64,000 nt of DNA, taken from Candidatus Altimarinota bacterium (lineage in GTDB: Bacteria > Patescibacteriota > Gracilibacteria > BD1-5 > UBA6164). Each line of letters starts with the position of its first letter. The first letter of the stretch is position 1. The stretch spans positions 124,001 through 188,000 of the forward strand of contig JACFNZ010000001.1 of assembly GCA_019454605.1 (NCBI GenBank), written 5' to 3'. This document shows, piece after piece, positions 1-64,000 of the stretch. Under the pieces are notes generated by a model. That model saw only the letters and a list, made by a program, of their open reading frames with translations, was not told the origin of the DNA and did no database searches. The position numbers and the translations under genes were made by a program.

Positions 1-3000
1 TTATTTTTGTTTTTTAAAGTATTATTGTTATCTAATCATAATTTAGTTAAATATAGTTTCTCAATAAGAGTTTTATATTTATTATCATTATAATCAATAT
101 AAGTTCATCTTGTCTTTATATCAATAAAATCAATACTTAGATTTTTAATAAATAAATCTATTATTTTTAAAAGATCTTTTTTCTTTCAATATAGTTTTTT
201 ATATAAAATAATTTCTCAATTTTTTACTATATAGACTTTATTGATTTTTATAACATCAGGTAATGATGTGAATTGATTAAGAAACAAGTCGGTATATAGC
301 ATATAAGGATTTATTAGTATATCTGTTGATATATCTTCCTCATTAGTATTATAAATTTTTACTATATCTATTCATTTCTTTATTGATTTTTTAATATCAA
401 TCTTATTTATAAAATTAGTATTATTTAAAACTTCAAATCAAGAAATTTCTTTTCATCATTTAAAACTAAGATTATTCTTTGAACTAGATTTTAGTGAAGA
501 TACTAGTTTTTTACTCATTCAAATATTTATAATTTCTTCTTTATGAATAACTTTATATCTAACTTTAAATATCTTTAAAATAGTTTCTGATATATTTCAA
601 ATATTTACATCATAAAAATTCTTTAAATTATTAGAAAAATTATCAAGTTTCTTTAAATACAGTATTTGTTTTATAAAATCAAATACTGAAAATCACTTAT
701 TTTTATATTTTGGAAGAAATAAAAATATAAAATAATTATAAAATTTATTTATATTAATTATTTCACTATTAATATCTATTCATAAAGATTTTTTTATATT
801 AGTAATTAATATATCAATTTTTAATAAAAAATATTTATTTAATAAATATGAATCAAGTATTAAAATTATTAAATATAAGATGAATAATACTACCATTATA
901 AATAACAGATAATATTTCAATCAACTAACATATGTAAAAATTTTATTTCAGAAATAATTATAAAACTCTATGCTTCAATAAGTAGCATTAAACAAATCTT
1001 TAAAATAATTATTAAATCAAATATTTATTATTCAATTAAAAATATGAAATAACACTCAAATTAAAAATAATAAAAATACTATATTTGATATAAATAATAA
1101 GTATTTTCTTGCTTTATAGGTATTTTTTAAAATTATATAAAATAATACTGAATTTATAACTATAAATAAACTAATAATAATTAAAATTATTATGATTAAA
1201 ATATTATTTATAAAATTATAAATATTTCATAACCAAGCTAAAATAATTATTATAAAAATTATTCATGAATTAGTATAAAATGCTGCTTTTAAAAAATGTA
1301 TATTTAAAATTTTTCATACTAAAATAACAAATAAAAACAATAAAATAAAGGAAGTTAGTAATATAGAAGAAACAATACTTCTTTCATATTTATAATTATA
1401 GTCTCATTTATTTAAAATAGTATTAGTAAGTCATGCTGATATATTTCAAGTTAGATATTTTAACAAATATTCATTTCAATTATCAAATATGGATTTATAA
1501 TTCGTATTATTATCAAGAGTAAAATTTTTAATATCTATATTTTCAGATTCTTGAATTCTAGTTTTATCAATATATTTTTTTATAAAGGTTATATCATTAT
1601 TCAAGTATCAACTATTGTAAAAATTTTGCTCTAATTGATTTTTTACTATATATTCATATGTTTTATCTAAATCTTGTTTTTGCTCCAAATTATTTACTAA
1701 ATAATCATTTATATAGTCAGAAAAATTTTCATCATAAATATTATTTTTAAAAACTTCTTCAATTCTTGATTTTATATCTAAAACTAAATCTACTTTTAAA
1801 ACATCATCAGTATTTACATAAAAATCTTGCTGATTTCAATCATTAAATCAAAAATCAACTCAAGAATCATTTCAATTTGAAGATGTAGCATCAAAAAAAT
1901 ATACTTTATCAAAAATTTTTACTTCAGTCCATTGGTGTCAAACTCATCAAATTACTCAATATCAACTTTTATTTTCACTTCATAAGAATCAAGTTATTTT
2001 TTCTGATTTAAATCATAAATATTCAGAAATAACTCTAAATAAGTCATTTGCCGATTCACAATACAATCAATCACTTGTATATAAAAAATCAAGAAAATCA
2101 GGACTTAGATCTTCTTTTTTTTGATAAGGATTATATCTTTTATTTTTTATAAAAGCATAAAAATCAATTAGTGTTTTTAATTTATCACCTCAATTTTCAC
2201 TTATTTTATTATCTATTATAGATTTTAATTTATTTGACAATAAACTAGATTCATATCAATTTTCATGAGTAGAATTATAAGTATAAAAAGTATTATTTGT
2301 TCAATATACAAAAATTTGTTTATATAATTTTTTATCTTTTTTATAATCATCTTCAGTTATTTTTGATATTCAATATACTATTAATCAATCATTATTTAAT
2401 TCTCAATCATAAAAAAAATAACCATAATCGTATTTAATAGAATAATTTATTCATTTTGTTGTTACAAATTTATATCAATAAGGTAGAGTTATTTCTTTAG
2501 ATTTTGTCTTTATAATATAATCTGGATTTGAGTCATAATCTAGTGATTTTATTGATTTGTCGTAAGTTGAATCATTATTTTTAATGAAATATCATAAATT
2601 ATATGTAGTTCTATTAAATAAATACCAATTTTGATTTTTTAAATCTAATAGTTCTTTTTTCTTTTTAGATTTTTCTTCTTCATTTAAAATATATTTAGAT
2701 TCATTTTCTTTTGAAATTATACTAACATCAAGTGATTTTTTTCATTTATCTATTATATTAGATTTATTTTCTGTTTTTATTGAAAATATATTAGTATTTT
2801 TGTTTTCAATTTTTACCTTTTCAATATTTTCTTTATTAGTATGAAAAAAACTAAAAATTATTCAAACAAATATAATTGAAGTAAAAGTTAAAATAGAAAA
2901 GATTATATATTTATTTCATTTGTGTTTTTTAATAGTTTCATCCTCTTTTTTTGGAATAAATCAAAATCTATTTTTAATATTGTCATACGAGTATATTTTA

Positions 3001-3278
3001 TCTAAATGAAAAATATTTCATCAATTTATTTCTTTTGATATAGCATCTTCTAGATTTATTTCTTTTCATATTTTTAAATTTGATAATAATAATTCTTTTG
3101 TATTTATATCATCTAAATTATCCTTTAAATATAAAAATATTGTTTGTTTATAATTTTCTTCAAATGACAAAATACTATAATTTTTTATAAAAAAATCATA
3201 GTATTTATCATTTAAAATCAGATTATTTATTATCTCTGAATTACTTAGTTGTAAATTCAATTTTTCTAATGTTGTCAT
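1..3278 (-). CDS. Membrane protein with transglutaminase-like domain (C-terminus beyond window)
   Basis: A reading frame of about 1090 codons is open from ATG at 3276-3278 to the window edge without TAA/TAG, using many TGA codons as glycine, so the C-terminus is cut off. A hydrophobic segment lies near residues 115-140. A transglutaminase-like core follows: Cys407 in CESANDLF, His448 in GHQWTEV and Asp463 in FFDATSS form the expected Cys-His-Asp triad. After it come several strongly hydrophobic stretches (roughly residues 590-830), so it is a multi-pass membrane protein with the enzyme domain probably outside the cytoplasm. The family contains both cross-linking enzymes and proteases, so the reaction is not known. 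The next gene, a lipoprotein, lies directly upstream on the same strand and may supply a partner. Confident about the fold, not about the substrate. Confidence 0.7.
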
Positions 3279-3288
3279 TAATTTTTTA

Positions 3289-4428
3289 TTAACTTTTCAT
3301 TAAATAAACTTTTTTTGTTTTTGGATTGAATAATACATATCAATATTTATTAGTAGATTCAAAACTAAAATCAAATTTAGATGTTGAATATATTAAATAT
3401 GATTCATATGAAATTCAATTTAAATCAATATTTTCTAAACTTTTAAATTTTATAGTTAATCATTTATCGTCTTTTTCATCAAAGTATAATGTTTCTAGAT
3501 AATCTGAATTTATATCATAAACTTTAATATTTTTATAAAACCTATCAAATTTTAATTCATTTCTTAAAGTTAAAAATTTTTCAACTTTTCCAATATTTTG
3601 ATCAAAATCTACTTTTGTTTCATTTTGATTAATATTTTCAAGAAATTGTTTACCTATTTTATCTTTATAATTTACAAAATCAATTTTGTCTTGTATAAAA
3701 TTTTTCTCACTTGAGTAATTAGTATTAATATATAAGTTTATAGTAACTTTATTATCTTTTATATCTGATACTGACAAATAATTAGCACTATTATTATAAT
3801 AATACTTTTTAATTCAATCACTTGATTTTTCAGCATAAAAGTATTTATTCAATATATCCATTGAATTATTAAAAATATTATTATCAACAACTACACAAGA
3901 GATATCTGCAAATCAAGATACAGTAATTACATTATCATTACAAATTAATCATTCATCAAGAAAATCAAATACACTTTTTTTATCAGTATTATTTATAATT
4001 ACTCAACTATTACTTTTAATTTCATTATTCTCAGAAATAGTTTTTCATTTAGAATATTTTTCTAATTCATTTATAATTTTTAGATTATTTCAGTTTGGTG
4101 ATAATCAATTACTATCACATTTATTATCACATTTCATTGTTTTATTAGATACACTTATCCAATTTTTTTGATCAAAACTCCAAAACCAAGCAGAATTATC
4201 TTTTTTAAAGTAAACACTTTTTTCATATATTGATAATCAATTTATTATTTTAGAATTTTGTAAACTTTTATATGTATTATTTTCAGATTTTTCAAAAAAA
4301 TTATCAATAATAATCTGTTCTCAATTAATTTTAGTATCAATTTTAGAAGAAGATAATGGTTTATTATTATTAGTTCAACACGATGTAAGTAATAGTAATA
4401 ATAAAGAGATTAATAATTTATTTTTCAT
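3289..4428 (-). CDS. Predicted lipoprotein, function unknown
   Basis: 379 residues with a classical lipoprotein signal: MKNK, a run of leucines, then TSCG with the lipobox Cys at about residue 17, so it should be lipidated and anchored on the outer face of the membrane. The rest is polar, rich in Asn, Lys and Tyr, with no domain I recognise. The stop (TAA at 3289-3291) lies 10 bases before the transglutaminase-like gene start, so the two are probably co-transcribed. The TGA after the lipobox Cys reads as the usual glycine. Assignment as lipoprotein is firm; the role is unknown. Confidence 0.75.
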
Positions 4429-4529
4429 ATTTTCTAAATTAAGTTATAAAATATTTTACTTACATATTAGTAATAATTTTTTCAAAGTTTTCTTTTAAAA
4501 CTTTTGATTTCAATTGTTTTTTTCATAGA

Positions 4530-5783
4530 TTATTTAATTATTTTTAATAATTGTTTTACTATTTCGTAATTTTTAGTTCATGCTTTTAATTTTGATAATA
4601 TTTCTGTTAATTTATTTTTTATATTGTTCTTTTCTTTTTCTGATAATAATTTGTATTTATCATAAAAACTATTAACTGTTCTTACATCATTTACAGTCAT
4701 TTCATATGAGGTAAGATTTTTATTTGTTAAATTATATCTATAAGTTCCATCTTTGCCATCTTCTTTTCTAAAAGGAAATTGAAAAGAATTATCTTTAGAG
4801 TTATATGAAATTTCCCGAGTAGCAATATTTCATAAACTTTTTACTACTTTCCCATTAACAATAAAATACTTTGTTCAATTTTTATCAGCTATATATGCTA
4901 AATTATTAAAATCATCTGAAAATACTAATCATCAATTTATAGAATTATTTATATAATTATAGCCTTCTGATATTACTCAATTATTAACTACATATGTATT
5001 ATCTCATTTTGAAAAAGTAAATGCATATTTTTCTCAATTTGTTGAACTTATAAATTTAATATAATTTCAATAATTTCAGTTATTAATAAAATCTGCATCA
5101 AAAGTTAAAATTTTATTAGTATTTTTAATTAAATTCCATTTTCAGTCTTTTTTTCAAAAATAAAAATAGTTTTTTCAATCTCAAGAAAAATCTACTCAAA
5201 TAATTCAGAACTCTGAAATGCTTTCTTGAAGTGTATTAAATTCTTCTCATTTAACTCAATCTACAACAATATATTTTTTTCAATTATTTCATCAAAAAAA
5301 TATTACTTTATTTGAGTTTGGAATATATTGAAATAGATCATAAATATCAGTTAAAAATCATAAATCAATTTTTTTTCAATTCTTAATCAAATATTTATTA
5401 TTTCAATTAATTCATATATATGAATAATCTGTTCAATCGGAAGAATATAAAACTAATAATTCAAAAATTCCATCAAACTCTTCTCATTTAGTTCAATCTT
5501 TTACAACAAAATATTTATTTCATTTTTTAGCAACAAATAGAAAACTTTCTTTATTTGGAGATAGTTTAAAATAATGATATTCTGGTAATCATAATTTATC
5601 ATAATTTGAAACTTTATCATACTTTTCAATCAATTGAGAGTTTTTATAAAAACTATAACCATCAAGATAGTATTCGTCTCAATTTTTTAATTTAATTTTA
5701 GTAGATGAATTTTCTTCAGCAAAAACATTATTAAAAATTAAAAACGAGATTACTGTTATTATTATAGGCATTATCTTTTTCAT
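4530..5783 (-). CDS. Exported repeat protein, propeller-like
   Basis: 417 residues starting MKKIMPIIITVISFLIF and ending its signal near NNVFAEE, a normal Sec signal peptide. The mature part is built of repeated units of about 50 residues, each pairing a line such as KYFVVKDGTKGEEFDGI with a line such as SSDGTDYSYIGINGNNKYL. The alternation of a surface read-out strand with a D-G turn resembles WG-type or TolB-like beta-propeller blades. The C-terminus (last 60 residues) is helical and lysine-rich. It sits with the lipoprotein and transglutaminase-like genes on the same strand. Binding role is inferred only from the fold-like repetition. Confidence 0.6.
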
Positions 5784-5823
5784 AATATAATAGTTAAGAA
5801 TATAAAAATTAATTAATTTTGTA

Positions 5824-6387
5824 TTATTTAGGATTTTGAAGTTCATATAATTTTTCTCACATAGTTTTATAATTTTCAGGGTTTAAATAATAACTTCATA
5901 GAAATACAAGTCATATTCATAATAAAATTCATATACTTATTAATGTTTTTCTATTTTCTTTTGAAAATAATATTTTAATATTTTTTATTGGATAAAATAG
6001 CATTAAATAAAAAATTCACCATGATATAATAAAAACAAAAAATATTAACCAAAAAATCCAACCTCATGCAACAAAAATATTTGGTAATGGAATTTCTTTT
6101 TTTAAGTAAAAAAATAAAAATATCATATATATTAAAAGTAATCAGTCTAATGATCAATGAGTTATAGGTGTTAACATAAATAAAAACCATAAAACAGATA
6201 TCAATACAAGATTTGTTTTTATATTTTTAGTTCACTTAAATATTTGATTGTTTATATTTCAAGCACAATCTTCACATATAATTTTTCAATCATAAGTGAA
6301 TTTATCCGAACATTCTTTACATAAAAATTTTCAACAATTTACACATTGTGAAACAGAGTCTTTATCATTATGATAATAGCATTTCAT
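5824..6387 (-). CDS. Zinc-finger (B-box-like) membrane protein
   Basis: 187 residues. The N-terminus has a metal-binding cluster, CYYHNDKDSVSQCVNCGKFL followed by CKEC and CEDC, similar to the B-box type zinc fingers found in many bacterial membrane proteins. Three or four hydrophobic helices follow from about residue 55. The ATG at 6385-6387 gives the complete finger. Glycines are mostly TGA. It is the most upstream gene of the minus-strand group running to position 1. Function unknown; such proteins are often described as B-box zinc finger proteins without a defined role. Confidence 0.6.
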
Positions 6388-6400
6388 AATTTGAAAATTA

Positions 6401-6438
6401 ACAAATAAAAAGAATCTTACTAATAAGAGTAAGATTCT
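6401..6438 (-). terminator. Intrinsic terminator reading leftward
   Basis: Perfect 10-bp inverted repeat AGAATCTTAC / GTAAGATTCT (6411-6420 with 6429-6438), followed on the minus strand by TTTTATTT. No protein gene ends here on that strand, so it would end a non-coding transcript coming from the structured region at 6457-6636. Confidence 0.6.
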
Positions 6439-6640
6439 AATTTGTTGATTTTTTCTTGGTGAAAACTTTTAACAAAGTAGAGAGGACTTACCCTTTAAAT
6501 TTTCACCACAAAAATTTTATTCTAAGTTTTGATATATTAAAAACATTAGAGAAAGGTAAAATCCTCTCTAATTTATTTTTAATACATCAAAAAATAAAAA
6601 AACTTATAGTAAATAAAATTTTTGTGGTGCTTTAAATATA
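6439..6640. ncRNA. Candidate structured RNA with competing hairpins
   Basis: Non-coding stretch with strong pairing. An 18-bp perfect inverted repeat (6504-6521 with 6612-6629, beginning CACCACAAAAATTT) encloses further nested stems: GATATATTAAAAA with TTTTTAATACATC, and ATTAGAG with CTCTAAT. A second hairpin, TGGTGAAAA (6457-6465) with TTTTCACCA (6500-6508), overlaps the first stem at 6504-6508, so both cannot form together. Segment 6479-6496 is also largely complementary to 6552-6569. A leftward terminator at 6401-6438 suggests transcription on the minus strand. It lacks the signatures I know for SRP, RNase P, tmRNA or 6S RNA. It could instead be a DNA element (origin or miniature inverted-repeat element). 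Confidence 0.45.
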
Positions 6641-6898
6641 GTTTTTTCTTAGAAAATGTCAAAAGAAAGCGAAGTAAAAGCAGAAAAAAAGTAGAAAAAA
6701 TTTTTCTTTAAAAAAAGTCTAAGGAGTTATTTTTAATTAATATAATATGTATAGAAATATATAAATCTTAAAATCTTGGTAAAAGTTAATTTTGAAATGA
6801 AAAATACTATTTATAGAAATAAAATTTTAAAAAAATATAAAATAAAAAATTTTTCTAAAAAAATTAATATAATACTAAATATTGAGATATATTCTCCA
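6641..6898. other. Gene-free AT-rich spacer
   Basis: No reading frame is supported under code 25. Two near-copies of AATTAATATAATA occur (about 6736 and 6862), either of which could hold a -10 element. Nothing else was recognised. Confidence 0.4.
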
Positions 6899-6954
6899 TA
6901 TATAAGTTAAATGATGCATCAAATTCTAACTTATATAATGTACATGGCCATGTA
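6899..6954 (+). promoter_or_regulatory. Palindromic operator-like region and -10 box before the methyltransferase
   Basis: Perfect 11-bp inverted repeat TATATAAGTTA (6899-6909) with TAACTTATATA (6927-6937) surrounds a second palindrome TGATGCATCA (6912-6921). A -10 hexamer TATAAT (6934-6939) overlaps the right arm, and a 14-bp palindrome TACATGGCCATGTA (6941-6954) lies where transcription should start. Such symmetry at a promoter is typical of repressor sites. Self-repression by the methyltransferase is possible but inferred. Confidence 0.5.
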
Positions 6955-6982
6955 ACATTTATTTATTAATAATTTGTTACTT

Positions 6983-8122
6983 ATGTTAAACCTAATTACC
7001 CTAAAAGTTCTTTCTATATTCTCTTGAATATGAGCATTTGAATTTGTTTTTAATTTATTAAAAGAGTTTTTTAATGTTGAAGTTGTATGATATAGCGAAA
7101 TAGATAAATATGCTATTAAAACTTATGAAAAAAACTTTCCACGAATTCCTAATTTGTGAGATGCAAAAAAAATTATCACTTCAAAACTTAAAGATTTTGA
7201 TATATTAGTTTGATGATTCCCTTGCCAAGACTTCTCTATTAATGGAAAAAGAAAATGACTAGAGTGAAATAGATGATCATTATTTTTTGAATTGTTAAGA
7301 ATATTAAAAGATAAAAAACCAAAGTATTTTATCTTCGAAAATGTAAAATGATTATTAAGTCAAAATGAATGAAAAGATTTTCAAATCATTCTTAATGAAT
7401 TAGAGAATGCTTGATATATAGTGAAATATAAAGTTCTAAATGCAAAGAATTTCGGTTTACCACAAAATAGAGAAAGAGTATTCATTATTTGACAAAGAAA
7501 AGATCTTTGAACTTTTGATCTAGATATACCAACTACTAATTGAAATAATAAAGCAATATTAATGGATGTTCTTGATGATGAAGTTCATGAGAAATATTAC
7601 AAAAATCAAAAAAGAATTCTATGAATGTATAATTCAAAGTTCCAAAGCGAGAGAGTTGAATCACAAGATAAAGTATGTTGATGTCTAATGGTTTGATGAA
7701 GTAAAAAAAGTATTGTTCTAAATAAAGATAAAGAATTTATTAAAAGATTCAATAACAAAAAACTAAATATTCATGAACTTAATGATCTTATTATAAGACA
7801 ACTAACACCTAATGAATACGAAAGGATTAGTTGATTTCCAACTTGATTCACTTCATGAGTTAGTGAAACTCAAAGATATAAACAAATTGGTAATAGCATT
7901 GCAATTAATGTTTTATTTGAAGTATGTAAAAGTTTATTTCAATTTATCAAAGGTAATCAAAAATTTGATACTAAATTCATTAATAATGTTTCTAATAAAT
8001 CTAAACAAACAAATTTAGAAAGATATAAAAAAGGATTTAATACAAAGAAAGAAAAATATAAAAACAAAGTTTTATCTAAATTAGAAGAAAGTGCTTTTTT
8101 CGAAGAAACTAATGAGTTTTAA
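6983..8122 (+). CDS. DNA (cytosine-5) methyltransferase
   Basis: 379 residues with the ordered motifs of C5-cytosine methyltransferases: motif I FSGIGAFE near residue 14 (S-adenosylmethionine binding), motif IV GGFPCQDFS with the catalytic Cys, motif VI ENVKGLL, motif VIII QNRERVFIIG, and motifs IX-X RQLTPNEYERISGFP and QIGNSI near the end. It transfers a methyl group to C5 of cytosine in a target sequence that cannot be read from the protein. About 50 basic, Lys-rich residues extend beyond motif X. No recognisable cognate restriction enzyme follows, so it may be a solitary or phage/plasmid-type enzyme. The start is the ATG closest to motif I. It contains one CGA codon (in the segment before NLGDAKK), rare in this genome. 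Confidence 0.93.
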
Positions 8123-8273
8123 TAAAGAATATAATAACTTCTTGTAAACAATTTTAATTTTAATTTTATTTTTATATTTATAATAGAAGTTTTGAAATGA
8201 AAAAATCCCTTTAGTAAAAGAAAATCAAACCTCTAAAAATATTAGATAAAGTCAAAAAACATCATTTTTTATA

Positions 8274-8381
8274 AAAAATACTAAAAAACTCGTGTGAATT
8301 AAAGAAATTTTAAATCACTCAAAATACTAGTTAGAGTTAAAAAATTTTAAAAAAATACTAGTTATAATTTATATACTAATT
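8274..8381 (+). repeat. Iteron-like ATACTA repeats
   Basis: Four ATACTA copies at 8278, 8324, 8355 and 8373. The middle two share AATACTAGTTA and lie 31 bases apart. They stand in a 268-base non-coding gap directly before a primase-like gene, where replication-initiator binding sites or an operator would be expected. Spacing is irregular, so this is tentative. Confidence 0.3.
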
Positions 8382-8390
8382 TTCCTTAAA

Positions 8391-9884
8391 ATGAAAAATA
8401 TAAAATTACATTTATGATTGATAAAATTCATAAAATATGTGAAAGAAAAGTGATCTTTAATAATAAAAGATTACACTCAAATAATAGATGATATATTCAA
8501 TGTAAAAGATACAATAAACTTATTTTTCTCTATTAATTGATATAAAAAATGAACGAAAAATAGAAAACAGGAAAATATAAGCTCCTTTAATTTTTTCTTT
8601 TTTGATGTTGATATGAAAGATAATAAACATCTAACTAAAGAAGAAATAGTTGAAAAATTTGAAGAATTTAAAGATTCTTTTGATATAATTCTAGTCACTA
8701 AAAACTGAGTTCAATCGTTTATTGAGATTAAAGAAAATGAGTATTGAAATAATACTTGAAAATTAGATTTTGATTGATATCTAAGAGATTGGAGAACAAA
8801 AATAGAAAAATTCTCTTATGAAATGTGACTTAATTTTGATAAAAATTGCATAAAGACGACACAGATAGCTAGAATTCCTTTTAGTATTCATAAGAAACCA
8901 GAACAAGAAAAGTTTGAAATAAAACTTATCAAATGAGATAAATTTCTTAAGTGAGAAACTACCATGGAAATTATCAACAAAGTTCCTATTCTTAATGTAA
9001 TAGAAAGATTATGATTAAAATATAATCCTCATAATTTTGCTTTGTATGATTTAACTTGAGAAGAAAGTAGTTGATGGAGAATAAATGTTGAGGAAAATTA
9101 TGTGAATGACTTGTCCAAAGTAAGACCAAAATGAGAACCTTTTGCTTTTGTTTTATGATTTTTAAATTTAAAAAATTGAGTGAGAGATGCAAATTATTGA
9201 TTAACATATAAATTTTTTGAAGAAAATTTTTGAATTATTGGAAGAGAAAAAAGAGAAAAAACTATCAAAGTAAACAAGGCTATTTCTCTTAATATAGAAA
9301 ATTGAAATCTAACAAAAGAAAATATAAAATATTTTCTACATCTACAATATCGAAATACAAAAAATAGTATAAATGATTGAAAATACAGTAATCGCATTAG
9401 TTTGGATGAATTTATCAATTTTATATGAGATGAGAAGTTAAAAAAGACTACTCTAAAAACAAATTTAGAAAATTTGAATAAAAATAATAAGTTAGAAACA
9501 AATATTTTAGATTTTGAAGTAGTAAATATCGAATTTAAAAAAGAAAAATGAGTTCATTTTAGGTTTGTAATCTTACCAGAAATAGATGAATTAAAAGATC
9601 AAATATATGACTCTAGATTTTATCATTATTTCAACAAATGAATATTGAATTACAAATTAATAAATAATGAAATTTTGAGTCTATATTTTCATCTTCACAA
9701 AAAATTAATTGTTTCAAAAAGAGAAAGTATATTTCTAAAAAATGAGTTTATAGATAGTTTTAAGATCAATAAAAATCCAAGTTTGAGAAATAAAATCTTA
9801 AAAGAACATTTCGAAGAGTTATGAGATTTTGAAATAAAAAAAATAAAAAAAGATGGATTTGAAATAATCAACAAAAAAATCTAA
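8391..9884 (+). CDS. Putative primase-like (AEP-type) replication protein
   Basis: 497 residues from ATG at 8391. The frame is the only one open through the region when TGA is glycine; a nearby ATG at 8414 leads quickly to TAA. Around residue 70 there is FFFFDVDMKD, resembling the acidic Asp-x-Asp site of archaeo-eukaryotic primases, then a beta-rich stretch LVTKNGVQSFIEIKEN, and later ARIPFSIHKK, resembling the R-x-P-x-S-x-H-x-K motif of the same superfamily. The C-terminal 60 residues look like a winged-helix (LKNEFIDSFKINKNPSLRNK). This layout is common in plasmid and virus replication proteins. I see no helicase Walker motif. It could alternatively be another nucleic-acid enzyme; similarity is weak and based on short motifs. 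Confidence 0.42.
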
Positions 9885-9888
9885 AAAA

Positions 9889-9911
9889 ATGAAAATTTTT
9901 TCAATTTTCAT
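9889..9911 (+). terminator. Hairpin after the primase-like gene
   Basis: Inverted repeat ATGAAAATT / AATTTTCAT five bases after the TAA. There is no U-run behind it, so termination strength is doubtful. Confidence 0.35.
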
Positions 9912-9954
9912 TATATATAATATTATTACTATTTTATTAATTAATTTGCAAATT

Positions 9955-10317
9955 ATGGAGAGATCTAGATTAAACTTAAACGAATGTTTTTTTATTATTC
10001 TTAAATGATGAATTAAAAAAGAATACATTATGAAAAAAATTGAAAAAACTCTTGAGGAAAAAGAGTTTAAAGCTGTAAGTGTTTTTATTGATTGAATACA
10101 AAAAAGACATATTGATGAAACTGATAAGAATCTGTTTGATATAGTTAATTTCTTTAATGAAGATTTACTTAATTTATCTTTGAAGGTTCTAGCGAGAAAA
10201 AAACAAGCATATCTAGAAGAGATTATAAAAATGGTCGCGATTGCCTACAATTGAAATTTTAATCTAGATTTGAGATGATGGATTATCAGTTATAGAGATG
10301 GAAAGATAAGTTTTTAA
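9955..10317 (+). CDS. Small hypothetical protein
   Basis: 120 residues from the first ATG (9955), or 95 if translation begins at the in-frame ATG at 10030 (MKKIEKTLEEKEFKAVSVF). The second start gives a cleaner protein. The body is helical, charged and ends DLRGWIISYRDGKISF. I do not recognise a family. It follows the primase-like gene and ends just before a good terminator, so it belongs to the same accessory island; a role in replication control or DNA binding would be a guess. Confidence 0.5.
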
Positions 10318-10318
10318 A

Positions 10319-10345
10319 AAAGAGGATTAAAAATCCTCTTTAACC
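10319..10345 (+). terminator. Intrinsic terminator
   Basis: AAGAGGATT, loop AAA, AATCCTCTT directly after the TAA of the small hypothetical gene. It marks the right end of the methyltransferase/primase-like island. Confidence 0.7.
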
Positions 10346-10469
10346 ATTTTGAAAAATAATTTTAAATTTAATAATTCTTAATATAATAAATAATATATTC
10401 AAGTTCTTTAATTTATCTTTTTTCAATAATAGTTTTCCAAACTCTACCAATTCTGATTTTTCTAATTCT

Positions 10470-10567
10470 TGCTTTATGGTATAAAATTAGGGTGGTAGAA
10501 TTACCATTGCCACCATATTTTAACAAAATTAACTAGTAATTTTTAAAGAAAATTACTAGTTTTTCTA
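10470..10567 (+). ncRNA. Possible small RNA with strong terminator
   Basis: The 412-base gap 10318-10729 has no supported reading frame. It contains GGTGGTAGAATTACCATTGC, which can fold either as GGTGG with CCACC (outer) or TGGTA with TACCA (inner), and then a 13-bp hairpin AACTAGTAATTTT / AAAATTACTAGTT (10531-10561) followed by TTTTC, a convincing rightward terminator. No protein gene needs this terminator, so a short transcript starting near 10480-10495 (after TATAAA) is possible. Identity unknown. Confidence 0.35.
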
Positions 10568-10662
10568 TTATTCTTTTTTAAATAACTTTGTATATCACAA
10601 TACTAATTTACAAAAAATCACAATATCTATTATATCTGCTATGAAATCTAAAGTTATTTAAT

Positions 10663-10690
10663 TTGACAAAATTAAATATTATTGTATAAT
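10663..10690 (+). promoter_or_regulatory. Consensus promoter of the DUF1566 prepilin
   Basis: TTGACA at 10663-10668 and TATAAT at 10685-10690 with a 16-bp spacer, both perfect sigma-70-type hexamers, about 40 bases before the ATG at 10730. Confidence 0.75.
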
Positions 10691-10729
10691 TATATCACTT
10701 AAAAATTTTATATTTTATATTTTAATATT

Positions 10730-12442
10730 ATGAAAAAAATAAATAAAAATAAAGTCTCTATGATTCCTAATATATTTATGGAAGAAATAAATTCTAATTT
10801 CCTACTAATAAGTTGAATTAAGAGGCCTCCTCAAAACAAAAAAGCCTTCACTCTAGTAGAATTAATAATAGTAATAACTATTTTAGCTATATTAGCTACC
10901 ATTGCTTTTACATCCTTTCAAAACTATATGAAAAGTGCAAGAGATTGAAATAGAGTGGCTACATTAAAAAATATAGAATCTGGGTTAAACTTATCTAATA
11001 TAAAAACTTGAAAATACCCTACTCCAGATGAAAATATAGAAATAAGTAGTTGAACAACTATATATATTAATCAATGAATAATATGACAAATAGTGTCTAA
11101 TGAAATAAAATTAAATAAAGAACCAAAAGACCCAAAAGATAATACAAATTATCTATACTCAACAGACAAAAATAATAGAAAATACCAATTATGAATATAT
11201 TTAGAAGAAGATAATAAATTATTATTATCATATTTCAATTTTCCACAAACCTATGCATCTAGTATAAATTATGATGATAGATATTTTTATACTATCTGAA
11301 ATAAAGTATGAATACTAACAAAAACAACAAATGAGCCACTATTAAAAACTGGAAGTTTTACTTGAGTTTATTTATCAGAAGGTGATGATTATAAAATACA
11401 TTTTTCAAATGATATCAATAGTTGAAGTATAACTTGAAGTTGAAACACTTTAGTTGATAAAATAATAGAAAATCAAGCAAATAATAAATCATCCAAACTT
11501 CCAATTATTGAAGAACCTATCTATAATAAATGGTGAGATTGAATCAACTTTATTTCTCCATATTTAACTGCTGTAGCTACTTGATCTACTCGTTTTAGTT
11601 TTGAAAAATGATCTAAATGACCAACTTGAGTAGTAAAAGATTTAACAACAGGTCTTATGTGGCAATCAGAATGAAATGCTCAATGAACTATGAATTGGGA
11701 TAATGCAAAATCATACTGTTCTAGTCTTACACTTTGAGATTATACAGATTGGAGAGTTCCAGATCTAACAGAACTTTTTTCTATAACTAATTTGGAAACT
11801 TATTGACCAGCTTTAGATACAAATTATTTTAATAATAATAGTAATAATAGACAACGGTCATCTACCACTCATTCATATAATATTACAAGCCCTAGAGTTG
11901 TATACTTTCTAAATGGTTCAACAGAGTCTTCTACTAATGATACTCTTAATAGAGTTATGTGTGTTAGATGAAATTCAACTAAACTTCCTTGGCAATGAAC
12001 TCCAATTAATACTTATGATAGTGAACACAATGTATGAACTAATTATATGGCACGAGCCCGTTTTAGTTTTGAAAAATGATCTAAATGACCAACTTGAGTA
12101 GTAAAAGATTCAATAACTGGTCTTATGTGGCAGTCAGAATGAGAAGAACAGTGATATAAAACTTGGTTAGAAGCAAAATCATATTGTGCTGATCTTACAC
12201 TTTGAGACTATACAAATTGGAGGGTTCCAAATATAAAAGAACTTTATTCTATCGAAGATTTTACAAAATCTGATTATTCTGTAAATGAAGATTATTTTAA
12301 TTTAACAAATTTAACTCATTGGTCATCAACTACGGATACAACTGATGATACTAGGGCATGGACTATAAAATTTACTCATGGTAATATATCTTCTCAAGAT
12401 GCAACAAATAACACAAAACTACATGTCGTTTGTGTTCGTTAA
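10730..12442 (+). CDS. Prepilin-type protein with two DUF1566 domains
   Basis: 570 residues. After an unusually long leader of about 37 residues comes the type IV prepilin signature [20 protein letters not shown], with the Glu5 and hydrophobic alpha1 stalk. It is processed by a prepilin peptidase before the Phe. The C-terminal half holds two copies of the Lcl C-terminal/DUF1566 domain, each with GLMWQSEG, AKSYC, LTLGDYT-WRVP and a terminal VCVR or VMCVRG. The two copies share a 52-bp identical DNA stretch (11591-11642 and 12059-12110), so the duplication is recent. DUF1566 is frequent in surface adhesins. In copy 1 the conserved WSST tryptophan is encoded CGG (11855-11857), while copy 2 has TGG (12320-12322). 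It is expected to be an adhesive minor pilin or pseudopilin. Confidence 0.85.
11591..12110 (+). repeat. 52-bp direct repeats inside the prepilin gene
   Basis: Positions 11591-11642 and 12059-12110 are identical, beginning CGTTTTAGTTTTGAAAAATG. They mark the starts of the two DUF1566 copies, 468 bp apart, and could allow recombination that removes or adds one domain. Confidence 0.85.
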
Positions 12443-12544
12443 AATTCTCTTTTTTTTAAAAAATTAAAAATCTTTTAAATTCATTTAACTTTTTTAAATA
12501 AATACATATTATAGTATATGCATTTTAGTATTAAATAAGAAAAT

Positions 12545-13246
12545 ATGAGTATAACAAAAGACACAACTATAGCAGATATAGTATCAAAAGATTATAAAAC
12601 ATCTGAAGTTTTTTCAAAATATAAAATAGATTTTTGTTGTCATTGACATATTCCTTTAGGAAAAGCCTGTTTAGATAACAATATTTCTTTTGAAAATATA
12701 GTAAAAGAAATTGATGATTTAAAAAACTTACCTTCAAGTAATTCTTTAGATTTAACTACTTGGCCACTTAGTTTAATTATTGACTTTGTAGAAAAAAAAC
12801 ACCATTCATATATTGATGATATGACTCCCCACATACTTATGTATTTAGAAAAAATTGCAAAAGTTCATTGAGAAAATCATAAAGAACTTTTAGAAGTATT
12901 TGAAATATTTAAAAAATCTTCTATTGCATTAAATCCACACATGAGAGAAGAAGAAAATAAACTTTTCCCTATTATTAAAGCTATTGAAGCAAAAACTGCA
13001 TCAAAAGAAGATATTTTGCTTGTCCCTAGTTTAATTAAACAAAAAGTAAAAGAACATGATATAGAATGAGAAAATTATAGAAGATTACTTGAAATTACAA
13101 ATCACTATGAAGTTCCAGCTGATTGATGTAATACTTATAAAGTAGCTTATGATATGTTACATGAATTCCATGAAGATTTATTATTTCATATACATATAGA
13201 AAATAATATTTTATTTCCAAAAGTATTAAAAATGATTTGAGAATAA
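12545..13246 (+). CDS. ric: Iron-sulfur cluster repair di-iron protein (RIC/ScdA/YtfE family)
   Basis: 233 residues of usual family length. The N-terminal ScdA-type domain carries the Cys-Cys motif (KIDFCCHG), followed by a hemerythrin-like four-helix domain with the expected spaced His and Glu ligands: KKHHSYID, KVHGENHKEL, LNPHMREEENKLFP, VKEHDIEG, LHEFHEDLLFHIHIENNILF. RIC proteins restore iron-sulfur clusters damaged by nitric oxide or oxidants and may release iron from the di-iron site. The start is the first ATG of the frame. Its presence suggests exposure to nitrosative or oxidative stress. Firm assignment; short spacing suggests possible co-transcription with the DUF488 gene. Confidence 0.92.
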
Positions 13247-13319
13247 AATCAATTTTTTATATTTGATTATTTAAAAATAAGGTTATTATAATATAATCTT
13301 ATTTTTTTATTTAAAATTT

Positions 13320-13664
13320 ATGGAAATAAAATTAAAAAGAGTTTATGAAAAATATGACAAAAATGATTGATATAGAATTTTAGTTGATAGATTATGGCCT
13401 AGAGGGTTAAAAAAAGAAGATTTAAAAATAGATTTATGGTTAAAAGATATTGCCCCAAGCAATGATTTAAGAAAATGGTTTTGACATAAAGAAGATAATT
13501 GGGAAGAATTTAGTGAAAAGTATAAAAAAGAACTTGATAAAAAAAAAGAGATCTTAAATCAAATTAGAGTTTTAGAAAAAAGTAATAAAATAATTACTTT
13601 TTTATACTGAGCAAAGGATAAAATACATAATCAGGCTGTGGTTTTAAAAAATTATTTAACTTAA
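13320..13664 (+). CDS. DUF488 family protein
   Basis: 114 residues matching the small DUF488 (YeaO-like) family: start [20 protein letters not shown], the hallmark [12 protein letters not shown] near residue 24, [18 protein letters not shown], and a C-terminal [19 protein letters not shown]. It is cytoplasmic. The biochemical function of the family is not established; an uncertain link to nucleotide or stress metabolism has been suggested by context in other genomes. Only TGA and GGG glycines are used, as in its neighbours. Confidence 0.85.
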
Positions 13665-13729
13665 TTGTCACCTTTTTAAAAAAATAATGTTGTAGCATAT
13701 GAAAGGTTTAAAAAACTAAACAAAAAACC

Positions 13730-13756
13730 TTGAAAACTTATTTTATTATTTATAAT
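13730..13756 (+). promoter_or_regulatory. Likely promoter of secreted protein gene
   Basis: TTGAAA (13730-13735) and TATAAT (13751-13756) with a 15-bp spacer, just before the ATG at 13765. The transcript start would lie very close to the start codon, so the leader is very short or the real start is elsewhere. Confidence 0.45.
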
Positions 13757-13764
13757 TATATATT

Positions 13765-14475
13765 ATGAAAAAAATTATTGGAACTTTAGCTCTAACCGCT
13801 ATGATGATTACTCCTACTTTTGCTAATGTTGAATGAACTGTTCAATGAGATATTATGTTAACTAGTTTAGAAACAAGTGAAACTCCTGTATATGATGGAA
13901 CTTCTACTACTACTCAATGAGATGTTATGCCTATAAATACAGTTTTAGATGGAACTACTGATGTAGTACAAGATGATATAATGTTAACTAGTGAAACTCC
14001 AAAAACTATAAAATTTTATAGAGATGGTAAAACTCCAAAAACTTACAAATCACTAGAAGATTTATTAAAAAATGAAAAAAATGTTACTACAGTAACTGAT
14101 GGATGTAATAATTGATTTGTTATGGGAACTTGAGCTGCTATGACTATGATGTATTGTGAAAATACTTATGGATCAGGACAAACAGCTAATTGGCAAAGAA
14201 CTGATACTTTAATTTCTATTTATGGAGATAATGCTAATTATTTTAATGAAAAATTATTTAAAAAATTAGACTCTAAAACAAAATTAAAACAAAATGCTTC
14301 TTTATTTTTATCTAAAATAAGTATAGATTCTCTAAATAAAGCTCAAGATAGTATATTTGACTTAATTGATGCAACTAAATTATCAAGAATTGCAAAACAA
14401 GCTCAAGATCAAAAAATAACTAAATTATATTTTGTTAAAACTTTAATCGATGATGCAATAGCTGCTAGAAAATAA
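13765..14475 (+). CDS. Secreted protein, function unknown
   Basis: 236 residues with a Sec signal peptide (MKKIIGTLALTAMMITPTFA, cleavage expected after TFA). The first part of the mature protein repeats a short phrase: QGDIMLTSLETSE, QGDVMPINTV, QDDIMLTSETPKT. The second half is helical with two Cys (DGCNN and MMYCENTYGSG) that could form a disulfide. It ends in a Lys-rich helix AIAARK. No family recognised. A strong terminator follows directly, so it is a single-gene unit. Confidence 0.65.
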
Positions 14476-14494
14476 TTTTTTACTTAAAGCTTCT

Positions 14495-14527
14495 AAAAAA
14501 CCAAAATCAAATTGATTTTGGTTTTTT
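14495..14527. terminator. Bidirectional intrinsic terminator
   Basis: 16-bp stem AAAAAACCAAAATCAA / TTGATTTTGGTTTTTT between two converging genes; T-runs on both strands allow it to serve both. Confidence 0.8.
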
Positions 14528-14545
14528 AATTTTAAATTATTACTC

Positions 14546-15112
14546 CTATTTTAAAAAATAAAATCTCCACAATTTTTCTTTTGCCTTTGATATTCAAATC
14601 CTAGGTGAAGTTAATATTTTTTCAGGTTTATAATCAATATCTTCAAGATATATATTTGAATCTTTAGAGAGCAAATTTATTCCATCAAAATTTTTATCTA
14701 TACCAAAAGACATAGTTACTTTTGCTGGCCCATTAGATAAATCTTTTAAATTCTTTTTTGTATAATTTCTATTTTTAATCATTAAATCCTCTCACTTGTA
14801 AGGTATAACTGATCTAATTAAAACTCCTGATCAAAATCCAGATTTTTCAGAAACTATATTCATACAATAATACATTCAGTAGGTAAAATACACATATAAA
14901 TGTCATCATTCCTCAAACATAGTTTTATTTTTTTTAGTGATTTTTCATCAAAAAGTATGACTTGCTTCATCAGTTTGTATATAGATTTCAGTTTCATTTA
15001 TAATTCAAGAAATAACTCAAGCTGGGCTTTTATATGTAATAACTTTTCAAAGTAAATCTTGAGCTAGAGTTAATGTGGGTTTATTTTGAAAAAAAGTTTT
15101 TGTGAGTTTCAT
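14546..15112 (-). CDS. 3-methyladenine DNA glycosylase (AAG/MPG family)
   Basis: 188 residues, the usual size of bacterial AAG-type enzymes. Family landmarks: AQDLLGKVITYKSPAGVISG near the start, ETEIYIQTDEASH, the core GHLYVYFTYGMYYCMNIVS, GVLIRSVIP and NGPAKVTMSFGID. It excises alkylated and deaminated purines and starts base-excision repair. The stop is TAG. It lies downstream of the restriction-modification pair on the same strand with a short gap of 8 bases, so it may be co-transcribed with them. Confidence 0.92.
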
Positions 15113-15120
15113 AAAGTTTA

Positions 15121-15663
15121 TTATTTTAATAAAAAATTAAAGCTTTTCTCAAACTCATTTTTTATATCTTCTAATTTACTAACTTTTATCATTTCATCTT
15201 TTTTAAGATCCCATTTATATCATCTTCAAGTTCATCTTTCTCATCTATTATGAAGTTTTTCAAAATTAATTTCATCTTTTTTTATAAATTTTATATAAAG
15301 TTCATTTGGAGTGATTCATAAAAATAAAACTCAATCATAATCTCCATCTTTTTTTAATCATTCATTTTGAAACTTTTTATTTACATCTATAGAGGAGGTT
15401 TTTATTTCAAATTTTACATTATTAAATTTTAAATCCCAATCTCATTGATCTCAATCATTATATTCTATTTTTAATCTTCTAAAATAAATTTGTGATAAAG
15501 TCTGAGAAAAAAACCTTTCTCAAAAACTTCATCTTTTATCTATTTGTAAATTTCTATATTCTCTATATTTACTATCTAAATCAAGCCACTCACTTTGAGC
15601 TTCTTTTAAAACTTGTTTTAATATAGGTAAAGCAATATTATCTATTTCATTATTTTTAATCAT
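15121..15663 (-). CDS. Probable type II restriction endonuclease
   Basis: 180 residues. GDLKFNNVKFEIKTSSID (about residues 70-87) has the Asp...Glu-x-Lys pattern of PD-(D/E)xK nucleases, where the acidic residues and Lys bind metal and cut DNA. The gene starts 3 bases after the stop of an adenine-type methyltransferase, the standard arrangement of a type II restriction-modification pair. Size is right for a small homodimeric enzyme. The recognition sequence cannot be deduced. The assignment rests on the motif plus neighbourhood. Confidence 0.7.
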
Positions 15664-15666
15664 ATT

Positions 15667-16767
15667 TTAGTTAATTAAATTTAAATCTTTAAATCAAGCA
15701 TTTACAACTTCTTGTTCTATCAAACTAGTTCTTAGATTTAAAGCACTATTTGTAGATAAAAAACTTACTTTTTCCCAATTTATTTTATAAAAAAATAAAT
15801 CTTTTAATTTTCTCTTATCTTGTAAAAAAACTATTCAATATCATCTTCTATTTGGTAGCTCTTCAAAAGAATTATAAGCTTTCATTCATTTAAAACAAGT
15901 TGAAGGCAAATAAACATCACACTTATCTAACATATTTTTATTTCTTGTACTACCTGGAGTTCATCAATCAGATAAAGAATAAACTTTTATAAAACTTTTA
16001 CAACTATCTTGTTTTAAAATTTTAATTTTGTGAGTATTTTTTTTAGTCCAAACTTGAAAAATAGTAGCAACTTCTACTTCTTTTCAGTCAGGATATTCAA
16101 AAGAGTTTAAAGGTAATTTTTCAGTATAAGCAAGTTCATATCATTTTATTCTTTTTTTAGGAACTCATTTTCAATCACTATCAAATAATGGTGGTAATAT
16201 AAAACTAACAACATCAGCAAAATCTAAAGAGTGATTTATAAATCTCAAAGCTAAATTTCATCTAAGTCAAAAAGGGGGATTTCATATAACAATATATTTT
16301 TTATTTAAATCTTTAGGAAAAAAATCTAAATAATTATCTTTTATTAATTCATTTGCTAATTCTCATTTAGGCTCTATATCTATTCAAATTCTTCTTTGTT
16401 TTGGTAAAATATTATAAAAATTACAACATCAAGCACTTGGTTCAATGAAAGTATATTCTTCTTCATTAATATCTAAATCTTTTAAAACTTCTAAAGTTTT
16501 CTCAAAACAATATTTTGATATTTTTTTAGTTGTATAAAATTGGTCTTTCTCTCTAAAAGTATTTTTTAATTTATATTTATTTCAAAGTAAAAAATTCAAA
16601 TCATTTAAATAGTTATCTGGAACCTTATTTTGAGAAATCCATCTTTTAATAGTTCAAATATTTAATCAAATTCAAGCTTGAATTTGATTAATTCATAAAA
16701 CATCTAAGCACTCATTAAATAAAAAAGTAGCTGTTATTTTATTTTGATCTAATAAAGTTACATTCAT
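15667..16767 (-). CDS. Type II DNA methyltransferase (N6-adenine/N4-cytosine) with N-terminal HTH
   Basis: 366 residues. The SAM-binding motif appears as FIEPSAGCCNFYNILP (about residue 110) and the catalytic motif as VIGNPPFG, which identifies an amino-methyltransferase acting on adenine N6 or cytosine N4. The first 50 residues contain a helix-turn-helix-like unit (GINQIQAGIGLNIGTIKRWI), which could let the enzyme regulate its own operon. It protects host DNA from the nuclease encoded immediately downstream. The C-terminal half is the presumed target-recognition part, without recognisable motifs. Start is the ATG at 16765-16767. Gly is encoded mainly by TGA, so the system is adapted to the host code. 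Confidence 0.88.
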
Positions 16768-16870
16768 TTTTTAATGATTAATTAAAATAAATTACTTTAA
16801 TCTCAATATACACAATTATAACTAAAAATCAAATTTATTTTATATACCTTATATATAACTATAAAAATAC

Positions 16871-16898
16871 AAAAAAGAGCTTTAAAAAGCTCTTTTTA
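16871..16898 (-). terminator. Intrinsic terminator after ppa
   Basis: AAAAAGAGCTTT / AAAGCTCTTTTT hairpin overlapping the ppa stop codon. It ends the ATP synthase/pyrophosphatase transcript and could also act on the other strand. Confidence 0.75.
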
Positions 16899-17492
16899 CC
16901 CCTCAAGTCCTCAAACTTTTGGTAAATATTCTCTGTGATATCTATCAACACATTCATCAATTATTTTTACAGCTTCATCAACTCCAAAAAATCATTCTAC
17001 TTTTCAAGTTCCAGGTTTTTTTAAATCTTTATAATGCTCCCAATAATAAGTAGTTTCTTTTATAAATTGTTCTCACAAGTCTTCAATTGATTTTATATGA
17101 GTTGATCTTTTATCATCATTTATAACAGCAATTACTTTATCATCTACCTCTCCCCCATCAACAAATTTCATAATTCAAATAACTCTTGCTTCAACTAGTG
17201 ATCCAGGAACAAGTGGTTCTGTAACATTTACTATTTCAATATCAAGTGGGTCATTGTCTAAATCCCAAGTACAAGGAATTGCTCCATAAGCAAAAGGATA
17301 TGATAGTGAACTAAATCAAACTCTATCAAGTTTTAAAGTTCAAGTTTCAGTTATATATTCATATTTATTAATAGATCCTGAATTTATTTCTATTAAAGTA
17401 TTTACAACTCAATCATCCTTATCTGCAAATGCAGGTAAAGCATGAAGTAAATTTATCATATATTTTTGTGGTCTAGTTCAAATATTTGCCAT
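16896..17492 (-). CDS. ppa: Inorganic pyrophosphatase
   Basis: 198 residues, family I type: EINSGSINKYEYITETGTLK, YPFAYGAIPCTWDLDNDPLD with the metal-binding Asp residues, GIMKFVDGGEVDDKVIAV and the C-terminal WEHYKDLKKPG. The enzyme hydrolyses pyrophosphate to two phosphates in the cytoplasm, pulling biosynthetic reactions forward. It is the last gene of the ATP synthase group, 18 bases after atpC, and likely shares the transcript, linking phosphate release to ATP synthesis. Confidence 0.95.
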
Positions 17493-17510
17493 ATATTTTA
17501 AAGTTAAAAA

Positions 17511-17939
17511 TTATCTTAAATTTCAAAGTTTTAATTGAGCAAGTGATTTTAATAACAAATCTTCTGCTTCAACAAATTTTTCCATATCAACTTTATCTTT
17601 TGAATTTTTATACATTTCCATAGTTTCAACTGCTTTTTGTCTTGCTTTTTCTGCCATTTCAGTATCTAAATCATTTGCTAAGACAAGCATATCAATAAGT
17701 ATTTTCATACTTGAATTTGCTACTTCTAAAACTCCTCATCAAATAGCAAAATTCTCAGTTTGAGTTATATTATTTTCATCTTTAAAAATAACTTTTAAAA
17801 CAGAAGGTTTTAATCTAGTTATTAAAGGTATATGTTTATCTAAAACTGTTATTTCTCAAGAAGTTGTTAGTGCTGTAACAGATACAACTTCTCTTGATTT
17901 AAATAGTTTTCAGTTAAATGATAGTATTTCTAATTTCAT
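17511..17939 (-). CDS. atpC: ATP synthase epsilon subunit
   Basis: 142 residues. The N-terminal beta-sandwich is recognisable (MKLEILSFNGKLF, VSVTALTTSGEITVLDKHIP, then FAIGGGVLEVANSSMKIL) and the C-terminal helical hairpin carries the Lys/Glu-rich stretch EKARQKAVETMEMYKNS. It is part of the F1 central stalk and regulates the motor. It follows atpD by 30 bases. An internal TGA near the end is glycine (LKLGNLR before TAA). Confidence 0.92.
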
Positions 17940-17969
17940 AAATTAATTTAATTATGTTTTAGTAAATTA

Positions 17970-19361
<1,392 letters not shown>

Positions 19362-19389
19362 AATAAATTAAGTTAATAAGTTAAAATTT

Positions 19390-19461
19390 TTTTATAAATT
19401 AGAAATTAGGAGTTAGAAATTAGAAAGTTTATATAATTTACAATTCTCAATTCCTAATTTT
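19390..19461. repeat. AATTAG-type short repeats at the rnhA-atpD junction
   Basis: Several AAATTAG/GAGTTAG units in a row, then AATTCTCAATTCCTAATTTT (19442-19461), which recurs exactly at 42711-42730 at the end of rpoA. Both copies overlap or touch the stop codon of a minus-strand gene. Confidence 0.6.
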
Positions 19462-19858
19462 TTTCATCCATTGCCACATTTGACAATCTATCAGCTTCTT
19501 TATTTAATTCTCTTTCTATCCAGGTATATTTTATTTTTATATTATTTTCTAAAATAAGTTCTAGTATATCGTTATTTAATTTTTTAAGCTCTTCTTTTTT
19601 TATCTTCCATCTTCAACTTAATTGTTCAATTACAAGTTTTGAATCTGCAAAATAATCAACTTCTGTTGCTCAAAGCTCTATTGCTCTTTTTATTCATAAA
19701 TAACATCAAATATACTCTGCTTCATTATTTGTCTTTATTCAAAGATTTTTATATCTTTTCTCTAAGCTTTTTCAGTTTTCATCTGTTATATAAATTCAAG
19801 CTCAGGCATTTCAAGGATTTCATCTACTTCATCAATCTGTATAAACTTTTAATTTCAT
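19454..19858 (-). CDS. rnhA: Ribonuclease HI
   Basis: 134 residues. Active-site carboxylates are visible: YTDGGSRGNPGNAGAGIY (first Asp), NNEAEYIGCYLGIKRAIE (Glu), YFADSKLVIEQLSG (Asp) and the final WIERELNKEADRLSN (Asp). It cleaves RNA in RNA-DNA hybrids. It starts immediately after the toxin gene stop and ends 92 bases before atpD, so it sits inside the ATP synthase operon, which is unusual. The stop is TAG. Confidence 0.94.
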
Positions 19859-19859
19859 A

Positions 19860-20138
19860 TTATAAATAGTTTTTGGGAAATGTTTTATAAAAATCTCATC
19901 TTGATTTTAAAACTAAAATATCAATATTATCTTTATTTACAAAAAATCAAATTCTATAATCTCAAATTCTAAACCTATAAAATCCTTTACTTCAAGATAA
20001 TTTTTTTACTCAATTTATTTTAAGTAAATCATTAGTATTTTTTAGTTTTTCTAAAAAATCAAAAATATTATTTTTATAATCATCATCAATTTTTTCAAAA
20101 GATTTTATAAAGTTTTTATGTATTTTTATATTAAACAT
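19860..20138 (-). CDS. RelE/ParE-family toxin
   Basis: 92 residues with the RelE/ParE fold pattern: MFNIKIHKNFIKSFEKIDD, LKINGVKKLSGSKGFYRFRI, GDYRIGFFVNKDNIDILVLK and RGDFYKTF at the end. Members are mRNA-cleaving or gyrase-inhibiting toxins; the GFYRFRIGDYRI segment is typical. A small antitoxin gene ends 2 bases before its start, the expected order. Gly codons are TGA, so the pair has adapted to this host. It lies between atpG and rnhA/atpD. Confidence 0.87.
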
Positions 20139-20140
20139 AA

Positions 20141-20335
20141 TTATTTTTTATATTTACTTACAAAATCATCATAGCTTACAAAATCATTTTTTGTAGAATT
20201 GTCTAAAATTTTCTGCATTTCATCACTTAAAACTAAATCTTGATAATCATTTAATAAAAAATCTATCAATTCAACTTTTGTTTTAAAAACATTATTAGTT
20301 AATTTTAAATCTTCTTTTAAAATAATAGTTGTCAT
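20141..20335 (-). CDS. Antitoxin of the RelE/ParE pair
   Basis: 64 residues: N-terminal MTTIILKEDLKLTNNVFKTK could be a ribbon or helix for DNA binding, followed by acidic helical segments (LLNDYQDLVLSDEMQKILDN) that would wrap the toxin. No strong family match by eye; the call rests on size, acidity and its position 2 bases before the toxin. Expected to repress the pair's own promoter, but inside the atp operon it is probably also transcribed from upstream. Confidence 0.7.
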   Translation of the reverse strand: MTTIILKEDLKLTNNVFKTKVELIDFLLNDYQDLVLSDEMQKILDNSTKNDFVSYDDFVSKYKK

Positions 20336-20399
20336 AAAAAATATTTAAAATTTAAATCAAATCAATTATACAAAATAATTTTTATTATCAAAAATCTTT

Positions 20400-21314
20400 T
20401 TATTCTTTTAAACTTTCCACTCAAGAAACTATTTCAGAAACTTCTTTTGTAATAGATGCTTGACGAGCTTTATTATAAGCTAAAGTTAATTTTTGAGCAA
20501 ATTTATTTGCATTATCTTTAGCATTTTTCATAGCAATCATACGAGATGAATGTTCTGATGCTTTTGCTTCAATTAATATGTCATAAAACATTGCATCAAT
20601 TAACATTGGCATAAGTCAGTCAAGAATTTCTTGTTTTCCTGGTTCAAATGTATAATCTGATTTTTTATTTTCTTCTCTTAAAAATTCTTTATCATCATAA
20701 AATGCTTCACCTAAAACTTGTTTGAAATACATTTCAATTCAAATTTTTGTAAGTGGGAAAAATTCTCTAGCAACTGGAATTTGCTTAATAGTATTTACAT
20801 AATGATTATAAAATACTACTACTTTTGAGTATCATTCTCTTAAAAATTTTTTTGTAAAAGTTTTAGAAATAGATCTAGAAAAAATATACTCTATATTATC
20901 TGAAAAATCAGAAGAAAAATCAGCAATTAGTTTATTTCAGGTTCTTGAAATAAATGCACTTGCTTTTTTTCAAACAGCAATATATTCTATTTCTTCATCT
21001 TTATTTTCTTTTACATAATTTGAAACTTTTTTTAAAACATTTACATTATAACCTCAACAAAGTCATTTATTTGAAGTAATAACTATTGCTAAAGTTTTAT
21101 TTATTTTAGATTTTTTAAAAAATTTTGATTCTTGTAAATTTCAAGAAACTGACAAGAAAATTTCAAGCATAGAGCGAATATATGCTTTTTTTTCTAAAGC
21201 AAGGTCTTGAGCTTTTTTCATCTTTACAGTTGAAATAAGCTCCATTGCTTTAGTAATTTTTCAAGTATTTTTTATAGATTTTATCCTTCTTTTAATTTCT
21301 TTTCAATTTGCCAT
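20400..21314 (-). CDS. atpG: ATP synthase gamma subunit
   Basis: 304 residues. N-terminal coiled-coil helix with [20 protein letters not shown] and STVKMKKAQ, central ITSNKGLCGGYNVNV, and the C-terminal helix ending [39 protein letters not shown]. It is the rotating central shaft of F1. It follows atpA by 10 bases, and the toxin-antitoxin pair lies downstream. Confidence 0.95.
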
Positions 21315-21324
21315 AATGGTAAAA

Positions 21325-22830
21325 TTATTTATTTAATTCAACTATTTTTTTAATAACTTCTTTTAATTTATTTTCAGTATCTTCTTTTATTTCTTTATCT
21401 TTTTTAATTGATTCTAAAACTGTTTTTTCTTCATCAAGTGCTAGATATAATTCTTTTTCTACTTTAGAGATTTTAGAAACTTCTATTTTATCAAAAAATC
21501 ATTTTGATCAAGCATATATTGATGCAACTTGTTTTTCAACTGAAATAGGTTCAAAAACTCATTGTTTTAGTAATTCCATCATCCTTTTTCACCTTTCAAG
21601 TTGAGTTTTTGTTTGAGCATCAAGATCTGAAGCAAATTGTGAAAATGCTGCAAGTTCTCTATATTGAGCTAAATCAAGTTTTAAAGTTCATGAAACTTTT
21701 TTCATGGCTTTTATTTGAGCTGATCATCAAACTCTTGAAACTGAAAGTCAAACATTTATAGCTGGTTTTTGTCCGGCATTAAATAAATCAGATTCTAAGA
21801 AAATTTGTCCATCAGTAATAGAAATTACATTTGTTGGAATATAAGCAGAAACATCTCAAGCTTGAGTTTCAATAATTGGTAAAGCTGTCATTGATCAAGC
21901 TCCAAGTTCATCATTTAATTTTGATGATCTTTCAAGTAGTCTTGAGTGTAGATAAAATACATCCCCTGGATATGCTTCTCTTCCTGGTGGTCTTCTTAGT
22001 AAAAGTGACATTTCTCTATAAGCATTTGCTTGTTTAGTTAAATCATCATAAACTATTAAAGCATGTTTACCATTAAACATAAAATATTCAGCCATAGCAC
22101 ACCCAGCATATGGAGCTAAATATTGCATAGAAGCTGGAGCTGAAGCTCAAGCTGAAACAACTATAGTATAATCCATAGCTCATCTTGATTTCAATTCTTC
22201 AACAACCCTTGCTACTTTTCATTCTTTTTGTCAAATAGCAACATATACACAAACAACATCTTGACCTTTTTGATTAACTATTGCATCAATAGCAACTTGA
22301 GTTTTTCAAGTTTGTCTATCTCAAATAATTAATTCTCTTTGTCATCTTCAAACAGGCACTAATGCGTCAAGCGCTTTAATTCAAGTTTGCATTGGCTCGT
22401 GAACTGATTTTCTATCCATTACTCAAGTAGCAACTCTTTCAATTGGATAAAATTCACTAGATTTAATTTCTCAAAGTCCATCAATTGGATTTCATAAAGC
22501 ATCTACAACTCTTCAAACAAGAGTATTTCAAACAGGAACTTCTAAAGTCTTTCAAGTAGCTTTTGCAATTTGTCATTCTTTAATAGTATTAAATCATTTT
22601 AAAACAACTACTCAAACATAGTGTTCTTCTAAGTTTAAAGCTATTCAAACTCATCCTCATTCAAATTCTACAAGTTCATTATAAGCAACATTTCTAAGAC
22701 CAGATATTTTTGCAACTCAGTCTCACAAATAAAATACCTCGCCTACATTTTCTTGTTCTTTTGTAGTATTTAGAGTATCAATTTGTTTTTCAATATCACT
22801 TATAATTCCATTTAATAAGTCATTTGACAT
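21325..22830 (-). CDS. atpA: ATP synthase alpha subunit
   Basis: 501 residues, standard length. P-loop [15 protein letters not shown], then [34 protein letters not shown] with the catalytic arginine-finger region, and [20 protein letters not shown]. It forms the non-catalytic half of the F1 hexamer. Found between atpH and atpG as in most bacteria. It carries a Lys/Glu-rich C-terminal tail ([20 protein letters not shown]). Confidence 0.97.
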
Positions 22831-22859
22831 AATATAAAGTAATTAATAATTAAGTTTTT

Positions 22860-23210
22860 TTATTTTAGTATATTTTCAAATCTACTATAACTCATATTAA
22901 ACATTTTATCGTTATAAAAGATTCTAAATCATCATTTTAAATTTTGATTTTTTACAAACTCAATTTGAGAAGTATTTAAGTCAAGTCAAAAAACATTTTT
23001 AAATGCTTTTATTGATTCACTTTCAATAAATCAAAGTGAATTAGCTCAAAAATCAAAATATTCTACTTTAAATGAATCTATATTATCATTAATTTTTAAA
23101 AATTCTTTTTTTCCTCTTTTTCATAAAGATTTATTTAAAGAATTTAAAAGTTTTAATTTTTTAAGTAGGTCATTAAGCAGATTTTTATCTAATTTAGTAA
23201 AATCCGTCAT
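22860..23210 (-). CDS. atpH: Short ATP synthase delta subunit
   Basis: 116 residues, much shorter than the usual about 180. The C-terminal half resembles the OSCP/delta end: NQNLKGGFRIFYNDKMFNMS and YSRFENILK, equivalent to the region that closes the peripheral stalk. The N-terminal six-helix domain that binds alpha appears shortened (LDKNLLNDLLKKLKLLNSLN). Position between atpF and atpA supports the assignment. The gene is the least conserved of the set. Confidence 0.75.
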
Positions 23211-23221
23211 ATTTTTTATTA

Positions 23222-23707
23222 TTATTTAATAGAAGCAATTTCTTTTTCAACAAAATCTCTTGAAACTTTTTCATTAGAAAAAAGTTTTGCATTAAATTTT
23301 AAAATCAAATCAATTGATTTAGATTTTACATCATTTAACATAGATTCTTTTTCTTTTGTTATTTCAGCTAAAGCAGTATTTTTTATATTAATCGCTTCAT
23401 TCTCAGCTTGGTTTTTTATATTAGAGGCTTCTTTTTTAGCAATATTTTCTGCAGTTTTTTTAATATTTTCTGCTTCTTTTCTTGCATCACTTAATATACT
23501 TTCTTTATTTTCTAAAGCTTCAAGATTTAATTTTTCAATATTATTATAATCATGCTCTAATTTTTTTCTTTTATCATATTCAGTATCTAAATATGATAAA
23601 TAAGGTTTAAATACAAATTTATTTAAAACCCATAAAATTAAAGATAATATAATAAGCTGAATAATTATAGTCTCTAAAGTAAAAAATTGAAAATCATGTA
23701 TTTGCAT
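23222..23707 (-). CDS. atpF: ATP synthase b subunit
   Basis: 161 residues. One N-terminal membrane helix (IIIQLIILSLILWVLNKFVF) followed by a long Lys/Glu/Ala coiled coil (AENIKKTAENIAKKEASNI). It is the peripheral stalk that links F0 and F1. Between atpE and atpH. Confidence 0.93.
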   Translation of the reverse strand: MQIHDFQFFTLETIIIQLIILSLILWVLNKFVFKPYLSYLDTEYDKRKKLEHDYNNIEKLNLEALENKESILSDARKEAENIKKTAENIAKKEASNIKNQAENEAINIKNTALAEITKEKESMLNDVKSKSIDLILKFNAKLFSNEKVSRDFVEKEIASIK

Positions 23708-23768
23708 AATTTTTTTAATTAGTTAAAATTTAAAAGTTTAAAGTCGTAAAATCTACAACTCTAAACTA

Positions 23769-23990
23769 TTACATAGCAAATCCAATAATCAAAGCAATAA
23801 CAAGTGCATAAATAGCAACTGCTTCTGCTAAAGCTATACACAAAATTGCAAGTGATTGTATTTTAGATGATGCTTCTGGGTTTCTTCATAAAGCCTCTAA
23901 AGCTCATTTACCAATAAATCAAATTCAAAGCCCTGGTCAAATTGCTCAAAGTCAAATAGCTAAAGCCATAGCAAGTTCTTTTAGTTCCAT
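23769..23990 (-). CDS. atpE: ATP synthase c subunit
   Basis: 73 residues: two membrane helices joined by the polar loop GRNPEASSK. Helix 2 carries the ion-binding Glu in LAEAVAIYALV. Residues that usually coordinate sodium (Gln in helix 1 and Ser/Thr after the Glu) are not seen, so proton coupling is more likely. The Gly-rich helix 1 (GLGAIGPGLGIGFIGKG) has its glycines mainly as TGA or GGN. Forms the rotor ring. Confidence 0.95.
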
Positions 23991-24072
23991 AATATATTAT
24001 GTTAGTTATAAAATATAAATTTTGATCTTGAATATTATAAAAACAAAATATTCAAAACCACTTATTTATATT

Positions 24073-24885
24073 TTAATGATGAGATTCTTTTCATTGGTTA
24101 AAATAAGAAATCATAAGCATATAAAATACTGCTGCTTGTATAAAGGCTACAAATATTTCAAAAAACCAAAATGGAATTGAAACAAATCTTCAAACTTCAA
24201 ATAAAGAACTACTCATTAAAACTCATAAATATGATATAACTCAAATAAGTATAACTCAAGCAAATATATTTCAAAAAAGTCTTAAGGATAGAGATGCAAC
24301 TGTTGATGGAACTGAAATTAAATGAAGCCATCAAACAAATACATTTATACATTTCTCTGAGAAAGTTTTTCAAGAAAAATTAAATAAATATCATTTAATA
24401 GTTCAAGAAACTCAAGAATGTTTTAGTGTTATTCATAACATAACAACAACAGTAATTAATCACAAAACTAAAGTTGTATTTAAGTCGCTGTTCATAGGTC
24501 TTAAATATTCTAAAATATTTGAAGAAATTGAACCTCAAAGCCAATCAATAATTAAACCAAATAAATTTCAAAAAAGTATTACTATTAAAAATCAGGCTAT
24601 TAATGGAAAAGCAGATCTTGCAAATAATTTATCTCAATGAAAAGAATCAATTAAGTTTTTGTCTATAAATCAAATAAAGTTTAAAATTCAAGTTTTTAGT
24701 CTTGACTTTTCTCTTTTTAAGGCATTTCTTGCAAAAATTCAAAAAATTAAAATCAAAATTAAAAATATAAATGTAGATACATTTGTATTTGAAATTGGTC
24801 AGTAAACTTGCTCTCATTGTATTTTTGGAATATGTGGTCAAGCATGGCTTTCTGTTTGTAGTTCATTATTTTGTATTTCCTTCAT
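24073..24885 (-). CDS. atpB: ATP synthase a subunit
   Basis: 270 residues. Starts MKEIQNNELQTESHAGPHIP, then five or so membrane helices with the conserved segments RSAFPLIAGFLIVILFGNLF and, near the C-terminus, SLSLRLFGNIFAGVILIGVI, containing the essential Arg in the R-L-F-G-N motif, and FVAFIQAAVFYMLM. It forms the ion half-channels of F0. The start overlaps the previous gene by 20 bases. Confidence 0.94.
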
Positions 24886-25102
24886 CTTTTTTATTATTCT
24901 TAGAAATATTGTTTAATTTATTTAAAGTTTTTTTAATTTCTATATATAAAAATATACTTAGTGGTATTATTGATATAATGACACTGTAAACTAAAAATTG
25001 TGCTCTATTTCAAAAAAGCGCACCAAGTATAATTCAAATTGATAAAAATGCAAGTAAATTTAAAAAAATTATTAAAGTTATTTTTAGTAAAGCATTAGTC
25101 AT
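24866..25102 (-). CDS. AtpI/AtpZ-like small membrane protein
   Basis: 78 residues with two membrane helices (LLKITLIIFLNLLAFLSIGI and FLVYSVIISIIPLSIFLYI) and a charged C-tail (KKTLNKLNNISKNNKKDEG). The first gene before atpB in many bacterial operons encodes such an AtpI or AtpZ helper that assists c-ring assembly or ion supply. The assignment relies on topology and position. Its end overlaps atpB. Confidence 0.65.
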
Positions 25103-25117
25103 ATTTATTTTAGAAAG

Positions 25118-25582
25118 TTATTTATTTAAAAATCAAGTAGAAAAAATACCCTCTTTTATACAAAAAACCCTTAATTCGAAACTATCTAAATAATCTAAAT
25201 CAAAATCTCATTTAACTTCATCTCAAAAATTAAATTTTTTAAAATCAATTTCATCTCAAGTATCATCATACAAAGAAACTTTAAAAATAAAATTATCTTT
25301 TTTAGAATTATGAGTATTTTCATCAATCAAAAAACTTAATTTTTCTCAAAAGATAGATATTTTAGGAAAGTGCTCTTGTTCTTTTGGAGTTAGGCATCTT
25401 ACGTCAAGAGGATAATTAATTTCTTCTCAAAATAAAATAAAGTCATCTTTATGAGTTTCACAAAAAGGACAAAAAAAATCATTTGGTAAATTATCAAATA
25501 AAGTATTTTCTTCTATATTTAAGTCTTCATCTCAAATAGATTCATCATATATATAACTACATCAAGAACAATGATATTTCAT
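25118..25582 (-). CDS. Rubredoxin-domain protein
   Basis: 154 residues. The first 50 form a rubredoxin: CSGCSYIYDESIGDEDLNIE, TLFDNLPNDFFCPFCETHKDD, with two C-x2-C pairs that hold one iron. About 100 further residues of unknown fold follow, ending STGFLNK. Rubredoxins carry single electrons, often to oxygen- or peroxide-reducing enzymes. It is the first gene after a well-formed promoter and leads into the ATP synthase genes, 15 bases upstream of the AtpI-like gene. Confidence 0.85.
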
Positions 25583-25613
25583 ATTTTATCAAAAAAAGTT
25601 AAAATTTAAAAAT

Positions 25614-25641
25614 ATTATAGAAAATACTAAAAAATTTGCAA
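25614..25641 (-). promoter_or_regulatory. Promoter of the rubredoxin-ATP synthase operon
   Basis: On the minus strand TTGCAA (25641-25636) and TATAAT (25619-25614) with a 16-bp spacer, about 30 bases before the rubredoxin ATG. The -35 hexamer is a palindrome shared with a rightward promoter. Confidence 0.6.
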
Positions 25642-25662
25642 AAAATATATTTAATTTATAAT
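25636..25662 (+). promoter_or_regulatory. Rightward promoter sharing the palindromic -35
   Basis: TTGCAA (25636-25641) and TATAAT (25657-25662) with a 15-bp spacer, before the nucleotidyltransferase-like gene at 25689. Because TTGCAA is its own reverse complement, one -35 can serve both directions, so the two promoters should compete. Confidence 0.5.
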
Positions 25663-25688
25663 TTATATAAGTTAATAATACTAAAAAT

Positions 25689-26216
25689 ATGCAAAACTTT
25701 TGAAAAGAAATTCACAATAAATTCATAAAAAAATTCAATATAAAAAAGATACCTTGAGAAGTTGATATTTTATATACAAATAAAACTATAAAGTATTTAA
25801 AATATGTGAAGTGGTTCCCTTGATTAAAAATGGTTGCTATTTGAAATAGTATTTCAATGAATGCTTGAACTATCGATAGTGATATAGATTTGTTTATAGT
25901 AACATCTCCTGATAGTATGTGGGTAAATAGAATATTATTTACTATATTTTTTCAAGTTTTAAATGTAAGAAAAACAAAAAATAAACATGCTTGAAGATTT
26001 TGCTTAAGTTTTTTTGCAACTACTAATTGACTAAACTTTAAAGATTGGAAAATAGAAGATGATATTTATTTGTATTTTTGGATTATATACTTAAAACCTA
26101 TTTTAAGCTATGATAACACTTATGAACTTTTTATAAATCAAAATAAATCCTGGGCAATTTTTGATGAATATATAAAAATAATTAATAATAATAAAAATTA
26201 TATAAAATATAAATAG
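25689..26216 (+). CDS. Nucleotidyltransferase-fold protein
   Basis: 175 residues. Residues around 55-75 show the pol-beta-type signature: AIGNSISMNAGTIDSDIDLF, i.e. Gly-Ser followed by Asp-x-Asp, which binds metal and nucleotide. The remainder is helical with aromatic clusters (IYLYFWIIYLKPIL). Such minimal nucleotidyltransferases may modify antibiotics, proteins or tRNA, or act as toxin-antitoxin components; no neighbour settles this. The stop is TAG. Confidence 0.7.
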
Positions 26217-26283
26217 CTAATTTTTGCTAAAATAAAAAATATATGTTAAAATAAAGTATACATTTTAAATTATATAATTTTTT

Positions 26284-29200
26284 ATGATTAATACTTTAGA
26301 CAATTTTAATAATTACTGAAACTTATCAACGGAGATATGAAAATTTAATGATATCCAATCACAATTAAAAGAATGATGGGAGATTTTAAAGTCAGTAAAA
26401 GAAAAAGCTTGAAAAGATAGTGATATTTATAAAAAATTTGAAAAAGAGTATAAAGAACTTTATGAAACTATAAAAAAAGCTTTTGAATCAGAGAAAGCTT
26501 TTTCTCAAGAAGAAAGAGTAAAAATTATGCTAGAGCTTTGAGATATGATTAAACTAGCAGAAGAAAAAGATATTATTGAAAAAAAATGATTTTCATCTAG
26601 AGTATGAGATTTTTTAAGAGGGACTAACACAGAAACTCAAAAAGAAATAGCATTATCTTTTAGAGATAAAAAAATAGATAGTTACAGTTTAGATGAATCT
26701 ATAGCAGCTATTAATTATTTATCAAATAATTATTGAAAGTATAAAGAAATAAAAAAAGATGATTCAATAACTAAGTGAATTACTTTAAGTTATCATACTA
26801 TAAATGAACTTGGTGATCAATATGAAGTTAGATTATTTCAAGATATGCTTATAGAAAAAATATTTTGAGAAAAACAAAAATGATTTAATGATAAATATTT
26901 GAAATGATTTAATAATGAAGAAAAATGAAATTATATAATGAAAATTAGTGATTTTGAAGATTATTTAAAAAACCCGTCTACTGTAATATACTCAGAAAAT
27001 AGAACTTCAAATTTAGTTAATTCAAATATGCTTGCTAATTATTTTTTATATTTAAATAGTATTTGAAAAGCAAATATTACATATTTAAAAAGTATATTAT
27101 CTTCTGTAAAATTAGCTCAACTAAAAGATTCTTTAGAAAAGAATCCAAATTCAATAGTTAAAAATATACTTTGAGATTCTTTAACTATTGAATTTACAAA
27201 AAATATTGATGATAGTAAGATAGTAATAAATAAAGAAAATTATAAAGAAAGACTAGTTTTAGATCCTAAAAAAGTATTATTTATAAATGATAAAAGTTTA
27301 TTACTTGAAGCTGTTAATAATATCCCAAATTTAAAATATAAAGACATAAATAATGAGTTTAAATATGATATTGAGACAATAGAAAGCTTTATTAAAAAAG
27401 ATAAAAATTTTAATATCAATCAAATACCAACTAATTTTTATAAAATTGATGTGAAAAATAAAGATGATTTAAAAAAAATAAAAAGTTTATTAAATATAGT
27501 AAATAAAAATGATGCTTTAAGTATTGTTTGAGAACTAAGTATATATCTAAATTCTAATCAAATTACAGAATTTTTAAAATCTTTAGATAAAAATAATAAT
27601 AAAGAAAATGATTTATTAATTACTCTTAATTGATATAGTAAAAGTTATGAACAAATTTCTGAAAATAGTATTTCTAAAATAAATGAAATTGATATAAATA
27701 ATATAACTATAAAAGATTTAGAATTATTAAATATGTATATATATAAATTTTGAATTACTTTAATAGAAGACAAAATAACTCAAATAATATCAAGTTGAAA
27801 GATAAACTGAGAAAATATTAATTTAACACATATTCCATTATTTAAAAAAGTATTAAATAATAATTTAGATATTACAAAAAGAATTATTAAAAAAGTTCCT
27901 TCTCTATTTGAAAGTCTAAATAATGAGTTAAGAAGTAATGATGCATTAGTTGATATTTACTTAGATAGTGAAATAAAAAAGTGATGATATAGAGATATAA
28001 TAAATGCTATAGAAAATATCAATTTTTGAGATAGTGTTTGAAATATAATGTTAATTTATTTAAAATTAAATTGAAATAGTTATGAATTAAAACAAGAAAA
28101 TCAAGAAAAAATAAAAAGTTATTTTAGAAACCCAGTTATATCTCAAAAATTTTTTAGATTTTTTGAACAATATTGAAATAGTGATCAAGTAAAATGACAA
28201 ATAAATGTATTAAAATGAATTACTGATATTTTTTGAAGTATAGAAAAAGATTTTGAATCTTCTAAAAAAGGTTTTACAAAAATACAAAATAATTTTAATA
28301 AAGAAAGGCAAAATTATACAAAAGAAAATAAAGAAAATTCAAATAGTTTTGAAAATAATTATTGAGAAAAAATCAAAGAATTATTTTCTAATTTAGAAAT
28401 AAATTTAAATCAAGAAGATATAAAAAATATTATATCTTTAATAAAAAATAGTGATTCTATTTCGGCAAATCAAGATTTATTATTTTTATTAAAAGAAAAA
28501 ATTTGATGGAAAAACAAAGACAAAATTGAAAAAGTATTTAAAGGACTTCAAAATATTAAAATAGAAATCAAAAAAGAAGAAATCAAAAAAGAAGAAGAAA
28601 AACAAACTCAAAAATTAAAAGAGGCTTGATTTTCAAAAGAAGAAATTGAAAAAGTAAATAAAGATATAAAAAATAATATTTTAGAAAATATTAAAAATAT
28701 TAAAAAAGATAAAAAAGAATCTAGTGAAGAATATATTGAAAAAATACTTGATTTATCTTTAGTATGAATTGATGAAAAAATAATTAAAAAATTAGATAAA
28801 GAAAGTCTAAAAAAAATAATAGAAAATAATATAGAAATAGAAGAAACAAAAATTATTTTAACAGATACAAAAACTTATTTTAAGTATTTAGAAAGATGAG
28901 ATTTTACAACTCCATATACTGAATATAAAGCAGAAATTGACAAGCAAACTCAAATTATAAATCAAGATAATAATTATACTCAAAATGTATTAAATAATAT
29001 AACAAATAATTGAAGATGAGATTATATATACAAAACTCCTTCTTGAAATATTGATTTATCTTTGCATGAAGTTGAGTTAATTTCTACAAATGAAAAAGCA
29101 AAAGAAAATTTAGAAAACTTTATGCAAACTTTAAATGATTTATGACTTTCAAATTTATCTAAATACAGACAAGATATTTTTAAAGCTATTTCAAATAAAT

Positions 29201-29496
29201 ATACAGTTGAGTTTGATTCAAAAGATGATTTTATAAACAAAACTGAATTAAAGTTATTTTTAAATACAATTTTATCTTCTTTATGATATGAAATAAACTC
29301 TAGTTTAAATTTAGAAGAAACTATAACTAAAGTAAAAGATTTTAATAATTTATGACTTATTTCTGGACAAAAAGAAATAGATAAAGCTTGAAATAGTAGT
29401 TTAGAAAAACATTTTTTAGATAAATTTGATGAAAAAAGAGTTTGAAAAATTGAAATAAACAAATTTGAAGAAAGTATTTGAGATATATTAAAATAA
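26284..29496 (+). CDS. 1070-residue helical protein of unknown function
   Basis: One uninterrupted frame with dozens of TGA glycines and no TAA/TAG. No signal peptide. The sequence is helical, rich in Lys, Glu, Asn and Ile, with a Glu/Lys repeat (IKIEIKKEEIKKEEEKQTQK) near residue 760 and low-complexity coiled-coil stretches. An early segment KGFSSRVGDFLRGTNTETQK is less repetitive. I recognise no domain. Style and composition resemble the product at 53791. It ends at a terminator shared with the convergent FemAB-like gene. Its size is large for a reduced genome. Confidence 0.65.
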
Positions 29497-29528
29497 AGCC
29501 TAGAAAAATCTAGACTTTATTTTTTTTA
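29494..29528. terminator. Bidirectional terminator between convergent genes
   Basis: AAAGCCTAGA, loop AAAA, TCTAGACTTT followed by ATTTTTTT. It overlaps the last codons of the minus-strand gene, whose stop is 3 bases from the plus-strand stop. Confidence 0.65.
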
Positions 29529-30411
29529 GTAAATTAAATATAAAAAATTCAAATTTTTTATTTATATAAATATAGCTTTTTGAAATTTCTAAAGTATTAC
29601 AAGTAAATTTTAATTTAAAATCAGTTACTCAAGAAAGTGGTGAGTTTTTTTCTAAAGGTCAAGCAATTCATAAAAAATCATAATACTTACTTCAAAACTC
29701 TTTTGATTTTTGTATAACTTCCCATTGTAATGCATAAGGAGCCATTAAATTTCTATAATTTTTATCTGAAGTTGATGCCCCGTAATAATAAATTGAAATA
29801 TCTTTATCAAAAGTAAATATTCAAGCAGATATTATTTTATCTTCATATTTTGCAAAAAATAACTTTGAATTATCTAAAGAATTTAAAAAATTTTTATAAT
29901 AATTAAATGTATTTCAAAAAAAGTTATCTCTTGAAGTTGTTTCTTGCATTAAATTATAAAAATTTTTTATATTTTCATCATTTTTTAAACTTTCAAAAAC
30001 TGAAACTCATTTTTTTGTAGCTAGTTTTATGTTATATCTTCATTTAGGTTTCATTTTTTCCAAAATTTCATCTAAACTGAGATTTAAATCAATTATTGCA
30101 GTATGTGGAGTTATGAATTTTTTATAATATCAAGGTTTAAACTTTGAATTTATTTTTAAATTATTTAAACTTTTTTTTTCAATATCAAAAGTTTCAACTT
30201 GGATAAATAAAGCATTTTCTTTTTGACAAATTTCAATTAATTTATTTTCATCAATTTTATTTATATCTAAAACTCACAAAATAAAAAGTCAGTATTTATT
30301 TAATCAAATACTTCTTTTTTCAATAAAAATTCAATCAATTTCAAAATATTTTGATACTTGATTTGATTTTAAAAGCATTTCTTGCCAATTTTTTGTTTGC
30401 CAAATAGTCAT
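29500..30411 (-). CDS. FemAB/FemX-like aminoacyltransferase
   Basis: 303 residues of the FemAB peptidyltransferase type (doubled GNAT fold). Landmarks: NWQEMLLKSNQVSKYFEIDG, ILEKMKPKGRYNIKLATKKG, SAGIFTFDKDISIYYYGAST, APYALQWEVIQKSKE and YYDFLGIACP. Such enzymes add amino acids from aminoacyl-tRNA to the peptidoglycan precursor stem, building cross-bridges. Acts in the cytoplasm on lipid II or its precursor. It overlaps nothing upstream and follows ruvB by a 1-base gap, probably one transcript. Confidence 0.82.
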
Positions 30412-30412
30412 T

Positions 30413-31420
30413 TTATTTTGATAAATGTAATATTCAAATATGTGTTATTTTTCTTCATCTAGGAGTTTTTTCTATAAATCATATTTGAAGTAAATATGGT
30501 TCTACAACATCTTCTAAAGTTTGTTCTTCTTCTCAGATACTTGATGATAAAGTTCAAAGTCAAGTTGGTCATCCTAAAAATTTTTTTAGTAAAGTATTTA
30601 AGTATTTTTTATCTAAATAATCAAGTCATATTTCATCTATTGATAAATCTTTAAAAATTTCTTCAAAAACTTCTTTAGAATTTATATTTTTTCAAATAAC
30701 ACTATAATCTCTTAAAATTTTTAAAAGTCTATTTGCAATTCTTGGAGTTCCTCTACTTCTTTTTGCTAAAGCATTTATTAAGTCATCTAAAAAATCTATT
30801 TGAAGTATTTTTGAATTATTTTTTACTATTTCAAATAAATCAATATCACTATAAAAATCAAGTTTTAACACATTTCAAAATCTATCTCTTAATGGATTTG
30901 AAAGTGATGAAAGTTTTGTTGTAGCTCATACTAAAGTAAATGGTTTTAAAGGCATTCTAACACTTTGTGCTCAAGTTCATTTTCAAACCATTATATCAAT
31001 TACAAAATCCTCCATTGCTGTATATAGTATTTCTTCTATTTGGGGTTTAAGTCTATGAATTTCGTCAATAAAAAGTATATCTCACTCTTCAATATTTGAT
31101 AAAATAGATATTAAATCTGCTTGGCGTTCAATTGCTGGTCATGATGAAATTTTTAAATTTGCTTGCATTTCATTTGCTATGATATTTGCCAAAGTTGTTT
31201 TTCAAAGCCCTGGAGGTCAATAAAATAATATATGCTCTAGTGGAGATTTTCTAATTTTTGCAGCAGAAATAGAAACTTGTAAATGTTTTTTTATTTGTTC
31301 TTGACCTACATAATCCCCCAAAGCTTTAGGCCTTAAAGTATTTTCTGAAATATCAATATCTTGGAATTTTGGAGAAACATCTCTTTTAGTCTCTTCTTTT
31401 TTTGAAGTTTTTATTACCAT
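30413..31420 (-). CDS. ruvB: Holliday junction branch migration helicase RuvB
   Basis: 335 residues. [20 protein letters not shown], Walker [21 protein letters not shown], Walker [11 protein letters not shown], sensor [20 protein letters not shown] with the arginine finger, and the C-terminal winged helix [40 protein letters not shown]. It drives migration of recombination junctions with RuvA. All P-loop glycines are TGA or GGN. Confidence 0.97.
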
Positions 31421-31422
31421 AT

Positions 31423-31971
31423 TTATTTTACTATCATTATAATACCATCATCAATATCTATTGGAATAATATTGTAGTTTATTTGATTATCTTTTAAATA
31501 ATCTTTTAGTCAAATCATTTTGTGTTCAAATTTTATCACATCATCAATTATAATTATTCATCAATCCTCTACTTTATCCCAAACAAGCTCTAAAAAATCT
31601 TTTGTTCTTTTTTTCATCCCATCAATAAATACAAAATCAAATTTTTCATTTAAAGTAGGAATTACTTCAATAGCGTTTCAATGTATTGAATTTATATAAT
31701 CTAAAACTTGAAAATCTTTAAAATTTTTTAAAGCTTCATTATATGACAATAAAGAAAATTCAATAGTTGTTAATTTTGAGTTTGTTTTTTGTAATTCTAA
31801 AGCAAAGTTTATAGCACTAAATCAATTTGCAGTTCATATTTCAAGAGCATTTTTTACTTTTTTTATTTTTATTAAATCTCTTAAAAATTTTGCATTTGTT
31901 AGAGAAATATTTGGAACATCATTTGCTTCTCACCGCTTTTTTAAAGCAATTAATAAATTATCTAAATTCAT
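31423..31971 (-). CDS. O-methyltransferase (class I SAM)
   Basis: 182 residues, similar to the bacterial catechol O-methyltransferase-like group (YrrM type). SAM motif I ALEIGTANGFSAINFALEL, motif II-type acidic loop LTTIEFSLLSYNEALKNF, then FVFIDGMKKRTKDFLELV with the metal-binding Asp and DGGIIIIDDVI. Substrate unknown. The stop lies 2 bases before ruvB, so they are co-transcribed. Confidence 0.82.
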
Positions 31972-32039
31972 TTTTTACTAATTAATTATATACTTTAAAT
32001 ATATATTTTTTTTATAAAAAATCAATCTCAAAATATAAA

Positions 32040-32066
32040 ATATTAAAAAATTTGCTTTTTTAATAT
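32040..32066. terminator. Bid-directional hairpin in divergent gap
   Basis: ATATTAAAAAA, loop TTTGC, TTTTTTAATAT in the gap between the O-methyltransferase and the VirB2-like gene. It overlaps the -35 of the following promoter, so it may be regulatory rather than a true terminator. Confidence 0.4.
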
Positions 32067-32080
32067 CTTTCTATTATAAT
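32052..32080 (+). promoter_or_regulatory. Promoter of VirB2-like pilin gene
   Basis: TTGCTT (32052-32057) and TATAAT (32075-32080) with a 17-bp spacer, about 33 bases before the ATG. Confidence 0.6.
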
Positions 32081-32112
32081 AAGCTTGTTTTTAATTATTT
32101 AATTTAATTATT

Positions 32113-32490
32113 ATGAATACAGTTAAAAAAATTTCTTATTCAACTATATGACTTTGATTAAGTTCTTTAGCTACTTTAAATACTTTTGCTCAATGATGAG
32201 CATCAGAAACTACTTTTTGAGTAAATAAAGCAACTACTACTTCTCAAAATCTTGAAAATAGATCACTACCTGAAGCAGTTCAATTTTATGTAAATTTTTT
32301 AATGACTTTTCTATACTTAATTGCTGTTATGTTTGCTTTATGGGGATGATTTCAAATTTTAACTGCAGGTTGAGATGATGATAAAGTAAAAAAATGAAAA
32401 ACTATTTTAATTCAATGAGCTATGTGATTACTTGTAATATGGCTTGCTTGAACTATAGTTAAATGGGTTCTATCAGTACTTGTTGCTTAA
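32113..32490 (+). CDS. VirB2/TrbC-like pilin family protein
   Basis: 125 residues. An N-terminal signal-like segment (STIGLGLSSLATLNTFAQGG) is followed by two membrane helices with the pattern common in type IV secretion pilins: VNFLMTFLYLIAVMFALWGG, FQILTAGGDDDKVKKGKTIL, IQGAMGLLVIWLAGTIVKWV. CPR genomes commonly encode such small pilin-like proteins. It may work with the VirD4-like ATPase at 60491. Its own strong promoter and terminator make it a single-gene unit, consistent with high expression. Confidence 0.75.
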
Positions 32491-32525
32491 CAATAAAAAA
32501 ATAGTTTTAAAAACTCTTAACAATA

Positions 32526-32559
32526 AAAAAGTAGAATTTTTTTAAATTCTACTTTTTTT
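32526..32559. terminator. Intrinsic terminator
   Basis: AAAAAAGTAGAATTT, loop, AAATTCTACTTTTTT with a T-run; ends the VirB2-like transcript and may also end the minus-strand prepilin transcript. Confidence 0.8.
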
Positions 32560-32626
32560 AGTTTATAAAATATATACAATTAAGTAAAATATTTAATTAA
32601 ATATAATTTAGCTTATGAAAAAATTC

Positions 32627-34126
32627 TTATTTTACATATATATACATATTACATCAAGATATATTTCAAGTACAAGAAGTAGCTGTTGAGTTATTATATT
32701 TATAATATCACCATCATAGATTTAAATAAGCTCCATTATATCAAGGAACATTGGTATATAAATAATTATTTGATCAACTACAATCATTTCATCATAATCA
32801 TGTAAAGTGTAATCAGCAAACACCTCAAGTTGTTCAATTAGTATTACTTTGTAGATCCTCTAAACTTCAATAGTTCTTAGTACAATTAGTTCATTTATTT
32901 TCTACATATACATTATGATTATAAATACAACTATTACTAAAATATCTACTATAATTAATAGGTGTAATATTATAATCCACATCTACCCTATATACTCAAG
33001 AGTTTGTTCTAATAATATTTAAAGTATTATCTGAAAATAAGAAAGTTCAAGTTGAAATAGTAGCATTTTCTATTTGAAATCAATTTAATGCATTCGAAGT
33101 TGTATAAGATGTATTATTTTGTCATCAAACTCATCTCATAACTAAAGTCCATCATCAACCATCTTTATCCATATCACAATAAACTTTAAATGGATTATTT
33201 GAATTTATTCAATTTATTTGTATCCAATAGTTTCAACTATTAAGAGTTTGAGTTTCATTTTCTTTATATTCTTTACAATTTTTTGCATAGCTTCAATTTT
33301 TATATTTATAAGCATCATCATCTAAAGATACATTTGAGCTATTTCATCATCAATTATTAGAATTATTATTTTCTCAAACTTTAACTCAATCACTTTCTTG
33401 AACTTCAACTACTTTTTCTACTAAAGTATTTCAACTTAAAGTATATTTTCAAGTTTCTTTATCATTTGAAAAATACACTATAAAGTTATTATTTTTATTT
33501 TCATTACTTGATAAATCTAGTTTTCATGTTAAGTAGTTTGTCTTGTTTACTATATTTCAAGTGCTTGTAAAAAATATTCATAGTTTGCTTCATATTGTAT
33601 AAAAAGAATCAACTGTATTTATTGTATCTTCTGCATATACTTTATTTATTAATCTATTATATACATAATTTCAATCTTCTAAATATGTTCATAATTGGTA
33701 TCTTGTTTTATCTAGGTTTGTTGAGTATATATAGTTATTTTTTGTTTTTGGATCTTTAGAAGTTTTATTTAATTTTATTTCTCTTGATATATTATCTCAC
33801 ACTAATCATTGGATAGTATATACTATAGTTCAACTTGATATCTCTACACTTTCTTCTGGTGATGGATAGTGTCATGTTTTTGTTTCTAATAGTGATATTC
33901 ATTTCTCTATTGTTTTTAGAGTTGTAACTCTATTTCAATCTCTTGCTTCTTTTGAATAATTTTGAAATGATACAAAAGCTATTGTTGCTAGTATTGCTAA
34001 TATTGTTATTACTATTATTAATTCTACTAGTGTAAAGGCTTTTTTACTCCCCCTTAATCCCCCTCATTGAGGGGGAGAAACAAACAATAGTGAGTTAGGG
34101 GGAGTTTTTTTATTTAAGTTTTTCAT
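32627..34126 (-). CDS. Prepilin-type protein with fibrinogen-like domain
   Basis: 499 residues. A 30-residue leader precedes [20 protein letters not shown], the type IV prepilin cleavage site and stalk, almost identical to the protein at 10730. The C-terminal 200 residues resemble a fibrinogen/collagen C-type domain: [38 protein letters not shown], with several Cys and a closing [18 protein letters not shown]. Fibrinogen-like domains bind glycans or proteins on other cells. This and the DUF1566 prepilin look like variants of one stalk with exchanged adhesive heads. The leader contains a GC-rich palindromic insert (34047-34104). Confidence 0.85.
34047..34104. repeat. GC-rich palindromic mini-element inside the prepilin leader
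   Basis: About 58 bases with far more G+C than the surroundings. CCCCCTC/GAGGGGG forms an inner hairpin, and CTCCCCCTTA/TTAGGGGGAG an outer one. It reads in frame as [16 protein letters not shown], without stop, just before the prepilin signature. It resembles in-frame palindromic elements known from other bacteria. Confidence 0.6.
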
Positions 34127-34264
34127 GAATTTTTATTTAATAAAATAAAGCACTAGTAGTTTAGCATATTATTTTTAGATATCAAAAAAAAGAGCAAATT
34201 AAGAATTATATATTATATATAATAAAATAAAAAAGGAATAATATATTTATTCCCTTTTAAAAAA

Positions 34265-34483
34265 TTATTTTATATAGCCTATTTTTTTCATAAACTCCAT
34301 AAAATTATTATTATTATATACAATAACTCCATTTAATGTAATTTTATCTTCTTCTACAAGATATCTTTTCCCTTTTGGAAAAGAACCATTAAAATAAATA
34401 AAATTACCTATACCAACTTTCAGTTGTCCCAAATCACCATTACTCCTAAAGCACAAAATCGCTTCTTTTGTTAGTATTTCCAT
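34265..34483 (-). CDS. Small protein without UGA-glycine, likely foreign
   Basis: 72 residues from ATG 34481-34483, chosen over an upstream TTG because GGAG lies 6 bases before the ATG. All eight glycines are GGN (none TGA), unlike neighbours, which use TGA for most glycines. The product (MEILTKEAILCFRSNGDLGQ, FNGSFPKGKRYLVEEDKIT, VYNNNNFMEFMKKIGYIK) looks beta-rich; I do not recognise it. With the next gene upstream it forms a pair that reads identically in the standard code, suggesting recent transfer from a phage, plasmid or other bacterium. Confidence 0.65.
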   Translation of the reverse strand: MEILTKEAILCFRSNGDLGQLKVGIGNFIYFNGSFPKGKRYLVEEDKITLNGVIVYNNNNFMEFMKKIGYIK

Positions 34484-34489
34484 TTTTGT

Positions 34490-34493
34490 CTCC
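34490..34493 (-). promoter_or_regulatory. Shine-Dalgarno site GGAG
   Basis: GGAG on the minus strand, 6 bases before the ATG of the 72-residue gene. Most genes in the window have only A/T-rich sequence in this position. Confidence 0.5.
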
Positions 34494-34557
34494 AAATTTT
34501 TTTAAAAAGTATCAATATGTGTTATATATGAATTTTTTTAGGCTATCTGATATTTCT

Positions 34558-34722
34558 TTACCATTTTCGATAAACATAATTATCATTGTTGCCTAAATCA
34601 TATCCTATATATCTTCCATTAACATATATTTTTCGATTAAAACTTCCTATACGATCAAGAACCCGGACATTAACTTTTTTCCCATCTTTGGTATCAAAGT
34701 ATGTATCAATAAAATATGCCAT
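34558..34722 (-). CDS. 54-residue protein without UGA-glycine, likely foreign
   Basis: MAYFIDTYFDTKDGKKVNVR, VLDRIGSFNRKIYVNG, RYIGYDLGNNDNYVYRKW. All five glycines are GGN, and two arginine codons are CGA and one CGG, codons that are nearly missing from core genes here. A perfect AGGAGG lies 7 bases before the ATG. It is a small, probably beta-rich protein of unknown function. With its downstream neighbour it forms a two-gene cassette whose codon use matches a standard-code donor. Confidence 0.65.
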   Translation of the reverse strand: MAYFIDTYFDTKDGKKVNVRVLDRIGSFNRKIYVNGRYIGYDLGNNDNYVYRKW

Positions 34723-34729
34723 TTAATTA

Positions 34730-34735
34730 CCTCCT
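34730..34735 (-). promoter_or_regulatory. Perfect Shine-Dalgarno AGGAGG
   Basis: AGGAGG 7 bases before the ATG at 34722, the strongest ribosome binding site in the window. Confidence 0.7.
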
Positions 34736-34827
34736 TTTTTAAAAATAAAATGACTATTTATATATAGTCATTACTTAATAAAAGTCAATATTTAAATTTT
34801 ATACAATTAAAAATCTCTTTTTATTGT

Positions 34828-35055
34828 CTAAAACCCATCTTCATCCTCTCAATTTTCTTTATCTCAAGAAATAATTCAAGATAATCAAAATCAAGATATA
34901 AATCATAATGCTATTGAATAAAGTATTATAACAGATCAAGATTTAGTTCAAAATGGACTATATAGAGTTACAGAATTAATAGTATTTTGAAAATATAGTA
35001 TCAATCCTCAAATAACTCAAACTCAAATCATAATATAAAATAGTTTTGATGACAT
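34828..35055 (-). CDS. LapA-like two-helix membrane protein
   Basis: 75 residues with two membrane segments (LFYIMIGVGVIGGLILYF and VIILYSIALGFISGFGLSGI) and an acidic tail ending GEDEDGF, the usual shape of LapA/DUF1049 proteins. In enteric bacteria LapA takes part in lipopolysaccharide control, but small homologues occur in many bacteria with unknown roles. Start is the ATG at 35053-35055; stop is TAG. Divergent from leuS. Confidence 0.55.
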
Positions 35056-35184
35056 ATTTAAAAATATAAAATATTAAAATTAAACTCATTATAAAGTAAA
35101 AATATTTTTTGCAAAATAAAATTAGAATTTTAAAAGTTTTTCTATATAATAAAGCCAAATTTTTAGTTTTTAAAGTAGTAAAAT

Positions 35185-37947
35185 ATGTATAATCATAAAC
35201 AAATAGAAAAATATTGGCAAGAGTATTGGGAAGAAAATAAAACATTTAAAACTTCAAATGATTTTTCAAAACCAAAATTTTATACTCTTGATATGTTTCC
35301 TTATCCTTCAGGAGCTTGACTTCATGTAGGTCATCCAAAATGATATACTGCAAATGATATAATTTCAAGATATAAAAATGCTTCTTGATTTAACGTGCTT
35401 CATCCTATGGGGTGGGATGCTTTTTGATTACCTGCTGAAAATTATGCTATAAAAACCTGAACTCATCCAAGTATTACAATAAAAAATAATATAGAAACCT
35501 TTAAATCTCAAATAAAAGCTTTATGATTTTCATATGATTGGGATAAAGAAATTGATACAACAAATCCAAAATATTATAAATGGACTCAGTTTATTTTTGC
35601 TAAAATGTTTGAAGCTTGACTTGCTTATGAACAAGATTTGCCAATAAACTTTTGTCCAAGTTGTAAAACTTGACTTGCAAATGAAGAAGTTTTAAATAAT
35701 TGAAGTTGTGAGAGATGTTGAGCACAAGTAGAAAAAAGAAAATTAAGACAATGGGTGCTTGCAATTACAAAATATGCAGATAGACTTGAAAAAGATATTG
35801 ATAGTGTCGATTGGCCAGAGTGAATAAAAGATATGCAAAAAAAATGGATCTGAAGAAGTGAATGAGTAGAGTTTAAACTAAAAAAATATTGAGATGAAGA
35901 AAAAAATATTTCTGTTTATACTACAAGACTTGATACAGTTTTTGGGATGACTTATGCAGTTATAGCTCCTGATCATAAAGATATAAATGATTTTATAAAT
36001 TTAGAGCAAAAAGAAGTTTGTGAAAAATATATTAAAACTTCAAAAAATAAATCTGATCTTGATAGAACTTGAAGCAAAGAAAAAACTTGAGTTTTTACTT
36101 GAAGTTATGTTATTAATCCATTTAATAAAGAAAAAATTCCAGTATATATTTGAGATTATGTACTTTGAAATTATTGAACTTGAGCAGTTATGGCCGTTCC
36201 TGCACATGATGAGAGAGACTTTGAATTTGCAAAAAAAATGGAAATAAAAATAAAAGAAGTTATATCATGAGGAAAAGAAATCCCATTTACAAGTGATTGA
36301 ATTTTAATTAATTCTTGAGAGTTTAATTGACTTACATCAAAAAAAGCAAGAGAAGAGTTATTAAATTTTGCTATAGAAAAATGATTTTGAGAAAAAAAAG
36401 TAAACTATAAACTAAGAGATTGGCTTTTTTCAAGACAAAGATATTGGTGAGAACCTATTCCTTTGATTCATCTAAAAAAAGAAGATATAAAATGACTTAA
36501 AAGAATTTATGATTTAAATGATTGTCCTTTAGATAATAATGCTTATGTTTTAAAAACAAAAGTAGATTCTTTTTTAGAAGAAGAAAAAAAAATTGAATTT
36601 TGAAGCGAAGCCTGTTTGAGCGAAGCGAGTTCTACAGCAAGAAATTCAAATTCTTTTTCTTGAAACAATGAAATAGACAAAAGAGTTTTGTGTTCAAAAT
36701 GAGAAATAAAAGATTTGGTTATAAATAAAAAAATAGTTTCAAGAATTTATTCATGACTTTATAGCGATATAATTATTGATTGGAATTTACCTTTAAAATT
36801 ACCAAATGTTGAGAATTTTGAACCATCAAGTGATGGAAATTCTCCTCTTTCAAGAGTTGATGATTTTGTAAATATTTCCCTTGCTCCTAATTTATCTTGA
36901 AAAAGAGAAACAAATACTATGCCTCAATGGTGATGAAGTTGTTGGTATTATCTAAGATTTCAAGATAGAGAAAATGAAAATATGCTTGTTTGAAAAGAAG
37001 CACAAAAATATTGGTGATCAGTTGATAGTTATGTAGGTTGAGCAGAACATGCTGTTTTACATTTACTTTATGCAAGATTTTGGCATAAATTTTTATATGA
37101 TATAGGAATTGTTTCTACAAAAGAACCATTTGCAAAATTAAGAAATCAATGACTTGTACTTGCTTATGCTTATGAAGATGAAAATGGATGACTTATAGCA
37201 AGTGATTTAGTATTTGAAGAAAATTGAAAATTTTTCCATAAAGAAACAAAAAAAGAAGTAAAGCAAGTTATTGCAAAAATGTCTAAATCTTTAAAAAATG
37301 TAGTAAATCCAAACGATATTGTAGAAGAATTTTGAGCAGATAGCTTAAGACTTTATGAGATGTCTTTATGAGATTTTAAAGATTCAAGCCCTTGGGATAC
37401 AAAAAATATTATTTGAGTAAAAAGATTTTTAGATAAAGTATGGGATTTGTTTGAAAAAGATAGATTTTGAGAAAATGATGAAACTGCAATGAAAAATATG
37501 CATAAAACTATTAAAAAAGTATGAGAAGATATAGAAAATTATAAATTTAATACAGCTATTTCATCACTTATAATTTTGGTAAATTATGGAACTCCAAAAG
37601 ATGAAGATAAAAAAAATCTTTGGCTAAAAAATCTACTTATAATACTTCATCCTTTTGCCCCACATTTAGCAGAAGAATTATATAAAAAACTTTGAAATAA
37701 AGAAAGTATTTATCTTGCTTCTTGGCCAAAGTATGATGAAAATATGACAATAGACAATGAAGTTGTTATTTGAATTCAAGTGCTTGGAAAATTAAGATGA
37801 GAATTAAAAATTAGTTTAGATGAAAATAAAGATGAGATCTTAAAAAAAGCAAAAGAGATTGAATCTGTTACAAAATGGCTTGAATGAAAAGAAATAGTAA
37901 AAGAAATTTATGTGCCTGGGAAAATTATAAATATTGTCGTGAAATAA
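35185..37947 (+). CDS. leuS: Leucyl-tRNA synthetase
   Basis: 920 residues, class I synthetase. HIGH motif as [18 protein letters not shown], editing/connective segments, zinc-type Cys cluster CPSCKTGLANEEV and CERCGAQVEK, and the KMSKS motif in [20 protein letters not shown]. It charges tRNA-Leu in the cytoplasm. Almost all conserved glycines are TGA. An in-frame stretch near 36600-36660 ([17 protein letters not shown]) is foreign in composition and interrupts the normal sequence between catalytic blocks; the frame stays open, so the enzyme is probably active. Divergent from the LapA-like gene. Confidence 0.97.
36600..36660 (+). repeat. In-frame repeat insertion in leuS
   Basis: Two GCGAAGC copies (in GAAGCGAAGCC and GAGCGAAGCGAG) lie between the inverted flanks TTGAATTT and AAATTCAA. 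The DNA is richer in G+C than its surroundings and codes in frame. It looks like a small mobile or amplified repeat placed in a tolerant loop. Confidence 0.5.
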
Positions 37948-37976
37948 AAAAAAGAAACAAAAATTTGTTTCTTTTT

Positions 37977-39884
<1,908 letters not shown>

Positions 39885-39982
39885 TTAAGCTTATTTTTTA
39901 GTCAAATAATATAGTTTTAATATACTCTTTTTGCTTAATAAATCAAGTTTTTATTAATATATAAAGGGTTTTTAAATAAAAT

Positions 39983-40012
39983 AAAAATCAAGTTTTTAAA
40001 ACTTGATTTTTT
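39983..40012 (-). terminator. Intrinsic terminator after rpmA
   Basis: AAAATCAAGTTTT / AAAACTTGATTTT hairpin touching the rpmA stop on the minus strand, so the S12-S7-L27 transcript can end here. Confidence 0.7.
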
Positions 40013-40283
40013 ATTTTACTAAAACATAAATATCTTTATAAACTCTTCCGTCAAATCTTACTCTTTTTTTCTCTTGAAATGATACTACACCATCTCTATT
40101 TGCATATAAAGTAAAATCATGTCCTTGAGAAACTCATTCTCCTGGCCAAAATTTATTTCATTTTTGTCTAACAATTATATTTCCACTTCTTGCTTCAAGA
40201 CCTCAAAATATTTTTACTCAAAGTCTTTTGGCATTGGAATCACGACCATTATTTGTTGATCATTGGGCTTTCTTGTGTGCCAT
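40011..40283 (-). CDS. rpmA: Ribosomal protein L27
   Basis: 90 residues. MAHKKAQWSTNNGRDSNAKR, LGVKIFGGLEARSGNIIVRQ, KGNKFWPGEGVSQGHDFTLY are typical. It reaches the peptidyl transferase centre. It starts directly with MAHKK rather than the longer, cleaved extension found in Firmicutes. It is normally beside L21, but here it follows S12 and S7. Confidence 0.96.
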
Positions 40284-40324
40284 TTTTTATTTAGTTAAAT
40301 TTTAAAGTTTTTTTAATTATTTAA

Positions 40325-40759
40325 TTATCTATTTGCAAATCTAGCAAATGCTTTATTAGCTTCTGCCATTTTGTAAACTTCTAATTTTTTCTTAACTGCA
40401 TTTCAAGTTTCATTTGCTGCATCAATTAGTTCAACTGATAAAGCTTTAGAAAAATTTACTCATTTTTTTGATCTTGCTGATTCAAGTATCCATCTTGCAG
40501 CTAGAAATAATTGTCTTTTTGATTTAACTTCTTGTGGTACTTGGTATATAGAACCTCAAACTCTTTTTGGTCTTACTTCTATTTTTGGCATAACATTTTC
40601 AAGAGCCTTTAAAAAAATTTCTTCAGGTTTTTTATGTCCTTTTGATTTTATTTCTTCAAACACATCTGATAAAAGTTTTATTGCTAAGCTTTTTTTTCAA
40701 TCAAGCATAATATAGTTAATAAATTTATCAACTAATTTATCTTTTCAAATTATAATCAT
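40325..40759 (-). CDS. rpsG: Ribosomal protein S7
   Basis: 144 residues. KFINYIMLDGKKSLAIKLLS, EVRPKRVGGSIYQVPQEVKS, RQLFLAARWILESARSKKG are classic, and KKKLEVYKMAEANKAFARFA ends the protein. It organises the 16S rRNA 3' domain. It follows rpsL in the str-type order; no fusA lies after it, rpmA does. Confidence 0.96.
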
Positions 40760-40852
40760 ATTTAATTTGTAATAAAGTAAAATTTTTCACTACTTCTTTT
40801 AATAAAGAAATAATTACTCTTTATTTTGCAAAATATTTGCATTAATAGATGT

Positions 40853-41275
40853 TTATTTTTTTGGTCTTTTAGCACCATATAAACTTCTACCTTGTTTTCT
40901 ATTTTTAACTCACTCAGTATCAAGTAATCATCTAACGATATGGTATCTTACTCAAGGAAGATCTTTAACTCTTCAACCTCTAATAGCAACTACAGAGTGT
41001 TCTTGAAGGTTGTGTCATTCTCATCCAATATAAGCATTAACCTCATATCAATTAGTAAGTCTTACTTTTGCTACTTTTCTTAAAGCTGAGTTAGGTTTTT
41101 TAGGAGTCATTGTAGTAACTTTTGTACAAACTCATCTTTTTTGAGGAGCTCAATTTTGTAAATCAGTTATTTTATTTCCCTTAATAGAGTTTCTAATAAC
41201 TTGTAAAGCAGGAGATTTAGATTTTCTAATTTTATCTTTTCTACTTCTTTTTACTAGTTGGTTTATAGTAGTCAT
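40853..41275 (-). CDS. rpsL: Ribosomal protein S12
   Basis: 140 residues: [80 protein letters not shown]. The Lys in [11 protein letters not shown] is the streptomycin-related position. Decoding-centre protein. The first gene of the S12-S7-L27 group. Confidence 0.97.
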
Positions 41276-41414
41276 AAAATATTAATAATTAATAATTAGT
41301 AATTAATAACTTTAGAATTATTAATTTAAAATTAAGTTTTAGTTTTTTAATGGAAGATATTTTATACAAAAACAACTTTTTGTCAAATTATATAAAATAG
41401 CTCCAAATAAAAAA

Positions 41415-41807
41415 TTATCTTTTTGACCAAGATGGAGATTTTCTTGCTTTTTTCTTTCCTGGTTTTTTTCTTTCAACTTTTCTTGCATCTCTTGTTAAAA
41501 ATCAAGCTTCTTTTAAAGATTTTTTAAAATCTTCTGATTTTTCAGCTAAAGCTCTTGAAAGTCAGTGTTTAATAGCTTGAACTTGAGCAGAAATTCAAGA
41601 TCCTGCTACTTTTACTTCAAAAAATACTTTATCTTTTAAAGAACATAATTTGATTGGAGCAAAAGCTACTTCAAACAAATCTTGTCTTGTAATATAAGTT
41701 GAAACATCTTTTCAATTTATAGTAGAATTTCAAGCCCCCTCAAATAATCTAACTTGAGCAGTAGATGTTTTTCTTCTTCAAATTGAATGAATATATTTAT
41801 TAGCCAT
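41415..41807 (-). CDS. rpsI: Ribosomal protein S9
   Basis: 130 residues: YIHSIGRRKTSTAQVRLFEG, VAGSGISAQVQAIKHGLSRA and a basic tail ending KKKARKSPSWSKR, whose last Arg contacts P-site tRNA. Located 12 bases after rplM, the usual pair. Confidence 0.96.
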
Positions 41808-41819
41808 AAGTTTTTAAAA

Positions 41820-42251
41820 TTATAAAGTTATTGTTTCAGGTTTTTGAGATTTAAATCCATGTTCTTGTCAAGTAACAAGTTTTAATCTTAGATTCATATC
41901 TTTTCTTAATCTATTTTTTGGTAGCATTCAAGAAACAGATTTTCTTAATGCTTCAGTTGGTTTTTTAACAAGTAATTTACCTAAAGTAATTTCTTTTAAT
42001 CAACCCATAAATCCAGAATGTCTGTAATATTTTTTATCTTCTAATTTACTTCAAGTAACAGCTATTTTATCTGAATTGATTACGACTACATAGTCTCAAT
42101 TATCAACATGTGGAGCAAATGATACTTTATTTTTTCATCTTAAAATAGTAGCTATTTTTGTTGAAAGTCTTCAAAGATTTTGACCTTCAGCATCTATTAA
42201 ATACCATTTTCTTTGATCATTTACTATTTGTTTAGGCATTATTGTTTTCAT
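41820..42251 (-). CDS. rplM: Ribosomal protein L13
   Basis: 143 residues: RKWYLIDAEGQNLGRLSTKI, NGDYVVVINSDKIAVTGSKL, YYRHSGFMGGLKEITLGKLL, SGMLPKNRLRKDMNLRLKLV. 50S assembly protein, followed by rpsI and preceded by rplQ. Confidence 0.96.
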
Positions 42252-42272
42252 AATGTTTTTATTAAATAATAA

Positions 42273-42635
42273 TTAAATAAGTTCTAGTAATACAATTTTT
42301 GCATTATCTCAATCTCTGTATTTTATTGGTGTAGTTCTTGTAAATCAAGATGTTTTAACATCTTTATATTTTGGAGCTACGTTTGTAAATAATTCTTTTG
42401 ATGATTCTTTTGTGAAAACATGTTGCATAACATATCTTATTGCATTTAATTCATCTTTAGAATTTACTACATTTATTAATCTATCAATCATAGGAACCAT
42501 TAATGCTGCTTTTTTAGGAGTAGTTTTAATAGATTTATGTAAAAAGAAATTTGTTAATAGATTTCTTTCCATAGCTTTTCTATGTTGAAAAGTTTTTCAG
42601 TTAAACTTTAAGTTTTTCCTTACTCTATGTCTCAT
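42273..42635 (-). CDS. rplQ: Ribosomal protein L17
   Basis: 120 residues. MRHRVRKNLKFNGKTFQHRK, AMERNLLTNFFLHKSIKTTP, KKAALMVPMIDRLINVVNSK, with GFTRTTPIKYRDGDNAKI at the end. It binds near the exit tunnel. It follows rpoA, as in the alpha operon of most bacteria. Confidence 0.95.
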
Positions 42636-42644
42636 AAGTAAAAA

Positions 42645-42730
42645 TTATAAATTATAAATTATAAATTATGAATTTATTGAATAAAATTAAAAATAAAATT
42701 TCTAATTTCTAATTCTCAATTCCTAATTTT
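42645..42730. repeat. AAATTAT tandem repeats and shared 20-bp junction repeat
   Basis: Three or more AAATTAT/AATTATA units before rplQ, then AATTCTCAATTCCTAATTTT (42711-42730), identical to 19442-19461. Similar short tandem arrays occur at 44383-44425 (AAGTTAT) and 41280-41310. Confidence 0.55.
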
Positions 42731-42731
42731 A

Positions 42732-43712
42732 TTAGTCATCTCAAAGAAGTTTAAGTCCTCTTTCATTAAGTCATTCTCTTATTTCAGTCATTGCTTTTTT
42801 TCAAAATCATTTTATAGAAGATAATTTTGTTTCAGTACATTTTACCAATTGTTCTATAGATAAAATATTTCCATTTATTAAAGCATTTAAAGTTCTTGGA
42901 GAAAGTCACATAATTTCAATTGGAGTATAAGTTTCTCTTTCTAATTCTTCTTTAATTTCTTCTTTTTCTTTTTTAATTAAATCTTCTACACTAGATATAA
43001 ATCCTCCCTCTACTTGTAGTCATTCTTCATTGAATAATCCAAAGTAAGACGATAACATATTTGAAGAAAATTTTAATGCATCTACTGGAGAAATAACTCA
43101 ATTTGTTGAAATAATCATTTCTAAAGAGTCTAGGCTCGTGATATCTCAAAATCTTGTATCAGTTATTTCATACTTAACATTAGTTACTGGAGAGAAATTA
43201 GCATCTATTAATAAAACTCCAACATCTTCTTCTCTTTTTTTAAGATCTTCAATACTTAAATATCATACTGTTTTTTCCACTCTTATATCAATATCAAGAC
43301 TTAATCAATCTTTATCTATTTCAGTTATGTATAAGTCTTTATTTAATATTTCAACTCAAGTACTTGTTTTTATATCAGATGCTGTAACTTTTCAAGCTTT
43401 ATTTTTTGATAATTTTATCCATTCTATATCTGAAGTTTTTTTATCTATTATTAAGCTTTTTAAATTTAACATAATATCTAATACTGTATCTTTAACTCAT
43501 GGTATAGTTGAATACTCATGATTTGCTCAAGAAACTTTTATTCCAGTAACTCTAGCTCATGGTATAGAAGATAATAAAACTCTTCTAAGTGAATTTCATA
43601 AAGTAACTCAATATCACCTTGGTAAAGGACCTAAAATAAATTTAGAAGTATTTTTATCAAGGTTTTCTTGAGAGATTTTTGGAACTCAAATTATATTGTG
43701 TATAATATGCAT
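42732..43712 (-). CDS. rpoA: RNA polymerase alpha subunit
   Basis: 326 residues. N-terminal dimer domain: ILGPLPRGYGVTLGNSLRRV, LLSSIPGARVTGIKV, TIPGVKDTVLDIMLNLK; C-terminal domain: PIEIMGLSPRTLNALINGNI, LVKCTETKLSSIKGFGKKAM, EIREGLNERGLKL with the helix-hairpin-helix that binds UP elements. Located between rpsD and rplQ. It is essential for polymerase assembly. Confidence 0.97.
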
Positions 43713-43757
43713 TTTAAAAAAATTATAAAAATAACAAAGTAAAATTTTAAAAAAATA

Positions 43758-44381
43758 TTATTTTGAATAGAACTCAATAATTTTTTGAATATCTATTATT
43801 TGATCAAAATCTTCGTTTTCAGGTAATGATTTTATTGTTATTTTAATATTTTTAGCATCTACATCAATCCATTTTGTTTTAGAAACATCTCATTTATTTT
43901 CTTTAGAAAATTCAGCTAATTCTTCAATTAAGGATTTATATAAAGGACTTTCTTTAAATTTTTCTCTTAATTCTAAAGTATCTCAAATTTTTACTGATAT
44001 TGAAGGAACATCAATATTAACTCAATTTAGTTTAAAATGAGCATGAGAAACAAATTGTCTTGATTGCATTCTTGTTCTTGCAAAATTTGCTCTATATAAT
44101 ACATTATCAACTCTTAATTCAAGCATTCTAAGCATTTTATCTCAAGTAGTTCCTGGAGCTTTAGATTTTACAGCCTTATCATAATAAGATGCAAATTGTT
44201 TTTCTGATAATCAAAACATTCTTTTTGCCATTTGTTTTTTTCTCAATTGTCATCCAAATTCAGAATTTTTTCTTGATTTTAAAAGAGCTCTTTTTGATTG
44301 ACTTAAATCATATTTTTCTGTTCCAAAAAGATTTATTCACTCTCTTCTACATAGTTTTTTCTTTGGTCAAGTATATCTCAT
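43758..44381 (-). CDS. rpsD: Ribosomal protein S4
   Basis: 207 residues: [61 protein letters not shown]4 domain [37 protein letters not shown]. Primary 16S rRNA binder and, in other bacteria, translational repressor of its own operon. No zinc Cys set is seen at the N-terminus beyond a single Cys. Confidence 0.96.
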
Positions 44382-44429
44382 AAATAGTTATAAGTTATAA
44401 AGTTATAAGTTATAAAGTTATAATAATTA

Positions 44430-44819
44430 TTATAAACTTCTAGTTTTTTTCTTTCTACATCCATTGTGTGGAACAGGAGTAATATCAAATATTGCTCTTA
44501 ATTCAAGTCCACCAGATATAAGTCATCTAATTGCTTGTTCTCTTCAAACTCAAATTCATTTTACATAAACATCAACTGTTTCTAAGTTATGTAAAGTTTT
44601 TGCTTTAGTAGCAGCTTGTTCTACTGCAATTTGTGCAGCATATGGAGTTGCTTCTCTTGCTCATTTAAATCAAGCACTTCATCCTGAAGCCCAAGTTAAT
44701 ACATTTCCTTTTTCATCAGTAATAGAAACTATAGTGTTATTAAATGAAGCCATTATATGAGCTTGTCATAATTGAACTATTTTTTTTGTCTTTTTAGACT
44801 TTTTTACAGTCTTAACCAT
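44430..44819 (-). CDS. rpsK: Ribosomal protein S11
   Basis: 129 residues: [77 protein letters not shown]. Platform protein of the 30S subunit. Between rpsM and rpsD. Confidence 0.96.
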
Positions 44820-44863
44820 AAAATAAATAAATTAAAAATTAATATTATTAATAATAGTAACTA

Positions 44864-45229
44864 TTATTTTTTCTTATTTGCAATAGCAGTAGATTTCCCT
44901 TTTCTAGTTCTAGCATTAGTTTTTGTACTTTGTCCTCTAACTGGTAATCTATTTTTATGTCTAATTCATCTATAACATCTTATTTCTTGTAATCTTTTTA
45001 TATTTCAAGATATAAGTCTTCTTAGATCTCATTCAACTAAATGATTTTTTATTTCATCTCTTATTTTATCTAATTCATCTTCTGATAAAGTTTCTATTTT
45101 TCTTGTTTTTTCAATTCAAACTTTATCTAGTATAACATTTGACATAGGTCTTCAAATACCATATATATAAGTCAATGCTATTTCAACGTGTTTACCATTT
45201 GGTAAATTAACTCAAGCAATTCTTGCCAT
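44864..45229 (-). CDS. rpsM: Ribosomal protein S13
   Basis: 121 residues: [40 protein letters not shown], the helix-hairpin-helix, then [40 protein letters not shown]. Contacts the 50S subunit and P-site tRNA. Confidence 0.96.
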
Positions 45230-45274
45230 AATTTTTATTAAATTAAAATTATAAATTAAAAATAATTAATTAAA

Positions 45275-45388
45275 TTATCCTTGTCTTTGTTTGTGTTTTG
45301 GAGTTTCGCAAATAACTCTAACAATTCACTTTCTTTTTATGACTTTACATTTATCACAAATTTTTTTTACTGAAGCTAATACTTTCAT
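45275..45388 (-). CDS. rpmJ: Ribosomal protein L36
   Basis: 37 residues with zinc ligands: MKVLASVKKICDKCKVIKRK, VRVICETPKHKQRQG, giving C-x2-C, C and H. The Gly in position 21 is TGA. Too short for standard ORF callers. Between infA and rpsM, as usual. Confidence 0.95.
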
Positions 45389-45413
45389 AAAAATTAAAAT
45401 AAACAAATAAATA

Positions 45414-45644
45414 TTATTTTTTTCTAAATACAATCCTTCATTTAGATATATCATAAGGACTCAATTCAAGCAGTACCTTATCTCATTCAATAAGTTTTAT
45501 AAAATTTATCCTCATTTTTCAACTAAGATATCATTTTATAATTTCTCATCAAAACTCCTCTGGTAATTGAACATCAAAAACCAGATTAGGTAGTGCCTTA
45601 ACAATAGTTCACTCTACCTCTATTTTCTCTTCTTTATTAGACAT
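45414..45644 (-). CDS. infA: Translation initiation factor IF-1
   Basis: 76 residues of OB-fold: IEVEGTIVKALPNLVFDVQL, GYLSGKMRINFIKLIEGDKV, LLELSPYDISKGRIVFRKK. Binds the 30S A site. It opens the alpha-operon cluster. An AGGAGG lies 26 bases before the ATG, too far to serve as an ordinary ribosome binding site. Confidence 0.95.
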
Positions 45645-45684
45645 TTATCTAGAATGTTTAAAATAATAACCCTCCTATTATATA

Positions 45685-45725
45685 TAAAAAAAAATAATTG
45701 CAAATTTTTTTAAAAAACTTGCAAT
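45685..45725 (-). terminator. Terminator-like hairpin in the infA leader
   Basis: Minus-strand hairpin ATTGCAAGTTTTTT / AAAAAAATTTGCAAT (45697-45725) followed by TTATTTTTTTTTT. It stands before the IF-1/ribosomal protein gene group and could be a leader attenuator, or end an antisense transcript. Confidence 0.5.
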
Positions 45726-45770
45726 AATAATTTATTAATTATTATGTAAATAAGTTTATTTAACTTAAAA

Positions 45771-45775
45771 AGGAG
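45771..45775 (+). promoter_or_regulatory. Shine-Dalgarno site before the small membrane protein
   Basis: AAAAAGGAG with AGGAG at 45771-45775, 4 bases before the ATG. Supports the start of an otherwise overlooked 34-residue gene. Confidence 0.55.
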
Positions 45776-45779
45776 ATTT

Positions 45780-45884
45780 ATGGATGATACTTTCATTATA
45801 TATATAATGGCTTTATTTTCTGTTGCCATAATGTTAATCTTTTCAAGCTTATTTTACATAATTTTAAGCTCAATGGAAGATTAA
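45780..45884 (+). CDS. 34-residue single-pass membrane protein
   Basis: MDDTFIIYIMALFSVAIMLI, FSSLFYIILSSMED. One membrane helix with acidic ends, a good Shine-Dalgarno site and a strong terminator right after the TAA, so it is a complete tiny transcription unit. Function unknown. Such proteins often bind and modulate larger membrane complexes. It has no glycine, so code usage cannot be judged. Confidence 0.6.
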   Translation: MDDTFIIYIMALFSVAIMLIFSSLFYIILSSMED

Positions 45885-45894
45885 GACCAAACTT

Positions 45895-45922
45895 AAAAAC
45901 AAGAGTATATCTCTTGTTTTTT
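45895..45922. terminator. Bidirectional terminator
   Basis: AAAAACAAGAG, loop TATAT, CTCTTGTTTTT between the small gene and the convergent minus-strand gene. Confidence 0.8.
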
Positions 45923-47060
45923 ATTTTTCATATTTTCACATTTCATAGTCAAAATTTCAAGTTTCATTATTAAATATATATATTATTCAATAATCATCAT
46001 ATTGTTGAAAATCAGTTGGTAAATAGCTTATATATCAATCATCAAAAAGTACTTTTGCATTTTTAGCATTTATCTTTTTGTCTTTTAAATATTTTTTATT
46101 TCACTCTTCAATATATGCTAAATTTAATTCTCTAATTGCTTTATTTATATAATTAGAACAGTTATCTTTTAGTATATTTTCTTCATTTTTTGAATCAAAA
46201 GGAAAAATTTTTTTACTTAATATATCTATATTTTTTATAATTTCTCAAGTAAGTGGTTTTTGTTCTCTAAAAGTTAAATATGAAACTTTTTGTAATTCCT
46301 CACTAAATACTTTACAACTTCAAGTTTCATCATTAATACTTGATGCTAAAGTTAAAAACATCATTATTGATTTTTCTCTATCTCATGCTTTTCAATTCAT
46401 AACTGCAGCCATTATTTTTGCTCACTCAAGTCAATCATCATTAGCTGATGCTATTTTATAAAAATTAGCTGCTGATTTTGGATCTTTTAGATAAAAATAA
46501 TATAAAAATCATTGTCAAAATGGTAGTGATGCTGTTTTACAAGGGTTTTTATAAATTGTATCATTCCAAATTTTTTGTAAATCATCTTCTTTTTTTATTA
46601 AATTTATTTTTGTTTCATCACAAAAATTAGAAATTCATTTTAGTCATATTTTTTCTCATTGAATTATATTGTTTTTTTGATCTTCTTTTGATAAATTTTC
46701 ATATCTATCATTATAAGTTGGGAGTAGTAGTTGTCCTATAAGATATGGTTTTTCAAAATAAGGATTTAATTCTGTTATTAAGTCAATCATAGAATATAAA
46801 TATTTTTTATATTCACTACTTACAGCATTTCATCAAATATATTGAATTGTTTCAAGCCAATAAATATCTGCTCTTAAGTTAGAAAATCAAAAAGAAGTAT
46901 ATTTTGCAATATCTTTTTTTGGTAAAAATTCTGGATGATTCACCATCACTTGTTGTATTTCCTTTATTTTTAAGTAATTATTGTTGTTTATATAATAAAA
47001 TCAAGACAATAACAAAATAGTTAAAAATAAAAAAATAACTTTATATATTCTTTCTTTCAT
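45921..47060 (-). CDS. Membrane-anchored protein with TPR-like helices
   Basis: 379 residues. One N-terminal membrane helix (MKERIYKVIFLFLTILLLSW) and an outside or inside helical body. The centre looks like tetratricopeptide units: GQGFLYYFYLKDPKSAANFY, KIASANDDGLEGAKIMAAVM. The C-terminus ends in a beta-like tail (YDDYGIIYIFNNETGNFDYE). I do not recognise the family. Followed on the same strand by the infA group behind a separate terminator. Confidence 0.5.
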
Positions 47061-47073
47061 TTATTTTTTTTAA

Positions 47074-47568
47074 TTATATTCAAACTCAATCCATATCTAT
47101 AGTTATGCTTTTATTTTTTTTACATATATGCATTCTTCTTTCGCTTCACTCTCAAATACTTTTAGTAAAAATCCCATCATCATTTAAACTTGATATGTAA
47201 TTATGTATTTTTTTTCTTTCATATGGGCTGTAATATGGCAAAACTATATCTTTTCAAGATTTAACTAGTTCTATTTTTTTAGAAATAAATGAAAATAATT
47301 TATCATCTTTTTTTGATAAATAATCATTTACTTCTAAATGTATAATTAAACTTGTTTCTCAAGTTTTTGATAAAATAACATTTTTAAGTATAACTCTAAT
47401 ATCATCTAATGTTTTTCACATATATCAAATCAAAAGACCTGAGTCAACAGTTTTTAACTTTATGTAAAAAATCTTTTCACTTTCTTGTAATACTTCTAAA
47501 CTTTCAATATCTATTAATAATTTTTTAAAAAAATCTAGGGTTATTTCTTTAATAATATCTAATTCCAT
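47074..47568 (-). CDS. KhpB/Jag-like RNA-binding protein (KH and R3H domains)
   Basis: 164 residues. KH-type GLLIGYMGKTLDDIRVILKN near residue 50, and an R3H domain with SPYERKKIHNYIS, GIFTKSIGEGSERRMHICK near the end. In other bacteria Jag/KhpB pairs with KhpA, binds many RNAs and affects cell division and wall synthesis. The N-terminal Jag_N domain appears reduced. Normally near yidC and rpmH; here it is beside an unknown membrane protein. Confidence 0.85.
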
Positions 47569-47576
47569 ACAATATA

Positions 47577-47616
47577 AAAAAATGATATAAATATGTGTAT
47601 TTATATCATTTTTTTA
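47577..47616. terminator. Bidirectional terminator
   Basis: AAAAAATGATATAAATA, loop TGTG, TATTTATATCATTTTTT between the RRM gene and the Jag-like gene. Confidence 0.8.
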
Positions 47617-47642
47617 TATTTTTACAAGTTTTTTAAAATTAT

Positions 47643-47909
47643 CTAAAAATTTCTTTCTCTTTTTTCTTGTGGTCTAGCTTCATTAACAAATAAAGCTCTA
47701 CCATCTATTTCAAATCAGTTTAAAGCTTTTAATGCTTCTTGAGCATTTTCTTCTGATGTATATGAAACAAATCAAAAACCTTTAGATCTTCCTTGTTCAT
47801 CTTTAACTAAAATAACTTCTTCTAGTTCTCCGTATTGAGCAAATACTTCTTCTAAATTTTCTTTTGTAGCTTTGAAATTAATATTTCAAATAAATAATTT
47901 TTTTCCCAT
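47643..47909 (-). CDS. RRM-domain RNA-binding protein
   Basis: 88 residues, a single RNA recognition motif: RNP2 LFIGNI at the start and RNP1 SKGFGFVSY in the middle, with ENLEEVFAQYGELEEVILVK and DGRALFVNEARPQEKRERNF. Similar small RRM proteins in bacteria act as cold- or growth-related RNA chaperones. Single gene with terminators on its downstream side. The stop is TAG. Confidence 0.93.
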
Positions 47910-48127
47910 GGAAAATAAAATAAAATAAATAAATTTGCAAACTTTATTTATCTTTTAAATATTAAAAATAATAATTTTTATTTTAAAAACAATTATAAAT
48001 AAAGATTTTTTAATCATAATAAAATTTACACAAGCTCTATGTTATAGATTTATTTATAAAAAGCAAGATTTTTTTATTTTTATGTTTTTTTATGAAAAAT
48101 AATTAGTATTAAATAAAGTCTCAACTT
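47910..48127. other. Gene-free AT-rich spacer
   Basis: 218 bases with no supported reading frame. It holds the leader of the RRM gene (TTTGCAAA at about 47934-47941) and the downstream region of the acetyltransferase gene. No clear terminator hairpin was found for the latter. Confidence 0.4.
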
Positions 48128-48673
48128 CTATATAGATGGATTTAAATAATCACTTTTCAATAACTCCATTGCAATACTATCTTCATATTTTCACATTATA
48201 TACACATCCTCTCTAAAAACTCAAACTTCTTTAAATCAAGATTTCTTGTATGATGAAATTGCTCTTTGGTTATTTTTAAATACTTGTAATTTCACTTTAT
48301 GAACTCAAATATATTCAAAAGCATATTTTAAAAATAATTTCATACTTTCAGTTCCATATCACTTTCACATTTTTGTTTCATCATATAAAGAAATTCAAAT
48401 AGTTCAAATTCTAGAAAAATCACTATAATCATTAAATCATACTCATCAGATAATTTCTTTTGTTTCATTTATCATAATTAGAAAAAATTTATCTGCTTTT
48501 TGTAACTTTTCATCTAAATATCTTTCCTCTGATTCTCTTGTTTGGTGACGAATTGGTCATAAATATTTTAAAATATTTATATTATTTATTCATTTATACA
48601 TTATATCAATATCTTGTTTTTCTGGGATTACAAGCGAAACTTTTTCTCAATTAACAAAAATAATTCTATCCAT
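48128..48673 (-). CDS. GNAT N-acetyltransferase (RimJ/RimL type)
   Basis: 181 residues. ERYLDEKLQKADKFFLIMIN, ETKEIIGGVGFNDYSDFSRI, then the acetyl-CoA loop in KMGKGYGTESMKLFLKYAFE, and the typical end VFKNNQRAISSYKKSGFKEV, GVFREDVYIMGKYEDSIAME. It acetylates an amino group of a protein or small molecule. It is the last gene of the NUDIX/aminotransferase/glycosyltransferase group, 102 bases after NUDIX. The stop is TAG. Confidence 0.85.
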
Positions 48674-48775
48674 AGTTGTAAATTAATTATATTAGTTTTG
48701 TTTATAATTAAATACTTTTAAAATGCAATACTTACTTTATTATTTAAATAATAATATTTTTATAATAAAAAACTT

Positions 48776-49204
48776 TTACCTGATTTTTTCTAAAGCCTTC
48801 TTTAAAATATTTGTTTTAGGAGTTTCTTTATCATTTATTTGAATTAATTTTAATACTTTAGCATCTCATCATTGTTCAATATAAGAAAGATCAAAATTAT
48901 CTATTTTTATATGTACTAAATATACTATTCAAATAATATGTTCATCTTTTTCTTCTCACTCCCAAACATGTTGTACAAAATCTTCTTCAACACTAAGAAG
49001 TCTTTCAATTTGAAAGTCTCCTTTATTAAGTCAAACTTCTTCAATAATTTCTCTTTCTAATGATTCTACATTTTTCTCACTATGTTCTATTTTTCATCCA
49101 GGTAAATCATACAGTCAAATAAAAGGACCTCTTCATTTTCTGATTACTACAATACTATCTTTATATTTTAATATTGCATATACTCAAGTTCTCATTATTT
49201 TCAT
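48776..49204 (-). CDS. NUDIX hydrolase
   Basis: 142 residues. NUDIX box GGKIEHSEKNVESLEREIIE followed by EVGL, matching G-x5-E-x7-REUxEExGU, with the metal-binding Glu residues. Such enzymes cut nucleoside diphosphates linked to other groups, including NDP-sugars. It lies 28 bases after the aminotransferase in a probable operon with a glycosyltransferase, which would fit an NDP-sugar or nucleotide substrate, but this is inference. Confidence 0.88.
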
Positions 49205-49232
49205 AATTTTTATTGTAGATTATATTTGAAAT

Positions 49233-50363
49233 TTAGTTATTAGCAATAATCTTAATTTTATCTAATCAAAATTCTATCAAATTAATATCAATTTGTGAAA
49301 AACTCATACGAATATAGTTATTAAATTCATATTTGTATCAATATATAGATCATGGAATAAATTTTAATCAATTTTTTTCAGATTTTTTTAAAAAATTATC
49401 TATTTTTTTAATATTTATCCATATATAAAAACCTCACATAGGTATATTAAGAGTAATGCTACCAATATCTAATAAATGTGTTTTCAATAAAATATATTTT
49501 TTCTTCATAATTTCCTTCCTATTTGAAAAAATATTATCAATTTGATTATTTTTTATTAAATATTCAATTATAGATTGTGATATTAAATTTGGACTGGAAT
49601 ATGTATATTTTTGTAATTCAGCAAATTTGTCTATAATTTCTTTTTTAGTTACAATGAATCAAATTCTAAGTCAAGGAAATCAAATTTTTGAAAATGAATT
49701 GGCATATATTACAATATCATTAAATAATTCATAAAAAGTTTTTATATAATTTCAAGTATAATTATATACTCAATAAGGATCATCCTCAAATATATATACT
49801 CAATATTTTTTACATAATTTTCATAGTTTTTCCCTATCCTCTAATTTTAGTGTTAATCAAGTTGGATTACTATAGTTAGGAATTATATAGAATAATTTTA
49901 TTTTTTGCGTCCTAAATAATTTTTCTATTGATTCATAATTACTTTCCTTTATATCAAAATATCAATCATTTCATCCTATATTTAAGCTATGAATTTTCCT
50001 TGAATTATTTTTTAAATTACAAATGGCAGTATCATATATAGGCTCAAGTATAAAAGAATCATATTCTTTTTTTAATATAATCCTTCAAACAACATCAAGT
50101 GCATTTGTAATTCAATTAGTTATAATTATATTTTCATAATTAAATCTTGGGATCTTAAAAAAATTTGGAGCCCATTTTACAATTTCTAATCTCAAATCAT
50201 TAAATCCAAAACAATCTCAATACTGTAATATGCTGTATTTATACTTATCTAATGATTCTTTAAATCATTCTTCTAGGATAGAATCATAGTTTACTGATTC
50301 ATCTACATATCACCATCAAAAGTTTATGAATTTTTTATCTTCTTCATAGTTATTATGTTTCAT
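49233..50363 (-). CDS. PLP-dependent aminotransferase (class I/II)
   Basis: 376 residues. Fold type I aminotransferase pattern: YENIIITNGITNALDVVGRI, YIIPNYSNPTGLTLKLEDRE, VYIFEDDPYGVYNYTGNYIK, and the PLP lysine in YANSFSKIGFPGLRIGFIV. The last 150 residues resemble the small domain of the 2-aminoadipate/MocR-associated group, but no GntR domain is attached. Substrate unknown. Starts 3 bases after the 2H phosphoesterase gene stop; probably translated from one mRNA. Confidence 0.9.
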
Positions 50364-50366
50364 TGT

Positions 50367-50921
50367 TTATTTTAATAAATATTGTAATTCTGGCTTATAT
50401 CTAGAATTAACCATATACAAACCTATTCTTAATTCATCTAAATTATAAAAGTCTCAAGTTATATTTTTATTTATAATCTCTTCAATATCTTTTTTATATA
50501 TAAGAAACTGTTCATAATCAATAATCTTAAAAAGTGTTGAGTGAGCAATATATGAAGGATATAAATTATCTTCAATATTCTGATACTCAGGGAATTCTTT
50601 TTTAAGTAATATATTTATATCTCTTAATACCTTATAATTATCATATGATATATAAGCTATACTATCTCAAAAGTATTTCAAATCTCAAAAAGTTAATTTT
50701 TGCTTATCAAATTTAATCTTATCTATAAAGTTTCTAATCTCAGTAATCTCTTTTCTTCATAGATATCATGGTAAATAATACAGAGTTATATGCATAGATA
50801 GTGGATTTTGTAACTCAATAACATTTTTAGATCAAACTAAATCATTAATTTCAATAAAGATATCATAGATTTTTTTAATATCTATTGCTAGTCATATAAA
50901 GTATGAAGTATTATTTTTCAT
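50367..50921 (-). CDS. 2H phosphoesterase (LigT/CPDase-like)
   Basis: 184 residues with two H-x-T motifs: His44-x-Thr46 in NPLSMHITLYYL and His127-x-Thr129 in SYIAHSTLFKI, the signature of 2H phosphoesterases that act on 2',3'-cyclic or 2',5' phosphodiesters. Size and spacing of about 80 residues fit the family. Its ATG lies inside the end of the preceding glycosyltransferase gene (11-base overlap), so translation is coupled. The real substrate may be RNA ends, a nucleotide or a modified sugar phosphate. Confidence 0.8.
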
Positions 50922-52947
50922 TATTAATTCATTTATTATATAATTTTCTAACTGATAGTACTCATAAATTATATGAAACTTTTCTTGTTATGTCTAGTAT
51001 GGTATATGATATAACTCTAATAAAAGATTGCTTTTCTTTTATTAAATTTATCATTCTTTTTGGAATTTCTGAGTAAATATAATTAAGTACATCAGTTGAT
51101 ACCGAATAAAAATTTGGCGATGGTATTCATAATTCTGAAAAGTTTCTATCCCTCTCTATACAATGAAAAGCAGTTCATCTTCAATATCAAAAATGCTGCT
51201 TAACTAGAGTAGAAATACTATCTCTGTGTTTATGATAAACATTTCCTTTTCAGTTATAATATAATCTATATCATGCATTTCTTGCTCTAAATGTAATATC
51301 CACATCCTCTCATCAAAATGTAATTCCATTTTTTCATTGTTCTACACTAAAATCTCATAATATTTCAAGTATTTTTCTTCTCATAAGAACACAACAAGAT
51401 GGAATATTTAAAATCTCTCAATTTTTATTTAAAATCGGTCATGATAATAGTCATCTATAATGAGAATATTCTGGAATAATTCATTTTTCAGGAAATCATT
51501 TTACATGCAATCAAGTGATTCACATATTAGGCTCATTAGATTTATAAAGCAGTCTAAGTAATGATAATGGTGTTACTTTAATATCATCATCAAGAAACAT
51601 TATATAGCTTCATTTAGATTGACTTATTCAAATATTTCTTGTATCAGTAATTCAACTGTGTTCTTTTTTTATTAATTTTATTGGAAATTTAGAGTTTAGT
51701 TGTGTTATATCATAATCATCAGAGCTTCAATCATCCACTATAACTATTTCTAGTTTATCTTCTGGATATATTAAATTATTTAGAAATAAAATTGATTCTT
51801 TAACTTGATCAAATCTATTATATGAAGGAATAACAATTGAAACATTTATATCTTTTTTTGATTCAATTTGTTTAGGATAATTATTTTGTAATTTATTATA
51901 GATAATATCCAATTCTTCAATAATTCTAGAAATATATTCATCACTTTCTGCATATAAAGGCTTTCATGATTTTAAATCAAAACTAATGATTCAACTTCTT
52001 CATACTATTTGTTCAGCTTTGATAAGAGAATAGAAATCTTCTCTTTTCAATGACACTTCTGATAATCATGATGTATTTTTATAAAACATTTGTGAAACTT
52101 CACCATCAATTATAAAATATCATTTATTGTGTAAAATTTTCCTCATAATAGAATGACAAGAAATTAACAAATGTTTTAATTTATAAACTTCATCTATTCA
52201 TTCTAGATTCTTAGATAATTCATAATTTTTTTCTATAAAATTATATCAGTAAAAAATTGACTCTGACAATATTTGATATTCAAAATCCTCCTCTCTCCCA
52301 ATAATTCAATCTATAACTCACAACCTTTTTGCAATATCTTCAAATCATATAACAGTAGAAAAGAATCAGTTATTGATAACTTGAATTAACATTTTCAGTC
52401 TATTATATTCAAGCTCATAATATCTTTTTATATTTTTATCTTCAATAGACTTAATGATTAATTGAAGTTTGTTAGATACAAATTCTATTCTATTAATTAT
52501 ATCATTCAGTGTATCTTTAGTATTTATACTCCAAGTTTTTTCTTCTCAAGTGATTTGCTTAAAGGGTAAACTCTGGCATATAGTATCAATATCATCATTT
52601 AGATTATTTTTTACAGATTTTAAATTCTTAGTCAAAATAAGCTTAAACCAATTTGGTGAATTTATAAAATCCTTTGTTTGGTAAATATTGAATGCACATA
52701 ATTCATCTATTCATAATTTAGATATCTTTTCTTTTAAAATAGGAGATAATTTTTCCATATTAGGCTGATCTACATCAGTATTCAATAAAATTATATAATC
52801 AATATCTGAATAATCAGAAAAGTTTCAATTAGATTTACTTCCCAAAAAACCTAAAAAATCTAAATCATCTCAAAAAAAATTAATTATAAAATCATTGATT
52901 CTTGTAATATTGTTTTTCTCTAAATATGATTCTATATTTTTATTCAT
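50911..52947 (-). CDS. Fusion of nucleotidyltransferase domain and family 2 glycosyltransferase
   Basis: 678 residues. Residues about 30-60 hold a pol-beta-type site: FLGFLGSKSNGNFSDYSDID, i.e. Gly-Ser, then Asp-x-Asp. A helical middle (about 130-360) follows. From about 368 a GT-A family 2 glycosyltransferase is clear: VSIVIPSYNRFDQVKESILF, IVIVDDGSSDDYD, the D-x-D metal site in YIMFLDDDIKVTP, NIPSCCVLMRRKILEILGDF, and the ED acid motif GGEDVDITFRARNAGYRL. This order, nucleotidyltransferase then GT2, is unusual. A product of this gene might activate and transfer a sugar or modify an acceptor. Four genes follow on the same strand, apparently as an operon. Confidence 0.82.
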
Positions 52948-53097
52948 AAATACTTTAAAGATATAAATTATATAATTACAATATCTATAAAAAATATGTA
53001 TTGTCAAATTTAAAATCCTTTCAATATAATAATCTTGCAATTCCTCAAAAAATAAGTAAAATAGAGACACAATATAATATATTTTAACTAAAATATT

Positions 53098-53721
53098 ATG
53101 ACAAATAAATTATCATCTGAAGCACAAGTTTGTTACAATGAAGTAAAACAATCTCCAGAAAATCAAAGACAATCTACTTTTGAAAGAGCTTGTCAAAGTA
53201 TAAAAGACAAAACTCAAATAGCATTACTTGCAGCTATGTTATGATTATGACTATCACAAATCCCTAATACTGCTCAGGCTTCAGAACCACAAAAAATTGA
53301 AACTCAAGCAAATTCTGTGACAAATAACTCTGAGTATAAAAAACTACTCTCAACTCTTGAAAATGATTTTAATGCCCTATATCAACAATGATTAAAAGAG
53401 ATAAATCCTAGTAGTAAAAAAGACTATGATGAAATTATGGTTGAAACAAAAAAATGACTAAAAGACCTTGATTCAATGACTCCTGATATGGTGTCATATC
53501 TAGTTGAAAGTTGAGTTATAAAAAAATGATCTCCATTTTATATAAACATAACTCAATACACAAATCAATATATACCATTTATTAAACAAGCAACAGCAGA
53601 GAGAATGGCAAATATAGATAAAACTAGACAACGTATAGCCCAAAACAGAGAAACAATAGCTAGAAATAGAAGAGATATAGCAACTCTAAATGCACTTGCT
53701 GATGCTTTTAAGAAAAAATAA
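53098..53721 (+). CDS. Predicted exported or membrane-anchored coiled-coil protein
   Basis: 207 residues. A hydrophobic segment TQIALLAAMLGLGLSQI followed by NTAQASEP lies about 40 residues from the start and looks like a signal peptide with a longer N-region, or a membrane anchor. The remainder is polar and ends in a regular coiled coil (ANIDKTRQRIAQNRETIARN, RRDIATLNALADAFKKK). No family recognised. It is separated from the next gene by a terminator. Confidence 0.5.
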
Positions 53722-53730
53722 TTTCAATTT

Positions 53731-53757
53731 TTGCAAAATAATATCATATATGATAAA
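53731..53757 (+). promoter_or_regulatory. Possible promoter before the 525-residue gene
   Basis: TTGCAA (53731-53736), spacer 15, GATAAA (53752-53757). The -35 matches the TTGCAA seen at other promoters here; the -10 is weak, and the terminator hairpin overlaps it. Confidence 0.3.
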
Positions 53758-53787
53758 ATAAGAGAAAGTTTATATCTTTCTCTTATT
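53758..53787 (+). terminator. Intrinsic terminator
   Basis: ATAAGAGAAAG / CTTTCTCTTAT with a short T-run, directly before the next ATG at 53791, so it may also regulate that gene. Confidence 0.6.
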
Positions 53788-53790
53788 TTT

Positions 53791-55368
53791 ATGAGTGAAA
53801 TACAAAATACACAATTAGAAAATATTCATACTATAAAGGAGAGTATTCCATGACTTGATCAAGAAAAGTATGATACACTAAAAGATTATCCAAACTTTTC
53901 TACTTTTGAAAGTTTACTAAAAACCGATTTTGAAAACAAAGATAAATTAATTCAGTTATTAAATAGTATATCAAATATTAAATTAAAGTTATATTTTAAA
54001 TCTTGATTTACTCTAATAGATCAAAAATGAATTAATGAATTTATAAATGATCCTAAATTTGCTTCACTAATAGAAAAACAAACCTCTCAAGAAAGTAAGC
54101 AAACCTCTCAAGAAAAACTTAAAACCTTTCAAGACACATATCCAATATTTAAAGAATGATTAACAAAATATGCTCAAAATAATGATAAGGAGTTACTAGA
54201 ATTATTAAAAAAGTTTGAAAATTCTTATGATAATACAGATATAGATGCATTTTTAACATATTTCAACTCAAATCCACAAAAACTCCAAGAAATATTTTCA
54301 TCTTTAAAAGATGATGAAAAATCATATACAGCATTCTATAGTTTCCTAGAAAGCACAAATGATCCAAATCTTCTATCAAGACTTCAAACAATTCCAAAAG
54401 ATCCAAAAGATTTTACAAAACAAGAAAATAGACTAGATAAACTCCTTGATACTTCACCATATTTTCCAAATGCTTCCAAAGAAGATATTAAAAAAGTATG
54501 AAATATACTCACTACTCAAATAGATGAAAAAAGATGATATAGTAAAGTAATAGAAACTTGAAATCTTCCACCATCATCATATATTGAGTGAAAAAACTGA
54601 TATCGCATCAAAACAGATATCATATCACCAAGATTACTTGATATAAGATGAGCATTTAGTAATGAAAAATTAAGAATTGAATGACAAAAACAAGTACTTG
54701 AAAATAAATTACAATCTCTTAACTTAAACAATATAGAAAATACTCAAAATCAAATTATTAAAGATATAGAAATATTAGAAAATAAGCCACATACTTTTGA
54801 GGGGGAAATGAAGCTTGAATGACTAAGAGTAGAATTAGAAAAAATAGAAGAAATAATTTTAAAAAAAGAAAAAATTCAAAATCAAATAAATACTCTTAGT
54901 CAAGAACTTACTCAAAGAGAAGATGAATTTTTGAGATACTATACAAAAGAAATGTGAAACTCATCTGAAACTATACAAGATAAAGATAAAGAAGCTAAAG
55001 ATACTCTTAATTTCTTAGACTCTATTTGAGTGACACACATGCTATTTAGTGATTTTTTGAGATTACAAAATCTTATAAATAAAAATCAAGCATCACTTTG
55101 ACTAAGTAAACCTCTTGATATAAACAATTGATTTACAAAAAGTGATGCAATAGATCAAACAAAAAATAGTGATAGAGAATTTTTAAATATTTGGAATAAA
55201 ATTGTTTGAAAAGAAAATAATATGACTACAGAAAGTATAAGATGATGAAATATTTGAGATAGATTTTCTTCTAGTTCTTTTGGAGAAAATTTGAAGCAAA
55301 CTTGAGTATTAAATAATAATTGAAGATTGAATTTTAATTTTATAAATGAAAAACTATTAAAACAATAA
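53791..55368 (+). CDS. 525-residue helical coiled-coil protein, unknown
   Basis: Open from ATG at 53791 with many TGA glycines. Sequence is polar, Glu/Lys/Asn-rich, helical. A long coiled coil spans roughly residues 290-390 (QVLENKLQSLNLNNIENTQN, EEIILKKEKIQNQINTLSQE). A short repeat QTSQESKQTSQEK occurs near residue 110. No signal peptide, no membrane segment, no recognised domain. Its composition resembles the 1070-residue product at 26284, so both may belong to a lineage-specific protein group. Confidence 0.6.
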
Positions 55369-55382
55369 TATTAAATAAAAAT

Positions 55383-55410
55383 TTGCAAAAAATAAAAAAG
55401 TAATTATGAT
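55383..55410 (+). promoter_or_regulatory. Promoter of rplS
   Basis: TTGCAA (55383-55388), 16-bp spacer, TATGAT (55405-55410). Transcription would begin just before the leader hairpin 55421-55452. Confidence 0.5.
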
Positions 55411-55420
55411 ATGTGCGTTT

Positions 55421-55452
55421 TTAACACTTATCATTTTTTATTTAAGTGTTAA
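55421..55452 (+). promoter_or_regulatory. Hairpin in the rplS leader
   Basis: TTAACACTTA / TAAGTGTTAA inverted repeat, 24 bases before the rplS ATG. Possibly a ribosomal-protein autoregulation site; no U-run follows immediately. Confidence 0.4.
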
Positions 55453-55476
55453 TGAGTATTTTTTAATAAAAAATTT

Positions 55477-55830
55477 ATGTGAAATTTTGAATTAGTAAAC
55501 AAAGTTCAAGCTCAATTTAAAAAAGAAAATGTTAATGATTTTAGAACTTGAATGGAAGTTGAAGTATACCAACTTATAAATGAATGAGGTAAATCAAGAG
55601 CTCAAAGATTTAAAGGTATAATTATTAAAACAGCTTGAAAAACTGCTTTAGAAAAAACTATAACTGTTAGAAGAAAAGTTTGAGCATTTGGAGTTGAAAG
55701 AATATTTGCTGTTCACTCTCCTACTATTGAAAAAATAGAAATATTAAGACAATTTAAAGTTAGAAGATCTAATTTAGCTTATATTAGAGAATTAACTTGA
55801 AAAGCTGCAAAATTAAAAGAAGTAAAATAA
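55477..55830 (+). CDS. rplS: Ribosomal protein L19
   Basis: 117 residues: [80 protein letters not shown]. Binds at the subunit interface. The second residue Gly is TGA, immediately after the ATG, so the standard code would give no product. It is not beside trmD/rimM here. Confidence 0.95.
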
Positions 55831-55853
55831 TTTTTACTTTCAAGCCTAGTATT

Positions 55854-55889
55854 TAAAAAAGTTTAATTTTTAAAAAATTAAACTTTTTT
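55854..55889 (+). terminator. Intrinsic terminator after rplS
   Basis: AAAAAGTTTAATTTTT / AAAAATTAAACTTTTTTT hairpin with T-run. Confidence 0.8.
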
Positions 55890-55949
55890 TGATTTTTAAA
55901 GTAAAAAAAATATACTAATATAAATTTTATTTAAATTATAATTAAAAAA

Positions 55950-57545
55950 ATGTTTGATTATTCAAATGAGTCTATTGATAGAATAGAAAAAACTAAAAAA
56001 TTAAAAGAAGCATGAGTTATACCTTATGCAAATTGTTTTCCTAATAAACAAGATATTGATTTTATAAAACAAAACTCAAATACAGCTAAGACGATAGAAG
56101 AATTACAAGAATTGTGAGCTAAATCTATTTATAAAACAGCTTGAAGAATGCTTAATTTTAAAAGTCATTGAAAACTTGCTTTTGCAAAAATAATGGATCA
56201 AACTTGAATTATCCAAATATGTTTCATAAAAGATAAAGTTTTATTTAATACTTGAAAAAAAGTTGTAGAAAGTATTTTAATTGAAAATGAAGAAAAAAGT
56301 GCTTATAAAATAGCAGAAAAATTTTTAAATACTTGAGATTATATTTGAGTAAGCTGAGAATTATTTAATACAAAACACTGAGAATTAACAATATTTGTTA
56401 CAGAATTTCAAATATTAAGTAAAGCTCTAAGACCTTTACCTGAAAAATTTCATTGATTAAAAGATGAAGAAACTATTTATAGACAAAGATATTTAGATAT
56501 GATTTCAAATGAGGAATCATACAATAGATTTGTTTTAAGATCAAAATTTATAAAAGTTTTAAGAGATTTTTATTATGAAAATAATTTTTTTGAAGTAGAA
56601 ACTCCTGTTTTATGAAATGCAGCATCATGAGCTGCAGCAGCTCCTTTTATAACTCATCATAATGATTTTGATGAAGAATTTTTTTTAAGAATTTCTCCAG
56701 AAACTTACCTAAAAAGAATTACTGTTTGAAGATTTGAAAAAGTTGTAGAATTTACTCGTAATTTTAGAAATGAATGAAGTGATCCAAGTCATATTCAGGA
56801 ATTTTCAGCAATAGAACACTACTCTCTTTGGTGGAATTATAAAGATAATATAGATTTTACAGAAAAAATGTTTGATTATATTTTTAAAAATATTACTGAA
56901 TTTAAAAAAGAAGTTATGGTAAAAGATAAACTTTGAGTTGAAAAACTTGTAAATTTCCAAACTCCTTGGCAAAGAATTGACTATGTAAAATGAGTTTTTG
57001 ATGCTTGCTGAATAGATGTTTCAAAATACAAAATTTGAGATGAAGAAAAACTTAAAAAAGATATCAAAGATGCTTGAGTTTCATTTGAATGAATGGATAA
57101 AATGCTTGTTCCTACGCTAATTGATTATTTATATAAAAAAGTTTTAAGACCTTCTATAGTATGACCTGCTTTTGTTTATAATTATCCTAAAACAATGCAA
57201 CCTTTAGCTAGAACTTCAGATGAAAATCAAGAAATTGTAGAACAATTTCAAGTAGTTATAAATTGATGGGAAGTTATAAAAGCATATTCAGAGCTTGTTG
57301 ACCCAATAATTCAAAAAGAAAATTTTGATGCTCAATCAAGTGCAAAAAAAATGTGAGATGAAGAAGCAACTTCTCCAGATGATGATTTTGTTTTAGCTAT
57401 GGAATATGGTATGGCTCCTCAATCAGGTTGGTGAATGTGAATTGAAAGAGTATTTTCATTACTTACTTGACAAGATAATTTAAGAGATGTAGTTTTATTT
57501 CCTTTAATGAAATCAATAAAAAATGAAGAAAAAATAAAAGATTAA
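55950..57545 (+). CDS. lysS: Lysyl-tRNA synthetase (class II)
   Basis: 531 residues. N-terminal OB-fold anticodon domain ([20 protein letters not shown]), class II motif 1 [20 protein letters not shown], motif 2 [20 protein letters not shown], and motif 3 [20 protein letters not shown]. It charges tRNA-Lys. Catalytic glycines are TGA. Followed by the Sua5/TsaC gene after 31 bases. Confidence 0.96.
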
Positions 57546-57576
57546 TCTTTTATTTTTTTAATATTAATAATAAAAT

Positions 57577-58128
57577 ATGATTTATATATTACCAACTGAT
57601 ACTTGTTTTTGAATATGATGTGCTATTTATGATACAAAAAGTTATCATAAAATCTATAAACTAAAAAAAAGAGATCTAAAAAAACCTCTTGCAATAATGG
57701 TTGAAGATTTTGATTTTTTAGAAAAATACACTTCCCTAAATAAAGAGCAAATTAATTTCTTAAAAAACTATGAAAAACCTTTTTCTGTAATAACAAGCTG
57801 TCCAAATATTGAGATGATGTTAAATTTGTGAGAAGATGAATTTGTATATGAAAATAAAGAAATTTATAAAAATATTTCTTTTCGTGTAGCAAACAATGAG
57901 ATACAAAAAAACCTTATAAAAGAAATTTGACCAATATTTTTGACTTCTGCAAATATTTCTTGAAAACCTGAAATTTATGATATAAATAATGCAAAAGAAA
58001 TTTTTGCACAAAATAAAGATATAACTTTTTTATGAGAAAATATTGTTTTAGATAAAGATATAAAACCAAGTGATATTATAGAATTTATTAAAGAAAGTTT
58101 AGAAGTTAAATACTTAAGAAAGTTTTAA
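57577..58128 (+). CDS. Sua5/YciO/TsaC family threonylcarbamoyl-AMP synthase
   Basis: 183 residues. YILPTDTCFGIGCAIYDTKS at the start, the Lys-rich KIYKLKKRDLKKPLAIMVED, SFRVANN and IFLTSANISGKPEIYDIN are family markers. The enzyme makes threonylcarbamoyl-AMP, used for the t6A base in ANN-decoding tRNAs. A few pattern residues differ (FRVANN instead of VRVP), so a YciO-like function is an alternative. It lies between lysS and the ABC-F gene. Confidence 0.85.
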
Positions 58129-58131
58129 AAC

Positions 58132-58158
58132 TTGTCTTTTTTAAAAATTTTATATAAT
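58132..58158 (+). promoter_or_regulatory. Possible promoter of the ABC-F gene
   Basis: TTGTCT (58132-58137) and TATAAT (58153-58158), 15-bp spacer, about 32 bases before the ATG. Confidence 0.5.
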
Positions 58159-58190
58159 AGGCTCGATTTAATTATTAAAATAAACAAAAA

Positions 58191-59642
58191 ATGGCAAATG
58201 AAACTGTTATAAGTTTTAAGTGAGTAGAATTTAATTATGACCATAGAAAACCAATTTTAGAAGATGTTACTTTTAACATAAGAGCATGATCTAAAATAAC
58301 TTTAATGTGACAAAATTGAGCTTGAAAATCAACTATTTTTAAACTTATTAATTGAGGTTTAAAGCAACTTTCTTGAATAATAAATATTGACTTAAATGCA
58401 ACTATTGCTACTTGATATCAAGTAGTTTTACCAGAAGATAAAGAATTAACTGTTTGAGATTTTTTTAGAAAATATCATAGAGATAAAACTCAATTCAATA
58501 TTGATAAAGATATAAAAGAGATTTTAGATGTTGTAAATTTAAATGCTCCTTTAGATAGGATTATTAAAAGTTTTTCTGGATGACAACAAGCAAGATTATT
58601 ACTTGCAAGTGCTTTGATTCAAAAACCTGATATTTTATTACTTGATGAACCTACAAACAATTTAGATAAAGATGGTATTTGGAGTTTAACAAATTTCTTA
58701 CAAAATTACAAAAAAACTGTTATTGTAATTTCTCATGATGCTGAATTTTTAAATAGTTTTACTGATTGAGTAGTTTATCTTGATAGTAATACAAAAACAA
58801 CTGAGCAGTTTGTTTGAGATTATAACGATGTAGTTGAGCAAATTAAAAGAAAAATTGAAAAAGATAATCAAGCAAATGCAAGACTTGCAAAAGAAGCTCA
58901 AGCAAAAAAAGAACAAGCTGAAGTTTTTGCCCATAAATGATGAAAACTAAGAGCTGTTGCTAAAAAAATGAGAGAATTAGCTGATGATATGGAAGATGAT
59001 ATAGTTGATACAAGAAAAGAAGATAAAACTATTAGAGAATTTAAAATTCCTCTTCAAGATGATATTTGATGAGTTTTATTAAAAATAAGACAAGTAACTA
59101 TTATAAAAAATAACAAACCTACTAAAAAAGATGTAGAATTTGATTTAAGAAAAGATGATCATATACTACTTTCTTGACCAAATGGTATTTGAAAATCAAC
59201 TTTACTTGAAAAAATAGTAAATCAAAGTGAATCTTGAGTTGAAGTAGCTTCTTGAGTAAAAATATGATATTATAGACAAGATTTTTCAAACCTCGACTTT
59301 AAACAATCAGTTTATGATTGTTTAAGAGAAGCTGCTTGAAATGATATGACAGAGCAAGATTTAAGATCTATTGCTGCTTGATTTTTAATTACTTGAGATA
59401 TTATGAAATCAGAGATTTGATTTTTATCTGAATGACAAAAATGACTTGTAGCATTTTGTAGATTAGTATTTTTAAAACCTTGAATCTTAATTTTAGATGA
59501 GCCTACAAATCATATAAATTTTAGACATATCCCAGTTATAGCTAAAGCACTAGATGAATTTGAGTGATGAATGATTTTAGTTTCACATGTAGATGAATTT
59601 GTTTGGCAAATTAGAATTGACCAATATATTGATTTAGATTAA
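58191..59642 (+). CDS. ABC-F family ATPase
   Basis: 483 residues with two ABC cassettes. Cassette 1: Walker [15 protein letters not shown], signature [15 protein letters not shown], Walker [12 protein letters not shown]. Cassette 2: [14 protein letters not shown], signature LSEGQKGLVAFC, Walker [14 protein letters not shown] charged linker with coiled-coil character ([20 protein letters not shown]) lies between them. No membrane part. Members act on ribosomes as translation factors or antibiotic-protection proteins. Its short linker suggests an EttA/Uup-like housekeeping role, but this is not certain. Confidence 0.93.
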
Positions 59643-59672
59643 AAAAAATCCTTTTAAAAAAGGATTTTTTTA
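59641..59672. terminator. Bidirectional terminator
   Basis: AAAAAAATCCTTTT / AAAAAGGATTTTTTT between converging genes; overlaps both stop codons. Confidence 0.8.
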
Positions 59673-60467
59673 AATTAAAACTGATTGTCATTCAAGTAGT
59701 CTGTATATTATTGATTTTTTGTTTCTTAATTCTCAAATCAAAATTTTTCTAGCATCTGTAGTATCTTTTTTTGATATAGTTCAACTATGTCTTTTACTTG
59801 CTAAAACTTCTGATTTATTTAATCTTGAAAATTTATCATAAAAATCATCTTCTAATAAAATTTCTTTTAATTCAGAGTATTTATCTAAATACTCTTTAAA
59901 ACATTTTCAATAATCATACAATTTTTGATCTTCTTTTATCATTCTTAAAAGTCCAAAAAGTCTTCAAACACTTAAAATATATTTTGAATTTACTATTAAA
60001 TTCAATGATTTTTCAAGTGGATCATTAACTCTCAATATAGTGCATCATTTTTTCTTTGCAAATTTTCTAAAGTTGTTTGTCACAAAACTTTCTATAAATA
60101 AATCAAGCACTTTATGATAAGCAGAAATTACAGCAAATCCATCAATAGATGGGTTTTTTAACATATTATAATAATTTATTTCAGCTCAAGTAATTCATTC
60201 TATAGTTCATTTTGGAGCATTTAAAAGCAATAAATCTCCAAAATAATCATTTATCTTATTTGCTAAAACTTCTTCGAAATTTTCTTGTAAAAAATCCTCC
60301 CTTGTTTCAATAGCTAATTTAGAAGTTTTTTGTTTTGCTATTTTCAAAGTTTGCTCTTTAACTTCTTTTTTCATCCAAACTTGAACTATATTTAACTTTG
60401 TTTTAAGTATTTGATTTTCTTTTTTTAAAGCTAGATTTTCATCAAGTAATGTTTTTGGGTCTATCAT
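59670..60467 (-). CDS. Uncharacterised protein with N-terminal coiled coil
   Basis: 265 residues. First 45 form a coiled coil (LLDENLALKKENQILKTKLN) followed by WMKKEVKEQTLKIAKQKTSK. The rest is helical and charged, with FVTNNFRKFAKKKGCTILRV and LEGQSVLI at the end. I recognise no domain. It directly follows the VirD4-like gene with a 23-base gap, so it may be linked to it as an accessory subunit. Confidence 0.5.
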
Positions 60468-60490
60468 ATTTTAAAAAATTAAATAATTAA

Positions 60491-62923
60491 TTACATAGTT
60501 CCTATTCTATACTCAATTTCTTTTTGTATAAATTTTCTATCTCTTCAATATTTTAATCTTGATAATTCAGTAAATGCTTTTGCAAGATTTTCATCTCAAT
60601 GCTCTAAATAAGGATTTTTAGGAATAATTGAAAATGGTGTAGTTGGTTGATTATCAACTGATAACTTCATTACAGCTTTAAATTTATCCATATTTACTAA
60701 ATCTTGATTTGAAAATACTGGAGCATAATATTTTTCCATAAATTCTCCATCCTCTGGTCATATTTTATAACTCATAATACTTCATACATTTCAAAATATT
60801 GCTCATTTTAAATTTAAATTTGATTTAGTTAAAGCGTCACTTTTTTCAAGTTGTCATAAATATTGATGTGCTAAAACTAAACCTAAACGATATTTTCTTG
60901 CTTCTGATAATATAGACTCAATACTTGGAGTTATATAGTTTTGAAATTCATCAATATACATAAAAAAATCTTTTCTCTCTTCTTTTGACATATTTTGTCT
61001 TCTCATAGCAGCCATTTGGACTTTAGAAACCAAAATTAATCAAAGTAATTCAGAATTTATATCTCATAAAATTCATTTCGATAAATTAACCATTAAGATT
61101 TTTGAATTATTCATAACATCAAATATATCAAAAGATGATTTAACTTGCCCGATAATATTTCTCATCATAGTGTTTGTAATAAATCAACCAAATTTTGCAG
61201 CAAAATAAGGAATCATTTCTTGTTTTTCTCTATCTCACATCGAAGCATAAGTTTTTTCCCACCATGCTTTTACTATAGGATTTTTTATATGTCTAACTCT
61301 ATCTTTTTGAAAATCCTCATCTGTAAAAAGTCTTACAATATCTGTAATAGCTCATCATTCTGGGTATTCCATCAAAGCCAAAACTCCATTTCTAAAATAA
61401 TCTTGGATACGAGGTCAAAAAATCTCATTTCAAAATAATTTTATCATTATATTTAAAGCATCCATAGCCACAAGTTCCATTTCATCTGGAGAGTGTGCTT
61501 CAAGTAGATTTAATCACATAGGTCTTTCTACATCTGCTGGATTAAAAATAATTACATCATCTGCTCTTTCTCTTGGGATAAAAGGAATCAAGTCTTTTGC
61601 TAAGTCCCCATGTGGATCAATTACAGCAATTCATTTTCAATTTTTCAAATCTTGCCTTGCCATCACTTGTAAAATAGATGATTTTCAAGTTCAAGTTTGA
61701 CCTATCACATAAAAATGTCTAAATCTATCTTCATCTTTTATTTTTATCTCTTTTTTAACTCATCTATAGATATTGTCTCACAAAACTAGTCATTCTTTTG
61801 GTATACTTGAAGGGGCTTTTATTATTTTAAAATTTTGCCATTTTATTTCTGGTGTTTTGTTGTATTTTATATGTGGAAAATGAAATAAAGAAGCAATTTC
61901 TTCAGTATTTAATAAATCTTGTTTTAAATAAAATGGTTTTGAGAAATATCTAAATATATAATTTTTTATTAAAGTATCTTCATTATGTCTTGTTGTTGAA
62001 ATAAATCAATTAAAATCAGGATAATTAAATTGTCTAAAACTTGAAACTATATTAGTCAAATTTGAATTTGTTGAAATTTTATCATTTCAAGTTGTTATTG
62101 CTCTAATAATTACTTCATAACCAGTTTTTTGAGCTTTTTCATCAACAAGTTTTGCTCTCTCTTGAGTTAAAGCACTTGTTTCTTTTGATTGATTAGGGGT
62201 TTTCTCTTCATCTTTTGGTATAAAAAACAATTCAACAATAGATATCAAAATATTTAAAGGATTAAAAGAAAAACTTTGCTTTTTTCATTCCATTATTTTA
62301 CTTGATTGAGAAGAACACTCATGTTGCCAATCATCATTTATCGGTTTTAGTAAAATCTGAATTACTCAAGATTCATCTTCTTTAAATTTTGAAAAAGCAT
62401 TTGTAATATTATTTATTGGATCTGATTCTAGTTTTTGATATGTTTTTAGTGGATAATAAAAATCTTTTTTTAAATCCAAATAAGTTCAATTATAATATTT
62501 TTTTCATTCAAAAATATTTACTTCAGGAGTTTCTTCTATAATCGCATCTGGATAAAATCAATTTATTTGTTTTTCAAATAAATCTTTGTATTCAAAAGGA
62601 CAAACTACATAAAAAAGTATTTCTTGGTTATGAGCAATATATTCAAAAGAAAATGTGTCTTGTCACAATATTTTTGTTTTAATTTTATTTGATTGTATAC
62701 TCTTTAAAGATGCAAGTAGTTGCTCCATAATAGATATTACTTCTTTAAAATCTTTTAAAGTTTCTTGTTTTTCGTCTAAATCTGAATTTTTCTTAGGCAT
62801 AGTTACACTCAAAAAAGACAACCTCAAAGTTCTTTTAAGATTTTCTTTTTTTCTAAGTATTAATATATAAAAAAATACTACTAGTAATATAATTATTATA
62901 AAAAATATCGCTCAATAATTCAT
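60491..62923 (-). CDS. VirD4/TraG-like ATPase (type IV coupling-type)
   Basis: 810 residues. A membrane segment begins the protein (IFFIIIILLVVFFYILILRK). Walker A YVIGQTGTGKSSILQVMARQ, then AVIDPHGDLAKDLIPFIPRE, MGLNLLEAHSPDEMELVA, MVNLSKGILGD and Walker B FFMYIDEFQNYITPSIESI, EARKYRLGLVLAHQYLGQLE, all typical of VirD4/TraG and related DNA-pumping ATPases. It probably forms a hexamer at the membrane and moves DNA or protein. CPR genomes use such ATPases with pilus-like systems. It could work with the VirB2-like protein at 32113, though they are 28 kb apart. Confidence 0.88.
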
Positions 62924-63031
62924 ATTTATCTTAAATATCTAAAAATTCACTTTTATTATAACATATATTTGTAGTATTTCAAAAAAAAAGCTAAAAATAA
63001 AATAAAACTCTCTTGATAATTTTAATTTTTA

Positions 63032-63586
63032 TTACTTTATTAATTTTTCTAAATCTTTTAATATTTCAATATTTAATTTTTCAAGTCTAAAAATATTTTT
63101 AATATTTTCTTTTGATACAAAATAAAGTATTTTTCTTATATCTTGATTTGTTGAGTCTATATTTAATAATCATAATATATTTTTTATTTTTAAGTGTGAT
63201 AAAATAACTTTTTGGGTAGTTATTTCATCATAATTATTTAAAAAATATATTATATTGTATATTTCATAAACAGGATTATTAAAAGCAGTTTCATCAAAAA
63301 TATATTTAAGTAAATTTAAAAATAAAATAATTATTTCATAACTTTTGTTATCATAATTAAATTCTTTTAATATTTTTATATTTTTTACTTCACTTATATT
63401 TAATTCTTTTTTATTATATATTTCAAAATTTATAATATATCATATATCAAGAGATTTTTTATTTTTAGATAAATTTACTTTTAGATTAAGTTTTCAATAA
63501 TCATATGAAAAAACATAAATTAAAAACTCATTATCTTTTAATTTATTAATTTTTAGTACTATTCATGAAGTTTTAAATATAGACAT
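63032..63586 (-). CDS. RecO-like protein
   Basis: 184 residues. The N-terminal OB-type strand pattern (SGIVLKINKLKDNEFLIYVF, SYDYGKLNLKVNL) resembles RecO, which loads RecA onto gap DNA. The C-terminal helical part is short, and I do not see the zinc Cys set. It is close to the size of truncated RecO proteins of small genomes. It starts 2 bases before the partial YvcK gene stop region on the same strand. Moderate confidence. Confidence 0.45.
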
Positions 63587-63587
63587 T

Positions 63588-64000
63588 TTATTTTATCCAT
63601 CAAGAAACTAAATCTTTCATAGTTTTTGCAAGTTTTAATGGATGATGTCTTACAACATCTCATTCATCTACAAAATCTCTCTCAATTATTTTATATTTTT
63701 TACCTTCAAATAAAGAATAATCTTTTAATTTTACTGGCTTTTTTCATTCTTCTATTTTATATTTTAATGCAAGTTCTTCGCTTATATGTCAATTATTTAC
63801 AAAAACATAATCAATAACTTCTCAAGCATATTTTTCAATATTATCTATAAAATCTTTTAATTCATAAGTGGTAGTTTCTCATTTTTTTGTCATAATATTA
63901 CAAACATAAATGATTTTTGCATTTGTTTCTTTTAGTGCTTCTTTCATTCATTTTGAAAGTAAATTTGGCACTATTGAAGTATAGAAATCTCAAGGTCATA
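63588..64000 (-). CDS. YvcK/CofD family protein (N-terminus beyond window)
   Basis: The visible 137 C-terminal residues carry GDFYTSIVPNLLSKGMKEAL, KIIYVCNIMTKKGETTTYEL and DYVFVNNG, landmarks of the YvcK/CofD superfamily. YvcK binds UDP-sugars and is needed for cell wall and shape control on gluconeogenic carbon; CofD makes coenzyme F420. The missing N-terminus would separate the two, but YvcK is likelier in bacteria of this kind. It ends with TAA at 63588-63590, overlapping nothing. Confidence 0.85.

Follow-up and report, generated by a model that had tools for sequence, protein, structure and literature searches.

A putative family of bistable, attenuator-type 5' leader RNAs ahead of restriction-modification and other genes in Gracilibacteria

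Our results point to a new family of bistable 5' leader RNAs in the tiny Gracilibacteria, to which the element studied here most probably belongs and whose members would control the next gene by transcription attenuation. The element lies in a window of 64,000 nucleotides (the whole stretch of DNA that was analysed). On the minus strand, at about 6662-6404, a promoter is followed by stem A:B with a hairpin nested inside it; then come segment Y, which is complementary to that hairpin's apical segment X, and a terminator (Table 1). Across the family, the promoter is likewise followed by A-X-B-Y-C, the terminal hairpin and the start codon, in that order, and judged from the sequences the leader probably decides whether transcription enters the gene behind it. 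As in an attenuator, a terminator lies between promoter and gene, and mutually exclusive helices are both conserved.

Table 1. Parts of the leader RNA and neighbouring genes in the window
Feature	Positions	Strand	Remarks
Promoter	6635-6662	-	-35 TTGACA 6662-6657, 16-nt spacer, -10 TATATT 6640-6635; 11 of 12 consensus matches
Perfect 18-nt inverted repeat	6504-6521/6612-6629		repeats together span 126 nt
Segment A	6612-6629	-	5' arm of closing stem P1 (A:B), near predicted transcript start
Segment B	6504-6521	-	3' arm of P1; also within 5' arm of alternative hairpin P3 (B:C)
Nested hairpin, arms	6517-6556/6563-6602
Hairpin P2	6530-6589	-	6576-6589 with 6530-6543, then 6565-6571 with 6546-6552; covariation
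Segment X	6552-6569	-	lies apically in P2; Y is its complement
Segment Y	6479-6496	-	complement of X; in the window's sub-family, terminator 5' arm is another possible partner
Complementary stretches	6471-6496/6552-6577		81% over 26 nt; include 6479-6496/6552-6569
Second hairpin, arms	6451-6468/6497-6514		has arm 6504-6521 in common with the inverted repeat
Segment C	6451-6468	-	alternative partner of B (P3, Y in its loop)
Terminator	6404-6438	-	hairpin 6438-6411 plus T-run, 23 nt before start codon
First gene after leader	5824-6387	-	187-aa membrane protein, N-terminal zinc-ribbon/B-box-like stretch; code 25
Propeller-like protein	4530-5846	-	name from reading the sequence
Lipoprotein	3289-4428	-	name from reading the sequence
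1100-aa membrane protein	3-3278	-	transglutaminase-like stretch, name from reading the sequence
C5 DNA methyltransferase	6974-8122	+	divergent from leader

An earlier note on this DNA had described an 18-bp inverted repeat, a nested hairpin, a second hairpin sharing an arm with the repeat and the complementarity between X and Y, all of which lie where it placed them. Thermodynamic folding gave a z-score of about -9 on either strand, with none of 200 shuffles equally stable, and a terminator scan found terminators at the locus far above shuffles. The predicted leader is about 225 nt long, and equivalent -35 and -10 boxes are present in its relatives. Because the promoter lies on the minus strand, the covariance-model score at the locus is 131.9 bits there and 18.6 bits on the plus strand, and the helices carry an excess of G-U pairs (described below), we take the minus strand to be that of the leader.

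The gene that follows becomes visible only with the right genetic code. TGA encodes glycine in this genome (code 25): code 11 gives almost no reading frames and code 25 fills the window, and the C5 methyltransferase read under code 25 matches PF00145 (E 7e-82). Under this code, the first gene begins 23 nt past the terminator hairpin, and the RNA is therefore a 5' leader. The leftward terminator of the earlier note thus stands, but not its statement that there was no protein gene to serve, which stemmed from use of the standard code. The row of genes behind the leader encodes the membrane protein, a propeller-like protein, a lipoprotein, a large transglutaminase-like membrane protein and a MoxR ATPase, where the names propeller, lipoprotein and transglutaminase come from reading the sequences, with no Pfam match above the cut-off; among the proteins after the first gene, MoxR alone had such a match. 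If the attenuation model is right, as we think likely, this row would be the unit regulated in the window.

Several relatives of the leader keep its pairings with different letters. Plain DNA similarity searches returned mostly AT-rich noise, and one true relative, in another genus (genome G008, locus L012), was recognised only after the locus had been re-aligned. It is 67% identical over 287 columns and shares the promoter and architecture, with a divergent C5 methyltransferase too. A two-sequence covariance model found two further members in G068 and one weak one in G007, and a four-sequence model gave additional weak matches, one of them a further copy in the same genome as the window, in which the pairings are kept and the letters differ; model E-values near 1e-3 resembled chance, and inspection showed real members. 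An eight-sequence model gave 46 matches in 35 of the 77 genomes of the order, and a direct scan of upstream DNA added 4-5 members, for a total of 51. The distribution is patchy, with several copies in some genomes. Scans of 353 genomes from the class and 380 from the phylum gave no match outside the order, a weak negative given that few candidates were scored per genome. Likewise, no covariance model of Rfam 15 matched at its gathering score, and one scan gave chance-level matches only, in line with an uncatalogued family.

The window's genome (G000) holds three copies: the window locus, C3:55938-56086 and C6:190978-191124. The C3 copy (L054, 7939-10274) stands directly before an EcoRI-type methyltransferase gene and then a gene named DUF262/HNH-like from its sequence, whose product may be the nuclease partner of that methyltransferase. 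The other C6 copy, roughly 3 kb beyond the window's right end (L089, G000:C6:189400-192700, RNA at 1579-1725 on the minus strand), lies directly before a C5 methyltransferase gene.

Covariation supports the proposed structure. In four sequences aligned with MAFFT without structure, both positions change in 12 of 39 pairs, a count reached in none of 500 shuffles, and sliding the partner abolishes the signal. With 46 sequences the count rises to 37 of 39 pairs (again 0 of 500 shuffles), in an alignment that was fitted to the structure model, so that this count leans towards the model. The helix pairs include 158 G-U against 21 A-C, an excess that argues for selection on the leader-strand RNA. 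These compensatory changes bear out the suggestion in the earlier note that this might be a new RNA family.

Compensatory change preserves helices A:B, P2, B:C and X:Y, and in most members also A:B', in which A pairs with a second, TTTTGGC-like version of B (B') located at the terminal hairpin's foot. Complementarity between X and Y is found in all members (-24.7 kcal/mol with the own partner versus -13.0 with permuted partners, p 2e-4), and own partners also exceed permuted ones for B:C (-17.2 versus -11.8 kcal/mol) and A:B' (-9.6 versus -7.2 kcal/mol, z -7.4), in tests that kinship among the sequences inflates. The typical letters are GCCAAAAT for A, GTTTTGGC for B, GCYAAAAC for C and ATTTTGGC for B', with perfect fits of B with C and of B' with A. 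Three members before other EcoRI-type genes (L101, L102 and L104) have the same pairing relations despite wholly different letters (GCTTACAACCGAGG ... TTGTAAGC ... GCTTACAA ... CTCGGC). A:B and B:C are mutually exclusive, yet both exceed permuted partners, and the mutually exclusive folds that the earlier note had read from this one locus thus reappear in relatives as conserved competing helices. When folding was followed along the growing transcript, with programs that score no pseudoknots, A:B came first (0.83), and once C was out B:C reached 0.56 versus 0.30 for A:B. Two other readings were set aside: C:B' as the main antiterminator is weaker than A:B', and a Shine-Dalgarno/anti-Shine-Dalgarno role for X and Y suits some members only.

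These results are consistent with a strand-exchange model in which A:B (P1) would form first and the emerging C could then take B from A. The X:Y contact would aid this exchange, since Y sits in the B:C loop. The freed A would pair with B'; since B' and the foot of the terminal hairpin overlap, termination would be prevented and the gene turned on; if A:B persisted, the terminal hairpin would form, transcription would stop and the gene would be off. The assignment of on and off is the least certain part of the mechanism. One point against the general model is the window's own sub-family of five members (G000, G008, two of G068, and G031), in which B' is missing and A:B is predicted to stay dominant. 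There, Y may pair with the 5' arm of the terminator instead (-9.3 for own versus -4.3 for shuffled sequences, p 0.003), a comparison that covers five sequences and is not specific to the own partner.

The position of the terminal hairpin bears on how the leader would act. In 44 of the 51 members, versus 3 of 55 control genes, the distance from a hairpin's end to the start codon is at most 22 nt, with the window's copy and L032 falling just beyond this limit, and a terminal hairpin with a T-run is found in 37 members versus 2 of the 55 controls. It is possible, if rather doubtful, that this leader family exerts mainly translational control, in which the hairpin would block ribosome access, exchange among A, B, C and B' would open it, and termination would be secondary. 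The terminal hairpin ends a median of 7 nt before the start codon, which would fit such a role, as would the lack of a T-run in several members, among them L075, L092 and L097. However, TTTT precedes the start codon after 37 of the 44 hairpins, and at the window's locus the terminators stand far above shuffles. We favour attenuation of transcription for the family, while members that lack a T-run may act on translation.

The identity of the genes behind the leader is equally informative. By Pfam, 22 of 45 downstream proteins belong to restriction-modification versus 1 of 55 other window genes (Fisher 9e-9): 13 EcoRI-type adenine methyltransferases, 4 N6/N4 and 2 C5 methyltransferases, one Tsp45I-type endonuclease, one Mrr-type endonuclease and one HsdR-type protein. 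The other downstream proteins are mainly secreted, membrane or zinc-ribbon proteins. The order holds 20 full-length EcoRI-type genes, 13 of them with a leader found by the scan and 4-5 more by direct upstream search. The earlier note had drawn attention to a methyltransferase near the locus; the family is indeed tied to restriction-modification genes, but in the window the methyltransferase is divergent and not downstream. A divergent C5 methyltransferase stands beside the leader in 4 of the 5 members of the window's sub-family and is peculiar to it, and we rejected the idea that the RNA belongs to the C5 methyltransferase as a general rule.

This arrangement also weighs on whether the RNA is instead a free-standing, trans-acting small RNA, with a terminator that merely ends it and a bystander as the next gene. 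Its own promoter, strong terminator and length of about 225 nt would suit that reading, which we nonetheless consider unlikely: in nearly all of the 51 loci the RNA lies directly before a start codon on the same strand, ahead of many unrelated gene families, and it precedes 17-18 of the 20 EcoRI-type methyltransferase genes. A riboswitch for a small molecule, such as the methyltransferase co-substrate S-adenosylmethionine, appears quite improbable as well. The combination of leader and terminator and the 19 DNA methyltransferases among 45 downstream genes would fit one, but many downstream genes lack a link to S-adenosylmethionine, there is no Rfam match, and the strongly conserved columns sit in helices, with no conserved unpaired core seen. 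For this last reason, a kinetic, RNA-responsive or protein-responsive switch is favoured over a small-molecule aptamer. A DNA-level element (a transposon end, an integron-like attachment site, a replication origin or a plasmid copy-control locus), to which inverted repeats, accessory gene neighbourhoods and a patchy distribution might point, is very unlikely in view of the G-U excess, which is expected only under selection on one RNA strand, and conflicts with the fixed order of promoter, leader, hairpin and gene on chromosomal contigs and with a viral-contig search in which no contig had the exact family pattern. No transposase was found among the classified neighbours. The locus lies on a 302-kb contig, has no iteron-like tandem array and has relatives that precede unrelated genes; the copy-control RNA or origin suggested in the earlier note gives way to a chromosomal 5' leader that immediately precedes genes of unrelated kinds at about 50 loci.

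Several further features of the neighbourhood were observed. The row from the membrane protein to MoxR occupies 3-5846 of the window and 19061-19960 of locus L027 (both minus strand); its 1100-aa protein occurs in G000 and G068 only, among 47 family genomes, and both carry the leader. This row is an accessory gene cassette. Judged by eye, genes on the left side of the window and outside it (L027 62-11831, G000:C6) are HsdS/HsdM-like (type I) and McrBC-like, which suggests that a defence island continues there. Primase-like proteins lie near the leader in two genomes (window 8391-9884 and L055 8750-10489, both plus strand), their mutual similarity being judged by eye; the window protein has a weak match to phrog_2478 (E 9e-4). 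Beyond the C5 methyltransferase, four related loci encode a small protein of 120-142 aa that matches no Pfam family (window 9889-10317, L024 10345-10707, L025 11270-11677 and L026 3691-4053). A type II methyltransferase at 15667-16767 on the minus strand (E 2e-54) has no leader RNA before its gene in the scan, and thus not all methyltransferases of this genome have one. A defence ATPase-like protein at 58191-59642 on the plus strand matches mad3 (E 6e-41) and, more weakly, the mad8 and AriA defence models; it was set aside as having no link to the leader.

The family would act like an attenuator, yet no known family matches it. In the open-access literature, we found no earlier description of it or of a structured leader RNA for restriction-modification genes, which is not proof of novelty. 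Tentatively, it could be the first family of cis-acting RNA switches used mainly for restriction-modification and other horizontally acquired genes, in which a strand-exchange leader would time or hold back methyltransferase expression on entry into a new cell or during phage attack, through detection of an RNA, protein or metabolite of cellular or foreign origin. With about 50 members and strong covariation, the structure is testable at once. Our work raises the question of how horizontally acquired defence genes are controlled at start-up without a C protein, and the trigger, once found, could reveal a new kind of sensor of infection or entry.

Finally, the leader can be set beside known RNA regulators. 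Like 6S RNA, it combines its own promoter with a long, closed hairpin that measures about 200 nt, but it differs in being patchy, multi-copy and placed before genes, and in having no Rfam match. Trp-type attenuators (1:2/2:3/3:4) and the expression platforms of riboswitches share its main design, in which helices that exclude one another lie in a 5' leader and a terminator stands ahead of the gene. In contrast to these, no conserved leader peptide, known aptamer or Rfam match was seen in the present family, which adds the extended complementarity of X to Y and an exchange, A:B', that involves the 5' end, stands mostly before restriction-modification and surface-protein genes and was found only in one code-25 order. 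For restriction-modification genes themselves, two reviews cover antisense RNAs and promoter regulators, and a text search found riboswitches mentioned in neither (PMC3874152, PMC12707154). The antisense RNAs described there for EcoRI and Eco29kI arise from reverse promoters inside the genes (PMC3874152, PMC12707154). On that account, the two kinds of control have in common that RNA regulates restriction-modification genes, whereas the family described here would do so as a structured sense leader in cis.
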